Shown here: in pieces, positions 1 to 64,000 of the stretch
Position numbering within the stretch: the first letter of the stretch is position 1
Layout: each line of letters begins with the position of its first letter
Assembly (NCBI RefSeq): GCF_000968055.1
Contig: NC_022538.1
Coordinates: 248,001-312,000 of the forward strand
Origin: Alteracholeplasma palmae J233
GTDB lineage: Bacteria; Bacillota_I; Bacilli_A; Acholeplasmatales; Acholeplasmataceae
Direction of reading: 5' to 3'
DNA length: 64,000 bases
Position numbers and translations under genes: made by a program
Notes under the pieces: model-generated
What the model was told of the DNA's origin: nothing
Seen by the model: only the letters and a program-made list of their open reading frames with translations
Database searches by the model: none

Positions 1-821
1 TCAAATTTGAAAATAAAAAATTAACAATTCCTAGTAAAACCATTTACCACGAACCAATTAAAATTACATTATTAGAAGACAATCATGATGAATTAGAAAT
101 TGTGATTGGAGAAAGTAGCGAAATTAAAATTATTTTAGAAGTAACAGATGATACGATGACTCAAAGTGATTATAAAATCAAATTAACAGCTGCTAAAAAC
201 GCTAAAGTTAAATACTTATTAGTTGCTGCTCTAAAGAGCACTAAAGCAACCCTAAATCATGAGTTTATCGCATTAGAAGATACTAACCTAGAATTGTTGG
301 CAGGATTAGTAAGTAATGTCTTAACTGCTAAATTAGACGTGGCTGTTGCCGGAAAAGGCGCTAGCGTTAATATTAAAGCAATCGCAGTTTCAAGTGATGA
401 ACACGATCAAAATATAGATGTGTATATGAAACACCAAGCGCCTAATACATTTGGGGATATGACTAATATCGGTATTGCCAATAAAAAAGGTAGAGTTATT
501 TTAAATGGTGTTGAAAAAATAGAAAAAGGAATGAAAAATTCTAATGTCTATCAAACCTTAAAAGGAATCATTACTTCAAATGAAGCAGTTATAGAAGTTA
601 ATCCTATTTTACTTATTGATGAATATGATATTAAAGCAGGTCATGCCGCAACCGTTGGTAAACTTGAAGAAGAATCTTTATATTATTTAATGAGTAGAGG
701 ATTATCTAAAATAGATGCTGAAAAACTTATTATAAACGGGTTCTTACAACCAGTTATAAATGAAATTGATGATGAAGAATTAAAAGAAAGATTTGTAGAG
801 TTAGTTAACTCAAGGATTTAA
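1..821 (+). CDS. sufD: SufD, Fe-S assembly scaffold subunit (5' end outside window)
   Basis: The frame is open from base 3 with no start codon inside the window, so this is the C-terminal part of a longer protein (full SufD is over 400 residues). The C-terminus carries the SufB/SufD signature LYYLMSRGLSKIDAEKLIINGF, given here in part as YYLMSRGLSKIDAE. SufD pairs with SufB and the ATPase SufC in the SufBCD complex, which builds Fe-S clusters in the cytoplasm. Two bases separate its stop from sufS. sufC would be expected just upstream, as in Bacillus sufCDSUB; that is inference because the region is not visible. A GTG at 102 is internal and is not the start. Confidence 0.88.
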   Translation, partial: KFENKKLTIPSKTIYHEPIKITLLEDNHDELEIVIGESSEIKIILEVTDDTMTQSDYKIKLTAAKNAKVKYLLVAALKSTKATLNHEFIALEDTNLELLAGLVSNVLTAKLDVAVAGKGASVNIKAIAVSSDEHDQNIDVYMKHQAPNTFGDMTNIGIANKKGRVILNGVEKIEKGMKNSNVYQTLKGIITSNEAVIEVNPILLIDEYDIKAGHAATVGKLEEESLYYLMSRGLSKIDAEKLIINGFLQPVINEIDDEELKERFVELVNSRI

Positions 822-823
822 TT

Positions 824-2026
824 ATGAATATTGATAAAATAAAAAGTTTATTTCCAATTTTTAAAATTAATAAAGAAATAGTTTATTTAGATAGTGCAGC
901 ATCTTCTTTAAAACCTCAAAGAGTGATAGATGCGTTAACTTATTATTACGCTAACAATGGATCAAACATCCATCGTGGGGTATATAAACTAGCAAGTATA
1001 GCAACTGATGCGTTTGAACTCACAAGAAAGAATTTAGCTACTTTTATTAATGCTTTGGAAAATGAAGTTATCTTTACTAAAGGGACAACGGATTCTTTAA
1101 ATATCATTGCTGAAAGTTATAAGAATTTTATCAATGAAGGCGATGAAATTATCACATCAGAATTAGAACATCATTCATCTATGTTACCTTGGCAACAAGT
1201 AGCAATAGAAAGAAAAGCTAAACTTGTTTATGTACCACTTGATAGCGATCATAAAATAACTGTTGAAAACTTTAAAAAGGTATTAACAGATAAAACTAAG
1301 GTAGTTGCTTTAACACACGTTTCAAATGTTTTAGGATATGAAACTCCAATTAAGGAAATAGCTTTTTTAGCTCATCAAAAAAATGCAATTGTTATTTTAG
1401 ATGCTGCCCAATCAATTAGTCATATGCCAATTGATGTTAAAGATTTAAATGTAGACTTTATGGCTTTTTCAAGCCATAAAATGTATGGACCAAATGGTGT
1501 AGGTGTACTTTATGGTAAGTATGAATTACTAGAAAAAATGCCACCAGTTGAATTTGGTGGAGAAATGGTTCATCTAACAAATAAAGAAAATGCAACTTGG
1601 AAAGTTCCACCTTATAAGTTTGAAGCAGGAACACCTGATGTTGCAGATGTAATTGCATTAAATGAAGCTGTTTCATTAATCAATGAAATAGGGTTTAAAA
1701 CAATTATGGAGCATGAAGAAAAACTACACCAATATACATTAGAAAAAATGAGCAAAATTAAAGGTGTAAACATTTTTAACCAGAAAGCAGATCATGCCAT
1801 TATTGCCTTTAATATTAATGATGTGCATCCACATGATGTAGCAAGCATTCTAGACCAATATAATGTCTGTGTAAGAGCAGGTCATCATTGTGCTCAATTA
1901 GTATCAAAAGCATTAAATCAACCCTCAACATTAAGAGCTTCATTTGCTATTTATAATACATATGAAGATTGTGATAAGTTAGTAGATGCAGTGATTAAGG
2001 CAAGAGATTTTTTTAACCAATTTTAA
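824..2026 (+). CDS. sufS: SufS cysteine desulfurase
   Basis: 400-residue class V aminotransferase-fold, PLP-dependent enzyme that takes sulfur from L-cysteine (giving alanine) and holds it as a persulfide for Fe-S assembly. The PLP lysine lies in SSHKMYGPNG (K219), and the catalytic cysteine is in the mobile loop RAGHHCAQ (C356), the short-loop type seen in SufS rather than IscS/NifS. Length matches Bacillus SufS (about 406). It follows sufD by 2 bases and precedes its sulfur acceptor sufU by 9, which fits the known SufS-SufU relay. The product acts in the cytoplasm. Confidence 0.95.
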   Translation: MNIDKIKSLFPIFKINKEIVYLDSAASSLKPQRVIDALTYYYANNGSNIHRGVYKLASIATDAFELTRKNLATFINALENEVIFTKGTTDSLNIIAESYKNFINEGDEIITSELEHHSSMLPWQQVAIERKAKLVYVPLDSDHKITVENFKKVLTDKTKVVALTHVSNVLGYETPIKEIAFLAHQKNAIVILDAAQSISHMPIDVKDLNVDFMAFSSHKMYGPNGVGVLYGKYELLEKMPPVEFGGEMVHLTNKENATWKVPPYKFEAGTPDVADVIALNEAVSLINEIGFKTIMEHEEKLHQYTLEKMSKIKGVNIFNQKADHAIIAFNINDVHPHDVASILDQYNVCVRAGHHCAQLVSKALNQPSTLRASFAIYNTYEDCDKLVDAVIKARDFFNQF

Positions 2027-2035
2027 GGAGTAATT

Positions 2036-2467
2036 ATGGACATTCAAAATTTATATCGTCAAGTGATTATGGATCATTACAAAAATCCACAAAATAAAGG
2101 CTTAGTAAATGATGCTAATTATTTAACTATCCATATGAATAACCCTTCGTGTGGTGATGATATGACAGTACAATTAAAAATAGAAGATAAGGTCATTACT
2201 GATGTGAGACATCAAGGAACTGGGTGTTCTATTTGTTGCTCATCCGGAAGTGTTATGTCAGTTACTCTTAAAGGAAAAACAGTAAAAGAAGCGTTAGAAA
2301 TTATACATGAGTTTTTTGAAATGGTACAAGCAAAACCATATAATGAAAATATTTTAGAAGGAGACGCTATTGTATATCAAGGTGTCTCTCAATTTCCAGC
2401 TAGAATTAAGTGTGCTACACTTTCATGGAAAGCAGTAGAACAAGGATTAAATAAGAAGGAGGAGTAA
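2036..2467 (+). CDS. sufU: SufU zinc-dependent sulfur acceptor
   Basis: 143-residue IscU-fold protein. The three zinc-ligand cysteines typical of SufU are visible: PSCGDD near residue 40, GTGCSICC near residue 65, and RIKCATLSW near residue 125, with the Asp of CGDD as a further ligand. SufU accepts the persulfide sulfur from SufS by zinc-ligand exchange and passes it to SufBCD. The insertion before the last cysteine separates SufU from IscU in this family. An AAGGAG ribosome site sits 7 bases before the ATG. It lies between sufS and sufB, 2 bases ahead of sufB, as in Bacillus. Confidence 0.94.
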
Positions 2468-2469
2468 AA

Positions 2470-3879
2470 ATGGATGACAATAAAAAAAAAATAGACCAAA
2501 TTGTTGGTGACTACCAATTTGGGTTTATTACAGATAGTAAACCAGTTTTAGATACTGGAAAAGGTATCAATGAAAAAATTGTTAGACAAATTAGTGAAAT
2601 TAAAAAAGAACCAGAATGGATGACAGACTTTAGACTTAAAAGTTATCAAAAATTCTTAGAAATAAAGAATCCATCATGGGGGCCAGATTTATCATTTATC
2701 GACTTCCAAGATTTTACATATTATATTAAACCAAGTGACAGAGCTGAAACAAATTGGGATGAAGTGCCAGAGAAAATCAAACAAACATTTGAAAAACTGG
2801 GTATTCCAGAAGCTGAAAGAAACTACTTATCAGGGGTTTCTACACAATTTGAATCAGAAGTTGTTTATCATAATACACAAAAAGAATTAGATGATTTAGG
2901 AGTAATCTATGTAGATACTGATACTGCATTAAGAGAGTACCCTGAATTGTTTAAAAAGTATTTTGCTACAGTTGTACCATTTGATGATAATAAGTATGCT
3001 GCATTAAATAGTGCTGTATGGAGTGGTGGTTCATTTATATATGTGCCAAAAGGTGTTAAAGTGCCTAAACCACTACAGTCATATTTTAGAATTAACTCAG
3101 ACCAAATGGGCCAATTTGAAAGAACATTAATTGTAGTAGACGAAGGTGCGCATGTTAATTATGTAGAAGGTTGTACAGCGCCTGTTTACTCAAACGACAG
3201 TTTACATGCGGCAATTGTTGAAATTATTGTTGAAAAAGACGCAACATGTCGTTATACGACTATTCAAAACTGGTCAGATAATGTATTAAACTTAGTAACT
3301 AAAAGAGCCTTTGTTTATGAAAATGGACATATGGAATGGATTGATGGAAACATAGGATCAAGAGTGAATATGAAATATCCATCATGTATTCTATTAGGTG
3401 AAAGAGCTAAGGGTACTACAATTTCTATTGCCTTTGCTGGTAAGAACCAATGGCAAGATGCAGGGGCTAAAATGATTCACTTAGCTCCAAATACCACATC
3501 AAGTATTGTTTCTAAATCAATCAGTCGTGCTGGTGGAGCAGTAAACTATAGAGGTAAAGTTCACTTTGGTAAAAATGCTAAAGGCGCTAGAGCTAATATA
3601 GAATGTGATACCATTATTTTAGATGATTTTTCTACAAGTGATACAATTCCTATTAATGTTGTTAGAAATAGTGATGTTTTCTTACAACATGAGGCAACAG
3701 TATCTAAAATATCAGAAGAACAATTGTTCTATTTAATGAGCAGAGGGTTAACACAAGAACAAGCAACAGAAATGATTGTAATGGGCTTTATAGAACCATT
3801 TGCTAAAGAACTTCCAATGGAATATGCAGTTGAATTAAACCAACTAATTAAACTTGAAATGGAAGGTTCAATTGGATAA
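2470..3879 (+). CDS. sufB: SufB, Fe-S scaffold subunit of SufBCD
   Basis: 469 residues, the usual SufB length. SufB/SufD right-handed beta-helix core, with the C-terminal [19 protein letters not shown] motif also seen in sufD. In SufB the nascent cluster is assembled with SufD and SufC. It is the last gene of the operon and is followed directly by a terminator. Codons 4-7 contain a run of ten A bases (2482-2491) that stays in frame, so long A runs are tolerated here in a gene likely to be essential. This matters for judging the A9 run in cas9. A GGAGGAG site at 2458-2464 supports the ATG chosen. Confidence 0.95.
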
Positions 3880-3885
3880 AAAAAT

Positions 3886-3917
3886 AAGGGTCCTTTTAAA
3901 AAGGATCCTTTTATTTA
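3886..3917. terminator. Bidirectional terminator between sufB and a convergent gene
   Basis: The stem AAGGGTCC (3886-3893) pairs with GGATCCTT (3903-3910), with A-rich and T-rich flanks on both sides. It can end transcription of the suf operon and of the convergent membrane-protein gene. Confidence 0.8.
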
Positions 3918-4642
3918 TATTTGATTAAACTTAAGATAATATTTGAAGCATAAGTATAGTAGTGATTAGGAGAAAAGTTAGGACTGTATAAGAATATAAA
4001 TTCAGAATCTTTTCTACTATAGTAACAATTAATCACAACTAAATGATTTCTTTTGCCTTGAGTCATAAAGTTAATACCAAGGGTTTCATTAAGATCGCTA
4101 GATGATAAAGAATCTTCTGTAACTTTATACTGTAATACAATATGGTGTAAAAACTTTTCTTTTTTTCTAAAAGCATCTTCAAATTCATGGATGGTAGTAA
4201 CTATTTTTTGTGAATCAAAAGATAAGTCATTATCTTTAATTAAGATTAAGAAAACTGCCGCTTTTTGTTTCTTACTTTTATAAGAGACAAAATCAAATTT
4301 ATAATAGACTTCAAATTTTTCATAGGATCTAAAACTATTGAAACCTTCACTTTTGATTTTTTTGTACCAATCATCTGAAAAAACATTTGTCTTAGTCTTA
4401 AACGGCAAAATGCGATGACTGATTAGTTTTTGATATTTATAATTGTCATTATAAAAGTCTAATTTTGATTTAAAGTAAATAATAAGAATCAAACCAATAA
4501 ATAAAACAGCAGACATAATCATTAGACTAGAATCAAATGATAAATCAAAAGAAAAACTTAAGATAGAACCAACTATGATTAAAATAAAAGTTAAAATGGT
4601 CAAGACAAAATATAGATTTTGTTTATTTCTTAGCTTTTTCAT
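3911..4642 (-). CDS. Hypothetical membrane-anchored protein
   Basis: I do not recognise this 243-residue protein. Residues about 11-32 and 38-58 are two hydrophobic segments (LYFVLTILTFILIIVGSI and SLMIMSAVLFIGLILIIY) separated by a short serine/aspartate-rich turn. The rest is soluble, rich in Lys, Phe and Tyr, and probably cytoplasmic if the basic N-terminus (MKKLRNKQ) stays inside. No catalytic motif is visible. It stands alone between the suf operon and a divergent regulator gene. The AGAGG-type ribosome site before ATG supports the start. Similar small two-helix proteins with unknown tails are common in acholeplasmas; no function can be assigned. Confidence 0.6.
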   Translation of the reverse strand: MKKLRNKQNLYFVLTILTFILIIVGSILSFSFDLSFDSSLMIMSAVLFIGLILIIYFKSKLDFYNDNYKYQKLISHRILPFKTKTNVFSDDWYKKIKSEGFNSFRSYEKFEVYYKFDFVSYKSKKQKAAVFLILIKDNDLSFDSQKIVTTIHEFEDAFRKKEKFLHHIVLQYKVTEDSLSSSDLNETLGINFMTQGKRNHLVVINCYYSRKDSEFIFLYSPNFSPNHYYTYASNIILSLIKYK

Positions 4643-4693
4643 AAAACACCTCTTTGTTAGTAGATATTATAACATAAAATAGTTTATTTATTA

Positions 4694-4702
4694 TGCTATA
4701 AT
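4694..4702 (+). promoter_or_regulatory. Extended -10 promoter of the PucR-like regulator
   Basis: TGCTATAAT: a TG dinucleotide one base before a perfect -10 hexamer (4697-4702). It lies 28 bases upstream of the ATG, after which AAGAAAGGTAG serves as ribosome site. No good -35 hexamer is apparent. Confidence 0.6.
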
Positions 4703-4729
4703 ATTACGTAAAGAAAGGTAGTTGATAAC

Positions 4730-5278
4730 ATGAGTCTAATTATATTAAGAATTGAATCAAACACTACTCATGATATGAATATCTTTTCAATTGCTAAAGA
4801 TCTTTTTTTAACAATTGATTGTCTCAATATAGGATCAGACTGGATCATTCATACTAAAGAAACTAAAGAACATATTAAAGAAGGATTAAACAACTTGTAT
4901 AATGATTTAATGATTAACTTTATTGGTTATATTGGAAATGATGATGAAGATATTGAATTAATTAGAAGTATCTTGCCCAAAAAGGTGTATAAAAGAACTG
5001 TTTATGATGAAAAAAAAATAGCTCAATATGTTATAAAAAATAATATCATCTCAGAGTTTCATCCGTTTAAAAAATATAAATTAAACCATGAAATATTAGA
5101 AACAATTAAGGCTTTTCTAGAAAACAACATGAATGTTTCAAAAACTGCTGAAAAGATGTATCTTCATAGAAACACTTTGATTCAAAGATTAGAAAAATTT
5201 AAAAGAGATACCAATTATGATCTTAAAAAATTTGAGGATGCATTTATTTGTTCATACTACCTAATACCTGAAATATAG
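4730..5278 (+). CDS. PucR/CdaR-type helix-turn-helix regulator
   Basis: 182 residues. The last 60 (about 122-180: NNMNVSKTAEKMYLHRNTLI and following) match the PucR C-terminal helix-turn-helix family: a helix ending in N-x-S-x-TA, then YLHRNTLIQRLEKF. The N-terminal 115 residues are short for the usual sensor domains of PucR/CdaR proteins and show no motif I know. The gene ends 70 bases before the sugar-ABC ATPase gene on the same strand, so a role in sugar uptake control is plausible but is inference from context. DNA-binding is supported by the motif; the ligand is unknown. Confidence 0.7.
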   Translation: MSLIILRIESNTTHDMNIFSIAKDLFLTIDCLNIGSDWIIHTKETKEHIKEGLNNLYNDLMINFIGYIGNDDEDIELIRSILPKKVYKRTVYDEKKIAQYVIKNNIISEFHPFKKYKLNHEILETIKAFLENNMNVSKTAEKMYLHRNTLIQRLEKFKRDTNYDLKKFEDAFICSYYLIPEI

Positions 5279-5310
5279 GCAATTTGCACATAGCGATTTG
5301 CCTTTAGTTT

Positions 5311-5319
5311 TGATACAAT
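5311..5319 (+). promoter_or_regulatory. Extended -10 promoter of the ABC ATPase gene
   Basis: TGATACAAT (hexamer 5314-5319) lies 30 bases before the ATG and is followed by the ribosome site AAAAAGGAGA. The -35 region is weak. The gene can therefore be transcribed apart from the upstream regulator. Confidence 0.5.
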
Positions 5320-5348
5320 AAAAGCGATTACAAAAAAGGAGAAATATA

Positions 5349-6473
5349 ATGGCTAAATTACAATTAAACAATATTAATAAAATATATCCAAACGGCGTAC
5401 AAGCTGTATTTGATTTTAACTTAGAAATGAATGATAAAGAATTTATCGTTTTAGTAGGACCTTCAGGTTGTGGTAAATCAACAACATTACGTATGATTGC
5501 TGGACTAGAAGAAATTAGCGCAGGAGAATTCTTTATTGACGGTGAATTAGTAAATGATAAAGCGCCAAAAGATAGAGATATTGCAATGGTTTTCCAAAGT
5601 TATGCCTTATACCCACATATGACAGTATTTGATAACATGGGATATGGTTTAAAATTACGTAAATTCCCTAAAGAAGAAATTGATAGAAGAGTTCATGAAG
5701 CAGCTGAAATTTTAGGATTAACTCCATACCTTGAACGTAAACCTAAAGCTTTATCAGGTGGACAAAGACAACGTGTTGCCTTAGGCCGTGCAATTGTGCG
5801 TGAAGCTAAAGTATTCTTACTTGACGAACCACTTTCAAACCTAGATGCTAAATTACGAGTACACATGAGAACAGAATTAAGTAGAATTCATAAATCGATT
5901 GCTGATAAATTCAATACAACTGCAATCTATGTAACACATGACCAAATCGAAGCGATGACAATGGCTGATAGAATTGTTGTTATGAAAGATGGTTATATTC
6001 AACAAGTAGACGTGCCTAAGAATATTTATGATCATCCAGTAAATATGTTCGTTGCAGGATTCATGGGAACTCCACCAATGAACTTTATTAAAGGTATTGT
6101 AGATGATAAAGGTGTATTTAAAGCAGAAGGTGCTGAAATTAATGTTCCTGAAGGAAAACTACAAATCTTAAAAGATAATGACTTCCTTAATAAAGAAGTA
6201 GTATTAGGTATCAGACCAGAAGATATCCATGATGAAGAAGTAGTATTAGAAACTTATCCAGGAGCTATTATTTCTGCTAAAGTTAATTTATCAGAATTAC
6301 TTGGATCAGAAACTAACGTATTCTTTAATGTGGGTGGTTCTGATATTTGCGCAAGTATTGGAGCTAAAGATATTAAAATTGGAGACACAATGAAATTTGC
6401 TTTAGATATGAATAAAAGCCATTTCTTCAATCCAACAACTGAACATGTATTAACACTTAAAGAAGGCAAATAA
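5349..6473 (+). CDS. Sugar ABC transporter ATPase (MsmX/UgpC/MalK family)
   Basis: 374 residues. Walker A GPSGCGKSTT (about 38-47), Q-loop FQSYALYPHM, signature LSGGQRQRVALGRAI, Walker B VFLLDEPLSNLD and switch His in VTHDQ are all present. The C-terminal 130 residues form the MOP-like regulatory domain of the CUT1 family (LGIRPEDIHDE). No permease or binding-protein gene is adjacent, so this looks like a shared orphan ATPase energising several sugar importers, as MsmX does in Bacillus. That role is inferred from family and context. Codon use looks like that of a well-expressed gene. Confidence 0.92.
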   Translation: MAKLQLNNINKIYPNGVQAVFDFNLEMNDKEFIVLVGPSGCGKSTTLRMIAGLEEISAGEFFIDGELVNDKAPKDRDIAMVFQSYALYPHMTVFDNMGYGLKLRKFPKEEIDRRVHEAAEILGLTPYLERKPKALSGGQRQRVALGRAIVREAKVFLLDEPLSNLDAKLRVHMRTELSRIHKSIADKFNTTAIYVTHDQIEAMTMADRIVVMKDGYIQQVDVPKNIYDHPVNMFVAGFMGTPPMNFIKGIVDDKGVFKAEGAEINVPEGKLQILKDNDFLNKEVVLGIRPEDIHDEEVVLETYPGAIISAKVNLSELLGSETNVFFNVGGSDICASIGAKDIKIGDTMKFALDMNKSHFFNPTTEHVLTLKEGK

Positions 6474-6485
6474 GCCTTCTTTTTT
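6462..6485 (+). terminator. Terminator overlapping the ATPase stop codon
   Basis: GAAGGC (6462-6467) pairs with GCCTTC (6474-6479), followed by six T. The stem begins inside the last codons of the ATPase gene and its loop contains the TAA. Confidence 0.8.
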
Positions 6486-6493
6486 ATTATATA

Positions 6494-6904
6494 ATGATGG
6501 ACTATATTATAAATACTCATAAAGGTTGTAAAGTTTTTGATAAAAATAATAAAGAGTATCCTGTTACACAGTTAACATATGTTAAAAAGTTGTGTGAAAA
6601 GCAATTATTTACATATGAAGGATACCTTAAGGCTGTTTCTAATATTTTAAATATGAAGTATAAAATACCTTTATATATTAATTCGAAAATTATCTTATTT
6701 TCGACATCAGGCTATAGAAATTACGAAAATATATGGATTAACTATCAAACAATAAAAACTGTGGATTTTTACGAAAAAACTATACTTTTTACCTTTTTTA
6801 GCCAACAAATACTTAGAATACAAATGACAAAGTGTCAATATCAACGCCAAATAGAAAAAATAAATAAAATTATTGCATATAAACTTTCTGACAAAATAGA
6901 CTAA
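6494..6904 (+). CDS. ComK-like transcription factor
   Basis: 136 residues resembling the ComK competence activator family. The order is: CEKQLFTYEGYLKAV (near 33-47), KIPLYINSKIILFSTSG (57-73), then IWINYQTIK (80-88), matching the ComK pattern of a 'kiPi' strand, an 'lF.T.S' strand and a conserved W-I/W-INY segment. B. subtilis ComK is 192 residues, so this is a short version. No ribosome site precedes either ATG (6494 or 6497), and a TATAAT at 6490-6495 overlaps the first ATG, so the true start may be further in. The assignment rests on motif resemblance seen by eye. Whether the organism is competent is unknown. Confidence 0.6.
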   Translation: MMDYIINTHKGCKVFDKNNKEYPVTQLTYVKKLCEKQLFTYEGYLKAVSNILNMKYKIPLYINSKIILFSTSGYRNYENIWINYQTIKTVDFYEKTILFTFFSQQILRIQMTKCQYQRQIEKINKIIAYKLSDKID

Positions 6905-6937
6905 ATCAATCTAGATATAGCAATACATTAAAAATAA

Positions 6938-6946
6938 TGTTATAAT
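6938..6946 (+). promoter_or_regulatory. Extended -10 promoter of the pgk operon
   Basis: TGTTATAAT (hexamer 6941-6946), 38 bases before the pgk ATG. The same nonamer precedes trmFO, uppS and the CRISPR array. Confidence 0.65.
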
Positions 6947-6983
6947 AATTAGTAGAAGAACACCGATTTTTAGGAGGAATAAA

Positions 6984-8180
6984 ATGGGTAAAAAGACATT
7001 GCGTGACGTAGAATTAAAAGACAAGAAAGTTTTAATCAGAGTAGATTTTAATGTTCCATTAAAAGATGGAGTTATTACTGATGATACTAGAATTGTTGCC
7101 GCTTTACCAACAATTAAATATGCCTTAGAACAAGGTGGTAAATTAATCTTATTTTCACATCTAGGACGTATTAAAGAAGAAGCTGACAAAGCAAAAAACA
7201 GTTTAAAAGTTGTTTCAGAAAGATTAGCTGAATTACTTGGACAACCAGTTACATTTATTCCTGAAACAAGAGGTAAAGCTTTAGAAACTGCAATCAATAA
7301 TTTAAAATCTAAAGAAGTACTAATGTTTGAAAATACTAGATTTGAAGATTTAGATGGCAAAAAAGAAAGCAAGAATGATGCTGAACTTGGTAAATACTGG
7401 GCAAGTTTAGGCGATGTATTTATCAATGATGCATTTGGGACAGCTCACAGAGCTCATGCTTCAAATGTAGGGATTGCAACAAACATTAAACAAACAGTTG
7501 CTGGATTACTATTAGAAAAAGAAATCAACTTTATTGGTGGAACACTAGCAAACCCAGAAAGACCTTTCGTAGCTGTTTTAGGTGGAGCGAAAGTTTCAGA
7601 TAAAATTGAAGTTATTAAGAATCTATTAAAAGTTGCTGATCATATTTTAATTGGTGGAGGAATGGCATTTACATTCTTAAAAGCCCAAGGATTAGAAATT
7701 GGTAAGAGCTTAGTAGAAGAAGATAAGTTAGATCTTGCTAAAGAATTATTAACATTAGCTAATGGTAAAATTATTTTAGGATCTGATGTTGCATGTGCTA
7801 AAGAATTTAGTGCAGATGCTACAAAATCAATTTATGATTTTACAGCTATTCCTAAAGATCAAATGGGATTAGATATTGGACCTAAAACTATTGAAATATT
7901 TAAATCATATATTAAAGATGCAAAAACAGTTGTTTGGAATGGACCTCTTGGAGTTTTCGAATTTGAACAATTTGCTAACGGAACAAAAGAAATAGCATTA
8001 GCTATTGGTAAACGTAAAGGTAATGCAGTAACTATTATTGGTGGTGGAGATTCAGCAGCAGCAGTAGCTAAATTTGGTTTAGAATCAGAGTTTAGTCATA
8101 TCTCAACTGGTGGTGGAGCATCATTAGAATATTTAGAAGGAAAAGCACTACCTGGAATTGAGTGCGTAGAAGATAAATAA
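6984..8180 (+). CDS. pgk: Phosphoglycerate kinase
   Basis: 398 residues, full length. The N-terminal [15 protein letters not shown] and SHLGR motifs bind 3-phosphoglycerate. [10 protein letters not shown], the C-terminal nucleotide-binding GGAKVSDK and GGGDSAAA are all present. It transfers phosphate from 1,3-bisphosphoglycerate to ADP in glycolysis, one of the two substrate-level ATP steps in a fermenting mollicute. A strong AGGAGGA site precedes ATG 6984. The TAA overlaps the ATG of the next gene by one base, so the regulator downstream is translationally coupled. Confidence 0.97.
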
Positions 8181-8722
8181 TGGATATTGGTAAAAAAATA
8201 AGAGCTTTACGATTAGGCAATAACTTAACACAAGAAGAGTTAGCCAATAGAGTAGAACTTACAAAAGGATATATTTCGCAATTAGAAAATAACCTTACAT
8301 CGCCATCCATCCAAACATTATTCGCAATTTTAGAAGTATTAGGAACACCAGTTCATGAATTTTTTGGAAAAGTTGAAGAAGATTTTGAACCAGTTCATAC
8401 TAAAGAAGACTTTTATGAAAAAGAAAACGAAGAATTAAGTCACACAATTAGTTGGATAGTTCCCAATGCTTTAAAATATGAAATGGAACCAATTATGATT
8501 GAAATAAAACCTGGTGGACAATCCGAAATAGATGATCCACATCCAGGAGAAGAATTTGGTTACGTTTTAGAAGGTCAAATAGTATTAGTTTTAAATAAGA
8601 CAAGATATGTAGTTAAAAAAGGTGAAACGTTCTATTACTTAGCAAACAAAGAACACTATCTTATCAATTTAGGTAGTCAAAATGCTAAAGTATTATGGAT
8701 TAGTACACCCCCAATGTTCTAA
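8180..8722 (+). CDS. XRE-family regulator with C-terminal cupin domain
   Basis: 180 residues. The N-terminal helix-turn-helix (about 1-60: KIRALRLGNNLTQEELANRV, then KGYISQLENNLTSPSIQTL) is a classic XRE/HTH_3 motif. The rest is a cupin barrel (EEFGYVLEGQIVLVLN, then a second half ending in YYLANKEHYLINLG). XRE-cupin proteins of the PuuR type sense small molecules through the barrel. The gene overlaps pgk by one base and lies upstream of an HPr-like gene and tpiA, so it is co-transcribed with glycolytic genes. Autoregulation or carbon-linked control is likely, but the target is not shown by the sequence. Confidence 0.88.
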   Translation: MDIGKKIRALRLGNNLTQEELANRVELTKGYISQLENNLTSPSIQTLFAILEVLGTPVHEFFGKVEEDFEPVHTKEDFYEKENEELSHTISWIVPNALKYEMEPIMIEIKPGGQSEIDDPHPGEEFGYVLEGQIVLVLNKTRYVVKKGETFYYLANKEHYLINLGSQNAKVLWISTPPMF

Positions 8723-8741
8723 ATAAGGAGAGTGTCAGAGA

Positions 8742-8987
8742 ATGGAAAAAGAAATTATTATTGGAAGTACTGCAGGACTTCACGCAAGCCTAGCAGCTAA
8801 AGTAGTACAAACAGCATCTAAATACGCTGTAGATATTAAGTTATACTACAAAGATAAAACAGTAGATTTAAAGTCAATCCTAGGCCTCATGTCCCTTGCT
8901 GTACCTAAAGGAGAAAACGTTAAAATAGTAGCCACTGGTCCACACGCAGAACAAGCTATTAAAGATATTGCGTCTATTTTAGGGTAA
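8742..8987 (+). CDS. HPr-like phosphocarrier protein with altered active site
   Basis: 81 residues, HPr length and fold pattern. The phosphorylatable histidine is kept (GLHASLAAKVVQTA, H14, equivalent to His15), but the canonical GLHARPA has become GLHASLA: the Arg and Pro after the histidine are Ser16 and Leu17. The regulatory serine segment KSILGLMSL (S45, equivalent to Ser46 of HPr kinase targets) is intact. This suggests a protein kept for Ser-P signalling to CcpA rather than efficient sugar phosphotransfer, somewhat like Crh. That function is inference. It lies in the pgk-tpiA operon, 5 bases before tpiA, with AAGGAGAG as ribosome site. Confidence 0.85.
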   Translation: MEKEIIIGSTAGLHASLAAKVVQTASKYAVDIKLYYKDKTVDLKSILGLMSLAVPKGENVKIVATGPHAEQAIKDIASILG

Positions 8988-8992
8988 TTGAT

Positions 8993-9760
8993 ATGAAAAG
9001 AGTCCCTGTTATAGCAGCAAATTGGAAAATGTATAAATCAAAAGATGAAGCTTTAGAATTCATCTTTAAAGTAAACCAAGCTGTCCCAAGTAATGAAGTT
9101 GTTGAGTCAATCGTGTTTCCACCTGCAGTTTTCCTAAATTTATTAGTGAAACGTGAAGGAGAAAATTTACGTATTGGTGCACAAAATATGCATTATGCAG
9201 ATGAAGGCGCATTTACTGGAGAGAATTCACCAATGCATGTAAAAACAGCGGGTGCTGAATATGTCCTTGTTGGGCATAGCGAAAGAAGAATTTATTACAA
9301 TGAAGTTTCAGAAACGGTTAATTTAAAACTGATTTCTGCTTTCAGAAATGATTTAATTCCTATACTCTGTGTAGGAGAAACATTAGAAATCAAAGAAGAA
9401 AAAAGAACTCAAGAATTTGTTAATCATCAAGTTGAAAAAGCTTTAATAAATGTAGATAAAGAATATATTCCTAAATTGATTGTTGCATATGAGCCAAGAT
9501 GGGCAATTGGAACAGGTAAAAACGCTACGGCAAAAGAGGCTAGTGGAGTGATTACTCATATTAGGGAAAAAATAGCTTCTTTATACTCTAAAGAACTTTC
9601 AGAAGAAGTTAGAATCATTTATGGAGGATCTGTAAAGCCTTCTAACATTGAAGAGATATTAAAAGAAAAAGAAATCGATGGTGCCCTTATTGGAGGAGCT
9701 GCTCTAGATCCTGAAAATTTTATATTCTTTACACAAGTTGCAGAAAAAATTAAAAAATAA
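8993..9760 (+). CDS. tpiA: Triosephosphate isomerase
   Basis: 255 residues. Catalytic Lys in AANWKMYKS, electrophilic His95 in VGHSERR, and catalytic base Glu167 in AYEPRWAIGTGK are present. The Val usually found before Trp in that motif is Arg here. The C-terminal phosphate-binding IYGGSVKPSN and GALIGGAAL are present. It interconverts dihydroxyacetone phosphate and glyceraldehyde 3-phosphate in glycolysis. It is the last gene of the pgk operon and is followed by a terminator. The ATG is 5 bases after the HPr-like stop, with no strong ribosome site, so coupled translation is likely. Confidence 0.97.
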   Translation: MKRVPVIAANWKMYKSKDEALEFIFKVNQAVPSNEVVESIVFPPAVFLNLLVKREGENLRIGAQNMHYADEGAFTGENSPMHVKTAGAEYVLVGHSERRIYYNEVSETVNLKLISAFRNDLIPILCVGETLEIKEEKRTQEFVNHQVEKALINVDKEYIPKLIVAYEPRWAIGTGKNATAKEASGVITHIREKIASLYSKELSEEVRIIYGGSVKPSNIEEILKEKEIDGALIGGAALDPENFIFFTQVAEKIKK

Positions 9761-9769
9761 AATAACTTA

Positions 9770-9794
9770 AAGAATAGCTTTATGCTATTCTTTT
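9770..9794 (+). terminator. Terminator of the pgk-tpiA operon
   Basis: AAGAATAGC (9770-9778) pairs with GCTATTCTT (9784-9792), followed by a short T run. Confidence 0.75.
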
Positions 9795-9814
9795 AATTAT
9801 AAAAGGAGATTGTT

Positions 9815-10117
9815 ATGGCAACAGATTTATCTTATATAGAATTTGTATGTGAATATTTAAAGGGATATGATTATAGATATAAAAAAATGTTCGGTGAATA
9901 CATGATTTATATTAATGATAAACCTATTTTATTAGTTTGTGATAATACAGTGTTTGTTAAAATGCATGAAAGTATTAAAGACTATACACAGAACCTAGAT
10001 ACTGGCTATCCATATAATGGTGCTAAAGAACATTACATTTTAGATATAGAAGATAGGGAACTTAGCCATAAAATTATTGATATCTTAGAGTTAAATACTA
10101 AAGAAAAGAAAAAATGA
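9815..10117 (+). CDS. TfoX N-terminal domain protein
   Basis: 100 residues. The motif YRYKKMFGEYMIYINDKPIL (20-39) followed by LVCDNTVFVK is the signature of the TfoX/Sxy N-terminal domain. Full TfoX, which regulates competence in gammaproteobacteria, has a second domain that is absent here. Single-domain versions are widespread in Firmicutes and have no proven role. It is a single-gene unit with a good AAAAGGAGA site, located between two terminators. Function is unknown beyond the family name. Confidence 0.8.
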   Translation: MATDLSYIEFVCEYLKGYDYRYKKMFGEYMIYINDKPILLVCDNTVFVKMHESIKDYTQNLDTGYPYNGAKEHYILDIEDRELSHKIIDILELNTKEKKK

Positions 10118-10163
10118 ATTTACTAGAACCTTTAATTAGGTTTTAAAATAAATTCATTTTTTT
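10110..10163. terminator. Bidirectional terminator
   Basis: AAAAATGAATTTA (10110-10122) pairs with TAAATTCATTTTT (10149-10161), with a T run following. The inner part AACCT..AGGTT extends the stem. It overlaps the end of the TfoX-domain gene and also ends the convergent P-type ATPase gene. Confidence 0.7.
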
Positions 10164-10172
10164 GTTTAAGTC

Positions 10173-12845
10173 TTATAATAAATCTCCATATTTTTTTATA
10201 AATAAATGTTTCATAAAAGAGACAGTACTTAAATAAATTATCACAATTGAAAATAGTAGAATAAAGAAATACCATGGAAGACTAACTAAATCTAGATGAG
10301 TGCCAATAACAGTAAATGGTATACTAGTAACAATCACTATACCTAGTAAGGTTAGTAAGTATAGACTTTTTGAAGCTAAACTGCCTTTGAATAATCTTTT
10401 GTTAGTTCTGATGATGAAAATAATTAAAGTTTGAGTCCACATAGATAAGACAAACCAACCAGTTTGAAAAGTGCTAGCAAACTCTAATTTAAGGGTATCA
10501 TTTAAATTAAAATAAGAAGTACCGAATAAAATAGGCCCAATGACAAAGAACATAAAGATAAATGTTAGAATATCAAAAACAGATGATATAGGGCCAAAGA
10601 AGAACATAAAGTTTCTTACACTCTTTGTATCCCAATTTTTAGGTTTTTTAAGGTAATCTTCATCAACATTATCAAATGGTAATGCGATACATGCAATATC
10701 ATAGATAAGGTTTAAGAAAAGTAAATGAATCGCTAGCATTGGTAAAAATGGTAAGAATGCACTAGCGATAAGTACGCTAAACATATTCCCGAAATTAGAT
10801 GAGGTAGTCATTTTAATATATTTCATCATATTAGCATAAGTTTTTCTACCTTCAATCATTCCATTTTTTAAAATTTCCAAATCTTTTTCTAATAGAATAA
10901 TATCTGCAGATTCTTTTGCAATATCAGATCCAGAGTCAACTGAAATACCAATATCTGCTGTTTTCATTGCAGGGGCATCATTAATACCATCGCCCATGAA
11001 ACCAACAACATGTTGATGATTCATAAATACTGTTACAATGCGAGATTTTTGTTCAGGAGAAAGTTTAGCAAAGATATAAGTATCTTTTGCTTCTTTGTAA
11101 AGATTTTCGTCATCTAATAAATCGATTTCTTGACCTAATAAAATATGTTTATTAGGAATACCTATCTTTTCTGCAATAGATTTAGTAACGATTTCGTTAT
11201 CTCCTGTTAAAACCTTAACAGAAACACCATAATCATTTAGAGAAGAGATAGCTTTTTGGGCACTTTCTTTTGGTGGATCATAGAAAGTTAAAAAACCAAT
11301 CAATACCATGTCAGATTCATCTTTAATAGAAAGTTCTAAAGGAAAGTTTTCACTTGTTTTTTGAGCAACCCCGATTACGCGGTACCCTTTTTTATTATAA
11401 CTATTGGCTTTATCTAAAATAAATGATTCTTTTTCTTTGGTTAAAGGGACAACTGTACCATCTATTTCAGCATGAGTACAAATGCTTAGTATTTCTTCTA
11501 TGGCACCTTTAGTAACCATTTGTTTTTTATTAACACTATTTTTAATGATAACACTCATACGTCTTCTTGAAAAATCAAAGGGAATTTCATCTATTTTAGT
11601 AAATTCAGTGTTTAAATTTTGAAGACTAAGATGAGATTCTTTTAATTCATTTGTTTTTTCTATAATTGATCTATCCATTAAGTTTTTTAACCCTGTTTGA
11701 AAGAAACTATTTAAGTAAGCGTGTCTAAGCACTCTGACATCAGTATTTCCATGTAAATCAAGGTGATCTTCAATGATAACTAGATCTTGGGTAAGCGTTC
11801 CAGTTTTATCAGTAAATAAAATATCCATTGAACCAAAATTTTGAATGGAATTTAAATTTTTAACAATAATTTTTTTCTTAGAAAGTTCGACAGCACCTTT
11901 AGATAACGATGTAGTCACAATCATTGGTAACATCTCAGGTGTTAATCCAACTGCTATAGAAACTGCAAATAAGAATGCTTCAGCATAATCGCCTTTTGTT
12001 AGTCCGTTAATGACAAAAACAACAGGAACCATAAATAACATAAATCTTATTAAGAGCCATGAAATAGAAGAAATACCTTTATCAAAGTTAGTAGGTTGAG
12101 GTTTTTCATTCATTTTCTTATTAATTTTGCCTAAGTAAGTGTGATCTCCTGTTACAACCACTACCCCTTTAGCATAACCAGAGACAACTGAGGTTCCCAT
12201 AAAGGCGAGTCTTTTATCTTCAAGAACACTATTGAACTTTTCACTAGAAGATGCAATTTTTTCAACAGGATAAGATTCACCGGTTAAAGATGTTTGTTTA
12301 ATAAATAAATCTTTTGTTTCTAACAGTTTAATATCAGCAGGAATAATATCACCGGCTGATAACACAACAATATCTCCTCTAACTACTTCATCTAAAGGGA
12401 TTTCAACTAAAGTATTATCACGCATAACTCCTGTAGTGGTTTCAACCATATCTTTTAATTTTTCTGATGCATTGGATGATTTTGTTTCTTGGATGAATCT
12501 CATAATACCTGATGTTAGAATCATTAATGAAATAATACCGACAGTCATATAATCTTTATTATTTCCTGTTTCTAAAATAACATCTGTAATAAAAGAAATG
12601 ATTGCTAGTACAAAAAGAATAATTGTAAAGGGATTAATAAAAGCTTCTATAAATCTTTTAATAAATGAAGGTTTCTTGTCTTTTGATAATTTATTATTGC
12701 CATATACATCTTGAAATTTTGATGCATCATCACTTGTTAAACCATTGATATGAGTATCAAGTGAATTAAGGGTATCAGTAATTGATAAATTACTGATCTC
12801 TTCTAAAAAGAGATTTGAGTTAAAAATGTTTTTACTTTTTTTCAT
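10173..12845 (-). CDS. mgtA: Magnesium-translocating P-type ATPase (MgtA type)
   Basis: 890 residues, against about 898 for E. coli MgtA. Actuator motif TGES (in KQTSLTGESYPVEK), phosphorylated Asp346 in DKTGTLT, nucleotide-binding KGAIEEIL, and hinge GDGINDAPAM are present. About ten membrane spans are expected, with the C-terminal six (from NMFSVLIASAFLPFLPML onward) clearly hydrophobic. P3B-type ATPases import Mg2+ down its gradient using ATP. The identity is strongly supported by the M-box Mg2+ riboswitch in the 325-base leader. An AAGGAGG site precedes the ATG. Confidence 0.94.
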   Translation of the reverse strand: MKKSKNIFNSNLFLEEISNLSITDTLNSLDTHINGLTSDDASKFQDVYGNNKLSKDKKPSFIKRFIEAFINPFTIILFVLAIISFITDVILETGNNKDYMTVGIISLMILTSGIMRFIQETKSSNASEKLKDMVETTTGVMRDNTLVEIPLDEVVRGDIVVLSAGDIIPADIKLLETKDLFIKQTSLTGESYPVEKIASSSEKFNSVLEDKRLAFMGTSVVSGYAKGVVVVTGDHTYLGKINKKMNEKPQPTNFDKGISSISWLLIRFMLFMVPVVFVINGLTKGDYAEAFLFAVSIAVGLTPEMLPMIVTTSLSKGAVELSKKKIIVKNLNSIQNFGSMDILFTDKTGTLTQDLVIIEDHLDLHGNTDVRVLRHAYLNSFFQTGLKNLMDRSIIEKTNELKESHLSLQNLNTEFTKIDEIPFDFSRRRMSVIIKNSVNKKQMVTKGAIEEILSICTHAEIDGTVVPLTKEKESFILDKANSYNKKGYRVIGVAQKTSENFPLELSIKDESDMVLIGFLTFYDPPKESAQKAISSLNDYGVSVKVLTGDNEIVTKSIAEKIGIPNKHILLGQEIDLLDDENLYKEAKDTYIFAKLSPEQKSRIVTVFMNHQHVVGFMGDGINDAPAMKTADIGISVDSGSDIAKESADIILLEKDLEILKNGMIEGRKTYANMMKYIKMTTSSNFGNMFSVLIASAFLPFLPMLAIHLLFLNLIYDIACIALPFDNVDEDYLKKPKNWDTKSVRNFMFFFGPISSVFDILTFIFMFFVIGPILFGTSYFNLNDTLKLEFASTFQTGWFVLSMWTQTLIIFIIRTNKRLFKGSLASKSLYLLTLLGIVIVTSIPFTVIGTHLDLVSLPWYFFILLFSIVIIYLSTVSFMKHLFIKKYGDLL

Positions 12846-12954
12846 TGGTAAAGCCTCCTTGCTTAAAATAAGAGAACTATTATGATAGTCTCTGTGTTTA
12901 TAAAAATATTTGAATCTGTATACCTACTGACGTCCAAGACTATCACCTACCTTT

Positions 12955-12986
12955 TTAAAAATAAAAATACCGTCATTGCTGACGGC
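12955..12986 (-). terminator. Riboswitch-controlled terminator of mgtA
   Basis: On the minus strand CCGTCA-GCAA-TGACGG is followed by TATTTTTATTTTT. This is an intrinsic terminator inside the mgtA leader, 110 bases before the start codon. Its 5' arm and loop (minus-strand CAGCAATGA, at 12973-12981) are perfectly complementary to the first bases of the M-box transcript (13158-13166), giving the alternative antiterminator. Confidence 0.85.
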
Positions 12987-13172
12987 ATAAAATAAACTAA
13001 ATATCGTTTAAAAAGCCAATGTTTAAGTTTTAGCTCAATAAGGCAATGAAATTACATTATTCTAAACCTTGATCCGATTTAGACTTTTCAAACCAAACAC
13101 TTTTTGTCTCCACAAAGTGACGGCAGTAATCCGTATCCTTAAAGTAGCCTCACCTACCAGCAATGATTCACA
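12987..13172 (-). promoter_or_regulatory. M-box (ykoK-type) Mg2+ riboswitch aptamer
   Basis: The minus strand carries the M-box hallmark GGTAGGTGAGGCTAC (ending near 13144), then AAGGATACGG and CTGCCGTCAC, in the order found in the ykoK leader. The 3' side AGCTAAAAC..ACATTGGC can pair with 5' GCTGGT to close P1. In this class Mg2+ binding stabilises the aptamer and lets the downstream terminator form, so mgtA is expressed at low Mg2+. The whole 425-base gap between mgtA and rpsD holds this leader, its promoter and the rpsD terminator. Confidence 0.88.
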
Positions 13173-13178
13173 CACATC

Positions 13179-13207
13179 ACTTTAACACTTTATGTTAAGT
13201 ATGTCAA
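13179..13207 (-). promoter_or_regulatory. Promoter of the mgtA leader
   Basis: On the minus strand TTGACA (13202-13207) is followed by 17 bases and TAAAGT (13179-13184). Transcription would begin near 13172, just ahead of the M-box. Confidence 0.75.
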
Positions 13208-13229
13208 GAAAATAGAAGTACTTACAGAT

Positions 13230-13261
13230 AAAAAAAACCTATCATAATTAAATGATAGGTT
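13230..13261 (-). terminator. Terminator of rpsD
   Basis: Minus-strand AACCTATCAT (from 13261) pairs with ATGATAGGTT, followed by a run of T. Confidence 0.85.
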
Positions 13262-13270
13262 CTAAAATCA

Positions 13271-13867
13271 TTATCTACTGTAGAATTCAACGATTAATTG
13301 TTCGTTAATTTCTGGTAAGAATTCGTTTCTTTCTGGGTATCTAGCGTAAGTACCAACTAAGTTAGCATCTAAAGCTACGTAATCAGCATGAGCGAATTGA
13401 GCTTCTAAAGCTTCTTTAACAACTTTTAAGTCTTTTGAAGATTCTCTTAAAGAAATCTTTTGACCTGGTGCTAAACGATAAGAAGCGATATCAACTTTCT
13501 TTCCATCAACTAGAATGTGACCATGGTTTACTAATTGTCTTGCTTGAGCGCGAGTTTTAGCGAAACCTAAACGATATACGATATTATCTAAACGTGATTC
13601 TAAGAACACTAAGAAATTAATACCATGAATACCATTTAATTTACCTGCTTCAACGAAAGTTTTGTGGAATTGTTTTTCAGAAACACCATAAGTAAAACGT
13701 ACTTTTTGTTTTTCTTGTAATTGAACTCCATAATCACTAATCTTTGAACGGCGTTGTCCATGTTGACCTGGTGCGTATGGGCGTTTTTTTAATTCTTTCC
13801 CTGTTTCAGAGATTGAATAGTTTAAACGACGTGATACTTTCCAAGTTGAGCCTGTAAAACGTGACAT
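13271..13867 (-). CDS. rpsD: 30S ribosomal protein S4
   Basis: 198 residues. N-terminal [18 protein letters not shown] and [13 protein letters not shown] are typical of S4; the S4 RNA-binding domain occupies about residues 90-155 ([20 protein letters not shown], then [13 protein letters not shown]). S4 is a primary 16S-binding protein that nucleates 30S assembly. It is transcribed alone from its own promoter with a structured leader, as in Bacillus, where S4 represses its own synthesis. Zinc-binding cysteines are absent, as in the C-minus form. AAAGGAGGT precedes the ATG. Confidence 0.97.
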
Positions 13868-14030
13868 ATGAATTTACCTCCTTTTAGTATTTGAGGGTAA
13901 ACACGCAAAAGTTTAATCGTAAGATATCCCGATGTCCTTTTCCTCCCCAAGCAGTCAGGGATTACTAAGAGCTCCTTAAAGAGTAGGGATGTTCTAAACA
14001 ATGTTATTTCGCCTGCTTTTTACCAACCTC
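13868..14030 (-). promoter_or_regulatory. Structured rpsD leader, candidate S4 autoregulatory site
   Basis: The 160-base untranslated leader contains GC-richer segments than its surroundings: minus-strand CATCCCTACTC..GGAGCTC, ATCCCTGACTG and GGACATCGGGATATC. They can form nested stems with each other (for example ATCCC with GGGAT). Firmicute rpsD genes are known to be controlled by S4 binding to their leader. I infer the same here from position and structure only. Confidence 0.45.
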
Positions 14031-14033
14031 TAT

Positions 14034-14062
14034 ATTTTATACTAAGACTTATCAAAAGTCAA
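14034..14062 (-). promoter_or_regulatory. rpsD promoter
   Basis: Minus-strand TTGACT (14057-14062), 17-base spacer, TAAAAT (14034-14039). Confidence 0.7.
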
Positions 14063-14075
14063 TTATAAACAAGTT

Positions 14076-14531
14076 TTATATTAGATTTGGAATGACTTTT
14101 TCAATGTATGTGACAAGTTCTTCTAAAAACTTAACTAAATCTTCATCAAATCTATTTGTAATAGGACTATCAATATCTAAAACACCATAAACAAAGTCAT
14201 TGATCATAATTGGAATGACCACTTCAGATTGGCTGTTAGCATCACAAGCAATATGATTATCATGCTGATGGACATCTGGTATAACCATTGTTTTTTTAAG
14301 ATCTAGGGCAGTGCCACAAACACCTTTTTTAGGTTCTATGATGTTACATGCAACTTTTCCTTGAAAAGGTCCTAAAATAAGTAAGCTATCTTTATGTAGA
14401 TAAAAACCAGCCCAGTTTAAAGTATCAATACTTTCAAAAATAAATGCAGAAACATTTGATAATAATGAAATCGTATATTTCTCATTATCTATTAAATTTT
14501 TAGCAGAAGCTAATAAAGTTTTATATTTCAA
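14076..14531 (-). CDS. Free methionine-(R)-sulfoxide reductase (GAF domain, fRMsr)
   Basis: About 151 residues, a single GAF domain. The motif set NWAGFYL, LGPFQGKVACNII, GVCGTAL, HIACDANSQSEVVIPI and GVLDIDSP matches fRMsr/YebR. The three cysteines used in catalysis and disulfide resolution are all present (ACN, VCG, ACD). The enzyme reduces free Met-R-sulfoxide with thioredoxin in the cytoplasm. I place the start at TTG 14531, eight bases after AGGTG. The in-frame ATG at 14558 is part of the promoter (TGCTATACT). The gene is divergent from thiI. Confidence 0.88.
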   Translation of the reverse strand: MKYKTLLASAKNLIDNEKYTISLLSNVSAFIFESIDTLNWAGFYLHKDSLLILGPFQGKVACNIIEPKKGVCGTALDLKKTMVIPDVHQHDNHIACDANSQSEVVIPIMINDFVYGVLDIDSPITNRFDEDLVKFLEELVTYIEKVIPNLI

Positions 14532-14548
14532 TTCAATCACCTGTAAAT

Positions 14549-14571
14549 AGTATAGCATAATGTGATAAAAT
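14549..14571. promoter_or_regulatory. Back-to-back promoters for fRMsr and thiI
   Basis: The minus strand reads TGCTATACT (hexamer at 14549-14554); the plus strand reads TGATAAAAT (hexamer 14566-14571). The two extended -10 elements lie only about 12 bases apart and fire in opposite directions, so the polymerases should compete for the site. Confidence 0.5.
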
Positions 14572-14587
14572 AGTAAGCGGTGATAAC

Positions 14588-15844
14588 ATGAAGAGCGAAA
14601 AAATTCTCATTAGATTTGGTGACTTAGTATTAAAAGGTAAAAATAAACATACTTTCATCAAACAAGTAAGAAGTCTTTTAAAAGAAAAAATGAAAAAACT
14701 GGAAGTTAAATTTTTATTCCAACATGACAGAATCTATATTGATTTTGATGAAAAAATAGAAAAACAAGTAGTGAAACAATTATCTTATGTATCAGGGATA
14801 CAATCATATAGTTTTGTATATCAAACAACTAATAATTTAGACGATATTTTAGAAACTGCTAAAAAAATATTAGAAAAAGATATTAAAGAAAAAGTAAGAT
14901 TTAAAATAGAAACTAAAAGAGCTGATAAACTTTACCCTTTAACAAGTCAAGAAATTACGAGAGAGATTGCTCCTCGCCTTTTAGCTAATTTTGATCATCT
15001 ATTAAAAGTAGATGTTAAAAATCCTGAAAAAACCCTTCATATAGAAGTTAGAAAAGAAGCAACCTATTTGTATATGGAAACTCTTAAAGCTATGGGTGGT
15101 TTCCCTGTTGGAATAGGCGGTAAAGGATTACTGATGTTAAGTGGAGGAATTGATTCGCCTGTGGCAGGATATTTAGCGATGAAACAGGGAATTGCTATTG
15201 AATTATTCCATTTTGAGTCAACGCCATTAACCCCTTTAGAATCAGTTCAAAAAGTAGTAGATTTAGCTAAAGTTTTAAGTAGATACATGCCAAATACAAC
15301 TATTAAATTACACTTAGTTCCTTTTAGAGAAACTCATGAAGCTATTTTGAAAAATGTATCTGATCCTTATATTATTAATATTATGAGAAGAATGATGTAT
15401 AGACTTGCGGAAAGATATGCTAATCTTAAAGATATTTTATGTATTATTAATGGAGAATCCGTTGGACAAGTGGCAAGTCAAACTTTACAAAGTATTAAAA
15501 CAGTAGAAAATGTTACAAATATTCCAATCCTTAGACCGCTTATTACAAATGATAAACAAGAAATTATTAAAATATCAAAAGATATTGAGTCTTATGATAT
15601 TTCTATTAGAGCATTTAATGATTGTTGTACAGTTTATGTACCGAAAAACCCTATTATTAGACCAACAGTAGAAGATGCTTTAAAAGAAGAATCTAAGTTT
15701 GATTATGAACCTTTATTAGAAGAAGCATTAAAAAATATTCAAACTTTAAGAATTAATCCAGATACTGATTTTGTTATTTATGAACATGGATTTGAAGTGA
15801 CAGATGCAATTAAGGCTTACAAAGAAGAAGGTGGCATGCTTTGA
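14588..15844 (+). CDS. thiI: tRNA 4-thiouridine synthase ThiI
   Basis: 418 residues: N-terminal ferredoxin-like and THUMP domains (about 1-165), then a PP-loop adenylase domain with LMLSGGIDSPVAGYLAM near residue 185. The C-terminal rhodanese domain of the E. coli enzyme is absent, as is normal in Firmicutes. ThiI adenylates U8 of tRNA and inserts sulfur. The usual partner desulfurase NifZ is not adjacent; SufS or another desulfurase would have to supply sulfur (inference). The last codons overlap the TTG start of the next gene. Confidence 0.95.
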   Translation: MKSEKILIRFGDLVLKGKNKHTFIKQVRSLLKEKMKKLEVKFLFQHDRIYIDFDEKIEKQVVKQLSYVSGIQSYSFVYQTTNNLDDILETAKKILEKDIKEKVRFKIETKRADKLYPLTSQEITREIAPRLLANFDHLLKVDVKNPEKTLHIEVRKEATYLYMETLKAMGGFPVGIGGKGLLMLSGGIDSPVAGYLAMKQGIAIELFHFESTPLTPLESVQKVVDLAKVLSRYMPNTTIKLHLVPFRETHEAILKNVSDPYIINIMRRMMYRLAERYANLKDILCIINGESVGQVASQTLQSIKTVENVTNIPILRPLITNDKQEIIKISKDIESYDISIRAFNDCCTVYVPKNPIIRPTVEDALKEESKFDYEPLLEEALKNIQTLRINPDTDFVIYEHGFEVTDAIKAYKEEGGML

Positions 15845-16539
15845 TAGAATCTAAAGATAATAAAATATTTAAAAAAATGAAGAAATTAAAAACTAAAAAG
15901 TATCGTGACCTATATGATGAATTTTTAGTATACGGGCCTCATTTAATACAAAAAGCTAAAGATAGTAACTCAGTAATAGAAATATATACAACAAATGAGG
16001 CACATGAAGGAACACTTATTTCAAAAGAGTTAATGCTTGAATTAAATCAAACAGAAACTGTTTTTGAAGATCTTGCACTTTGTAAAAAAAGTATAAAAAA
16101 AATAGAATCAGATAAAGTATTAATCTTAGAAGAAGTACAAGACCCAGCAAATGTAGGAGCTCTTTTAAGAAGTGCGTCAGCATTTGGATTTGATCATGTT
16201 TTTTTAAGTCATAAGTCAGCTGATATCTATAATGAAAAAACAATTAGAGCAAGCCAAGGTTCCATTTTTGATGTTTATGTTGAACGTGGTAATATTTTAA
16301 GCTTTATTGAAAATTTAAAACAAAAGGGCTATACTATATTATATGCAGATGCTCATGAGAAAAAAATAAATGAAGAAAATATAGTAAAAAAAGCACTTAT
16401 TTTAGGAAATGAAGGCAATGGAATTTCACAAGAAGTTAAAGAAATTTCTGATTATCCAGTTCATATTGAAACTAAAACAGTAGAAAGCCTAAATGTTAGT
16501 GTTGCAGGAAGCATATTAATGTATCAATGGAGGGATTAA
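15841..16539 (+). CDS. SpoU-family RNA 2'-O-methyltransferase
   Basis: 232 residues. The N-terminal 80 residues form the substrate-binding part (MIESKDNKIFKKMKKLKTKK). The C-terminal SPOUT domain shows the three trefoil-knot motifs: motif 1 VQDPANVGALLRSASAFG, motif 2 LILGNEGNGIS, and motif 3 VESLNVSVAGSILMYQW. The family methylates ribose 2'-OH groups in rRNA or tRNA (TrmH/RlmB/TsnR-like); the exact target cannot be told from sequence. It begins with TTG at 15841 inside the thiI stop region, with AAGGTGG upstream, so translation is coupled to thiI. Confidence 0.9.
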   Translation: MIESKDNKIFKKMKKLKTKKYRDLYDEFLVYGPHLIQKAKDSNSVIEIYTTNEAHEGTLISKELMLELNQTETVFEDLALCKKSIKKIESDKVLILEEVQDPANVGALLRSASAFGFDHVFLSHKSADIYNEKTIRASQGSIFDVYVERGNILSFIENLKQKGYTILYADAHEKKINEENIVKKALILGNEGNGISQEVKEISDYPVHIETKTVESLNVSVAGSILMYQWRD

Positions 16540-17388
16540 ATGAGTATTATAACAACTTATGCAGACTATACCCAATTAGATATTAAACAACAATTTGAGT
16601 TAGTAAAAAGCATGGAATTAGGTCAAATTTCAATTAGAAGTTCTAAAGTAGAAGATGAAAAACTACTGAAACAAGCGATAAAAGAAACAGGACTGAAAGT
16701 TGTTAATTTTGACTCTGAGTTAAAACCATATGATTTATATGATGAACAACAACATCTAGAAGCTTTATCTTTCTTTGCAGAAAAAGCAGCAATTGCTAAA
16801 GAAATTAAGGCACAAAATATTTATTTTGAGATACCTAGAGTAAAAGATATTATCAATGAATATATGTTTGTTGTTGAAAAACTGAATGATTATCTTGCAA
16901 TTACTAGAAAGAATAAATTAAATTTAGTGATCAAACCTAGTTTAGGTAATAAAACAAATACGTATGTTTATTTGTTAAAACAGTTTAAAACAAAAGATAT
17001 TTCTATGATGTATGATACAAAACATTTATATTTAAATAATGAATCGCTTATTACATCATACAGAATTTTAAAACCATATATTAAAGTTTTAAAGATAGCT
17101 GATCTAAATAAAGAGAATGTTCCGGTTTTAATAGGTTATGGTAATTTAAAATTAGCAGAAGTGTTTAAAAGCTTTATTAGAGATAAGTATCAAGGAATTG
17201 TTGAGTTAGATACTAATTTATTTGAACTTATTGAAGAAAAGAAAGTTGGATTTTTCAAAAAGTTTTCAAAAAAATATAAAAATGAACTTAAAAACAAAGA
17301 AAGTTTAGAAAAAAAATTAGGAACACTTGATTTAGAAGTAGTACTTAAAAATCAAATAAAAGTATTAAAAACAGTCTTTAATGGATAA
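16540..17388 (+). CDS. Xylose isomerase-like TIM-barrel protein
   Basis: 282 residues resembling the AP-endonuclease-2/xylose-isomerase-like superfamily: alternating strands such as KAQNIYFEIPR, KLNLVIKPSLG, ISMMYDTKHLYL and IKVLKIADL. The metal-binding Glu and Asp positions are partly recognisable (FEIP, YDTKH). The C-terminal 50 residues are basic and coiled-coil-like (KKFSKKYKNELKNKESLEKK). It starts directly after the SpoU stop codon, so it belongs to the thiI operon. A sugar-phosphate isomerase role is the family default; nothing here identifies the substrate. Confidence 0.65.
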   Translation: MSIITTYADYTQLDIKQQFELVKSMELGQISIRSSKVEDEKLLKQAIKETGLKVVNFDSELKPYDLYDEQQHLEALSFFAEKAAIAKEIKAQNIYFEIPRVKDIINEYMFVVEKLNDYLAITRKNKLNLVIKPSLGNKTNTYVYLLKQFKTKDISMMYDTKHLYLNNESLITSYRILKPYIKVLKIADLNKENVPVLIGYGNLKLAEVFKSFIRDKYQGIVELDTNLFELIEEKKVGFFKKFSKKYKNELKNKESLEKKLGTLDLEVVLKNQIKVLKTVFNG

Positions 17389-17416
17389 AAAAAAACAGCC
17401 TTAGACTGTTTTTGTT
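17388..17416. terminator. Bidirectional terminator
   Basis: AAAAACAG..CTGTTTTT around 17392-17413, between convergent genes, with A and T runs on both sides. Confidence 0.7.
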
Positions 17417-17985
17417 TATTCTTCTTCATCTGCTTCAAATAATGGAGTAGCACCCTTTATTTCAGGATATAATTTGGTTGTAAACATAATACCATTTAAA
17501 TGATCAAATTCATGTTGGAAAACAATGGCAGGATAACCTTCTAAAGTTAATTTAATAGGAACAGGTAATTGAGTTTTAAAATTAAAGTGAAAACCTTCAA
17601 TATTAATTTTTGTATATCTTGGAGTTAATCCTTCTGTTTCTCTATCAACACTTAAGCAACCTTCACCACCTGGTAAATAAGTAAGTGATGAATCAAAAGA
17701 TTTTATAACCGGATTAATCATTACATAACTGTAAAGTTTTCCATCAAAATCTTGGCAGTGCATCGCAAACATTCTTTTAGATTGATTCACTTGTGGGGCT
17801 GCAATCCCAACGCCTGGTCTTAAACCATATTGTTTTGCTAAATCTTCATTTTGTGAGTTTATAACATATTGTAATAAGTCAAAAGCTAATTTTTTATCTT
17901 CTAAAGACATTGGAAACTTAACTTCTTTAGCAACAGTAGTTAAAGTTTTATGTCCTTCTTTAATAATATCTTTCATTAAAATCAT
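17416..17985 (-). CDS. def: Peptide deformylase
   Basis: About 189 residues, type 2 (Gram-positive) deformylase. The three motifs are GVGIAAPQV, EGCLSVDRE and QHEFDHLNG, supplying the metal ligands Cys and two His and the catalytic Glu. It removes the formyl group from nascent proteins at the ribosome. The start is set at ATG 17985, seven bases after GAGGTG; the GTG at 17994 lies inside that ribosome site. The acidic tail (FEADEEE) is unremarkable. It stands alone, convergent with the thiI operon. Confidence 0.96.
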   Translation of the reverse strand: MILMKDIIKEGHKTLTTVAKEVKFPMSLEDKKLAFDLLQYVINSQNEDLAKQYGLRPGVGIAAPQVNQSKRMFAMHCQDFDGKLYSYVMINPVIKSFDSSLTYLPGGEGCLSVDRETEGLTPRYTKINIEGFHFNFKTQLPVPIKLTLEGYPAIVFQHEFDHLNGIMFTTKLYPEIKGATPLFEADEEE

Positions 17986-18027
17986 ATCAAACACCTCAAC
18001 ATATATTATATACCAAAGGAGAAAAAT

Positions 18028-18723
18028 ATGAAACGATTAGATCAATTTTTAAGCCAACTAAAATATGGCAGTAGAAAAGAAGTCAATGAACTTATCAAAA
18101 AAAAGATAGTAAAAATCAATCAAAATAGAGTTTTAGACGGCAAAACAAAGTTTGATCCATTAAGGTCAATTGTTACTATTGATGGTACTGAGGTATATTA
18201 TAGAGAAAACATTTATCTTATGATGAATAAGCCTAGTGGATATTTATCTTCTAATATAGATGAAAAATACCCTTCTGTGCTAAACTTATTAGAAGATAAA
18301 TATAAAAGATTTGACTTTAAAATTGCAGGAAGACTTGATTGGGATAGTGAAGGGCTTTTAATATTAGTAACTGAAAGTAAACTTGTTCATGAAATTACGC
18401 ATCCATCTAAAAATAAAGAAAAAATTTATAAAGTAAAATTAGATAAGGCATACGATGAAACACTGACAACAGAACTTTTAGATGGTGTGATGATTAAAGA
18501 TGGTAATAATGAGATTTATAAAGCAATAGCAACTTTTGTAAGAAAAGAAAATGAAGATGTTTTGATAGGCATTACAGAAGGTAAATTTCACCAAGTTAAA
18601 AGGATGTTTGAAAAGATAGGCTATAAAGTAGAAAAACTGACTAGAATACAAGTAGGTAATTTAAAATTAGGAAGCTTAAAACTAGGTGAAACAAAAGAAA
18701 TAACTAGAAATGAACTGTTTTAA
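18028..18723 (+). CDS. RsuA-family 16S/23S rRNA pseudouridine synthase
   Basis: 231 residues. An N-terminal S4 RNA-binding domain (about 1-60, MKRLDQFLSQLKYGSRKEV) is followed by the catalytic domain with the Asp in GRLDWDSEGLLIL and the downstream KxY motif in KEKIYKVKLD. It isomerises a specific uridine in rRNA. The compact length and GKFHQVKRMF motif favour RsuA (16S U516) over RluB. It is a single gene with AAAGGAGAA before the ATG. Confidence 0.9.
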   Translation: MKRLDQFLSQLKYGSRKEVNELIKKKIVKINQNRVLDGKTKFDPLRSIVTIDGTEVYYRENIYLMMNKPSGYLSSNIDEKYPSVLNLLEDKYKRFDFKIAGRLDWDSEGLLILVTESKLVHEITHPSKNKEKIYKVKLDKAYDETLTTELLDGVMIKDGNNEIYKAIATFVRKENEDVLIGITEGKFHQVKRMFEKIGYKVEKLTRIQVGNLKLGSLKLGETKEITRNELF

Positions 18724-18755
18724 ATATGATATAATATAAAATAGGAAGTGATTGA

Positions 18756-19154
18756 ATGACTGAATATCTCATGAAAGCTTATGATATTTCTGATGAAATA
18801 AAAAATAGTGATAATTATAAGAAATTAATAGAGGCACTAAAAATAATTGAAGTAAAATACCAACCCTTAGTTGATGACTTTAATCTAGCTAAAGAAAAGT
18901 ATTATACTGTTCTTAGCGAAGGTGGTAAATATCATCCGGACTATTTAGAAACAGTGAAAAAACTAGGATTTGCTAAAAAAGCATTATATGAAAAACAAGA
19001 AGTCACAGATTACTTTAAATTAGAACAAGAAATTCAAAAAACACTGAATGAGTTTACTATACAAATCACTGAAATTGTTTCAAACTATATTAAAAAACCT
19101 AATGAATTAGGATTACTTAAAGAAAAAGGAGGCGGATGTCATGCGAATAAGTAG
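18756..19154 (+). CDS. ylbF: YlbF-family regulator (Y-complex subunit)
   Basis: 132 residues, helical. MTEYLMKAYDISDEIKNSD and GKYHPDYLETVKKLGFAKKA fit the YlbF/YmcA family. In Bacillus YlbF, YmcA and YaaT form a complex that directs RNase Y cleavage. The C-terminus GGGCHANK keeps one cysteine where Bacillus YlbF has cysteines linked to an Fe-S cluster. It overlaps ylbG by 14 bases, the same gene pair as in Bacillus. An AGGAAGTGA ribosome site supports the ATG. Confidence 0.82.
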   Translation: MTEYLMKAYDISDEIKNSDNYKKLIEALKIIEVKYQPLVDDFNLAKEKYYTVLSEGGKYHPDYLETVKKLGFAKKALYEKQEVTDYFKLEQEIQKTLNEFTIQITEIVSNYIKKPNELGLLKEKGGGCHANK

Positions 19155-19371
19155 AATGCAATATATCATAGATTTTTTTGGAAAAGATGTTCCTAAGAAA
19201 CTATCAACCATGGACATTCACCTTGTGTATGTTTCAAAAAGACAAAAATATGCAGTGATTTATTGTGATACTGCAAAGGGTGAAAAAGAATTATTAAAGA
19301 ATCTGAAAAATATTAAGGGATTTAAAGGTATTAGAGAATCTTTATATTTTGATGAAACAGTTAATATTTAA
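19141..19371 (+). CDS. ylbG: YlbG family (DUF2129) protein
   Basis: 76 residues. HLVYVSKRQKYAVIYCD is the family core, followed by a short alpha-beta tail (LKNIKGFKGIRES). The family is uncharacterised but is nearly always next to ylbF, as here, where the genes overlap. GGAGGCGG within the end of ylbF is the ribosome site. A link to RNase Y control is guilt by association only. Confidence 0.8.
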   Translation: MRISRMQYIIDFFGKDVPKKLSTMDIHLVYVSKRQKYAVIYCDTAKGEKELLKNLKNIKGFKGIRESLYFDETVNI

Positions 19372-19386
19372 AAGTAAGCTCATAAA

Positions 19387-20562
19387 ATGCAAATCACATT
19401 AAAAGAAGCTAGGCTATTTTTACTAGCCAAACAAGGACTTATTAATGAACACAAATATTCATCTAAAACGGGTGTTTTAGATTTTTTAGCACAAGCGGGA
19501 TGTATTCAATTTGATCCTATAGATATTTGTGGAAAGAATCCAGATTTAGTTTTATTTTCAAGAGTACAAAATTATGATAAAAGCATGCTAGAAGAATTAT
19601 TATATAACGAAAGAATGCTGATTGATGGTTGGGATAAGATGATGTCAATTTACTTGATGTCAGATTTTTCTAAAATGAGCTATATTAGAAAGATGCATGC
19701 CAAAAGATATGAAAATAAATTATTAGGACTTGAAGCAGAAATTGAAATAGTCAAAAATATGCTTAAGACAAATGAATTCATTGAAGGAAAAGACTTAGCA
19801 ATTAAAAAAGAGTCACATTTTGATTTATGGAGACATAAAAACTTAGGTAAAGCAATTTTAGAGTATTTATTTTTTAAAGGTGAAGCTATTGTTCATCACA
19901 GAAAAGGATCTAAAAGATTTTTTTCAGATATGGATAAATATAACAATTTAGATAATGGTAATCATTATTTTGAAACAGAAGAAGCCTTTCATAAATTTCA
20001 AATTAAACGAAGAATATCCGCTGTTGGAATGTTATCAGAAAAGACATCTGATGCTTATTTAGGGTTATATTTTAAAACAGAGTTAAGAAAAAAGTATATA
20101 GCTGAATTATTAGAGGCACAAGAACTTGTCCTAATTAAGATTAATGAATTAGAAGAACCTTATTATATTTTAGCAGAAGACATAAAATATCTAACTATAA
20201 CACTAAAAGAACCTAGAGTAGAATTTATAGCTCCATTAGATAATTTTATTTGGGATAGAAAACTGATAAAGAAAGTTTTTGATTTTGAGTACAAATGGGA
20301 AATATATCATACTAAAGAAAAAAGAAAATTTGCGCCATATGTCATGCCTATTTTATATGGGACCCAGTTTATAGGACAAATTGAGATGGTTGTTGATAGA
20401 AAAAATAAACAACTTAATGTTAAAAATATATGGTATAAAGACGATAAACCAGAAAAAAGTGTCATAACTAAAATTGAAAATAGAATAAAAGATTTTGCTA
20501 AGTTTAATAACTGTGACAAAACTAATTTTAAAGATCTTCTCATTCATGTTTACAATGAATAA
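19387..20562 (+). CDS. YcaQ/AlkX-type winged-helix DNA glycosylase (HTH_42)
   Basis: 391 residues. The family-defining Q-x-D active-site motif appears as IQFDPIDICG (about residues 37-46), followed by LVLFSRVQNYDKSMLEELLY and DGWDKMMSIY, matching the YcaQ/HTH_42 family. The C-terminus contains further winged-helix repeats. E. coli YcaQ and Streptomyces AlkX unhook interstrand DNA crosslinks and remove bulky alkylated bases. The repair role is from the family; the sequence supports the catalytic motif. No clear ribosome site is visible before ATG 19387, only 15 bases after ylbG. Confidence 0.82.
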   Translation: MQITLKEARLFLLAKQGLINEHKYSSKTGVLDFLAQAGCIQFDPIDICGKNPDLVLFSRVQNYDKSMLEELLYNERMLIDGWDKMMSIYLMSDFSKMSYIRKMHAKRYENKLLGLEAEIEIVKNMLKTNEFIEGKDLAIKKESHFDLWRHKNLGKAILEYLFFKGEAIVHHRKGSKRFFSDMDKYNNLDNGNHYFETEEAFHKFQIKRRISAVGMLSEKTSDAYLGLYFKTELRKKYIAELLEAQELVLIKINELEEPYYILAEDIKYLTITLKEPRVEFIAPLDNFIWDRKLIKKVFDFEYKWEIYHTKEKRKFAPYVMPILYGTQFIGQIEMVVDRKNKQLNVKNIWYKDDKPEKSVITKIENRIKDFAKFNNCDKTNFKDLLIHVYNE

Positions 20563-20590
20563 AAAAATGACTGCTGTTAAGAAAAAATAC

Positions 20591-20618
20591 TTGACAGCAA
20601 TCAAAATTATGGTAAAAT
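20591..20618 (+). promoter_or_regulatory. Promoter of the rpsP operon
   Basis: TTGACA (20591-20596), 16-base spacer ending in TGG, TAAAAT (20613-20618). Confidence 0.8.
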
Positions 20619-20652
20619 AGTAGAGGATTAATATAGAAAGAGAGTGAAGAAC

Positions 20653-20889
20653 ATGGCAGTTAAAATTCGTTTACAACGTTTTGGTGCACATAAAAGACCA
20701 TTCTACCGTATCGTAGCAAGTGAGTCAACTAAACCAAGAGATGGAAAATTTTTAGAAATTCTAGGAACTTATGAACCAATTGATGGTGTTGTAAAGTTTG
20801 ATAATGATAAAGTACAAAAATGGATTTCAAATGGAGCACAACCAACTGAAACTGTAAGAAGTTTATTTAAAAAATACAATCTTAAATAA
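20653..20889 (+). CDS. rpsP: 30S ribosomal protein S16
   Basis: 78 residues starting [20 protein letters not shown], the standard S16 N-terminus. A GTG nine bases earlier is in frame, but AGAGAGTGA around 20640-20648 is better placed as ribosome site for ATG 20653. It is the first gene of the conserved rpsP-khpA-rimM-trmD-rplS cluster for ribosome assembly and tRNA modification. S16 binds 16S rRNA early in 30S assembly. Confidence 0.96.
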
Positions 20890-20906
20890 AAAGGGGGATG
20901 AGTGTA

Positions 20907-21155
20907 ATGGCAATTAATTTTGAAAAACTAGTTAAATCAATTACAATGCCATTAGTAGTTCACCCGGACGCTGTTTTAGTAAAAATCTTATCTGAAGATG
21001 AAGAAATAATTAATATCCAATTAGTTGTCCATGAAGCCGATTTAGGTAGAGTGATAGGTAAAGGTGGAAAAATAGCAAGTGCTATTAGAACTATTATCTA
21101 TGCAGGAGCAGCTAAAGAAGGTAGAAAAATCCATCTTGAGATTGATGCTTTCTAA
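20907..21155 (+). CDS. khpA: KhpA, KH-domain RNA-binding protein
   Basis: 82 residues; a single type II KH domain with the GxxG loop as VIGKGGKIASAIRTI. In Firmicutes KhpA pairs with KhpB/Jag as a small-RNA and mRNA binder affecting cell division. I start it at ATG 20907 because AAGGGGG (20891-20897) is nine bases upstream; the ATG at 20898 abuts that site. The TAA overlaps the rimM ATG. Its place between rpsP and rimM is conserved. Confidence 0.92.
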   Translation: MAINFEKLVKSITMPLVVHPDAVLVKILSEDEEIINIQLVVHEADLGRVIGKGGKIASAIRTIIYAGAAKEGRKIHLEIDAF

Positions 21156-21637
21156 TGCTTATGATGCAAAAAATTGGTAGGGTTATAAATACACATGGTG
21201 TCCGTGGAGAATTAAAGATTAAACCTGAAACAGATTTTGATCGTTTTGAAGAAGGTAAAGAAGTTTATATTAAAGGCATAAAACTTAAAATTAAAAGCAT
21301 AAGGGATCAACAACAAATGTTGCTTATCGTTTTTGAAAACTATGGTTCGCTAAATGACGTTATGACATTTAAAGGACAAGATGTTTTCACTGATGAAGCA
21401 TATGAAATTACTGAAGAAGATACTTATCATTTCCTAGAATTAATTGGACTAAAAGTTTATACTGATACCAATGATTATGTAGGAGTAGTTACAGACGTCC
21501 TAGAAGTTCCACAAGGTCATCTTTTAGAAATAAAGAACAATGATAATAAAAATTTAGTACCTTTTAGAAAAGAATTTGTTAGTGATGTTACAAATGATAA
21601 AATTATTATTAAACCAATCGAAGGTTTATTAAAATGA
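21155..21637 (+). CDS. rimM: Ribosome maturation factor RimM
   Basis: 160 residues. N-terminal barrel with [17 protein letters not shown], then the PRC-barrel (about 95-160: [13 protein letters not shown], ending [19 protein letters not shown]). It assists maturation of the 30S head by binding S19. The first ATG (TAATG overlap with khpA) is used; ATGs at 21161 and 21164 are alternatives, and no ribosome site separates them. It overlaps trmD by four bases. Confidence 0.95.
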
Positions 21638-22362
21638 TTGTTGATATTATTACAATATTTCCAGACTTTTTTGATCGTTTTTTAGAAACATCAATTGTTA
21701 AAAGGGCTATTGAAAAAGGCAAACTTACTGTGAATATTCATGATTTAAGAGATTATAGTTTAAATAAGCATAAACAAATCGATGATACCCCTTATGGCGG
21801 TGGCGTTGGCATGCTTATGACATTCCCTCCATTTTATGAATGCTTGCAAAAGATAAAAACAGATAACAGCAAAATCATTATGTTATCTCCTCAAGGAAAT
21901 GTATTTGATCAGACAGTAGCAACCCACTATGCACAAACTGAGTCACACTTAATTATATTATGTGGACACTATGAAGGTATAGATGCTAGAATTTTAGATT
22001 ATGTTGATTATGAAATCTCAATTGGAGATTATGTTCTAACTGGTGGAGAATTAGCTTCTATGATTATAGTAGATGCTATCACTAGACTTTTACCAGGGGT
22101 CATTAACGAGTCTTCCTATTTAGAAGATTCACATCAAAATGGACTTTTAAAATACCCACAGTATACAAAACCAGAAAATTATAAAGATCATAAAGTTCCT
22201 GAGGTGTTGCTTTCAGGGCATCACGAAAATATTAGGAAATGGCGAGAAACAGAAAGTTTAAGAACAACGTATCTTAAACGACCTGATTTGCTAGAAAAGA
22301 AACAACTAACAAAAGAAGAATTAAAGATTCTTGAAAAAATAAAAAAAGAAACAAACAAATAA
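21634..22362 (+). CDS. trmD: tRNA (guanine-N1-)-methyltransferase TrmD
   Basis: 242 residues. N-terminal [19 protein letters not shown] and [13 protein letters not shown], and the SAM-binding trefoil knot [14 protein letters not shown], then [14 protein letters not shown] with the catalytic Asp. It methylates G37 of tRNAs to prevent +1 frameshifting. It starts within the end of rimM (ATG overlapping the TGA), the usual coupling. It is followed by rplS after a 56-base gap. Confidence 0.97.
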
Positions 22363-22402
22363 CACGATGGTCCGCTATCACGACAAGATAAGAACATTGT
22401 AG
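22363..22402 (+). promoter_or_regulatory. Candidate L19 leader element
   Basis: The short gap between trmD and rplS contains GATGGTCCGCTATC followed by ACGACAAGATAAGAAC. Firmicute rplS genes are often preceded by a small L19-leader RNA in this position. The match is by position and the GGTCCGC core only. Confidence 0.35.
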
Positions 22403-22418
22403 TAGGAGAGTGAAGAAA

Positions 22419-22778
22419 ATGTCTAAATTAAAAGGTCATGCATTAATTAATGAATTAACTAAAAAATACTTAAAAGAAGTTCCAAACTTCAATGCAGGGG
22501 ATACTATTAAAGTATTCGTTAAGATTAAAGAAGGTAACCGTGAACGTATTCAGTTATTTGAAGGTTTAGTTATCAAACGTCAAGGTGGAGGAATCTCTGA
22601 AACTTTTACAGTTCGTAAAGTATCATCAGGTGTAGGTGTTGAACGTACATTCCCATTACATTCACCAGCGATTGACAAAATTGAAGTAGCTCGTTTTGGT
22701 ATCGTTCGTCGTGCTAAACTTAATTATATTCGTTCTTTATCTGCTAAAGCAGCTAGAATTAAAGAAAGAAGAAACTAA
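22419..22778 (+). CDS. rplS: 50S ribosomal protein L19
   Basis: 119 residues. [20 protein letters not shown] and [12 protein letters not shown] are the conserved L19 core, ending in [11 protein letters not shown]. It lies at the 30S-50S interface. ATG 22419 follows AGGAGAG; an in-frame GTG nine bases earlier overlaps that site. It is the last gene of its operon and is followed by a strong terminator. Codons are biased to CGT and GGT, as expected of a highly expressed gene. Confidence 0.96.
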
Positions 22779-22800
22779 TTTTAATAATAAATTAGAAAGA

Positions 22801-22831
22801 CACATTAGGATGAAACCTAATGTGTTTTTTT
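22801..22831 (+). terminator. Terminator of the rpsP-rplS operon
   Basis: CACATTAGG (22801-22809) pairs with CCTAATGTG (22816-22824), followed by seven T. Confidence 0.9.
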
Positions 22832-22913
22832 AACGAGAAGTAAAAAATAATAAAGAATATGTTTATTTAACGAAAATACTAATGAAAACATTATGTAAAT
22901 ATTTTCATAATTA

Positions 22914-22942
22914 TTGAATACCCTTACATCTTATGTTATAAT
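22914..22942 (+). promoter_or_regulatory. ccpA promoter
   Basis: TTGAAT (22914-22919), 17 bases, TATAAT (22937-22942), with TG one base before the -10. Confidence 0.8.
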
Positions 22943-22967
22943 GAAGGTGATTTGCGAGGTGGAAATT

Positions 22968-23960
22968 ATGAGTAGTGCAACAATTTATGATGTGGCAGGA
23001 GCTGCTGGTGTTTCTTTAGCAACCGTATCGAGAGTTTTAAATAACCCAGAAAAAGTAAAAGAAGAAACAAGACAACGTGTTTTAAAAGTAATTAAAGAAT
23101 TAGGATATAGACCCAATGTGATTGCTCGTGGTTTAGCTAGTAGAAAAACAACTACTGTAGGTGTAGTTATATCTGATATAACTCGTGCTTCAGTTGCGCA
23201 AATGCTTGGTGGTATTTCTGATATTGCTCAAAAATATAAATATTCAATTAAAATGTTTGCAATCCCAGAGGATTCAGATGTTTTAGATGCCTTACAAAAT
23301 ATTGTCGCAGAACAAGTTGATGGAATTCTATATTTAAACGATGAGTTAAACGATAAAGATGTAGATTTAATTAAACGCATGTTTTTAGATAATAACATAC
23401 CTTTTGTATTTGCTAATGTTGTAACAAATGATCCAAGTGTTCCAACAGTAAGTATTGATTACTATAAAGCAGGATACGAACTAACTAAAAATATTATTGA
23501 AAAAGGCGCTAAAGATTTGTACTTCTTAACAACAGCACGTCGTTATTCAGTTAATGATAAAAAAGAAGAAGGCTATACAAAGGCAATGAAAGAGTCTAAT
23601 TTAGAACCTAAAGTTATTAGAACAAGTGGAGACACAAGTATTAATAAACCTCACTTTGAAACATTCTTTGCTGATAAAAACGTTGATGGAGCAATCGCTG
23701 TAAGAGACTCAATTGCGGTTTCATTTATGAATACTGCATTAGATAATGGTAAAAAAGTACCATCAGAGCTAAAAGTTGCGGGATTCCAAAATACAAAATA
23801 TGCAGTTTTAGCAAGACCACAGTTAACATCAATTGATATTCCAGTATATGATATTGGTGCAGTTTCAATGAGACTTTTAACTAAATTAATGAATAATCAA
23901 GAAGTAGAAAATATTAGAGTTATCTTACCACACTATATTATGGAAAGACAAACAACATAA
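22968..23960 (+). CDS. ccpA: Catabolite control protein A (LacI family)
   Basis: 330 residues. The LacI helix-turn-helix is at the very start (TIYDVAGAAGVSLATVSRVL), with hinge RPNVIARGLASRKT, then a periplasmic-binding-like effector domain. The hinge and the VGVVISDITRASVAQMLGGI region are CcpA-like. CcpA with HPr(Ser-P) binds cre sites to repress or activate carbon genes. A cre-like site at gapA and an HPr-like protein with an intact regulatory serine are in this window. The start is ATG 22968 after GAGGTGG; an upstream frame from 22914 is inside the promoter. Confidence 0.88.
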   Translation: MSSATIYDVAGAAGVSLATVSRVLNNPEKVKEETRQRVLKVIKELGYRPNVIARGLASRKTTTVGVVISDITRASVAQMLGGISDIAQKYKYSIKMFAIPEDSDVLDALQNIVAEQVDGILYLNDELNDKDVDLIKRMFLDNNIPFVFANVVTNDPSVPTVSIDYYKAGYELTKNIIEKGAKDLYFLTTARRYSVNDKKEEGYTKAMKESNLEPKVIRTSGDTSINKPHFETFFADKNVDGAIAVRDSIAVSFMNTALDNGKKVPSELKVAGFQNTKYAVLARPQLTSIDIPVYDIGAVSMRLLTKLMNNQEVENIRVILPHYIMERQTT

Positions 23961-23967
23961 ATTAAAT

Positions 23968-24165
23968 AGTCAGTGACGTTAGACAGTAAGAACTTGTAAA
24001 CCTAAAAAGAGACTTTACGGCAGGTGTGAGTAAAGAGAAAACAAGGGATGAATTACACTAAAAGAGACAAAAAAATAAGTAAGTGCTATAACATTGGTTA
24101 TAGAACTAAGGTGGTACCGCGATCATTCGTCCTTAGGTAGTTTTTTAACTATCTAAGGTTTTTTA
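23968..24165 (+). promoter_or_regulatory. Tyrosine T-box riboswitch of tyrS
   Basis: The T-box sequence AAGGTGGTACCGCG is at 24108-24121, followed by the terminator CCTTAGGTAG..CTATCTAAGG with six T (24131-24164). Stem I contains AGAGA and GGTGTGAG elements. The specifier codon is probably TAC (24054-24056), which matches tyrosine and the downstream gene. Uncharged tRNA-Tyr would pair with both sites and prevent termination. Confidence 0.92.
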
Positions 24166-24191
24166 TTTAATAAAGGAAAGAGGAATATAAA

Positions 24192-25430
24192 ATGTCAGTA
24201 TTTGAAGAAATGAAATGGCGAGGCATGATTAAAGATGTCAGCAACGAAGAAGAAGTAAAAAAGGCTCTTGATGAAGATAAAGTTAAGTTTTACTGTGGGT
24301 ATGATCCAACAGGAGAATCATTAACAGTAGGACATTTAGTACAAATAGTAAGAATGATGTTTTTGCAAAAATATGGACACACTCCAGTAGTATTAGTGGG
24401 TGGGGCAACAGGATTAATTGGTGATCCTAGAGAAACAACAGAAAGAAAACTATTAACATTAGAAAAGTCTTTATATAATGCTGAGAAAATTAAGAAACAA
24501 TTATCTTATTTTTTAGGAGATAAAGCAGAGTTTGTTAATAATCATGATTGGATTTCTAAAATAGATACAATCTCATTTTTAAGAGATTTTGGGAAACACT
24601 TTAATTTAAATTATATGTTAGCTAAAGATACAATAGCTAAAAGACTTGATACAGGTATTTCTTTTACTGAGTTTTCATATATGATTATTCAGTCAATTGA
24701 CTTTTTACACTTATATAAACATAATAATGTAAGATTACAATTTGGTGGATCAGACCAATGGGGTAATATTACAAGTGGTTTAGAACTTATAAGAAAAGTT
24801 ATAGGTGAAAATAATGCTATGGGTATGAGCTCACCATTGTTATTAAAATCAGATGGTAATAAATTTGGAAAAAGTGAAAGTGGCGCATTATGGTTAGATA
24901 AAGACTTAACAAGCCCATATGAAATATATCAATATTTCTTAAATACAGCGGATAAAGATATTGTTAATTACTTAAAAACACTAACTTTATTATCTAAACA
25001 AGAAATATTGGAACTTGAAGCATCTATGCAAACTGAACCAGAAAAACGATTAGCTCAAAAAACTTTAGCTAAAGAAGTTGTTACTTTAATGCATGGCAAA
25101 AAAGCATACGAACAAGCATTAAAAGTTACAGAAGCTTTATTTACAGGAGATTTCAATAACTTAGAAGAAACAGATTTTGTATTAGTATCTAATAGTTTAG
25201 ATCACATTTATTTAGAAGAATCATTAAATATTGTAGAAGTATTAAAAAATTTGAAACTTGCAAGTTCAAACAGAGAAGCAAGAGAATTTATTAATAGTAA
25301 CGCAGTATCTTTATTCGATGATAAAGTGACTGATCCTGAATTTATAGTTACAAAAGATATGGCTAAATTCAATCAATTCATAGTAGTTAAGCGTGGAAAG
25401 AAAAAGAGTGCTATTATTATTTTTAAATAG
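24192..25430 (+). CDS. tyrS: Tyrosyl-tRNA synthetase
   Basis: 412 residues, class I synthetase. [20 protein letters not shown] includes the HIGH-like motif (VGHL), and [13 protein letters not shown] holds the KMSKS-like loop. Tyr-binding residues in GGSDQWGNI are present. The C-terminal S4 domain (about 350-412, [20 protein letters not shown]) binds the long variable arm of tRNA-Tyr. It is controlled by the T-box leader upstream. AAAGGAAAGAGG precedes ATG. Confidence 0.96.
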
Positions 25431-25441
25431 TTAATATAGAT

Positions 25442-25474
25442 AAAATGATCATAATATATGGTCATTTTTATTTT
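25442..25474 (+). terminator. tyrS terminator
   Basis: AAATGATC pairs with GGTCATTT (25443-25468), followed by T-rich sequence. Confidence 0.75.
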
Positions 25475-25509
25475 ATACAAGTAAGTTATAGACTTTATTA
25501 TAAATAACC

Positions 25510-25538
25510 TTGAAAGTGTTTGGACACTATGATAGAAT
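25510..25538 (+). promoter_or_regulatory. guaBA promoter
   Basis: TTGAAA (25510-25515), 17 bases, TAGAAT (25533-25538), with TGA directly before the -10. The -35, spacing and TATGATAGAAT end are the same as in the tracrRNA promoter at 60852-60880. Confidence 0.75.
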
Positions 25539-25569
25539 AGCAACAATATATAAAGGAAGGTATAAACAC

Positions 25570-26697
25570 ATGAATGGAAAAGTTTTGAAAAAAGGTTATA
25601 CATTTGATGATTTATTATTAGTTCCACAGTTTTCTAAAGTAGTTCCGATTAATGTTTCATTAGAAACAAAGTTAACAAAAAAGATTAAGTTAGCAATACC
25701 CGTTTTATCAGCAGCAATGGATACTGTTACAGAAAGTGATATGGCAATTGCTCTGGCAAATCTAGGTGGCTTAGGTATTATTCATAAAAACCTTAGCATC
25801 GAAGAACAAGCATTAGAAATTAAAAAGGTCAAATCAATTAAAGGGGATTCAAAGACTTCAACAGTAGATGAAAAAGGGTTTTTAAGAGTTGGCGCTGCAG
25901 TTGGAATTAGTGATAATACTTTAGAAAGAGTAGAAGCATTAGTCTTAGCTGGAGTTGATGTGGTTGCGGTTGATAGTGCACACGGTCATTCCAAAGGTGT
26001 TTTAGATAAAATAAAAGAAATAAGAAAAACCTATCCTGAATTAGATATTATTGGGGGAAATATTGTTACAGCACAAGCAGCAATCGATCTTATCTATGCT
26101 GGAGTTAATTGTTTAAAGGTCGGAGTAGGCCCGGGTTCAATTTGTACAACAAGAGTTGTTTCAGGAGTTGGTGTGCCACAGCTTTCTGCGATTAATGATG
26201 TGTATCAAGTTGCTAAACAATATGAAATTGGCATTATAGCAGATGGCGGGATAAAAATTTCTGGTGATATTCCTAAAGCGCTTGCTGCAGGCGCTGATTG
26301 TGTTATGTTAGGTGGTTTACTTGCAGGAACTGTTGAATCCCCAGGAGAAGTATTTGAAATAGAAGGTAAAAAAGTAAAATCTTATGTAGGGATGGGTTCT
26401 TTATCCGCGATGAAAAGAGGGTCTAGTGATAGATATTTTCAAGGTGGAGTTAAGGAATTGAAAAAACTAGTTCCAGAAGGGATTGAAGCTAATGTAGCAT
26501 TTAAAGGCTCAATCCAAGATGTGATTTATCAAATGATGGGTGGATTAAGATCAGGTATGGGATATTGTGGATGTGGAAGTATCCTTGAAATGAAACAAAA
26601 TGCCTTATTTGTGGAAATAACATCAGCTGGATTAAAAGAAAGTCATCCTCATGATGTTATCCATGTGAAGGAGGCACCTAACTATCATGGAAGATAA
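25570..26697 (+). CDS. guaB: IMP dehydrogenase lacking the CBS module
   Basis: 375 residues; typical IMPDH is about 485. N-terminal [13 protein letters not shown], catalytic Cys192 in [13 protein letters not shown], and the flap Arg-Tyr pair R288-Y289 in [10 protein letters not shown] are present. GMP reductase lacks that Arg-Tyr pair, so IMPDH is favoured. After residue about 87 the chain runs straight from [10 protein letters not shown] to [10 protein letters not shown], so the two CBS repeats (Bateman domain) are missing. IMPDH oxidises IMP to XMP; the loss removes nucleotide feedback through that domain. Start ATG 25570 follows AAGGAAGG. It overlaps guaA by 11 bases. Confidence 0.93.
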
Positions 26698-28213
26698 AAT
26701 TATTGTTTTAGATTTTGGTAGCCAATATAATCAGCTCATTGTGAGAAGAGTTAGAGAATTAGGTGTTTATAGCGAATTAGTTTCACATGAAATAAGTTTA
26801 GAAAAAATCAAAAGTGATAAGACAATTAAAGGGATTATATTATCAGGTGGGCCACATTCTGTTTATGAAGAAAATAGCTTTAGTATAGATAAAACAATTT
26901 TTGAATTAGATATTCCTGTTTTAGGTATTTGTTATGGCATGCAACTTATGGCTAGTTTGTTAGGTGGAACTGTAACAAAAAGTGATAAAAAGGAATATGG
27001 ATTAACAAAAATTGATATTATAGATAGCTCTTTAACTAAAGAATTACCTAAATCATTTAATGTATGGATGAGCCATGATGATAGTGTAGTAAAAGTTCCA
27101 AAAGATTTTAAGACAACAGCTAAAAGCTCACTTACACAAACTGTTATGATGGAACATATAAATAAGCCACTTTATGGAATTCAGTATCATGTTGAGGTGA
27201 ATCATACTGAATATGGTAAAGATATTTTATCTCACTTTATAGATAAGTGTGATGTTAAAAGAACTTGGTCTATGAAAACTTTTATTAAAGAGGAAACAAA
27301 AAAGATAAAAGAAACGATTAAAGAAGATAAAGTTATATTAGGACTATCAGGTGGAGTTGATAGTAGTGTGGTTGCGGCACTTTTAAACCATGCGATTAAA
27401 GCTCAATTAACATGTATTTTTGTTGATCATGGATTATTAAGAAAAGATGAAGCTAAAAGTGTTAAAGAAGTATTTGAAAATGAGTTTAAAATGAATTTGG
27501 TAGTTGTAGATGCTAAAGAAAGATTTTTAACTAAATTAAAAGGTATCACTGATCCTGAAACTAAAAGAAAAATTATAGGTACTGAGTTTATTAGAGTCTT
27601 TGAAGAAGAAACTAAAAAATTAGAAGATGCTAAATTTCTAGCACAAGGAACACTATATACAGATATTATAGAATCAGGAACTAAACATGCAGAAACGATT
27701 AAATCACATCATAATGTTGGAGGACTTCCTAAAGATATTAAATTTAAGCTTATTGAACCTTTAAATACTTTATTTAAAGATGAAGTGAGACAATTAGGAA
27801 AAGAACTAGGTTTAAGTGATGAAATTGTTCAAAGACAACCGTTTCCAGGACCTGGGTTAGGTATTAGAATTTTAGGAGATATAACAGAAGAAAAAATCAC
27901 TATCGTACAAGAAAGTGATTATATTTTAAGAGAAGAAATAAAAAGATATCAACAAGATAGTAAAATATGGCAGTATTTCACAGTTTTAACTCCTATCAAA
28001 ACTGTAGGGGTTAAAGGTGATAAACGCGCTTATGAAAATGTTTTAGCAATTAGAGCAGTAACATCAGTAGATGGCATGACAGCGGCTTTTGCTCATATTC
28101 CATATGAAATACTAGAAGTGATTTCAACAAGAATTATTAATGAAGTAAGAGGTGTTGGTAGAGTAGTATATGATATTACTTCTAAACCACCAGGGACAAT
28201 TGAGTGGGAGTAA
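26687..28213 (+). CDS. guaA: GMP synthase (glutamine-hydrolysing)
   Basis: 508 residues, one-chain enzyme. The N-terminal class I amidotransferase has the nucleophile in LGICYGMQL and His in [12 protein letters not shown]. The ATP-pyrophosphatase domain has [13 protein letters not shown], and the C-terminal dimerisation domain ends [17 protein letters not shown]. It aminates XMP to GMP using glutamine and ATP. It overlaps guaB, so the two steps from IMP to GMP form one operon. GGAGG inside guaB serves as ribosome site. Confidence 0.97.
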
Positions 28214-28373
28214 CGAAACACATTAAATACCATCCTGAAGTCTATTTGTGAGGATTCATGGTAAATTAAAAGAATTTTTTATTAAAAAATTATTAGTATT
28301 TAAATTGCAGTTTGACAGACAGGTAGATTTGACTACTAATTATAAAGAAGCTGTATTTTTAATTTTTTTAGTA

Positions 28374-28382
28374 TGATATAAT
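28374..28382 (+). promoter_or_regulatory. Extended -10 promoter of the VOC gene
   Basis: TGATATAAT (hexamer 28377-28382), 30 bases before ATG. The rest of the 198-base gap after guaA (28214-28411) is A+T-rich with no structure I can support. Confidence 0.55.
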
Positions 28383-28411
28383 TAGTAAAAAATATCTTTA
28401 GGAGGAATTCT

Positions 28412-28747
28412 ATGTTTAAAAGAATTGACACTGCATTTGTATATGTTTCTAATATGGAGGCATCGGTGAATTGGTACAAGGAGATTCTAGGGTTAAAAGT
28501 AGCGTTGGATTATCCAGGATATGTTTCTTTTAAACTAGGAGAAACATACCTTACATTAATCCAGAACAAAGATCAAATAAATCAAAAGTTTAGTACTTTT
28601 AATTTTTTTGTTGATGATGCTTTTGCAACGCATCAATATTTAACTGAAAAATTTGTAGAAGTTACTGAAATTAAAAGTGATGGCGTAGATCATTTTGCTT
28701 TCTTTGATTTAGATGGTAATAGATTAGAAATCTGCTCATTCAAGTGA
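28412..28747 (+). CDS. VOC/glyoxalase-fold protein
   Basis: 111 residues in one vicinal-oxygen-chelate module: DTAFVYVSNMEASVNWYKEI and LGLKVALDYPGYVSF, then VDDAFATHQYL and HFAFFDLDGNRLEIC. The C-terminal Glu ligand (LEIC) is present, and the first ligand position has lost the usual His. The family covers glyoxalase I, fosfomycin resistance and dioxygenases; the true substrate is not visible. It is a single gene with AGGAGGA before the ATG. Confidence 0.8.
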   Translation: MFKRIDTAFVYVSNMEASVNWYKEILGLKVALDYPGYVSFKLGETYLTLIQNKDQINQKFSTFNFFVDDAFATHQYLTEKFVEVTEIKSDGVDHFAFFDLDGNRLEICSFK

Positions 28748-28878
28748 AATATTTGTGGTAAAATCTTTCAAAAATTATTAAATTAAATTCTTTTTAGTAT
28801 GTGTAAGCTCTGGTTTTCTATCACAAAATGACCTTTTTATGGTATAATAAACAAATACAATAAAAAAGGAGTGATTAT

Positions 28879-29979
28879 TTGCTGATAGGCACAATAAAAG
28901 AAATGATGAATAATGAATACCGTGTAGGGCTTACTGCAAGCAATGTATATGAGCTTGTTGAACAAGGACATGAGGTATTAGTTGAAAAAGGTTCAGGAGT
29001 TAATTCTGGAATTAGTGATGAAGAATATCTAGAAGCTGGCGCTAAAATTATAGAAACAGCCAAAGAAGTTTGGGATAGAGTTGAGTTACTAATAAAGGTT
29101 AAAGAACCTATTGAAAGTGAATTTAAATATTTTAGAAGCAATTTGACAATATTTAGTTATATGCATTTATCTGCACATAAAGAATTAACTGCGGAATTAT
29201 TAAAAAAAGGAACGAATGCTATTTCTTATGAAACGTTAACGACCAAAGATGGAGAGCTTCCATGCTTGAAACCAATGAGTAGTATCGCAGGGCGTATGAG
29301 TGCTATTATAGGTTCTGAGTATTTGCAAAAAGCAAAAGGTGGAAGTGGGATATTGATATCTGGTCTTCCTGGCGTTAAGCGAGCGAATGCAGTTATCGTT
29401 GGTGCTGGTAACGTTGGAGAAAATGCTTTAAAAATGCTTGTTGGTCTTGGTGCTAATGTGACGATTCTTGATGTAGACATTAAAAAACTGGGTGTTTTAG
29501 ATGATATTTATCAAAATAGAATCCAGACTTTATATAGTGATTCAGATAACTTAGAAAAAGCAATCACAAAGGCAGATTTAGTTATTGGGGCAATCTCTTT
29601 ACCTGGGCTTAAAACACCTAAACTAATCAAGCGAAAGTATTATAAAAAAATGAGACCTGGTAGTGTGATTGTTGATGTTGCAATTGATCAAGGTGGTTCA
29701 ACTGAAGTAAGTAGAGTGACAACACATGATGATCCGGTATTTTATGTAGATGGTATTTTGCATTATTGTGTTGCTAATATACCAGGAGCTGTACCATTAA
29801 CATCAACAGAAGCGTTAAATAACGCAACTTTTAAGTATATATCCTTAATTGCTGAATTAGGAATTGAAAATGCCTTAGAACAAAGTGATGAAATTAAAAC
29901 AGCTGCGAATATCATTAATGGTAAAGTTGTTAATGAAAATGTAGCAAGATCATTAAAACTTAATTTTAGTGAACTATAA
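28879..29979 (+). CDS. ald: Alanine dehydrogenase
   Basis: 366 residues. LIGTIKEMMNNEYRVGLTAS contains the pyruvate-binding Arg, KVKEP the catalytic Lys, and YMHLSAHKEL the catalytic His region. The Rossmann fold shows VIVGAGNVGENALKMLVGLG. It interconverts alanine and pyruvate with NAD. It starts with TTG at 28879, seven bases after AAAGGAG; no other start fits. TATAAT follows a TGG at about 28840. It is monocistronic with its own terminator. In a fermenter it could recycle NADH or use alanine. Confidence 0.94.
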   Translation: MLIGTIKEMMNNEYRVGLTASNVYELVEQGHEVLVEKGSGVNSGISDEEYLEAGAKIIETAKEVWDRVELLIKVKEPIESEFKYFRSNLTIFSYMHLSAHKELTAELLKKGTNAISYETLTTKDGELPCLKPMSSIAGRMSAIIGSEYLQKAKGGSGILISGLPGVKRANAVIVGAGNVGENALKMLVGLGANVTILDVDIKKLGVLDDIYQNRIQTLYSDSDNLEKAITKADLVIGAISLPGLKTPKLIKRKYYKKMRPGSVIVDVAIDQGGSTEVSRVTTHDDPVFYVDGILHYCVANIPGAVPLTSTEALNNATFKYISLIAELGIENALEQSDEIKTAANIINGKVVNENVARSLKLNFSEL

Positions 29980-29982
29980 ATT

Positions 29983-30025
29983 AAAAACTGTAAAGTTCTA
30001 TTTTAGAGCTTTACAGTTTTTTTTA
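29983..30025. terminator. Strong terminator between ald and a convergent gene
   Basis: AAAACTGTAAAG pairs with CTTTACAGTTTT, followed by eight T. The A-rich 5' flank lets it work in both directions. Confidence 0.88.
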
Positions 30026-30040
30026 TTAAAAAATATTAAG

Positions 30041-30871
30041 TTATAGTCTATAAACACCTTTTTTAGATAAATCAAATTCTAGATTTTCAGAAATAACATT
30101 GATTTCTATGAGTGAGTCTAATACTTGCTTGGTATAAGTGTATCCCATTTTGATTCTATCTTCTATATATTTAGGATTGAAATTTAACATAGTTAAAATA
30201 GTTTTTCCTATTTTTTGAGGTGGAGAAAAATCTATGATAATACTATTATCTTTAAAGGTATCAAAAGAGTAATCTGGTCTTAAGCCAACTGTAAAGACAA
30301 TATCACAGCCTTTTTTAATTAAAATTTCAACAGGTAAGTTATCTACTAATCCTCCATCTACAAATAAGTCTTCACCGATTTTAGTTGGGCCAAATATAAT
30401 AGGAACAGAAGCACTGGCTAAAACATATTTATAAGGGTCTTTGATTTTATTTAAATGAACGATTTTAGATTCAACTATTTTTTTATTGAGTTGTGTGATC
30501 ATTCTTTGGCTAGAAGTTTTAGATAAGACAACATAGCCTTCTATTGGGCTTTCTTTAACATAGGCAATGTCTTGTTGCTTAATGAGTTGTTTATACATAA
30601 TGGTTTGGTCAAAGAAACCTAATCTATCATCTTTATATCTGACTAAACTGCTATAGATAGTAGAATTGGTCATGGACTTCCAAAAATCTACCATATGTTC
30701 ATATGGCATTTTCCCCATGACTAAAGTAGCATTTAATGCACCAATAGAAGTACCGGATACTATTTTAACTTGGTCTAATAAACCATATTCAGATAGTGCT
30801 TTTAAAACTCCAATTTGGTAGCTTCCTTTTGCCCCGCCGCCACCTAGGGCTAAACCTACTTTAGACATCAT
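30041..30871 (-). CDS. Patatin-like phospholipase (RssA/YchK group)
   Basis: About 276 residues. The oxyanion motif GGGGAKGSYQIGVL is near the start, the nucleophile serine is in VSGTSIGALNA, and the Asp of the Ser-Asp dyad is in DGGLVDNLPVEIL. This is a complete patatin active site. Proteins of this group hydrolyse acyl esters of lipids; the substrate here is unknown. No signal peptide, so cytoplasmic. The start is ATG 30871 or 30868; GTG 30877 lies in the AAGGTG ribosome site. It lies 34 bases after trpS on the same strand and may be read with it. Confidence 0.88.
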   Translation of the reverse strand: MMSKVGLALGGGGAKGSYQIGVLKALSEYGLLDQVKIVSGTSIGALNATLVMGKMPYEHMVDFWKSMTNSTIYSSLVRYKDDRLGFFDQTIMYKQLIKQQDIAYVKESPIEGYVVLSKTSSQRMITQLNKKIVESKIVHLNKIKDPYKYVLASASVPIIFGPTKIGEDLFVDGGLVDNLPVEILIKKGCDIVFTVGLRPDYSFDTFKDNSIIIDFSPPQKIGKTILTMLNFNPKYIEDRIKMGYTYTKQVLDSLIEINVISENLEFDLSKKGVYRL

Positions 30872-30905
30872 AATCACCTTACTTAGACTTTTATTTAATT
30901 ATACT

Positions 30906-31901
30906 CTATTTTCTTCCTAAACCAATTCTTTGATTTACCTTTTTAATTTTTCTTTCGGCAATGATTCTAGCATTTTGTGCACCTAGTGTTAATATGTCAT
31001 CTAATTCTTTACTATTGATAAGTGTTTTATATTTTTCTTGAATAGGTTTAATGACTTCAACAACTACATCAGCAACACTTTCTTTAAATTCTTTATATGA
31101 ACTATCTTTGAATAGATTTTCTGTATCTTTGATAGATAAGTCTTTTAGTGAAGCATAAATAGTAAGCAAATTACTAATTCCAGGTTTATTTTCTAAGTCA
31201 TAATATACTTTAGTATCTGAATCTGTAACGGCACTTTTAATTTTATTTTTTATTTGATTTAAATCATCTAAAAGAAGTACATAGCTTTTTGGGTTATCTT
31301 CTGTTTTAGACATTTTTTTGCTAGGATCAGTTAAGGATTTAATTCTAGCTCCTGTTTTAGGGGTAAATCCTTCTGGAACGATAAATGTATCACCATATAA
31401 ATTATTAAATCGATTAGCTATTGTTCTAGTTAATTCTAAATGTTGAGTTTGATCTTCTCCGATTGGAACAATATTAGCATCATACATTAAAATATCCGCA
31501 GCCATTAACGCAGGATAAGTTAAAAGAGATGTTCTAATACCAGTTTCTTGTTTAACCTTTTTGTCTTTATATTGAGTCATTCTTTCCATTTCTCCAACAT
31601 AAGCATTAGATTCCATGATATAGCCAAGATAAGCATGTTCAATGACTTCAGATTGAATAAATAAGTTAACCTTTTCTGGATTTAACCCACAAGCTAAGTA
31701 AATAGCAGCAATGCTTTTAATTTTTTTTCTTAATTCTGATTTTTCTTGAGGGACTGTGATTGCATGTAAGTCCGCAATAAAAATAAAAAATTCAGTGTCT
31801 TTTAAAGTGTTTTGTAAATCAACAAATTGTTTTAAAGCTCCAATGTAGTTTCCTAGTGTAATTTCACCAGTTGGTTTAATACCTGATACAAGTCTTTTCA
31901 T
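30906..31901 (-). CDS. trpS: Tryptophanyl-tRNA synthetase
   Basis: 331 residues, class I. The HIGH-equivalent is in PTGEITLGNYIGAL and the KMSKS loop is DPSKKMSKTEDNP. Trp-binding MADILMYDANIVPIGEDQTQ is intact. It charges tRNA-Trp, which reads UGG only, in keeping with UGA as stop. It is controlled by a T-box leader. AAAGGAAATG precedes the ATG. The patatin gene downstream may share its transcript. Confidence 0.96.
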   Translation of the reverse strand: MKRLVSGIKPTGEITLGNYIGALKQFVDLQNTLKDTEFFIFIADLHAITVPQEKSELRKKIKSIAAIYLACGLNPEKVNLFIQSEVIEHAYLGYIMESNAYVGEMERMTQYKDKKVKQETGIRTSLLTYPALMAADILMYDANIVPIGEDQTQHLELTRTIANRFNNLYGDTFIVPEGFTPKTGARIKSLTDPSKKMSKTEDNPKSYVLLLDDLNQIKNKIKSAVTDSDTKVYYDLENKPGISNLLTIYASLKDLSIKDTENLFKDSSYKEFKESVADVVVEVIKPIQEKYKTLINSKELDDILTLGAQNARIIAERKIKKVNQRIGLGRK

Positions 31902-31934
31902 AATATATCATTTCCTTTTAATGTATTTTTAAAT

Positions 31935-32092
31935 AAAAAAACGCCCTTAGAAATAAATCTAAGGACGAATGAATTCGCGGTGCCACCTTAGTTCTAGAAT
32001 AAATTCTAGCGCTTTAAGTTAAAATTTTTATAGACTCCAAAGGCCCAATTTTCAGTAAAAGTTTATCTTAAGTTTCACCAACCCTTAAGTCT
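31935..32092 (-). promoter_or_regulatory. Tryptophan T-box riboswitch of trpS (compact)
   Basis: The minus strand holds AAGGTGGCACCGCG (31976-31989) and then the terminator CCTTAGA..TCTAAGG with seven T (to 31935). The probable specifier is TGG (32037-32039). Stem I is closed by AGACT (32088-32092) and AGTCT (32032-32036), which leaves only about 61 bases, far shorter than in the tyrS T-box. Confidence 0.88.
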
Positions 32093-32097
32093 CTAGT

Positions 32098-32127
32098 ATA
32101 ATACTTTTTCTTACTTTTCTTTGTCAA
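32098..32127 (-). promoter_or_regulatory. trpS promoter
   Basis: Minus-strand TTGACA (32122-32127), 18-base spacer, TATTAT (32098-32103). Transcription would start at the 5' edge of T-box stem I. Confidence 0.7.
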
Positions 32128-32144
32128 CGTCTATTTTTAGTATA

Positions 32145-33908
32145 TCACGCTTTTAAAGTTTCTTCAAGTAAATCTAATAATTCTTTAAAGCGAGTAATAA
32201 CTGCTAAGAAAGTATCTTTAGTAGTTAAATCAGCACCAGCTTTTTTAGCTTGATTAACTGGATAATCTGAACCACCTGATTTTAATAAACCTAAATAGTT
32301 TTCCATTGCATGAGGTTTATTGTTTTTAATGTCTGAATATATTTTAAGTGAAGCACTATATGAAGTAGCATATTGATAAACATAAAATGGTGTATGGAAT
32401 AAATGGGGTATATAAGCCCAAACTAATTCTTTCCCATTTTCTTTAGCGATATCTAAATCATAATAATGTTTATATAAATCAATCATAATTTTTGATAGAG
32501 CATCAGCGTTAATTGGTTTTCCTTCTTCAACAAGTTTGTTTGCTTCATACTCATAAGTAGCGAATAATGTTTGACGATAGAATGTACTTAAGATACCGTC
32601 GATTGCGGATTCTAATAAAACAATGCGTTCATTTTTAGAAGTAACATTTTTAAGCATATAGTCTAATAAAGCATGTTCATTGAAAGTGGAAGCAATTTCA
32701 GCAACAAAGATTGTATAGTCAGCAATTGCCATAGGTCTAGCTTCATTTGAGAATAAGGTATGTGCACTGTGACCTGCTTCATGGGCTAATGTAAATGCAG
32801 AGTCTAATGTTTCATTATGGTTTAATAAAATAAATGGATGATGTCCGTAAAAGCCTGATGAGTAAGCCCCTGTTCTTTTTCCGTCTTGAGGTAAGACATC
32901 AACAAATCCATCTGCAACCGCACTTTTTTGTTTTTCCACAAATTCTGGAGTAAAGTGTTTGATTGATTCAAAGAATAATTCTTTAGATTCAGCATACGTG
33001 TATTTTTTATCACTTTTAGCTAATTTTAAGAATCTGTCATATGTATGATAAGTTTCAAGATTTAAATGCTTTTTACGTAAATTAATATAGCGTTTAATTA
33101 AGTCAGTATTTTCATAAACAACATCTTTTAAATTATGGAAAACTGAAACGGGTATGTTATTTCCATCAAGGGCAGCTTCTAAAGAAGAAGCATAGTTTCT
33201 TGATTTGTAACTAGCAGCTCTTTGTTGTAAAACAAGGTTATAAGTATTAGCGAAAGCAGATTTGTTATCTTTATAACGTTTATATAATGCTTCAAATACT
33301 AATTGACGGTCACTTGGATTTTCGCTTTCTTCAATTAAGGCACGATATGAAGCAGCTGAAACTAAAACCTTTTTACCATTTGATAAAGTAACTTCTTCAT
33401 CTGTTCTATCAATAATTGATAAAGATTGATAAAGTTGAGTTGGTATGGATCTAATTGAACTGTAGTTAGCAAGAATTTTTTCTTCTAATTCAGATAAAAC
33501 ATGTTTTTGTCCTCTAAATAATTTTTCAAATGGAAAAACATAAGCTTTTAAAAAGTCATCGTTTTTTGCCCAACTAATTACTTTTTCTTCACCAAGTGAA
33601 ATAATTTCAGGACTAACGAAAGAAGTTTTTTGTCCTAATTTTGATAATAGTAAACCAACTCTTTGGTTTTGGTTTCCTTTAACTGAATCTTTTAAATTTA
33701 AGTCTGAACCAAGGTGAGCATAAGGATAAACTTTGTATAATAAAGTTATGAATTTTTCTTCATATAGGTGATAAGCTTTAAACGTGTCAAATTCATTTAG
33801 TTTTCCTTGGAAAGTTTCAAAATGGTTAATCATAGATTCTAATATTTCGTAATCTTTTTCCCAAGCATCATCGCTTGGATAAAAGTAAGTTAAGTCCCAT
33901 TTTTGCAT
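32145..33908 (-). CDS. pepF: Oligoendopeptidase F
   Basis: 587 residues, M3B metallopeptidase. The zinc motif HExxH is in FTLAHEAGHSAHTLFS, with the third ligand Glu in IFVAEIASTFNEH. MQKWDLTYFYPSDDAWEKD is the typical N-terminus. It cleaves peptides of about 7-17 residues inside the cell, useful to an organism that imports peptides. AAAGGAGC precedes ATG 33908. It stands upstream of, and divergent from, spx. Confidence 0.95.
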   Translation of the reverse strand: MQKWDLTYFYPSDDAWEKDYEILESMINHFETFQGKLNEFDTFKAYHLYEEKFITLLYKVYPYAHLGSDLNLKDSVKGNQNQRVGLLLSKLGQKTSFVSPEIISLGEEKVISWAKNDDFLKAYVFPFEKLFRGQKHVLSELEEKILANYSSIRSIPTQLYQSLSIIDRTDEEVTLSNGKKVLVSAASYRALIEESENPSDRQLVFEALYKRYKDNKSAFANTYNLVLQQRAASYKSRNYASSLEAALDGNNIPVSVFHNLKDVVYENTDLIKRYINLRKKHLNLETYHTYDRFLKLAKSDKKYTYAESKELFFESIKHFTPEFVEKQKSAVADGFVDVLPQDGKRTGAYSSGFYGHHPFILLNHNETLDSAFTLAHEAGHSAHTLFSNEARPMAIADYTIFVAEIASTFNEHALLDYMLKNVTSKNERIVLLESAIDGILSTFYRQTLFATYEYEANKLVEEGKPINADALSKIMIDLYKHYYDLDIAKENGKELVWAYIPHLFHTPFYVYQYATSYSASLKIYSDIKNNKPHAMENYLGLLKSGGSDYPVNQAKKAGADLTTKDTFLAVITRFKELLDLLEETLKA

Positions 33909-33992
33909 AAATAATAAGCTCCTTTATTCTTTTTGATTAGTATCTATTATACGCGAGTTTATAAGAATTAAAAGCAAAAAAGCAAACAACTA

Positions 33993-34021
33993 TTGAAAAA
34001 TGTGATATAAAGGCATATAAT
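33993..34021 (+). promoter_or_regulatory. spx promoter
   Basis: TTGAAA (33993-33998), 17 bases, TATAAT (34016-34021). The leader then holds a small hairpin, CCTTACTTCTAAGG, just before the GGGAG ribosome site. Confidence 0.8.
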
Positions 34022-34064
34022 ATAGGTATGAAGATCCTTACTTCTAAGGAAGGGAGTGTAGTAT

Positions 34065-34511
34065 ATGATTACCATTTATACAACACCAAGTTGTTCATCT
34101 TGTAGAAAAGCTAAGAAGTGGTTAGACGAGCATAATGTAGTTTATGAAGAAAGAAATCTTTTTAATCACAGAATAAGTAATTTTGATATTGATATGATGC
34201 TTGAACATGCTGAAAATGGATTTGATGATATTATTTCAACTCGCTCTAAAATATTTAAAGAAAAAGATTTAGATGTTGAAGATATGTCTGTAAGTGAATT
34301 AAAGAATTTCATTATTGATAATCCAAGTATCTTAAAAAGACCTATTATTGTTGATGAAAAAAGAATGCAAGTTGGATATAACGATGAAGAAATCAGAGTA
34401 TTCATTCCTAAAAAATTAAGAGACTTTATTATGAGTAGCAATATTTATAAAGAAGATGACTCTGAATATCAAACAGTGTTGGAACAATATTTTAATAACG
34501 ACGCTAAATAA
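34065..34511 (+). CDS. spx: Spx/ArsC-family redox regulator
   Basis: 148 residues (Bacillus Spx is 131). The redox motif CSSC is at residues 8-14 (TTPSCSSCRKAKKWL), followed by FNHRIS and LKRPIIVDEKRMQVGYN. Spx binds the RNA polymerase alpha C-terminal domain and switches transcription under thiol stress. The ArsC reductases share the fold; the CxxC at this position and RPI loop favour Spx. The acidic C-terminal extension (YKEDDSEYQTVLEQYF) is longer than usual. Single gene. Confidence 0.88.
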   Translation: MITIYTTPSCSSCRKAKKWLDEHNVVYEERNLFNHRISNFDIDMMLEHAENGFDDIISTRSKIFKEKDLDVEDMSVSELKNFIIDNPSILKRPIIVDEKRMQVGYNDEEIRVFIPKKLRDFIMSSNIYKEDDSEYQTVLEQYFNNDAK

Positions 34512-34524
34512 CATTAAAAGATTG

Positions 34525-34553
34525 AAGAACTTATATCAATAAGTTCTTTTTTT
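34525..34553 (+). terminator. spx terminator
   Basis: AAGAACTTA (34525-34533) pairs with TAAGTTCTT (34540-34548), then T run. Confidence 0.85.
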
Positions 34554-34572
34554 ATGCTCTTTAAATAAAGAT

Positions 34573-34601
34573 AAAAAAAAGCCCTGGAATAAATCCAGAG
34601 C
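34573..34601 (-). terminator. Terminator of the CYTH gene
   Basis: Minus-strand GCTCTGG pairs with CCAGGGC, followed by eight T. Confidence 0.88.
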
Positions 34602-34610
34602 AAATAATTT

Positions 34611-35174
34611 TTATTTAACAATACAAGTTAAAGCACGATCACTTTTTCTTCTTGTAGGTTTAAATTCAATTTGATGATTTTCTAAAAATTGATTAAAAGC
34701 AACTTTACCTTCTTCAAAATTATCTACTTCATATTCTATTTCATATTCAGTGATACCACAGTAGTCGCATCTATCAAAAAATAGAGTACCGACTTCATAA
34801 GGTGTTCTAGCTCTTAAATTATCTAGGCTTGTTTTAAACGTAACAAAGTAATCTACGTGATCGAAAAAATCTTTTGTATTAAAACCATTTTCAAGCATTT
34901 CATTCGCTTGTTCAGGAGTTAATAAAACGTGGTATTCATAAGCACCATGATCACTTTGACTTTTTAAAGTGACTTTATAGTAGTCATTACCCTTTTTTCT
35001 AATACGTAAAACAATTTGTTGTTTATTCAAATCTAGAGTGTCAGTGTCAAAATAATAATTAGTTTGTTTAAAAACATTACTTTCTAAACCAAACTCTTCT
35101 AATAAGTCTTGATAGACTTTTTCTGAAACAGCAGTTTTAAACTCAATTTCAATATTTTTCTTCAATTTCATCAC
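34611..35174 (-). CDS. CYTH-domain protein (YjbK type)
   Basis: 187 residues. The CYTH hallmark ExExK appears as NIEIEFKTAV at the N-terminus, followed by NYYFDTDTLDL, LRIRKKG, YKVTLKSQ, and EYEIEYEVDNFEEGK. The fold is a triphosphate tunnel binding metal and polyphosphate chains. Members include inorganic triphosphatase and thiamine triphosphatase. Bacillus YjbK is near RelQ and NadF genes, which are not adjacent here. Substrate unknown. AGGTGATG precedes the ATG. Confidence 0.85.
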   Translation of the reverse strand: MMKLKKNIEIEFKTAVSEKVYQDLLEEFGLESNVFKQTNYYFDTDTLDLNKQQIVLRIRKKGNDYYKVTLKSQSDHGAYEYHVLLTPEQANEMLENGFNTKDFFDHVDYFVTFKTSLDNLRARTPYEVGTLFFDRCDYCGITEYEIEYEVDNFEEGKVAFNQFLENHQIEFKPTRRKSDRALTCIVK

Positions 35175-35314
35175 CTACCCTATTATCTATTATTTTGATA
35201 GAAAAAGCAAGCGAAAGCACAATTATTCAAGTTTTATAGAGATAAAAAAATGAATTTTTTATAGATTCAAAAATATAAGGTATAAAAAGTCTAGTTAACG
35301 AAACTTGCGATAAA

Positions 35315-35330
35315 ATGTAAACGTTTACTT
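35315..35330 (+). promoter_or_regulatory. cre-like CcpA operator upstream of gapA
   Basis: ATGTAAACGTTTACTT matches the cre consensus WTGNAARCGNWWWCAW in 15 of 16 positions. It is centred about 45 bases upstream of the -10 hexamer at 35365-35370, where upstream cre sites tend to activate. The rest of the 234-base gap from the CYTH gene is A+T-rich with no other recognised element. Confidence 0.65.
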
Positions 35331-35361
35331 CTAGCTTGCTATGTGCAATTATAAATCCTTA

Positions 35362-35370
35362 TGATAAAAT
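35362..35370 (+). promoter_or_regulatory. gapA extended -10 promoter
   Basis: TGATAAAAT (hexamer 35365-35370), 38 bases before ATG. The -35 region is poor, which fits dependence on an activator. Confidence 0.55.
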
Positions 35371-35408
35371 ATACATGAAATAGAACAAATACTTAGGAGG
35401 AATTTAAT

Positions 35409-36419
35409 ATGTCTATTAAAGTTGCAATTAATGGGTTCGGGCGTATCGGAAGATTAGCTTTTCGTTTAATGAATGAAGACAGCAGATATGAAATCGTTGG
35501 GATTAACGATTTAACAGATGCTGAAACATTAGCTTATTTACTAAAATATGATACTGCACAAGGTGTTTACAAAACAGATAGTATCTCAAATGATGAAAAT
35601 GGAATTGTTGTTGATGGTAAAAAAATTCCAGTATTCTCAGAAAAAGAACCACAAAACTTACCTTGGGGTAAATTAGGTGTAGATGTTGTATTAGAATGTA
35701 CAGGATTCTTCACTGATAAAGAAAAAGCAGGATTACATTTAAAAGCAGGAGCTAAAAAAGTAGTTATTAGTGCTCCAGCAACAGGCGATGTAAAAACAAT
35801 CGTGTTTAACGTAAATGATGATACTTTAACAGGAGACGAAGATATTGTAAGTGGTGCTTCATGTACTACAAACTGTTTAGCTCCAATTGCTAAAGTATTA
35901 AACGATAACTTTGGAATCGTTAAAGGATTCATGACTACAGTTCATGCTTACACTAACGACCAATCATTAATGGATCAACCACACAAAAAAGGAATCTTAT
36001 CACGTCGTGGACGTGCTGCTGCTCAAAGCATCATTCCTTCATCAACAGGAGCTGCAAAAGCAATCGCTTTAGTTATTCCTGAATTAAAAGGTAAATTAGA
36101 TGGAACTGCTTTACGTGTTCCAACAATTACTGGTTCAGTTGTTGACTTAACTGTTGAACTTAAAAAAGAAGTTACATTAGCAGAAGTAGATGCTGCATTC
36201 AAGAAAGCTGCAAACGAAACTTTAGCTTATGTAGCAGATCCAATTGTTTCAAGTGATGTTATTGGTTCTCATTATGGTTCATTATATGATGCTCATACAA
36301 CACAAATTTTAAAAGAAGATCCTAAATTCGTTAAAGTTATGTCATGGTATGACAATGAAATGAGTTATACAGCACAATTAGTAAGAACTGTTGGAAAACT
36401 TGCATCATTAATTAAATAA
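35409..36419 (+). CDS. gapA: Glyceraldehyde-3-phosphate dehydrogenase
   Basis: 336 residues. NAD-binding [13 protein letters not shown] at the start, catalytic Cys152 in [14 protein letters not shown], and His in [29 protein letters not shown] is at the C-terminus. The glycolytic type with Asp in INDLTD suggests NAD preference. Codon use is markedly biased (CGT, GGT, ATC), a sign of high expression. AGGAGG precedes the ATG. It is monocistronic with a terminator and the cre-like site upstream. Confidence 0.97.
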
Positions 36420-36438
36420 TTCGTTTTTATTAAGAAGA

Positions 36439-36467
36439 AAGAGGCTTTTTATAAAGCTTCTTTTTTA
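36439..36467 (+). terminator. gapA terminator
   Basis: AAGAGGCTTT (36439-36448) pairs with AAAGCTTCTT (36453-36462), followed by T run. Confidence 0.85.
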
Positions 36468-36506
36468 TTTTATAATGTATAATATAATCTAAAGGATGTG
36501 ATTTTT

Positions 36507-37022
36507 TTGAAGATAGCCAAAAGAGTTGGACAATATTTTTCTTATATAGTTATACTTTTTTTAGCACTTATGGTTTTATTAAATATTGTAGCGCCTAAAA
36601 AAATAGTTAGCTATGTAGGGTTTAATTGGTACAGAATTGTTTCTGGTAGTATGGAACCTCAAATTATGACCAACGATCTGATTATAGTTACTAAAGTAAG
36701 TAAATTTGAAGATTTGAAAGAAAAAGATGTTATTACATTTTATGCTAGAAAAAATGGTAAGGAAATATCTGTAACACATCGTATTAGAAAAATAGAAAAT
36801 GAAATTATATACACTATTGGTGATAACAATGGTGGAACTTATGATAATTGGGATAGAGATATTGTCTTTTCCGATGTTATTGGTAAAGTAAGTATTGTAT
36901 TTCCTACACATAAGATTGCCTTCTTATTTCATCCTGTCTTTCTTGTCACAATTGTAGTAGTTATTGCTGGATGGATTTATGTTTCATATATTATTACAAG
37001 GAAGAAAAAAGATGTGGAATAA
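36507..37022 (+). CDS. Signal peptidase I, ER/SipW type (S26B)
   Basis: About 171 residues. An N-terminal membrane span (YIVILFLALMVLLNIV) is followed by the catalytic serine in YRIVSGSMEPQI and a His, not Lys, as general base in VTHRIRK. TIGDNNGGTYDNWDRD forms the third conserved box. The C-terminal span is FLVTIVVVIAGWIYVSYII. The Ser-His arrangement is that of SipW and eukaryotic/archaeal Sec11. It removes signal peptides at the membrane. The TTG at 36507 has AAAGGA at a proper distance; GTG 36498 is too close. The end overlaps ung. Confidence 0.86.
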   Translation: MKIAKRVGQYFSYIVILFLALMVLLNIVAPKKIVSYVGFNWYRIVSGSMEPQIMTNDLIIVTKVSKFEDLKEKDVITFYARKNGKEISVTHRIRKIENEIIYTIGDNNGGTYDNWDRDIVFSDVIGKVSIVFPTHKIAFLFHPVFLVTIVVVIAGWIYVSYIITRKKKDVE

Positions 37023-37659
37023 ACTGATTGAAGCTGAGATGAAAAAAGATTATTTTAAGAATCTTGATCTATTTTTAGAACAAGAACTTAAAAAGTATAC
37101 TATTTACCCTTCAAAAGAAAATTGGTTTAAAGCCTTTGAGGAAACACCTTATGAAAAAGTCAAAGTTGTTATCATTGGCCAGGATCCATACCATGGAGAA
37201 AATGAAGCCCATGGATTAGCTTTTAGTAGTTTAAGCGATAAACGACCACCCAGTCTTAAAAATATTTTTGAAGAGTTAAAAAGTGATTTAAATGTTGAAA
37301 TACCTAAAACCAACAATTTAACTGACTGGGCAAATCAAGGAGTGCTTTTATTAAATACCGTTTTAACTGTTAGAAAAGATGAAGCAAATTCCCATAAGAA
37401 TCAAGGTTGGGAAACTTTCACACAAAATATGATTGCATCATTGCATAAAAAAGATTATCTTGTCTATATTTTATGGGGTAAACAAGCTCAGGCTTATGAA
37501 AAATGGATTACAAATAAAAACAGTCTCATTATAAAATCAGCCCATCCGTCGCCTTTATCTGTTTACAGAGGTTTCATTGGTTCTAAGCCTTTTTCTAAAA
37601 CCAATGAATACTTGATGAAAAATAAAATTTCTATAATTGATTGGCATCTTGAAAAATGA
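37012..37659 (+). CDS. ung: Uracil-DNA glycosylase
   Basis: 215 residues, family 1. Water-activating Asp in VVIIGQDPYHGENEAHGLAF and the minor-groove loop SAHPSPLSVYRGF are diagnostic. It excises uracil from DNA; in an A+T-rich genome this guards against cytosine deamination. The start is ATG 37012 after AAGGAAG; the frame is open further upstream, but that part lies inside the signal peptidase gene. The stop is at the -10 of the next promoter. Confidence 0.96.
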   Translation: MWNKLIEAEMKKDYFKNLDLFLEQELKKYTIYPSKENWFKAFEETPYEKVKVVIIGQDPYHGENEAHGLAFSSLSDKRPPSLKNIFEELKSDLNVEIPKTNNLTDWANQGVLLLNTVLTVRKDEANSHKNQGWETFTQNMIASLHKKDYLVYILWGKQAQAYEKWITNKNSLIIKSAHPSPLSVYRGFIGSKPFSKTNEYLMKNKISIIDWHLEK

Positions 37660-37665
37660 TATAAT
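37637..37665 (+). promoter_or_regulatory. folT promoter
   Basis: TTGATT (37637-37642), 17 bases, TATAAT (37660-37665) with TG one base before. The -35 lies in the end of ung. Confidence 0.75.
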
Positions 37666-37672
37666 AATAATT

Positions 37673-37770
37673 ACAGAGTAATAGTAAAGCGTTAAGTGCC
37701 TAATCATGGGATGTTTGATTAGGACGAACACATAATATGTGGCGGTTTTTCTATTTGTCCGCTGTAAGTT
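37673..37770 (+). promoter_or_regulatory. Tetrahydrofolate riboswitch
   Basis: The THF aptamer hallmarks appear in order: GAGTAATAGTAAAGCG, GTTAAGTG, the hairpin CCTAATCATGGGATGTTTGATTAGG (given here only as its arms CCTAATC and GATTAGG around ATGGGATG), ACGAAC, and GGCGG..CCGC. They match the folT-associated THF class. The gene after it is a FolT-type transporter, so regulation of folate uptake by cellular THF is expected. Confidence 0.88.
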
Positions 37771-37780
37771 AGATTATAGT

Positions 37781-37808
37781 GGACCTCTAAAATAGGAGGT
37801 CTTTTTTT
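37781..37808 (+). terminator. Terminator with embedded ribosome site of folT
   Basis: GACCTC (37782-37787) pairs with GAGGTC (37796-37801), then seven T, and the ATG begins at the next base. The ribosome site AGGAGGT (37794-37800) forms the 3' arm. Terminator formation would both stop transcription and hide the ribosome site. Confidence 0.82.
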
Positions 37809-38321
37809 ATGAAAAGAAATTTAAGAAAAATAACTTTGACTGCTGTTTTAACAGCGGCATCGATTATTTTAGATGTTTTAGTTAAGGCAATTATCCCCGG
37901 TAATCAGTTTGGATTACCTATCTTTGCCTTACCGCTTATTATCATTAGTTTATTTATTAATCCATTTTATGGATTAGCTGCAGGTCTTATTAGTGATTAT
38001 ATAGGATTTTACTTAGCACCCCGAGGTAATTATGCTATCATTTTTGCCTTATCAGCAGCAATGTGGGGCTTTATACCTGGGATTATAGCTAACTATAAAT
38101 CTAAAGAGTATAAAATTATTATTAGTATCTTTATTGCCCACCTTTTCGCAACCACCGCAAACACTTTTGCCATGTATATAGAAATTTCTAAAAATGTTGC
38201 TTTAAGTGGACTTTTATTAAGAAGTATTTTAATCCCTGCTAATGTAGCATTATTAAGTATACTTGTCATCATATTGAATAAGCGACTCATCCCAGTTTAT
38301 GATATGTTTTTAGAAGGATAG
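37809..38321 (+). CDS. folT: Folate ECF transporter substrate-binding subunit FolT
   Basis: 170 residues with about six hydrophobic segments (for example ITLTAVLTAASIILDVLV, LIIISLFINPFYGLAAGLIS and LLSILVIILNK). The pattern, including GLAAGLISDYIGFYL, is that of ECF S-components. The THF riboswitch upstream makes folate the likely ligand. It would work with a shared EcfAAT module coded elsewhere. Its start abuts the U tract of the riboswitch terminator. trmFO downstream also uses a folate. Confidence 0.85.
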   Translation: MKRNLRKITLTAVLTAASIILDVLVKAIIPGNQFGLPIFALPLIIISLFINPFYGLAAGLISDYIGFYLAPRGNYAIIFALSAAMWGFIPGIIANYKSKEYKIIISIFIAHLFATTANTFAMYIEISKNVALSGLLLRSILIPANVALLSILVIILNKRLIPVYDMFLEG

Positions 38322-38352
38322 AAATATCCTTTTTATTTTTAATTAAAAAAAA

Positions 38353-38361
38353 TGTTATAAT
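38353..38361 (+). promoter_or_regulatory. Extended -10 promoter of trmFO
   Basis: TGTTATAAT (hexamer 38356-38361), 15 bases before the ATG, so the leader would be only about 9 bases and hold GGTGATAG as ribosome site. Confidence 0.6.
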
Positions 38362-38376
38362 TAATTTGGTGATAGA

Positions 38377-39660
38377 ATGGTAAAAATAATAGGAGCAGGA
38401 TTAGCAGGTTCAGAAGTTGCTTATCATTTAGCTCAAAATGGAATTAAAGTAAAACTATATGAAATGCGTAATAAAGTGAAAACACCAGTCCATCAAACAA
38501 ATAAGTTTGCAGAACTTGTATGTTCTAATTCATTACGATCTAATGACCCTTTAAACGCAGTAGGGATGTTAAAAGAAGAAATGCAAATGTTAGGTTCTTT
38601 AATCATTGAATCAGCACTTAAGTTTCAAGTACCAGCAGGATCTAGTCTAGCAGTAGATAGAACCTATTTTTCAGATTATATTACAGAAAAAATAAAGAAT
38701 CACCCTAATATTGAAATATTTAATGAAGAGGTTACAGAGTTAAACCCAGATGAAGTAACGATTATTGCTGCTGGTCCTTTAGCTAGTGACAACTTATTTA
38801 AAGTCATTAATCAAAAAGTTGCTTTAGATGACCTACACTTTTTTGATGCGGTTGCGCCAATTATTAGTGCTGAAAGTATCAATATGGAAAAAGCGTATCT
38901 CAAAAGTAGATATGATAAAGGTGAAGCAGCCTATATTAACTGTCCTATGACAAAAGAAGAATATGACATTTTCTATGATGAATTAATGAAGGCAGAAAAA
39001 GTTATTCCTAAGGATTTTGAAAATAATGTATTTGAAGGTTGTATGCCAATTGAAGTCATGGCACAAAGAGGCAAAGAAACCTTAACTTTTGGACCTTTAA
39101 AACCAGTAGGGCTTGAACATGAAGGCAAAAGATATCATGCAGTTGTTCAGTTAAGACAAGATGATGCTAAAAAGACTATGTATAATATGGTAGGATTTCA
39201 AACTCAATTAACATGGCCTGAACAAAAACGCATTATTCAATTGATACCAGGATTAGAAAATGCTGTGATTCTACGTTATGGGGTTATCCATAGAAATACA
39301 TATTTAGAAAGTCCTAAAATATTAAATTCAGGCTATCAAGTAAAACATACACCTAATTGGTTTTTCGCAGGACAAATTAGTGGTGTTGAAGGATATGTAG
39401 AAAGTGCAGCAAGCGGTTTGGTTGCAGCATTAAGCGTTTTATCATACTTAAAAAAAGAAGAGTTCAAACCATTACCAAAAGATACAATGATTGGGGCAAT
39501 GGCAAGATATATTTCTACTCCAAATAAATCGTTTGTGCCTATGAATGCTAACTTAGGTTTATTAGACCAACTAGAAGAAAAACATAAGAAAAAAGACAGA
39601 AAACAGTTATACCATGATAGAGCAATTAATGCCTTAAAGGTATATTTAGATGAAAAGTAA
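38377..39660 (+). CDS. trmFO: TrmFO, folate-dependent tRNA U54 methyltransferase
   Basis: 427 residues. FAD-binding VKIIGAGLAGSEVAYHLA at the N-terminus, then CSNSLRSND, a conserved TrmFO motif with cysteine, and AGQISGVEGYVESAASGL near the end. It makes 5-methyluridine at tRNA position 54 using methylene-THF and FADH2. Its neighbour folT and the THF riboswitch fit that need. It overlaps xerC by 11 bases; trmFO-xerC is also the Bacillus order. Confidence 0.95.
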   Translation: MVKIIGAGLAGSEVAYHLAQNGIKVKLYEMRNKVKTPVHQTNKFAELVCSNSLRSNDPLNAVGMLKEEMQMLGSLIIESALKFQVPAGSSLAVDRTYFSDYITEKIKNHPNIEIFNEEVTELNPDEVTIIAAGPLASDNLFKVINQKVALDDLHFFDAVAPIISAESINMEKAYLKSRYDKGEAAYINCPMTKEEYDIFYDELMKAEKVIPKDFENNVFEGCMPIEVMAQRGKETLTFGPLKPVGLEHEGKRYHAVVQLRQDDAKKTMYNMVGFQTQLTWPEQKRIIQLIPGLENAVILRYGVIHRNTYLESPKILNSGYQVKHTPNWFFAGQISGVEGYVESAASGLVAALSVLSYLKKEEFKPLPKDTMIGAMARYISTPNKSFVPMNANLGLLDQLEEKHKKKDRKQLYHDRAINALKVYLDEK

Positions 39661-40594
39661 TATTATTGAAGTATTCAAACAGTATTTGGAAGTTGAAAAA
39701 AATTATTCAGAACATACTATTATAAGTTATATTGATGACATAAAATATTTTGAGAACTTCATTATTAATGAAGAATTAGCAGAAAACCTACTTGGTGTTA
39801 GAAGAGAACGATTAGCTAGAAATTATATTTCTTTTCTAGATGAAAAAGGATTTGAAAAAACAAGTATTGCTAGAAAAATTTCTTCGTTAAGAACATTTTA
39901 TCAATATCTATTAGAAAATGATTATATTGAAACAAATGTATTTCAACTTATTAATGCTCCAAAGATAAATAAAAAACTACCTAAAATTATAGAAGAGCCT
40001 GAAATAAATTATTTATTTAAATCAATAGATACAAAAACACCTTTAGGCTATAGAAATTATCTTATTTTAGATCTATTGTATAGTTGCGGGTTACGAGCAA
40101 GTGAATTAACAACTTTAAGTGTTAAAGATATTTTTATTTCTAACCAGCAGATTTTAATACATGGAAAAGGAAATAAAGATCGCTATGTCCCTTTGCACAA
40201 ACATTTAACTGAAGAAATCAAACATTATTTAACATATATTAGACCTGTTTTATTATCAAAAGGAAAAGAAACTGAAACAGATATTCTATTGATTAATTAT
40301 AAAGGAACAGTACTTACAGACAGAGGATTAAGGGTTATTCTTAACGATATTATTAAAAAATCAGGAGAAACGCATCATATCCACCCTCATATGTTAAGAC
40401 ATGCTTTTGCGACTGCTTTATTAAATAATGGAGCTGATTTAAGAGTTGTTCAAGAACTTTTAGGACATGCACATTTAAAATCAACTCAAATATATACACA
40501 CGTTTCAAGCGAAATTATAAAAGAAAAATATAAACATACACACCCAAGGATGGTAAAGCAAAAAAATGAGAAAAATAACACATCAGATTATTGA
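39650..40594 (+). CDS. xerC: XerC-type tyrosine recombinase
   Basis: 314 residues. SAM-like N-terminal domain (about 1-90), catalytic domain with Arg in GLRASELTTL, HPHMLRHAFATALLNNG (His-x-x-Arg), LLGHAHLKSTQIYTHVS with the last His and nucleophile Tyr. It resolves chromosome dimers at dif with a partner, XerD. Position after trmFO matches Bacillus codV (xerC). No dif-like site was identified in the window. The end overlaps the next gene by 29 bases. Confidence 0.9.
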   Translation: MKSNIIEVFKQYLEVEKNYSEHTIISYIDDIKYFENFIINEELAENLLGVRRERLARNYISFLDEKGFEKTSIARKISSLRTFYQYLLENDYIETNVFQLINAPKINKKLPKIIEEPEINYLFKSIDTKTPLGYRNYLILDLLYSCGLRASELTTLSVKDIFISNQQILIHGKGNKDRYVPLHKHLTEEIKHYLTYIRPVLLSKGKETETDILLINYKGTVLTDRGLRVILNDIIKKSGETHHIHPHMLRHAFATALLNNGADLRVVQELLGHAHLKSTQIYTHVSSEIIKEKYKHTHPRMVKQKNEKNNTSDY

Positions 40595-41528
40595 AGATAA
40601 CATCTTATTTGAATCACCAAGAAAAAAGAGAACAACTGTCAGAGGGATTATTTTAAATAAAAATAAAGTCCTTTTACTTTACTCAGAACTTTTTAATGAT
40701 TATACATTCCCTGGTGGTGGGAAAAAAGAAAACGAAAATGAAATAATGGCTTTAAAAAGAGAACTAGCAGAAGAAATTGGGGCCAACGACTTAGAAATAG
40801 TTAAATCATTTGGCTATATAGATGAACTAAGATATGGTATTAATGGCACACAATCAGTATATGAACAAACATCGTTATATTATATTTGTAAAGTTGAATC
40901 ATTTGGAGAACCTAAACATATTAAAAGAGAATTATCACAAGGACTTAAAACAGTTTGGATAGATGTGAGAGAAGCAATTTTACACAATGAACAAGTGATG
41001 CAAGATGATAATCATCAAAAACAAGGATTAAAGACTGTTTTAAAAAGAGAAAATGCTGTTTTAAGAAAAATATTAGAAGAAGAAATAAGATACTTTGAAG
41101 TTGTTTCAACATATAAAGAGCAATCTATACATCTTCCAAAAAGACAAACTTTAAAAAGTGCAGGTTATGATTTTGAAGTAGCAGAAGATGTTAAACTCAT
41201 GCCACAAGAAATCAAACTTGTTCCAACAGGAATTAAAGCTTGTTTTCCAGAAACAGAAGCATTGTTCATTTACCCAAGATCTTCTTTAGCAATTAAAAAA
41301 AGAGTGATGATGGCTAATAATGTTGGGGTTGTTGATAGCGATTATTATGGCAATAAAAATAACGAAGGACATATTTTTATACCACTATATAACTTTTCTA
41401 ATGAAATTGTTGAAATTCAAAAAGGTGAAAGAATTGCCCAAGGCATTTTTCAAAAGTTTCATACTACCAACGATGATTTAGCAAATGGAGATAGAAATGG
41501 TGGCTTTGGAAGTAGCGATAATAAATAA
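40566..41528 (+). CDS. NUDIX hydrolase fused to dUTPase
   Basis: 320 residues in two enzymes. Residues about 20-150 are a NUDIX domain with a perfect box Gx5Ex7RExxEExG (GGKKENE, then RELAEEIG). Residues about 190-320 are a trimeric-type dUTPase: motif I SAGYDFEV, II YPRSSLA, III VGVVDSDYYG, IV GERIAQGIFQ, V RNGGFGSS. A linker of about 30 helical residues joins them. dUTPase converts dUTP to dUMP; the NUDIX half probably cleans another nucleotide. Overlap with xerC by 29 bases gives coupling. Confidence 0.88.
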   Translation: MRKITHQIIEDNILFESPRKKRTTVRGIILNKNKVLLLYSELFNDYTFPGGGKKENENEIMALKRELAEEIGANDLEIVKSFGYIDELRYGINGTQSVYEQTSLYYICKVESFGEPKHIKRELSQGLKTVWIDVREAILHNEQVMQDDNHQKQGLKTVLKRENAVLRKILEEEIRYFEVVSTYKEQSIHLPKRQTLKSAGYDFEVAEDVKLMPQEIKLVPTGIKACFPETEALFIYPRSSLAIKKRVMMANNVGVVDSDYYGNKNNEGHIFIPLYNFSNEIVEIQKGERIAQGIFQKFHTTNDDLANGDRNGGFGSSDNK

Positions 41529-41534
41529 TGTTGC

Positions 41535-41563
41535 TTGCAAATGACCATTAAATATGGTATATT
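41535..41563 (+). promoter_or_regulatory. rpsB operon promoter
   Basis: TTGCAA (41535-41540), 17 bases, TATATT (41558-41563) preceded by TGG. Confidence 0.7.
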
Positions 41564-41569
41564 AATAAA

Positions 41570-41660
41570 GGCTATTTAAATACACATGCGTAATGTTTAA
41601 ATATTCAAGTGCTTGAAGTAATTTCAAGTGGATATTTCCAAGTTACGCAGAGGTAAAAAA
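41570..41660 (+). promoter_or_regulatory. Structured rpsB leader hairpin
   Basis: GCGTAA (near 41589) pairs with TTACGC (near 41643); AAATATTC with GGATATTT, and CTTGAA with TTCAAG form the inner part. The long imperfect hairpin lies just before the ribosome site. An S2 autoregulatory role is inference. Confidence 0.45.
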
Positions 41661-41682
41661 ACAAAAAACGGAGGAATTTAAA

Positions 41683-42705
41683 ATGGCAGTAGTTTCAATG
41701 AAACAATTATTAGAATCAGGTGTTCATTTTGGACACGCAACAAGAAGATGGAATCCTAAAATGGCTCCATACATCTTTACATCAAGAAATGGTATTCATA
41801 TCATTGATTTAAAGAAGACAGCAGAAGAAATAGAAAAAGCTTACCAAGCTTTATTCCAAATTGTTGCTGATGGTGGATCAGTATTATTCGTAGGTACTAA
41901 AAAACAAGCACAAGAAGCTGTAAAAGAAGAATCAGCACGTTCTGGACAATACTATGTTGACCATAGATGGTTGGGTGGAACTTTAACAAACTTTAAGACA
42001 ATCCGTCGTCGTATTAAATTATTACATGATTTATACAAACAAGAAGAAGATGGAATCTGGGCAAAATTACCTAAAAAAGAAGTTGCTCAATTAGAACGTA
42101 AACGCGAAAGACTAGAAAAATTCTTAGGCGGAATCAAAAACATGAAAGATATTCCACAAGCAATTTTCGTAGTTGATCCACGTAAAGAAGAAATCGCTGT
42201 AGCAGAAGCTCGTAGATTAGGAATCAAAGTATTTGGTATTGTTGATACTAACTGTGATCCAGACTTAGTAGACTATGTAATCCCAGCAAACGATGATGCA
42301 ATCCGTGCTGTAAAACTTGTTACTTGGGTAATGGCAAATGCTGTTATTGAAGCACAAGGTGGAGTAGTTGAAAAATTTGAAGATGAAGAACAACCAACAA
42401 GACAACCAAGAACTGACAGACCACAAAAACCAGCTAATAAAGAAAATAACAATTTTGACCAAAATAAAAAAGTAAGAAAAGAAGAATTCAAAAAAGAAGA
42501 AGTAAAACCAGCTAAAGAAGTAAAAAAAGATGAACCTAAAAAAGAAGAAGTAAAACCAGCTAAAGAAGTGAAAAAAGAAGCAACAACTGATTTTGAAGCG
42601 TTAACTGTAACTGCATTAAAGGCACTTGCTAAAGAACGTGGAATATCAGGATATTCAACACTTAAAAAAGCAGAACTTATTGAATTATTAACTTCACAAA
42701 AATAA
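41683..42705 (+). CDS. rpsB: 30S ribosomal protein S2 with C-terminal extension
   Basis: 340 residues; bacterial S2 is usually 230-260. Residues 1-230 are ordinary S2 ([52 protein letters not shown]). From about 232 the chain is low-complexity ([14 protein letters not shown]), then a 16-residue repeat present twice ([13 protein letters not shown]), ending in [19 protein letters not shown] and [10 protein letters not shown]. The end resembles the Rho-N/SAP nucleic-acid-binding helix-extended-loop-helix. CGGAGG precedes the ATG. The extension may add RNA contacts; this is inference. Confidence 0.93.
42491..42580 (+). repeat. Two 48-base direct repeats in rpsB
   Basis: The block containing AAAGAAGAAGTAAAACCAGC recurs with a 48-base period (GTAAAACCAGC at 42502 and 42550). 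It codes for the two copies of the 16-residue unit in the S2 tail, so its copy number could vary by slippage. Confidence 0.75.
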
Positions 42706-42708
42706 TCT

Positions 42709-42736
42709 AAAAGGGATGCATTCATCCCTTTTATTT
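42709..42736 (+). terminator. Terminator after rpsB
   Basis: AAAAGGGATG (42709-42718) pairs with CATCCCTTTT (42723-42732). It would reduce transcription into tsf, which is otherwise 80 bases downstream. Confidence 0.8.
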
Positions 42737-42785
42737 ACAAAAAAACATAACTATAGGAATCACACAAAATAAGGAGGAAACTAAA

Positions 42786-43661
42786 ATGGCAGTAACTGCA
42801 CAAATGGTTAAAGAATTAAGAGAAAAAACTGGAGCTGGAATGTTAGATTGTAAAAAAGCTTTAGAAGAAACAAACGGAGATATCACTTTAGCAATCGAAT
42901 ACTTAAGAGAAAAAGGTATTGCTAAAACTGCTAAAAAAGCAGATAGAATAGCTGCGGAAGGATTAACAAACGTAGTTATTTCAAATAACGAAGCAGTAAT
43001 TTATGAATTAAACTCTGAAACAGATTTCGTATCAAAGAATGCACAATTCTTACAATTATTAGATAATGTTGGAAATATTATACTTTCATCAAAAGCAACA
43101 AATACTGAAGAAGCATTAGCTATCGTAGTTGATGGGAAAAATGTTGAAACATTATTAGCTGACGCAACAGCAACTATTGGAGAAAAAATTACTTTAAGAA
43201 GAGTTCAAAGAATAGTTAAAACAGATGCACAAGGATTCGGTTCATACAAACATATGGGTGGAAGAATCTCAGTGTTAACATTATTAGATCCAGAAAATGA
43301 AGAAGCAGCAAAAGATATAGCAATGCATGTTGCAGCAAACAACCCAAGATTCTTAGATCAATCACAAGTAGATGCAGCAACTTTAGAACATGAAAAACAT
43401 ATCTTAACAGAACAAGCATTAGCAGAAGGAAAACCTGCTAACATCGTTGAAAAAATGATTCAAGGTCGTTTAAACAAATTCTTACAAGACATTTGTTTAC
43501 TAGATCAACCATTCGTTAAAAATCCAGATATTAAAGTAAGTCAATACTTAAAAGATAGCAAAACTGCTATTGTATCATATGTACGTTTAGAAGTTGGCGA
43601 AGGAATCGAAAAGAGATCAGAAAACTTTGCAGATGAAGTAGCAGCACAACTTAAAAAATAA
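42786..43661 (+). CDS. tsf: Elongation factor Ts
   Basis: 291 residues. N-terminal UBA-like domain with VKELREKTGAGMLDCKKALE, then core NSETDFVSKNAQF and the binding surface for EF-Tu. It exchanges GDP for GTP on EF-Tu. AAGGAGG precedes ATG. The neighbour order rpsB-tsf-pyrH-frr is conserved in Firmicutes. It lies 22 bases before pyrH. Confidence 0.96.
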   Translation: MAVTAQMVKELREKTGAGMLDCKKALEETNGDITLAIEYLREKGIAKTAKKADRIAAEGLTNVVISNNEAVIYELNSETDFVSKNAQFLQLLDNVGNIILSSKATNTEEALAIVVDGKNVETLLADATATIGEKITLRRVQRIVKTDAQGFGSYKHMGGRISVLTLLDPENEEAAKDIAMHVAANNPRFLDQSQVDAATLEHEKHILTEQALAEGKPANIVEKMIQGRLNKFLQDICLLDQPFVKNPDIKVSQYLKDSKTAIVSYVRLEVGEGIEKRSENFADEVAAQLKK

Positions 43662-43683
43662 TTTTAACGGAGGTATTTTGAAA

Positions 43684-44397
43684 ATGTATAACAGAGTGCT
43701 TTTAAAATTAAGTGGCGAAGCATTAAAAGGTGCTAACGCTTATGGAATAGATCCAAAGACTGTAAATGAAATTGCAAAAGAAATCACAGAAATCAAAGAT
43801 TTAGGTGTTGAAATAGCAATCGTAGTTGGAGCAGGAAATCTTTGGAGGGGAAAAACCGGAGAAGAACTAGGAATGGACCGTGCCCAAGCTGATTATATGG
43901 GTATGCTAGGAACCATTATGAATGCACTCGCATTACAAGATGCCTTAGAAGCTGCTGGAACAGCAACAAGAGTTATGACAGCATTACCGATTGCTGCTGT
44001 TGCAGAACCTTACATTAGAAGAAGAGCATTACGACACCTTTCAAAAGGACGTGTTATCATATTAGCTGGAGGAACAGGTTCACCATATTTCTCTACAGAT
44101 ACAGCGGCAGCACTAAGAGGTGCTGAATTAGATGTTAACGCAATACTAATGGCTAAAAATGGAGTAGAAGGTGTCTATGATAAAGACCCACGTAAATTTT
44201 CAGATGCCCTATTATTAGAAAGATTAAGCCATACACGTATACTTGAAGAAAGACTAGAAGTTATGGACTCAACAGCTGCTTCATTATGCCGTGAAAATAA
44301 CATTGATATACTCGTTTTTAATATGAATAAACCTGGTAACATGAAAAAAGCTGTTTTAAAAGAAAAAATTGGAACTGTAGTAACAACGGAGGTATAA
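43684..44397 (+). CDS. pyrH: UMP kinase
   Basis: 237 residues, amino-acid-kinase fold. MYNRVLLKLSGEALKGANAY, VVGAGNLWRGKTG, DRAQADYMGMLGTIMNALAL and GTGSPYFSTDTAAALRG are diagnostic. It makes UDP from UMP, the bacterial hexameric type allosterically activated by GTP. ATG 43684 is eight bases after ACGGAGG; TTG 43678 is too near that site. It lies 2 bases before frr. Confidence 0.96.
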   Translation: MYNRVLLKLSGEALKGANAYGIDPKTVNEIAKEITEIKDLGVEIAIVVGAGNLWRGKTGEELGMDRAQADYMGMLGTIMNALALQDALEAAGTATRVMTALPIAAVAEPYIRRRALRHLSKGRVIILAGGTGSPYFSTDTAAALRGAELDVNAILMAKNGVEGVYDKDPRKFSDALLLERLSHTRILEERLEVMDSTAASLCRENNIDILVFNMNKPGNMKKAVLKEKIGTVVTTEV

Positions 44398-44399
44398 GC

Positions 44400-44954
44400 A
44401 TGACTGAACAAGCTGATTTACTATTAATAGAAATAGAAGAAAAAATGACTAAAAGTGAAGAATCTGCTATTCATGAATTCGCAAATATTAGAACTGGTAG
44501 AGCAAATCCTGCTGTTTTAGATAGAATATTTGTTAATTACTATGGAACAGATACACCATTAAGACAAGTGTCTTCAGTAAGCCTTTCAGATTCAAATCAA
44601 CTCTATATCAAACCATTTGATAGTTCTTTATTATCAAGCATTGAACAAGCAATATTAGCATCTCAATTAGGAGTAACTCCTCAAAATGATGGTGCTGGGA
44701 TTAGATTAACATTCCCACAACCAACAGAAGAAAGAAGAAGAGCTTTAATTAAAGATGTTGATAAATTAGCTGAGAATGCTAAGGTAGCGATTAGAAATGT
44801 TCGTAGAGATGGTAATGATCAAATTAAAAAATTAGAACTTACAGTTGATGATGAAAAAGGATATTTAGAAGATGTTCAAAAATTAACTGATAAATACGTT
44901 AAACGTATTGATGAACTTGCAAAAGAAAAGTCAGACGAACTATTAAAAATATAA
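44400..44954 (+). CDS. frr: Ribosome recycling factor
   Basis: 184 residues. IRTGRANPAVLDRI and YGTDTPLRQVSSV are the usual N-terminal motifs, and VRNVRRDGNDQIKKLE and DEKGYLEDVQKLTDKY the C-terminal helix. It releases ribosomes from mRNA after termination together with EF-G. ACGGAGGT overlaps the pyrH end. It ends with a terminator. Confidence 0.96.
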   Translation: MTEQADLLLIEIEEKMTKSEESAIHEFANIRTGRANPAVLDRIFVNYYGTDTPLRQVSSVSLSDSNQLYIKPFDSSLLSSIEQAILASQLGVTPQNDGAGIRLTFPQPTEERRRALIKDVDKLAENAKVAIRNVRRDGNDQIKKLELTVDDEKGYLEDVQKLTDKYVKRIDELAKEKSDELLKI

Positions 44955-44964
44955 CATTAAATAG

Positions 44965-44988
44965 AAACCAGTATTTACTGGTTTTTTT
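44965..44988 (+). terminator. frr terminator
   Basis: AAACCAGTA (44965-44973) pairs with TACTGGTTT (44976-44984), with T run. Confidence 0.85.
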
Positions 44989-45060
44989 CTTTAATTAAAC
45001 TTAAAAATATAAAAAACACTTATCTAAATAGATAAACCATATATGAAAACTAACAAAAAA

Positions 45061-45069
45061 TGTTATAAT
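45061..45069 (+). promoter_or_regulatory. Extended -10 promoter of uppS
   Basis: TGTTATAAT (hexamer 45064-45069), 49 bases before ATG. It is identical to the nonamers ahead of pgk, trmFO and the CRISPR array. Confidence 0.65.
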
Positions 45070-45117
45070 ATGTAAGACATTATAAAAGTAGATAGATATA
45101 AAAGAGGAATAATAAGC

Positions 45118-45795
45118 ATGCTAAAAATAAAGAACATGCCAAAACATGTTGCGATTATCCTAGATGGTAATGGTAGATGGGCTAAAAGAAGAGGTTTACC
45201 AAGAACATTGGGACACTATAATGGTGGGCTTAATTTAGCTAAAATAGCAACATATGCGAATGATTTAAACTTAGAACAATTAACAGTATATGCGTTTAGC
45301 ACTGAAAACTGGAATAGACCTAAAGAAGAAGTAGATTATTTAATGTCTAAACCAATAGAGATGATTCATAAAAATAAAGATAAAATCATCCATTCAAATA
45401 TCAAAATCAGTTTTGCAGGAAGAAAAGATAGAATTCCAACAGAACTTTTTAAGACTATAGAAGAACTTGAGATAAAAACATCTAAAAACACTGGGCTTAA
45501 ATTGATTGTTGCATTAGATTATGGAGCTTATGATGAATTACTAACGGCTATTTCTAAGATGAAAGAAATTACACAAGAAGAATTAGAAAAAAATCTAATG
45601 ATAAAAGAACCTGTTGATCTACTTATTAGAACGAGTGGAGAACAAAGACTTTCTAATTTTTTATTATGGCAAAATGCTTATGCTGAATTTTATTTCACTA
45701 AAAAACATTGGCCTTCTTTCAATAAAAGAGAATTGAATAAAGCTTTAAAAACATATAGTAAACGAAATAGAAGATTTGGAGGATTAAATAAATGA
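45118..45795 (+). CDS. uppS: Undecaprenyl diphosphate synthase family (cis-prenyltransferase)
   Basis: 225 residues. HVAIILDGNGRWAKRRGL holds the catalytic Asp and the DGNGRWA box; FSTENWNRPKEEV and the C-terminal LLIRTSGEQRLSNFLLWQ are present. It builds cis-polyprenyl carriers from isopentenyl diphosphate. Since acholeplasmas have no peptidoglycan, the product may serve glycolipid or other glycan transfer, or a different chain length; this is inference. AGAGGAAT precedes ATG. It overlaps cdsA by four bases. Confidence 0.92.
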   Translation: MLKIKNMPKHVAIILDGNGRWAKRRGLPRTLGHYNGGLNLAKIATYANDLNLEQLTVYAFSTENWNRPKEEVDYLMSKPIEMIHKNKDKIIHSNIKISFAGRKDRIPTELFKTIEELEIKTSKNTGLKLIVALDYGAYDELLTAISKMKEITQEELEKNLMIKEPVDLLIRTSGEQRLSNFLLWQNAYAEFYFTKKHWPSFNKRELNKALKTYSKRNRRFGGLNK

Positions 45796-46742
45796 AAAAA
45801 AGAATTATCACAGGGTTAATAATGCTACTAGTCTTAACACCAATTGTAGCAATTAACTCACCGTCTGTTTTTATTATCTTCCAAATTATGATGGGGCTTT
45901 TTGTTTTTGGGGCATCATTAGAGTTTATTAATATGTATGAAAAAGAAAAAAAGATAAGTACCGCAACAAAAGTAGTTATAATTGCTTTAACAGTACTTAC
46001 CTTTATTAACACTTTTCTAAGTTTAGGAACAGAATGGTCTGCCTTTTCTAATCTTCCTTTAGCATCGTGGAAAATTAATCATATGGCAATCTTAATGTTA
46101 ACGATTATTTCTCTTTTATCACTTCTAGTTTTTGTAAAAGAATTTACACCTAAAGATGTAGGAAAATCATTAACTATTATTACCTATATTGGTATGGGTT
46201 CAGCAGCAATTTCTGCATTACGCTTTTTAGGAGTTAGAGTGATAGTTTATGTTGTGTTGATCAGTACATTTACAGATGTTTTTGCTTATTTTATTGGAAT
46301 TAAGTTTGGAAAACATAAAATGATTCCCCATATTAGCCCTAAAAAAACTTGGGAGGGTGCAATTGGAGGAACAATCATAGCTACAGTGGTTGCCTCATCT
46401 TTTGCAATCTTTTATGGTAAGTTATTTCCTTCAGATATCTTTTTAGGAGAGTGGCTAAATAAAGAAGGTTGGAAAACGATTTTTGATGGTTTTTCTAGTT
46501 TAGGACAAAAGCCATTATGGCTACAATTTTTAGTTGTTGTCCCAATAACGTTACTTGGATCTATTGGGGCACAAATTGGTGATTTAGTAGCCTCTAAATT
46601 CAAACGTACTTATGAAATAAAAGATTTTGGAACTATCTTTCCTGGACATGGTGGAGTAATGGACAGATTCGACTCAATCTTATTTATATCTTTATTATTT
46701 GTTGGAATCATTTTAGGGATTCAAACAATTTTCCCAGTCTAA
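45792..46742 (+). CDS. cdsA: Phosphatidate cytidylyltransferase
   Basis: 316 residues with about eight membrane spans (first: IITGLIMLLVLTPIVAI). The signature KDFGTIFPGHGGVMDRFDS near the C-terminus and SPKKTWEGAIGG define CdsA. It makes CDP-diacylglycerol for phospholipid synthesis. It overlaps uppS by four bases and precedes rseP by 27. In Bacillus dxr lies between cdsA and rseP; here it is missing. Confidence 0.94.
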   Translation: MKKRIITGLIMLLVLTPIVAINSPSVFIIFQIMMGLFVFGASLEFINMYEKEKKISTATKVVIIALTVLTFINTFLSLGTEWSAFSNLPLASWKINHMAILMLTIISLLSLLVFVKEFTPKDVGKSLTIITYIGMGSAAISALRFLGVRVIVYVVLISTFTDVFAYFIGIKFGKHKMIPHISPKKTWEGAIGGTIIATVVASSFAIFYGKLFPSDIFLGEWLNKEGWKTIFDGFSSLGQKPLWLQFLVVVPITLLGSIGAQIGDLVASKFKRTYEIKDFGTIFPGHGGVMDRFDSILFISLLFVGIILGIQTIFPV

Positions 46743-46769
46743 AAATTAATTACAAAAGGTGGTAGAAAG

Positions 46770-48290
46770 ATGATTATAGTAAATATTATTGCATTTATTT
46801 TTGTTTTAGGAATTATTGTACTGATTCATGAAATGGGTCATTTTATCTTCGCTAAAAGAGCAGGAATTTTATGTCATGAGTTTTCCATTGGTATGGGACC
46901 AGCACTTTATAAAAAGAAAAAAGGTGAAACAATTTATGCCATAAGAGCTATTCCAATTGGTGGTTATGTAAGTATGGCAGGAGAAAGTACAGAAGATTCC
47001 TTGATTAAAGAAGGCATGCAAGTAGGGCTTATTCTAGATGATAGAAACGAAGTAACAGAAATTGTTTTAGATCTTTCGAGAGAAACTCAAGTTTTTGGAG
47101 AAGTAAAATCTCTGGATTTATACGGAAAAGAAATGGCTCCACTTTTTATTGAATTAGATAATGGAATAAAATATTCGGTTAAAAGAAATGCAAAGTACTA
47201 TTTTAAGAAAGACAAAGAATTACAAATAACCCCAGCTGAAAGTAGTTTTGAGACTAAAACATTATGGCAAAGATTTTTAACGATTTTTGCAGGGCCAGCA
47301 ATGAACTTTGTTTTAGCCTTTATTTTGTATTTGTTAGTGGCACTTATTTCTGGAAAACCTCAAAATACAAATGTTATAGGTAAAACTAATAACAATGAAA
47401 TTAGAAAAAGTGATCAAATTATACAAATAAATGAAAAGACGATTAGTAACTGGACAGATATTTCTAATGTTTTAGGGACTATTACTACAAATGAAGTAAC
47501 ATATACAATCTTAAGAGAAGAAAAAGAAATTGTCGTTACACAAAAACTGAAAGTTGCTTTACAAACATTCGGAATAGTGGTTAACACAAATGATGAAGGT
47601 CTAGTGTTTATTACACAAACCTTTGGACGTGCTGGAAAATCTAAAATCTCAGAAAACGATATTTTAACTAAGGTTAAACTCGGAGATGAAATATTTACTG
47701 AAATTACAGTTGAAAAACTGATTGAATTAGCAAACACATCGTCTGGATCAAAAACAATTCAATTGACAGTATTAAGGGGCAATGAGGAAATAGTTTCAAA
47801 TGAGTATAAAGCACTTAATGCAGATGATATTAAAAAATTAGGAGAATTGCCAGTAGCAACAAGTTTAAATATTAATCCTGAATATAAATTTGATTTAGGA
47901 TATTCATTAATTAAACCTTTTAAAAATATCGGTTCTGATGTAGGAGAAATGTTTTCTACAATTGGATTATTATTTACACCTCAATCAAGTGTAAAGGTAA
48001 GTGATTTATCTGGACCATTAGGTATTTTTAATTTAGTGAGCAATATTACAAGCCAAGGAATTTTAGCTTTAATATCATTCACAGCATTCTTAAGTATTAA
48101 TATTGGACTTATTAATTTATTACCAATACCTGCACTAGATGGAGGTAGACTAGTATTTTTAGGAATTGAAGCAGTAACTAGAAAAAAAATGAACAGAAAA
48201 GTTGAGTACACAATTATTAATGTTGTTTTCGTTTTACTGTTAATATTATTTGTATTTGTTACATTTAATGATATTTTAAGACTAATATAA
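46770..48290 (+). CDS. rseP: RseP/RasP site-2 membrane protease
   Basis: 506 residues, M50 intramembrane zinc protease. The zinc motif HExGH is at VLIHEMGHFIFAKRAG in the first span and the third ligand Asp in LLPIPALDGGRLVFL. A PDZ domain is central (about 205-270). The protein is longer than Bacillus RasP (about 420), with an extra segment near residues 85-165. It cleaves anti-sigma factors and signal peptide remnants within the membrane. AAAGGTGG precedes ATG. It is the last gene before the rRNA operon. Confidence 0.92.
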   Translation: MIIVNIIAFIFVLGIIVLIHEMGHFIFAKRAGILCHEFSIGMGPALYKKKKGETIYAIRAIPIGGYVSMAGESTEDSLIKEGMQVGLILDDRNEVTEIVLDLSRETQVFGEVKSLDLYGKEMAPLFIELDNGIKYSVKRNAKYYFKKDKELQITPAESSFETKTLWQRFLTIFAGPAMNFVLAFILYLLVALISGKPQNTNVIGKTNNNEIRKSDQIIQINEKTISNWTDISNVLGTITTNEVTYTILREEKEIVVTQKLKVALQTFGIVVNTNDEGLVFITQTFGRAGKSKISENDILTKVKLGDEIFTEITVEKLIELANTSSGSKTIQLTVLRGNEEIVSNEYKALNADDIKKLGELPVATSLNINPEYKFDLGYSLIKPFKNIGSDVGEMFSTIGLLFTPQSSVKVSDLSGPLGIFNLVSNITSQGILALISFTAFLSINIGLINLLPIPALDGGRLVFLGIEAVTRKKMNRKVEYTIINVVFVLLLILFVFVTFNDILRLI

Positions 48291-48301
48291 GCCTAATAAA
48301 G

Positions 48302-48332
48302 CCCTTGAAAGAAAAATCCAAGGGTTTTATTT
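48302..48332 (+). terminator. rseP terminator
   Basis: CCCTTG (48302-48307) pairs with CAAGGG (48319-48324), followed by T-rich sequence. Confidence 0.8.
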
Positions 48333-48361
48333 ATAAAAAGATAAATAAAAGCAAAAAGATG

Positions 48362-48390
48362 TTGACAATCATAAAGACATAAGATACAAT
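48362..48390 (+). promoter_or_regulatory. rRNA promoter P1
   Basis: TTGACA (48362-48367), 17 bases, TACAAT (48385-48390). The 345-base gap from rseP to 16S holds the rseP terminator, two tandem promoters and a purine-rich leader. Confidence 0.82.
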
Positions 48391-48479
48391 ATACAAGGTT
48401 GCTAACAAAGGACTAAAAAGAAAGACACAAAATCAATAAAAACAATAACAAAGAAAAGAAAAAAAGAAGTAAAAAGTTG

Positions 48480-48508
48480 TTGACAATAAAAAGATAAAGT
48501 GTTAGAAT
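48480..48508 (+). promoter_or_regulatory. rRNA promoter P2
   Basis: TTGACA (48480-48485), 17 bases, TAGAAT (48503-48508). Confidence 0.82.
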
Positions 48509-48637
48509 AATAAAGCGCGTTAGAAATAGCGAGCAAGCAATTAAGTCTTTGAAAACTGAATGATGATGAGTAAGGATAACGCGTTATAAAGATAACGCAA
48601 AACAAAATGAGTTAAGAAAAACAATTACAAAAATAAA

Positions 48638-50154
<1,517 letters not shown>

Positions 50155-50289
50155 AAGGAGAAAGGCATTAAAAATGCAACAACCAAATTACTCATCATAT
50201 TCAGTTTTGAAAGACCTAATAAGTTTTTCAGCAATTAAGATTAGATCTTTGAAAAGTAGATAAAATTCTGTTAAAAGAAAAGAAATATA
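50155..50289 (+). other. 16S-23S spacer without tRNA
   Basis: 135 bases, A+T-rich. No tRNA cloverleaf is found. Segments after 16S (TTAAAAATGCAACAACC) and before 23S are likely processing stems. Confidence 0.75.
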
Positions 50290-53125
<2,836 letters not shown>

Positions 53126-53159
53126 TACTTTTAATAGAATTTATCTAGTTTTGAGAGAT

Positions 53160-53269
53160 GTCTGGTGACGATGGCGAAGTGGAAACACCTGTTCCCATAC
53201 CGAACACAGCAGTTAAGCACTTCAGCGCCGAAAATAGTACAGTGTGCGAAGATAGGACGTTGCCAGGCA
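53160..53269 (+). rRNA. rrf: 5S ribosomal RNA
   Basis: About 110 bases: TCTGGTGACGATGGCGAAGT at the 5' end, CCCATACCGAACACAGCAGT in the middle, and GACGTTGCCAGGC at the 3' end pairing with the 5' end. Confidence 0.95.
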
Positions 53270-53319
53270 AATCTTAATTTTTATTTTTATAGCAAACTTG
53301 TGGAAAACCACACATATTC

Positions 53320-53396
53320 GCCTACATAGCTCAGTTGGTTAGAGCACCTGACTGTTAATCAGGGGGTCCTAGGTTCGAGTCCTAGTGTGGGCGCCA
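53320..53396 (+). tRNA. tRNA-Asn(GUU)
   Basis: 77 bases including encoded CCA. Acceptor GCCTACA pairs with TGTGGGC; the anticodon loop CTGTTAA shows GTT. The T-arm holds GGTTCGAGTCC. It is the last gene of the rRNA operon. Confidence 0.96.
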
Positions 53397-53414
53397 TTTT
53401 TTTTATCAAGAGGT

Positions 53415-53438
53415 AGAATCTGTTAGGATTCTTTTTTT
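53415..53438 (+). terminator. rRNA operon terminator
   Basis: AGAATC (53415-53420) pairs with GATTCT (53427-53432), followed by T run. Confidence 0.8.
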
Positions 53439-53535
53439 ATTTTTAAAGACCTTTTTAAGTTATTTTTATAATTATATAGTATAATGTTTAATAGATAAAT
53501 GAAATACACAATACATGAAAAGAGAGGTTGTTAGA

Positions 53536-53835
53536 ATGAACTTTATCATTAAAAATGAAGAAATATTTTTATTAGAAAATGAAAAGAAATTAGCGTTAAT
53601 TACTTTTCCTATTAAAACTAAAGATGTTTACAATATAAATCATGTATTTGTAGACCCTAGCTTACGCGGACAAGGAATGGCTTCTAAAATTATGGAAGCT
53701 TTATATAATTATATGAAAGAGCATAATTATAAGGTGATAGCAACCTGCCCTTATGCTGTATCATGGTTTGAAAAAAACCCAGAAAAAAACGATATATTAA
53801 TAGAAAGTGACGATCCTGTTGTATGCAACCTTTAA
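53536..53835 (+). CDS. Small GNAT-type N-acetyltransferase (YjdJ-like)
   Basis: 99 residues. [20 protein letters not shown] is the acetyl-CoA-binding signature of the minimal GNAT/YidJ family, then [19 protein letters not shown] with the family's Cys-Pro-Tyr motif. The substrate is unknown. Start is ATG 53536 after AGAGAGG; ATG 53515 is upstream of that site. It overlaps udk by 13 bases and heads the salvage operon. Confidence 0.85.
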
Positions 53836-54455
53836 AACCATTTTTGATTTTAGTAGCTGGAGGATCTGCGTCTGGAAAAAGTACAGTAGTAAGTAAAATA
53901 TTAGAAAAAGCTGGACTTGATGATGTTTTAATTATTAAGCATGATGATTATTATAATAATCAGGATGATATGACAATGGATGAAAGATTAAAAGTTAATT
54001 ATGATCATCCAAATTCTCTTGATGATAAACTTTTATATAAAGATCTTATTGAACTATTAAAAGGAAATGAAATATCAAAACCAACATATGATTTTGTTAA
54101 TTATACAAGAAGCAAAGAAACTGAAATAGTTAAACCTAAGCCAGTTATTATAGTTGAAGGCATACTTATCTTAACTAACAAAAAAATAAGAGATTTAGCA
54201 GATATTAAATTATTTGTTGAGTCAGATGATGATGTTAGATTTATTAGAAGACTTAAAAGAGATTTAGTCGAAAGAGGAAGAAGTTTGGAAAGTATTGTTT
54301 CACAATATTTAGAAACAGTTAAACCGATGCATTATGAGTTTGTTAAACCAACAAAAAGATATGCAGATATCATTATTCCTAATGACCAAACACACGATGT
54401 TGCAGTTGATGTTATTACTGGTAAAATTAAACAAATTAGTGGGGAAAAGAAATGA
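53823..54455 (+). CDS. udk: Uridine kinase
   Basis: 210 residues. P-loop [18 protein letters not shown] near the start; [20 protein letters not shown] holds the catalytic Asp, and YDHPNSLDD the uridine-binding segment. [10 protein letters not shown] and [13 protein letters not shown] follow. It phosphorylates uridine and cytidine for salvage, which is needed in organisms with limited pyrimidine synthesis. It overlaps both neighbours by a few bases. Confidence 0.94.
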
Positions 54456-55075
54456 AATTAATTATAGCAGCAATGCAAGAAGAAATTAAAGGATACATTA
54501 ACGGTGCTAAACTGGTTTCAGAAAAGCCATTTTTAGTTTATGAGAAAAAAGATACAATTGCCATTATCTCAGGCATAGGTAAAGTTAATGCGGCAGCTTC
54601 TTTAACATATGCTCTTACTAAATATAAAAATATAGACTTGATTATTAACATAGGCTTTGTAGGGGGATATGAACCTCTTGAACAAAAGGACATTGTTATA
54701 GTAAAAAATTCAACCTATCATGATTTTGATTTATCTTTCTTTGGATATAAAAAAGGACAAGTGCCAAAGATGCCAGAGTTATTTGAAACAGATACTAAAT
54801 TCTTAGATAAATTTAAAAACTATAAAAAGGTTTCACTCTATACTGGTGATACTTTTATGACAGAAAAACTTATCACAGAAGATGTTATCATAGCAGATAT
54901 GGAAGGAACAGCCTACTATCATGTAGCACACTTATTTAATACGCCAATTTTAGCGATTAAAGTCATTTCTGATGTTATTGGTAAAAACAATCAATTAGAC
55001 GATTACAAGGCATTTGAATCAACTAAACAAGATTATATAGATGATGTTTTAAAAACTATTTTAAAGGAAGTATAA
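54452..55075 (+). CDS. 5'-Methylthioadenosine/S-adenosylhomocysteine nucleosidase-like
   Basis: 207 residues, nucleoside phosphorylase fold. IIAAMQEEIKGYINGAKLV is the MtnN-like N-terminus; SGIGKVNAAASLTYAL is the phosphate/ribose segment; IADMEGTAYYHVAH has the ribose-contacting Met-Glu; VISDVIGKN has the catalytic Asp. It cleaves adenine from MTA or SAH. It lies between udk and a DJ-1 gene and overlaps udk by four bases. Confidence 0.88.
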   Translation: MKLIIAAMQEEIKGYINGAKLVSEKPFLVYEKKDTIAIISGIGKVNAAASLTYALTKYKNIDLIINIGFVGGYEPLEQKDIVIVKNSTYHDFDLSFFGYKKGQVPKMPELFETDTKFLDKFKNYKKVSLYTGDTFMTEKLITEDVIIADMEGTAYYHVAHLFNTPILAIKVISDVIGKNNQLDDYKAFESTKQDYIDDVLKTILKEV

Positions 55076-55077
55076 CG

Positions 55078-55626
55078 ATGAAAAAAGGACTAATAGTATT
55101 ATTTGATAATGTGGAAGACTCAGAAGCACTAGCAACTAGAGCATTACTAGTCCGAGGAGAAATCCAAGTTGATACAGCTACTAAAAATAAAAATAAACAA
55201 ATAAGAACAGCTTATGGACTTAGTGTTAATGTAGAATATTTATTAGATGAGATTAATCCCTTAGACTATGATTTTTTACTGATTCCAGGTGGAAAATATG
55301 TTGAACAGATTATTGAAAGTGAAAAAGACTTGTTAAAATTAATGATAGAGTTTAATCAAAAAGAAAAGTTAATAGCAGCTATATGTGCAGGACCTAGATT
55401 TCTAGGAAAACTTAATTTATTAGAAAATAAAAACTACACATGCTATCCTGGTTGTGAACTAAAGATTAATCAAGGAACTTATCATAAAGATCAAAAAGTA
55501 GTCATAGATAGTAACATCATTACTGCTAGATCAGCAGGTGTAGTGATAGATTTTGCATATGAAATAATAAAAAAATTAGAAGGTCAAGAAAAAGCATCAA
55601 AGGTGCTAAAAGAAATTGTTTATTAA
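55078..55626 (+). CDS. DJ-1/PfpI family protein
   Basis: 182 residues, class I amidotransferase-like fold. The elbow cysteine is in LIAAICAGPRFLGKL and an acidic residue precedes it (YDFLLIPGG). ITARSAGVVIDFAYEII matches the C-terminus of the DJ-1 group (YajL/ThiJ). Members act on glyoxal adducts or as chaperones; the role here is not certain. It starts 2 bases after the nucleosidase stop, so it is part of the operon. Confidence 0.88.
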   Translation: MKKGLIVLFDNVEDSEALATRALLVRGEIQVDTATKNKNKQIRTAYGLSVNVEYLLDEINPLDYDFLLIPGGKYVEQIIESEKDLLKLMIEFNQKEKLIAAICAGPRFLGKLNLLENKNYTCYPGCELKINQGTYHKDQKVVIDSNIITARSAGVVIDFAYEIIKKLEGQEKASKVLKEIVY

Positions 55627-55637
55627 GAGGGGACTAT

Positions 55638-56993
55638 ATGACAATTATTTTATACAACTTAGAAGAACATAAAGAAACATTACAACAAATAATTTCAGAA
55701 CAATATAAAGTTTTATCATTTCAAAATTCTGAAGAAATAGAAAATAGTACCCATACTAATGGACACTATATAGTAGTAACCACTACTGAAGGTAAAAAAG
55801 AAGTTGAATCAATATTTGAAGAAAACACTTTATTTCTTTGTGTAGGTAATGAAAATAAGGAAAAGAATGATTTTTTTGATGTTATAAAGATACCGGTTGA
55901 TAAAGAAGATGTTATTGAAAAAATAGAAAAAGCATCTTACCATTTAGAGTATCAAAAAATGAGGTTATTATATGAACCTAAAAAGGTCTCTAAAACAACT
56001 GATGAATTAGGTTTATATACTAAAAAGTTTATTGAAAACTATTTAAAGAGCACTAATAAACTAGAAAATAGAGCTATCTTAGTTTATTTTAACTTAGAGG
56101 CAGTCCCTTTACTTCATAAAATTTATGGTAGACAAACAACGTTTAAAGCACTTTCTAATATTGTTAAACAAATTAAGAATGTTTTTCCAAAATTACTTTT
56201 ATCTAGATATCACGCCTTTGAACTAGTAGGCACAATCATTGAAGAAGATTATAAAGAAGCAGAACCACTATTATCTATACTTTCTCAAAAGATGATTGAA
56301 CTAGAGGGTATCCCATTACCAATAGAAATCATTATTAGATATCAATACTATAAACCTGGTATAGATAACCCGGAAGAAATTATAAAAACACTTAGAAAAG
56401 AGTCAATTGAAACTAGAAGAAACCATGTTCTTAATGATAAAACAAGATACTTAAGTCAACTTCAAGAAACACTTGAATCATCCAATTATGAAAGTAAAGA
56501 TCATATTAATAATTTGGAAAAACTAACAATAGAATTTATGAAAGAATTGAATCTAAGTGAAGTAGAAAAGAAAAATTTAACGGACGCGGTAAGATTACAC
56601 GATATTGGTAAATTAGGAATAGCAAAAAGTATCCTTGAAAAACCTAGCAAACTAACAGAAGAAGAATATAATGAAATAAAAAAACATCCCGAATATGGAT
56701 ATCACATTGTTTTATTTGAAGGATTTCCGGTTGTAATCGCAAAAGCAATCCTTCACCATCATGAAAGATTTGATGGTATGGGTTACCCAGCAAAATTAAA
56801 AGGCAACAAGATTCCTTATCTATCGCGCATTATAGCCATTTTAGATTCTTTTGAAGTAATGACAAGAGGTAGAGTTTATAAGGCTTCTATGAGCGAAAAT
56901 GAAGCTATTAATGAGCTTGAAAGAAATAAAGGAACACAATTTGATCCAGAATTAGTTGAAAAATTTATAAAAGTATTAAAAAGAAAAAAATAA
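55638..56993 (+). CDS. HD-GYP phosphodiesterase with degenerate GGDEF-like domain
   Basis: 451 residues. Residues 1-105 have a receiver-like pattern without an obvious Asp. About 125-270 looks like a GGDEF fold: LGLYTKKFIENYL, RAILVYFNLEAVPLLHKIYG, then SRYHAFEL where GGDEF should be, so no cyclase activity is expected. The C-terminus is HD-GYP with HDIGK (H321-D322) and HHHERFDGMGYP (GYP 382-384). The family hydrolyses cyclic di-GMP. Metal ligands look complete. It ends the GNAT-udk operon; AAGAGGGG precedes ATG. Confidence 0.88.
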   Translation: MTIILYNLEEHKETLQQIISEQYKVLSFQNSEEIENSTHTNGHYIVVTTTEGKKEVESIFEENTLFLCVGNENKEKNDFFDVIKIPVDKEDVIEKIEKASYHLEYQKMRLLYEPKKVSKTTDELGLYTKKFIENYLKSTNKLENRAILVYFNLEAVPLLHKIYGRQTTFKALSNIVKQIKNVFPKLLLSRYHAFELVGTIIEEDYKEAEPLLSILSQKMIELEGIPLPIEIIIRYQYYKPGIDNPEEIIKTLRKESIETRRNHVLNDKTRYLSQLQETLESSNYESKDHINNLEKLTIEFMKELNLSEVEKKNLTDAVRLHDIGKLGIAKSILEKPSKLTEEEYNEIKKHPEYGYHIVLFEGFPVVIAKAILHHHERFDGMGYPAKLKGNKIPYLSRIIAILDSFEVMTRGRVYKASMSENEAINELERNKGTQFDPELVEKFIKVLKRKK

Positions 56994-57015
56994 TAAAAAA
57001 GATTTAAAAAAAGTA

Positions 57016-57043
57016 TTGACAAACGCATAAAAATCATTATAAT
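57016..57043 (+). promoter_or_regulatory. tRNA-Glu/Arg promoter
   Basis: TTGACA (57016-57021), 16 bases, TATAAT (57038-57043). Confidence 0.8.
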
Positions 57044-57063
57044 TATACGTGCGTTTGATTGAT

Positions 57064-57139
57064 GGCCCGTTGGAGAAACGGTTAACTCACATGCCTTTCA
57101 CGCATGCATTCACGGGTTCGAATCCCGTACGGGTCACCA
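57064..57139 (+). tRNA. tRNA-Glu(UUC)
   Basis: 76 bases. Acceptor GGCCCGT pairs with ACGGGTC; anticodon loop CTTTCAC gives TTC; CCA is encoded. Confidence 0.95.
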
Positions 57140-57148
57140 TTAATATTA

Positions 57149-57225
57149 GCACCCATAGCTCAATTGGATAGAGCGTCTGACTACGGATCAGGAGGCTAGG
57201 GGTTCAAATCCTCTTGGGTGCACCA
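57149..57225 (+). tRNA. tRNA-Arg(ACG)
   Basis: 77 bases. Acceptor GCACCCA pairs with TGGGTGC; anticodon ACG, whose first base is normally converted to inosine by TadA. Confidence 0.95.
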
Positions 57226-57252
57226 TTTAATTTGAAAAAACGTAAAAAGTTG

Positions 57253-57281
57253 TTGACTTAAAATTAAATGTTTGATACAAT
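57253..57281 (+). promoter_or_regulatory. tRNA-Pro/Gly promoter
   Basis: TTGACT (57253-57258), 17 bases, TACAAT (57276-57281) with TGA before. Confidence 0.75.
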
Positions 57282-57296
57282 AATTAAGCAAGTCAT

Positions 57297-57373
57297 CGGG
57301 AAGTAGCTTAGCTTGGTAGAGCGCCTGGTTTGGGACCAGGAGGTCGCAGGTTCAAATCCTGTCTTCCCGACCA
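57297..57373 (+). tRNA. tRNA-Pro(UGG)
   Basis: 77 bases. Acceptor CGGGAAG pairs with CTTCCCG; anticodon loop TTTGGGA gives TGG; CCA encoded. Confidence 0.95.
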
Positions 57374-57386
57374 TCTTAATAAAATT

Positions 57387-57461
57387 GCGGGTGTCGTATA
57401 ATGGCTATTACCTTAGCCTTCCAAGCTAAAGACGTGGGTTCGATTCCCATCACCCGCTCCA
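57387..57461 (+). tRNA. tRNA-Gly(UCC)
   Basis: 75 bases. Acceptor GCGGGTG pairs with CACCCGC; anticodon loop CTTCCAA gives TCC; CCA encoded. Confidence 0.95.
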
Positions 57462-57475
57462 ATTTTAAAACTAAC

Positions 57476-57504
57476 ACTCATGATTATAAATCGTGAGTTT
57501 TTTT
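57476..57504 (+). terminator. tRNA cluster terminator
   Basis: ACTCATGATT (57476-57485) pairs with AATCGTGAGT (57489-57498), followed by T run. Confidence 0.88.
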
Positions 57505-57534
57505 AATTTATATGCTCAGTATGATGATACATAC

Positions 57535-57563
57535 TTTATAGTATTAGATGTTTATGCTACAAT
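57535..57563 (+). promoter_or_regulatory. cas9 promoter
   Basis: Extended -10 TGCTACAAT (hexamer 57558-57563) with a weak -35 TTTATA (57535-57540) at 17 bases. The leader to ATG 57599 is about 30 bases and carries GGGAGGA. Confidence 0.65.
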
Positions 57564-57598
57564 GGTGTAAAGTTCTATTATTAATAACGGGAGGATAT

Positions 57599-60184
57599 AT
57601 GAAAAAAATATTAGGTCTAGATGTAGGGGTTACATCTGTTGGGTGGGCAATCATAGATGAAGAAGGAAATATTGTTAAAACAGGTGTTCGCTTATTTGAA
57701 GAAGCCTCAGCTAAGAATAACTTAGATAGAAGAACATTTAGAGGACAACGTCGACTAATAAGAAGACGTAATCAGAGAATTGATGATATGCGTTCATTGC
57801 TTATCAAGAATCTTTTAATTGATAATCAATTTAAGGTTTTAGATAATCCATATCAATTAAGAGAAAAAGGACTTAAAGAAAAATTAAATCATGAAGAGTT
57901 GGCTACAGTTCTCCTACACTATGCTAAAAGAAGAGGAAGTAGTTTAGAAGTAGTTGAAGAGGAAGGCATTAAAAAGGAAACAAGCACCAAATCCATATTA
58001 AACGAAAACGCAAAAGAATTAAAAGAAAAACAGTATGTTGTTAATGTGCAGCTAAATAGACTAAAAAAAGAGGGCAAACTTAGAGGTAATATTAATAATT
58101 TTAAAACTAAGGATTATGCAAAAGAAATTATAACATTACTAGATAATCAAAATCTGGATAGCGAGTTGAAGAAAGAAATTATTGAAATCATTCAAAGAAG
58201 AAGACACTTTTCTGAAGGGCCAGGAAACTTTAACTCTCCAACTCCATATGGTAGATATAGAGAGGTTACAGGAACTTTAAAAGAAAAAATAATTAAGGAT
58301 ATTCATGCTAATTATAGAAAGCAGTATCTTAATTCTAATTTTTCCATAGTATTTGATGATATCGAATATCAAGTATTTAAAAATGGAAGGATCGTAAATA
58401 AGGAAAAATACGATTTGATAGATTTAATGAGAGGAAAGTGTAGTCTATACCCAGACCAACCAAGAAGTCCTAAAATGGCTTTTTCAGCTGAAATATTTAA
58501 CTTATTAAATGATTTGAACAACCTTAAAATATTAAATAGAGAAAATAATAAAATAACTAAAGAAGAAAAAATAACAATTATAAATCATGTTAGAGAAAAA
58601 GGAAGTATCACAGTTCAACAGCTATTAAAAATTTTAAATGCTCAACAAGAAGAGATTAAAGGTTTTAGAATAGACAAAAATGAAAAACCAATCATTACTG
58701 AATTTAAGGGATATAAAAAAATACTAAAAGTTTATAAAGAATTAGATATCACAATAGATAGTGATGAAATACTTGACCGTATTATCGAGATATTAACACA
58801 GACACTTGTTGAAGAAGAACGTATCTTAAGTTTAAAAAAAGAAAAAATAAATGAAAGATTGATTGAACCTTTAAGCTTATTAACCGGTATTAAAGAATAT
58901 CACAGCCTATCTTTAAAAGCTATTTACCAGTTAAATAAAGAAATGTTAGAAGAATCACTGAATCAACAAGAAATAATTACTAACTGGGGGATTAAAAATG
59001 ATGATACTATTAAAGAATTGGTCTTAGATGAGTCACTTATATTAAGCCCAGTTGCTAAAAGAGCGCATAGAGAAGCCTTGAAACTTGTTAATCAATTGAT
59101 AAAAGAAGAAGGTAATTTTTCTAAAATAGTTATTGAAACTACAAGATCAAAGAATAGTTTAGATGAGATTAAGGAAATTAAAGAACTTCAAAAAAATAAT
59201 GAAAATAATAGAAGACAAGCAGAAGAAATTATTGGAGATAGAGCTAAGGAGTTAGTTAACAGTTCTAACATTTTAAAACTAAGACTTTACAATGAACAAA
59301 ATGGTAAGTGTGCTTACACAGGTGAAGCACTTAGCATTGATGCACTGTTAAATGATCCAAACATATACGAAATAGATCATATCATACCAATCTCCATTTC
59401 ATTTGATGATTCATACGCGAATAAAGTGCTTGTTACGCGTTCAGCTAACCAGAAGAAAGGTAATAAAACACCTTTTGGATACTTCTCTAAAGCTGATTTA
59501 GTAGCTAATTCAAAAATAAATAGTTGGAATATGTTTAAAGAAATAGTTCTTTTAAACAAAAATTATAGTATCAGAAAAAAACAAAATCTCCTATTTGAAG
59601 AAGATATCACAAAACATAGTGTTGTAAGTGATTTTATTAATAGAAATTTAGTAGACACAAGTTATGCAATAAGAAGTTTAATGACAACGTTAAAAAACTA
59701 TTTTAAATCAAATCATGTAGATACAACTATTATGACTATAAAAGGGAAACAAACAAACTATTTTAGAAAAACCGGAATGATTGCATGGTCAAGAAAGCAT
59801 CCTAAAAGAGAAAATCCTTTTAGAAAAGATAGAAACAAATATATCCATCATGCCATTGATGCTTTAATTATTGCAGGTTTATCAAATAGAAAATATATTA
59901 CTAAACTTTATAACTTAAGCCAAGAAATAGATATTGAAACAGGAGAATTAATAGAATATATAGATGCATCAGAAGACAGTAAATTAATTCAATATTTATT
60001 AAAAGTCGGTGAAGTTCAGGAAGAAGACGTTAAATTCTCGTGGAAAATAGATAGTAAACCAAACAGAAGCATGATGAACCAAACAATATATAGCTCAAGA
60101 ATTTTAGGTGGAGAATCGCTTTTATTAAGTAAAATAGATATATATAATTCAAAGAAAGAAGATTTTATAAAAAAAAATTATTAA
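57599..60184 (+). CDS. cas9: Cas9 N-terminal part: nuclease lobe, ends at frameshift
   Basis: 861 residues. RuvC-I Asp8 in ILGLDVGVTSVGWAI; arginine-rich bridge helix NLDRRTFRGQRRLIRRRNQR; RuvC-II Glu513 in IVIETTRSKN; HNH His594 in EIDHIIPISISFDDSYANK; RuvC-III with H751 and D754 in HHAIDALIIAG. All nuclease residues are present. The order and motif wording are closest to S. aureus Cas9 (1,053 residues). The frame ends early, at IKKNY, after an A9 run. Dropping one base gives 1,089 residues with the next feature. GGGAGGA supports ATG 57599; an upstream in-frame ATG at 57548 lies in the promoter. Alone it lacks the WED/PAM-interacting part. Confidence 0.93.
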   Translation: MKKILGLDVGVTSVGWAIIDEEGNIVKTGVRLFEEASAKNNLDRRTFRGQRRLIRRRNQRIDDMRSLLIKNLLIDNQFKVLDNPYQLREKGLKEKLNHEELATVLLHYAKRRGSSLEVVEEEGIKKETSTKSILNENAKELKEKQYVVNVQLNRLKKEGKLRGNINNFKTKDYAKEIITLLDNQNLDSELKKEIIEIIQRRRHFSEGPGNFNSPTPYGRYREVTGTLKEKIIKDIHANYRKQYLNSNFSIVFDDIEYQVFKNGRIVNKEKYDLIDLMRGKCSLYPDQPRSPKMAFSAEIFNLLNDLNNLKILNRENNKITKEEKITIINHVREKGSITVQQLLKILNAQQEEIKGFRIDKNEKPIITEFKGYKKILKVYKELDITIDSDEILDRIIEILTQTLVEEERILSLKKEKINERLIEPLSLLTGIKEYHSLSLKAIYQLNKEMLEESLNQQEIITNWGIKNDDTIKELVLDESLILSPVAKRAHREALKLVNQLIKEEGNFSKIVIETTRSKNSLDEIKEIKELQKNNENNRRQAEEIIGDRAKELVNSSNILKLRLYNEQNGKCAYTGEALSIDALLNDPNIYEIDHIIPISISFDDSYANKVLVTRSANQKKGNKTPFGYFSKADLVANSKINSWNMFKEIVLLNKNYSIRKKQNLLFEEDITKHSVVSDFINRNLVDTSYAIRSLMTTLKNYFKSNHVDTTIMTIKGKQTNYFRKTGMIAWSRKHPKRENPFRKDRNKYIHHAIDALIIAGLSNRKYITKLYNLSQEIDIETGELIEYIDASEDSKLIQYLLKVGEVQEEDVKFSWKIDSKPNRSMMNQTIYSSRILGGESLLLSKIDIYNSKKEDFIKKNY
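60169..60177 (+). other. A9 homopolymer at the cas9 frameshift
   Basis: Nine A. The frame of the downstream part is closed upstream by TAA at 60168-60170, and the cas9 frame by TAA at 60182-60184, so the join can only fall between 60171 and 60184. Eight A at this run (or a +1 skip) continues cas9 as ..DFIKKIINNKENVLMYQND.., which matches the S. aureus sequence INKSPEKLLMYHHDP at the same place. Confidence 0.9.
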
Positions 60185-60203
60185 TAATAAAGAAAATGTC
60201 TTA

Positions 60204-60869
60204 ATGTATCAAAATGATCCTACGACTTTTGAAATTGTAATAAAGGCTTTTGAGCAGTATAAACATGAAGAATATCCATTTAAAGTATACAAAGAGAATT
60301 ATGGTTATATTAGAAAATACTCAAAAAATAACAATGGTGCTCCTGTGATAAATATGAAATACTTAGGAGATGCTATAAAAAGTGAAGTAAAAGACTTATC
60401 TGATAGATATAATGTGGACGTCACAAAAAAGATGGTATTTCAATCTTCAATAAAGCCATTTCGAGTGGATGTTTATTACAATGGAATTCAATATAAAGTT
60501 GTTACTGTGACATATAAAGATGTAGTAAAAAAAGATGGAAAATATAGAATTATAAATTATACAGAAAAAATAAAAAAGAAAGAAATAGATAAAAAATATA
60601 TATTTAGATTTAGTTTATTTAATAATTCTATAATAACAATTGATAATAGTGAATTTTATAGATTTAAAGGAATTGTAGATCTTGAAAATAAATTTGAAGT
60701 TACAACTGCAAATTATCGACCAGTTAAACAAAATAAAAATAATAAAGAAGAACTTGATAGAATTAGAAGAGTGATTAATAAAAAAATCAAGAACATAACT
60801 AAATATAATGTATCAAATACGGGGAAAATAGCGAAAGTAGAAAAGGAAGAGTTGAAATTAGTTTTTTAG
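60204..60869 (+). pseudogene. cas9: Cas9 C-terminal part: WED and PAM-interacting region, out of frame
   Basis: 221 codons from ATG 60204; the frame is open from 60171. ENYGYIRKYSKNNNGAPVIN corresponds to the S. aureus Cas9 stretch GNYLTKYSKKDNGPVI, followed by FRVDVYYNGIQYKVVTVTYK (Sa: FDVYLDNGVYKFVTV) and the C-terminal NITKYNVSNTGKIAKVEKEE (Sa: IKKYSTDILGNLYEVKSK). No ribosome site precedes ATG 60204. No stop or frameshift interrupts it, so decay, if any, is recent. If expressed alone it would be an isolated PAM-binding domain. The tracrRNA promoter begins in its last codons. Confidence 0.88.
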
Positions 60870-60880
60870 TATGATAGAAT
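60852..60880 (+). promoter_or_regulatory. tracrRNA promoter
   Basis: TTGAAA (60852-60857), 17 bases, TAGAAT (60875-60880) preceded by TGA. It overlaps the end of cas9. The pattern repeats the guaBA promoter base for base in both hexamers and spacing. Confidence 0.75.
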
Positions 60881-60886
60881 ATCTTT

Positions 60887-60985
60887 GTACCTTAAGGTAC
60901 TTAGATAGCAAAGGTTACGAGGACCTAGCACAACAAGGGAATTTTTCCCGAGTTCGAATCCGTATTATATACGGGTTCTTTTTTT
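60887..60985 (+). ncRNA. tracrRNA
   Basis: The anti-repeat TTAGATAGCAAAGGTTACGA (60901-60920) GG and CACAAC (60929-60934) is complementary to the CRISPR repeat: 20 of 22 identical to its reverse complement in the first block (the two differences are G-U compatible) and 6 of 6 in the second, with an internal 6-against-4 bulge. After it come stem-loop GGGAATTTTTCCC (60937-60949) and a 10-base-pair terminator hairpin (60956-60978), with seven T (60979-60985). The layout anti-repeat, AAGG, short hairpin, terminal hairpin is the S. aureus type. The 5' end is inferred from the promoter. Confidence 0.9.
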
Positions 60986-60991
60986 ATTTTT

Positions 60992-61882
60992 ATGAGCTGG
61001 CGTGTAGTGTATATTGAGGAATCAGAATATCTAAGCCTTTACTTAGACAATATTAAAGTTTTAAAAAACGGAGAAGAACTACTGATTCCAATATCAGATA
61101 TACATACTTTGATTTTAGATAATTATAAAATAAACTTGTCTGTACACTTAATAAATGCATTAACAAAAGCAAATATTAATTTTATATTGTGCGATGTTGA
61201 TCATTTACCTCAAACAATTGTGCTACCACATTTAGGAAACAAACTAGGATTTCAAATGCTTAATAAACAACTATCATGGGATGATTTATTAAAAGGCGAG
61301 ATACAACAAAAAATTGTTAAAAATAAGATTAAAAATCAATATGAGTTACTTGAGTTTTTAGAAAAGGATGAAGCAATTATTGAAAAAATCAAAGAATATG
61401 AAACACAAGTAGAGCTAGCCGATAGGACAAATCGGGAAGGACTAGCTGCTAAACTTTACTTTAAAGCCTTATTTGGTAAAGAATTTAAAAGGTTTTCAAA
61501 TGATGTTATAAATGCAGGACTTAATTATGGATATTCAATTCTAAGATCTCAAATATCAAAAGTACTAGTAGCAAAAGGACTTAATACTTCTATAGGCTTT
61601 TTTCATATTGGAAGGGAAAATGAATTTAATTTAAGTGATGATATTATAGAACCTTTTAGACCAATTATAGATTATTTCATTTATAAAAATTTACTAGAAG
61701 AAAAACTGTTTTTAAGAGAACATAGATTAAATATTATTAAACATACAACAAGTAATGCCGTAATTGATGGCAAAAGTCAAACTATTTTTAATACCATTCA
61801 AATATATGTTGAAAGTATATTAAATTACTGTGAAGATAGAAAAGAAATAAAGAAAGTAAGTATTAATTATTATGGGTTATGA
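60992..61882 (+). CDS. cas1: Cas1 integrase
   Basis: 296 residues, type II Cas1. The three metal ligands are Glu149 (NREGLAAKLYFKALFG), His205 (FFHIGRENEFN) and Glu220 (DIIEPFRPIIDYF), with the same numbering as in S. pyogenes Cas1. It integrates new spacers with Cas2. The ATG is six bases after the T tract of the tracrRNA terminator, and no ribosome site is visible, so translation may be weak, leaderless or from readthrough RNA. It overlaps cas2. Confidence 0.95.
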   Translation: MSWRVVYIEESEYLSLYLDNIKVLKNGEELLIPISDIHTLILDNYKINLSVHLINALTKANINFILCDVDHLPQTIVLPHLGNKLGFQMLNKQLSWDDLLKGEIQQKIVKNKIKNQYELLEFLEKDEAIIEKIKEYETQVELADRTNREGLAAKLYFKALFGKEFKRFSNDVINAGLNYGYSILRSQISKVLVAKGLNTSIGFFHIGRENEFNLSDDIIEPFRPIIDYFIYKNLLEEKLFLREHRLNIIKHTTSNAVIDGKSQTIFNTIQIYVESILNYCEDRKEIKKVSINYYGL

Positions 61883-62195
61883 ATTTATGAGATTAATTTT
61901 GTTTTTTGATCTTCCAATTCAAACAAATGATCAAGTAAGAATTTATACTAGGTTTAGAAAGTTATTAATTAGTAAAGGATATTTGATGTTGCAGTATTCG
62001 GTATATTCTAAGATCTTAAATAATAGAGATTCAGCAGTTCAGCATATGGATTATATAAAGAAAAATGTACCTAATGAAGGACATATAAGAATGATGTTAT
62101 TAACAGAGAAACAATATTCAAGAATGGAGATTGTCATAGGCGGTAAAAGTAGGACTGAACAACTGATTACCGTCGATCCATTTTTAAAATTATAG
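61872..62195 (+). CDS. cas2: Cas2
   Basis: 107 residues from ATG 61872, or 102 from ATG 61887 (MRLILFFDLPIQTNDQ), the more usual N-terminus. The ferredoxin-like fold with FFDLP carries the conserved Asp. It forms the Cas1-Cas2 complex for spacer acquisition. No strong ribosome site; the start overlaps the end of cas1, so coupling is likely. It ends 10 bases before csn2. Confidence 0.94.
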   Translation: MGYEFMRLILFFDLPIQTNDQVRIYTRFRKLLISKGYLMLQYSVYSKILNNRDSAVQHMDYIKKNVPNEGHIRMMLLTEKQYSRMEIVIGGKSRTEQLITVDPFLKL

Positions 62196-62205
62196 GAGGA
62201 AAAAG

Positions 62206-63093
62206 TTGAATAAGATAACAGTAAAACTAAGAAAAGAACGAATTGAATTTGGTATTAATCAATATAAGTATTTAATAGGATCAAATTATAGTGATAAACA
62301 TCAAATTGTTCAAAGTATTAAAAAGTGTTTTGAAAGAGGCAATAATAGTGAGTTTGCCATAGATAATAATTCAGAGTTATGGTTTAAGATTAATGATAAA
62401 GATGTTGATATCAGAAAGTATAAACTATTTAATATAACATCAATATTTGATTATAAGACAGAAATCAAGCTCGGAGCTAAGTCAATTATCCTAAATTATC
62501 TAGAGGCAATATTTAAAGATATTGAATATGATGATTTAGTTAATACATTAAGAATCATAAAAGATGACCTAGGTGTAAGTATGAGTGATAGAATTGAACA
62601 AAATAATCACTATAAACTGAATTTAAAATTTGAAGAAATAACATTAAAAGGCCTTCTAAAACAAGTTGAAGTAAGTCTATATAAGGACCAATTAATATCA
62701 AATGAATATGATTTAAGTTATGAGGATTTAGTTTTATTCCAGATTGATTTAATTACTAAAATAACTGAAAATATACGAGATTTTGAATATATATGTATCA
62801 TCGAAATACCTGTAGTAACCCAAATAATAAAAGAAGCGATAGAAAAAGTTAAGCAAAAAAATCTTATGATCTTAATAGTGTCTAATGATAGTTATATAAA
62901 AAATGTGGACATAAATAATTTTTTATCTTTAAACAAACAAATTATTGATTTTTCTGATGAGGTAAGCATTTATAATGATATTATTCTAAATCTTGAAAGA
63001 AATAGTACAATTCAAGATATAAGAGAACATGTGTCACTGTATTTTAACAGTGAAGGCAGACAAGATGATTTAAATTTAAGTAAAATTCTCTAA
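62206..63093 (+). CDS. csn2: Csn2-like type II-A adaptation protein
   Basis: 295 residues from TTG 62206 with AGGAGGA in front. Its place between cas2 and the array and the pattern of the last 100 residues (LMILIVSNDSYIKN, FLSLNKQIIDFSDE) fit Csn2. The length lies between the short (about 220) and long (about 330) Csn2 groups. Csn2 is a ring-shaped DNA-end-binding protein needed for spacer capture in II-A systems. No P-loop is seen. The call depends largely on context; this is a divergent member. Confidence 0.72.
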   Translation: MNKITVKLRKERIEFGINQYKYLIGSNYSDKHQIVQSIKKCFERGNNSEFAIDNNSELWFKINDKDVDIRKYKLFNITSIFDYKTEIKLGAKSIILNYLEAIFKDIEYDDLVNTLRIIKDDLGVSMSDRIEQNNHYKLNLKFEEITLKGLLKQVEVSLYKDQLISNEYDLSYEDLVLFQIDLITKITENIRDFEYICIIEIPVVTQIIKEAIEKVKQKNLMILIVSNDSYIKNVDINNFLSLNKQIIDFSDEVSIYNDIILNLERNSTIQDIREHVSLYFNSEGRQDDLNLSKIL

Positions 63094-63116
63094 TCATAGA
63101 GAAAAAACAAAATAAA

Positions 63117-63135
63117 TGTTATAATTTATTTTGAG
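63117..63135 (+). promoter_or_regulatory. CRISPR leader with extended -10 and TTTTGAG end
   Basis: Only 42 bases separate csn2 from the first repeat. TGTTATAAT (hexamer 63120-63125) would start transcription about five bases before repeat 1. The leader ends in TTTTGAG (63129-63135), resembling the ATTTGAG leader-anchoring sequence described for type II-A loci. Confidence 0.65.
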
Positions 63136-64000
63136 GTTGTGTTACCCTCGTAATTTTTGCTATCTAACAACCATCTATCATCATAGCCCACTCGTATCTT
63201 AGTTGTGTTACCCTCGTAATTTTTGCTATCTAACAACTAATAGGCGTTCTATGGTTGTAAAATCAAGTTGTGTTACCCTCGTAATTTTTGCTATCTAACA
63301 ACCTAATATCGTAGGCACAACTTTAATCATTAGTTGTGTTACCCTCGTAATTTTTGCTATCTAACAACGTGTTGCTAGTACTTCTGTAGCGTGGATATGT
63401 TGTGTTACCCTCGTAATTTTTGCTATCTAACAACATGAAGCAATAAAGAAGTATAACGAAATAAGTTGTGTTACCCTCGTAATTTTTGCTATCTAACAAC
63501 AACCTAAAGAGTTTAACACTAAAGTATTGTGTTGTGTTACCCTCGTAATTTTTGCTATCTAACAACCTTTAGGATGGCATAAAGATGATGGGTCTAGTTG
63601 TGTTACCCTCGTAATTTTTGCTATCTAACAACCATAAGAAAGGTGGTGATATAATGCTCTATGTTGTGTTACCCTCGTAATTTTTGCTATCTAACAACAC
63701 AGTTCCCCACTATCTAACCTAACAACTCGTTGTGTTACCCTCGTAATTTTTGCTATCTAACAACATCAGCAATGACTGCTAATACTACTTTATTGTTGTG
63801 TTACCCTCGTAATTTTTGCTATCTAACAACTAGAAGTTTGAAACGCTAACAATATTTACAGTTGTGTTACCCTCGTAATTTTTGCTATCTAACAACATGC
63901 AGAGCTTACAGCACTCGCAAATGCCAGTTGTGTTACCCTCGTAATTTTTGCTATCTAACAACTGGTGTATTTGAGTATATTGGATTAATTCCGTTGTGTT
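63136..64000 (+). CRISPR. CRISPR array, 13 full repeats plus one cut by the window end
   Basis: The 36-base repeat starts GTTGTGTTACCCTCG and ends TGCTATCTAACAAC. All 13 complete copies are identical by eye. Starts: 63136, 63202, 63267, 63333, 63399, 63465, 63531, 63597, 63663, 63729, 63795, 63861, 63927; a partial at 63993. The 13 spacers are 30 bases, except spacer 2 (29 bases, 63238-63266). The repeat resembles the S. aureus type (GTTTTAGTACTCTG..). Pairing with tracrRNA shows transcription from left to right. The array runs off the window. The spacers look unrelated to each other. Confidence 0.98.

Follow-up and report, generated by a model that had tools for sequence, protein, structure and literature searches.

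The CRISPR-Cas locus of Alteracholeplasma palmae J233 raises the question of what has happened to its cas9 gene, which reads as two parts in different frames: has the gene been broken by mutation, is it still expressed across the break, or is the break an artefact of the deposited sequence? The split as such is already known. Ipoutcha et al. (2019) described a degraded CRISPR/Cas system in this strain with cas9 in two parts, found that the concatenated parts rank near the top of their set in likeness to SaCas9, and argued that the broken gene explains how the strain survives a self-targeting spacer (spacer 13) in a FAD-binding protein gene (PMC6882279). We are dealing with the same strain and locus, the same two-part SaCas9-like cas9 and the same spacer. 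In the passages of that paper available to us, what interrupts the open reading frame (ORF) is called 'a mismatch', and neither a run of nine A (A9) nor slippage nor the sequencing method is discussed. The genome consists of one contig of 1,554,229 bases (NC_022538.1); the stretch that was analysed (genome positions 248,001 to 312,000, 64,000 nucleotides) is called the window below, and positions refer to it unless given as genome positions.

The components of a type II-A system (cas9, cas1, cas2, csn2, a tracrRNA region and a CRISPR array) are found together in the window (Table 1); what is lacking is a single intact Cas9 reading frame. The cas1, cas2 and csn2 genes are all open frames matching their families, with no match for csn2 in Pfam at E 0.001. 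The candidate tracrRNA region, between cas9 and cas1, contains an anti-repeat (60890-60935) matching the array on the reverse strand (80%, E 0.002), folds with a z score of -5.48 and ends in a terminator-like stem; the search for promoter-like sites in it performed at chance level, and Rfam gave no match for a tracrRNA. The array begins just after csn2, and 35 of its 47 spacers are distinct. Since blocks of spacers come back within it (genome positions 311136-314270; 18-23 are repeated as 28-33, and 34-36, 35-36 and 23 return further along), it has grown by block duplication.

Table 1. Features of the A. palmae J233 cas9 locus, in window coordinates.
Feature	Position	Strand	Evidence or remark
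cas9, upstream frame (RuvC, HNH; 861 codons + stop)	57599..60184	+	ATG behind GGAGG; TIGR01865 E 2.6e-177, residues 3-853; HNH_4, RuvC_III
A9 run at frame break	60169..60177	+	direct reading; longest run of the gene
cas9, downstream frame (WED, PAM-interacting domains), one base out of frame	60171..60869	+	open frame; Pfam; PDB matches
tracrRNA region (candidate): promoter-like site 60852-60880, anti-repeat, terminator stem from 60956	60852..60985	+	repeat match, fold
cas1	60992..61882	+	TIGR03639 E 1.2e-81
cas2	61872..62195	+	TIGR01573 E 5.1e-22
csn2 (type II-A marker), TTG start behind AGGAGG	62206..63093	+	PADLOC Csn2 E 1.5e-93
CRISPR array, 48 repeats, 47 spacers in all	63136..64000	+	continues beyond the window to genome position 314270

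The start of cas9 was placed at the ATG behind GGAGG, in preference to that of the mechanically called ORF (57548), which has no ribosome-binding site. As the initial annotation had claimed, the catalytic residues are all upstream of the break, where the RuvC-I, RuvC-II, HNH and RuvC-III motifs were located. The downstream frame encodes the WED and PI2 domains (PF18061, E 2e-15; PF18070, E 9.1e-10), and a PDB search with it returned Cas9 chains (best E 4.8e-25). In the alignments with PDB chain 7enr, the upstream part reaches chain residue 818 and the downstream part covers residues 817-1043. For both parts, the top PDB hits are Staphylococcus aureus Cas9 (SaCas9; PDB 5axw, which we take to be this protein) or its compact form; SaCas9, in contrast, is encoded in one continuous frame, and its PAM-contact region is only partly alike in the alignment. 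The same protein is thus continued downstream, as had been proposed, but the open frame comprises 232 codons, the 221 reported earlier being counted from the first ATG (60204).

Direct reading of the join agrees with the initial annotation: nine A occupy 60169-60177, the upstream frame (frame 0) ends at a TAA at 60182-60184 and an opposing TAA lies at 60168-60170, while dropping one A yields, in frame and in length, the 1,089-residue S. aureus-like Cas9 announced there. The frame change is confined to 11 nucleotides (60171-60181). A9 is the longest homopolymer in cas9 (the remaining runs of at least 7 are all A7), and because the break falls on this longest run, which a break confined to 11 nucleotides would touch with a chance of 0.006, it belongs to the homopolymer, be it through replication, transcription or sequencing. 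The A9 run by itself is unsurprising: lysine codons and an AT-rich genome are enough to explain it, and of 2000 simulations based on the codon use of this genome, 66% put a run of at least 9 somewhere in such a gene. As in transcriptional-slippage genes, an A/T run of at least 9 leads into an open frame that continues the protein, and, as in phase-variable genes, the tract at the break sets the frame by its length.

If cas9 were an old pseudogene, further decay would be expected after the first break, and none was found in stops or invariant columns. From 33 relative loci considered, 21 carried a full Cas9 by a motif filter and 12 did not; invariant columns were counted against 19 of the 21, two more distant relatives (L066 and L068) being left out. 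A. palmae retains all 100 of them (90/90 upstream and 10/10 downstream), and with no further stop either, the earlier statement that the downstream part is otherwise undamaged is upheld. With a looser column cut, it retains 173/185 upstream and 22/27 downstream, both inside the range of the relatives, the downstream value (0.81) being low in that range (0.66-1.00). In the downstream part, about 7% of random substitutions would create a stop, and the probability of 232 downstream codons without one is 0.09 under neutral drift at 5% divergence. Judging from these comparisons, the break would be recent, rescued, or not real, the decay test being compatible with each; since no other decay is seen, we take it as recent in the explanation preferred below.

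Comparing the site across relatives, as proposed initially, showed that the A9 run is not kept, no run of at least 8 being present at the break site in any of the 21 relatives, all of them distant. An A8 occurs elsewhere in cas9 in 8 of the 21. The scan of genome contigs with the upstream segment gave only relatives with 42-47% identity (two listed), and no close relative by which to date the break was found among them; scans for relatives of the downstream part in genome contigs, and of Cas9 in viral contigs, returned none. Within the family, 1 of 88 genomes matches A. palmae Cas9 and it is A. palmae itself, the only genome of its species in the sample; the single further genome of the genus matches neither cas9 part. 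A matching Cas9 (E 1e-30 or better) occurs in 31 of 394 other genomes of the class. Among the matches listed, the stops noted were only TGA, in what are presumably mycoplasma-code genomes, and one TAA (in G273). In a genome of the same family that has no match to A. palmae Cas9, a lone leader end with half a repeat (G014:C1:1648581-1648609, reverse strand) is 97% like the start of the A. palmae array over 29 bases, and could be what is left of the same CRISPR locus or else a solitary crRNA-like element.

The behaviour of other long runs in this genome bears on whether the break is real. A pattern search located 43 A9 places, which merge to 39 A/T runs of 9 or 10. Eighteen of these, including four of length 10, lie within ORFs of at least 116 codons that stay open across the run; shorter or doubtful ORFs were left out of this count (among them L035, with 163 codons and a TTG start abutting the run, and one in L038, with 129 codons and antisense to a counted ORF). 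The run lies in the first 15 codons in five of the 18, in the last few codons in one (L031) and well inside in 12. A coding-signal test found the same frame on both sides in 15 and different frames in three (L011, L031 and L038 at genome position 1541434), and Pfam matches with E 0.01 or better exist for 16 of the 18, two of these falling short of the curated cut-off. In four cases (whiA, rnpA, and the genes for V-ATPase subunit C and pyrimidine-nucleoside phosphorylase), the run falls within the Pfam domain. As 18 of 39 runs are in open ORFs and four inside Pfam domains, the assembly can handle such runs. Another 18 lie between genes, at the ends of genes, or in ORFs that are short or doubtful. 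An A10 within the window (2482-2491) lies in frame with a sufB-like gene, at its codons 5-8.

Three genes appear to change frame at their run: cas9, an XRE-like HTH regulator (A9 at genome positions 207270-207278), in which the coding signal shifts too and which has an HTH match in Pfam, and a putative small membrane protein (A9 at genome positions 96974-96982, just after the start), where the change was read by eye and has no support from the coding-signal test or Pfam. When a coding signal was required on both sides, eight runs of at least 9 were in frame and one (cas9) was not, and for runs of 8 the figures were 15 and none. At runs of 6-7, the frame seems to change in eleven cases, which were read from their flanks as gene junctions, a reading and not a proof for each. 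In the 61 window genes, A8 is observed five times against 14.3 expected (1 of 300 synonymous shuffles as low), and A9 or longer three times against 9.6 (0 of 300 as low); T8 is absent against 1.4 expected, T runs being too few to tell. The under-representation in coding DNA that is seen with transcriptional-slippage genes thus holds for the window genes, and because A-runs of at least 8 are depleted there, they count as slippery in A. palmae by the criterion of PMC1088944. In an OmpR-type response regulator (L015, near genome position 190375), a frame change away from any long homopolymer divides the receiver domain, of which Pfam matches positions 43-110 only.

The explanation we prefer, giving it not quite an even chance, is a real and recent slipped-strand indel in the A-run that put the last fifth of cas9 out of frame. 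An ordinary slip in an unconserved tract would then have broken a type II-A, S. aureus-like cas9 that is sound in all other respects, and the main product would be an 861-residue Cas9 without the WED and PAM-interacting domains. We infer that the base change is real and that this truncated protein is inactive, that is, that Cas9 is off. As happens in other AT-rich bacteria, RNA polymerase slippage on the A-run could produce a little full-length protein that is not under selection; such a trace of full-length Cas9 would be plausible given the depletion of A-runs, which is what slippery runs lead one to expect, and would probably be a side effect. A recent slip is favoured by the position of the break on the longest run, the absence of decay, the unconserved tract, the depletion of A-runs and the long runs kept in frame in housekeeping genes. 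Against it stand the 454 method and the two further genes apparently shifting at A9, which fit a systematic miscall equally.

Homopolymer error is a known weakness of 454 pyrosequencing. The chromosome of J233 was determined by Sanger and 454 sequencing (PMC4221730), and there is a real possibility, although we lean against it, that cas9 is intact in the strain and the deposited run has a wrong number of bases. As would be expected in this case, the rest of the locus appears intact, and the two additional genes with an apparent shift at A9 point the same way. However, a miscall has to be reconciled with the runs of 9-10 in 18 open ORFs and with the 15 runs of 8 with coding signal on both sides, none of which changes frame. 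The three A9-broken genes also look dispensable, as real mutations would suggest, in numbers too small to test.

The self-targeting spacer has been the published argument for a lost Cas9 (PMC6882279), and loss of Cas9 does fit it, spacer 13 matching its own genome over 30/30 bases (genome positions 156219-156248). The target, named there as a FAD-binding protein gene, reads to us as a putative thioredoxin reductase gene (trxB) from sequence alone. The 3' flank of the match is TGTAACAAAA, with T at the third position. An arginine in the downstream part of A. palmae Cas9 aligns with SaCas9 R1015, which we take to be the arginine reading G at the third PAM position. As far as this alignment goes, TGTAACAAAA may not be a PAM for A. 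palmae Cas9, and if G is needed at the third position, the self-match is no target at all. With T where the aligned arginine suggests G, the argument is weak, and we did not accept the spacer as proof of an inactive Cas9. Nor could a PAM be deduced from the spacers, for lack of usable matches: the array had no match in plasmids and one 23-base match (E 1) in phages, and patterns for two spacers had none in viral contigs.

A broken frame does not necessarily mean that no Cas9 is made. It is unlikely, but conceivable, that a few per cent of full-length protein arises by polymerase slippage or rare reversion, enough for acquisition and too little for lethal targeting of the trxB-like gene. A little less likely again is that the leak has been selected, slippage on A9 giving a minority of full-length Cas9 whose low dose tolerates the self-spacer yet allows acquisition. 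Precedents with tracts of A9-A11 are Thermus dnaX, Citrobacter tssM and, as a proposal, genes of Blochmannia (PMC1088944, PMC4256274, PMC3017870). The slippage genes at 9A/9T runs described by Baranov et al. (2005), who also describe slippage at the A-tract of Thermus dnaX, resemble cas9 of A. palmae in having A9 at the break, an open downstream frame and runs under-represented in coding DNA; by their criterion, slippage in replication and in transcription are inseparable (PMC1088944). In Citrobacter rodentium tssM1, poly-A likewise precedes an early stop and the C-terminal domain lies in another frame, but that tract is A11, slippage (about 20-25%) is shown at the RNA and protein level and both forms are needed (PMC4256274). 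The A. palmae case differs from both in being known from DNA alone, and from the genes of Baranov et al. in its unconserved tract (PMC1088944). By analogy with Citrobacter tssM, where it is shown, and the Blochmannia genes, which suggest it, such breaks can leak full-length product.

For a selected leak speak the depletion of A-runs of at least 8 in window genes, the undecayed downstream part and the 12 spacers leader-proximal to spacer 13, type II-A acquisition needing Cas9 (PMC6990116). Yet the run is not conserved, recent breakage explains the absence of decay equally well, block duplications may have altered the order of the spacers, and with a T where the aligned arginine would read G, the flank of the self-match may not be a PAM.

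Phase variation classically works through a homopolymer within a gene that determines the frame by its length, and A9 in cas9 conforms to this pattern. That the run mutates back and forth at a high rate, with Cas9 switching under selection, nevertheless seems very improbable: the one sequence of the species shows no length variant, the window genes avoid such runs and the tract is absent in the 21 relatives, although, these being distant, a species-specific switch is still compatible with its absence. No report of phase variation of Cas9 or CRISPR was found in the open-access literature, part of the candidates being judged by title and the start of the abstract; one paper among the candidates (PMC13431127) concerns phase variation of PorA and Blp instead. 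Among the four readings offered in the initial annotation, fresh knockout and sequencing error come out as the best, whereas the on/off switch found no positive support in the distant relatives. Least probable of all is a two-piece Cas9 made by re-initiation at ATG 60204, with assembly of the halves: this ATG comes just after the upstream stop and engineered split Cas9 proteins are functional, but its ribosome-binding site is weak, matching in just three bases (AAG) like 131 of the 220 internal Met codons of long window ORFs (10 of the 42 first ATGs in such ORFs are no better, and the cas2 start also has only AAG), and a restart there would lose 11 residues of open frame.

If there is only a slip or a miscall, the present reading corrects or accounts for a CRISPR locus published as 'degraded', and cautions that the living strain may have an intact Cas9. 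If expression is leaky or switching, Cas9 dosage would be set by polymerase slippage, which would explain the tolerance of a self-targeting spacer, and frame slippage would serve CRISPR immunity as a means of dosing or switching. Elsewhere in the genome, three A/T runs of 9-10 are crowded into 3.6 kb (genome positions 1541434-1544996, L038), two of them near the 5' ends of ORFs and one ORF being AbiEii-like; these are possibly slippage-prone defence genes.
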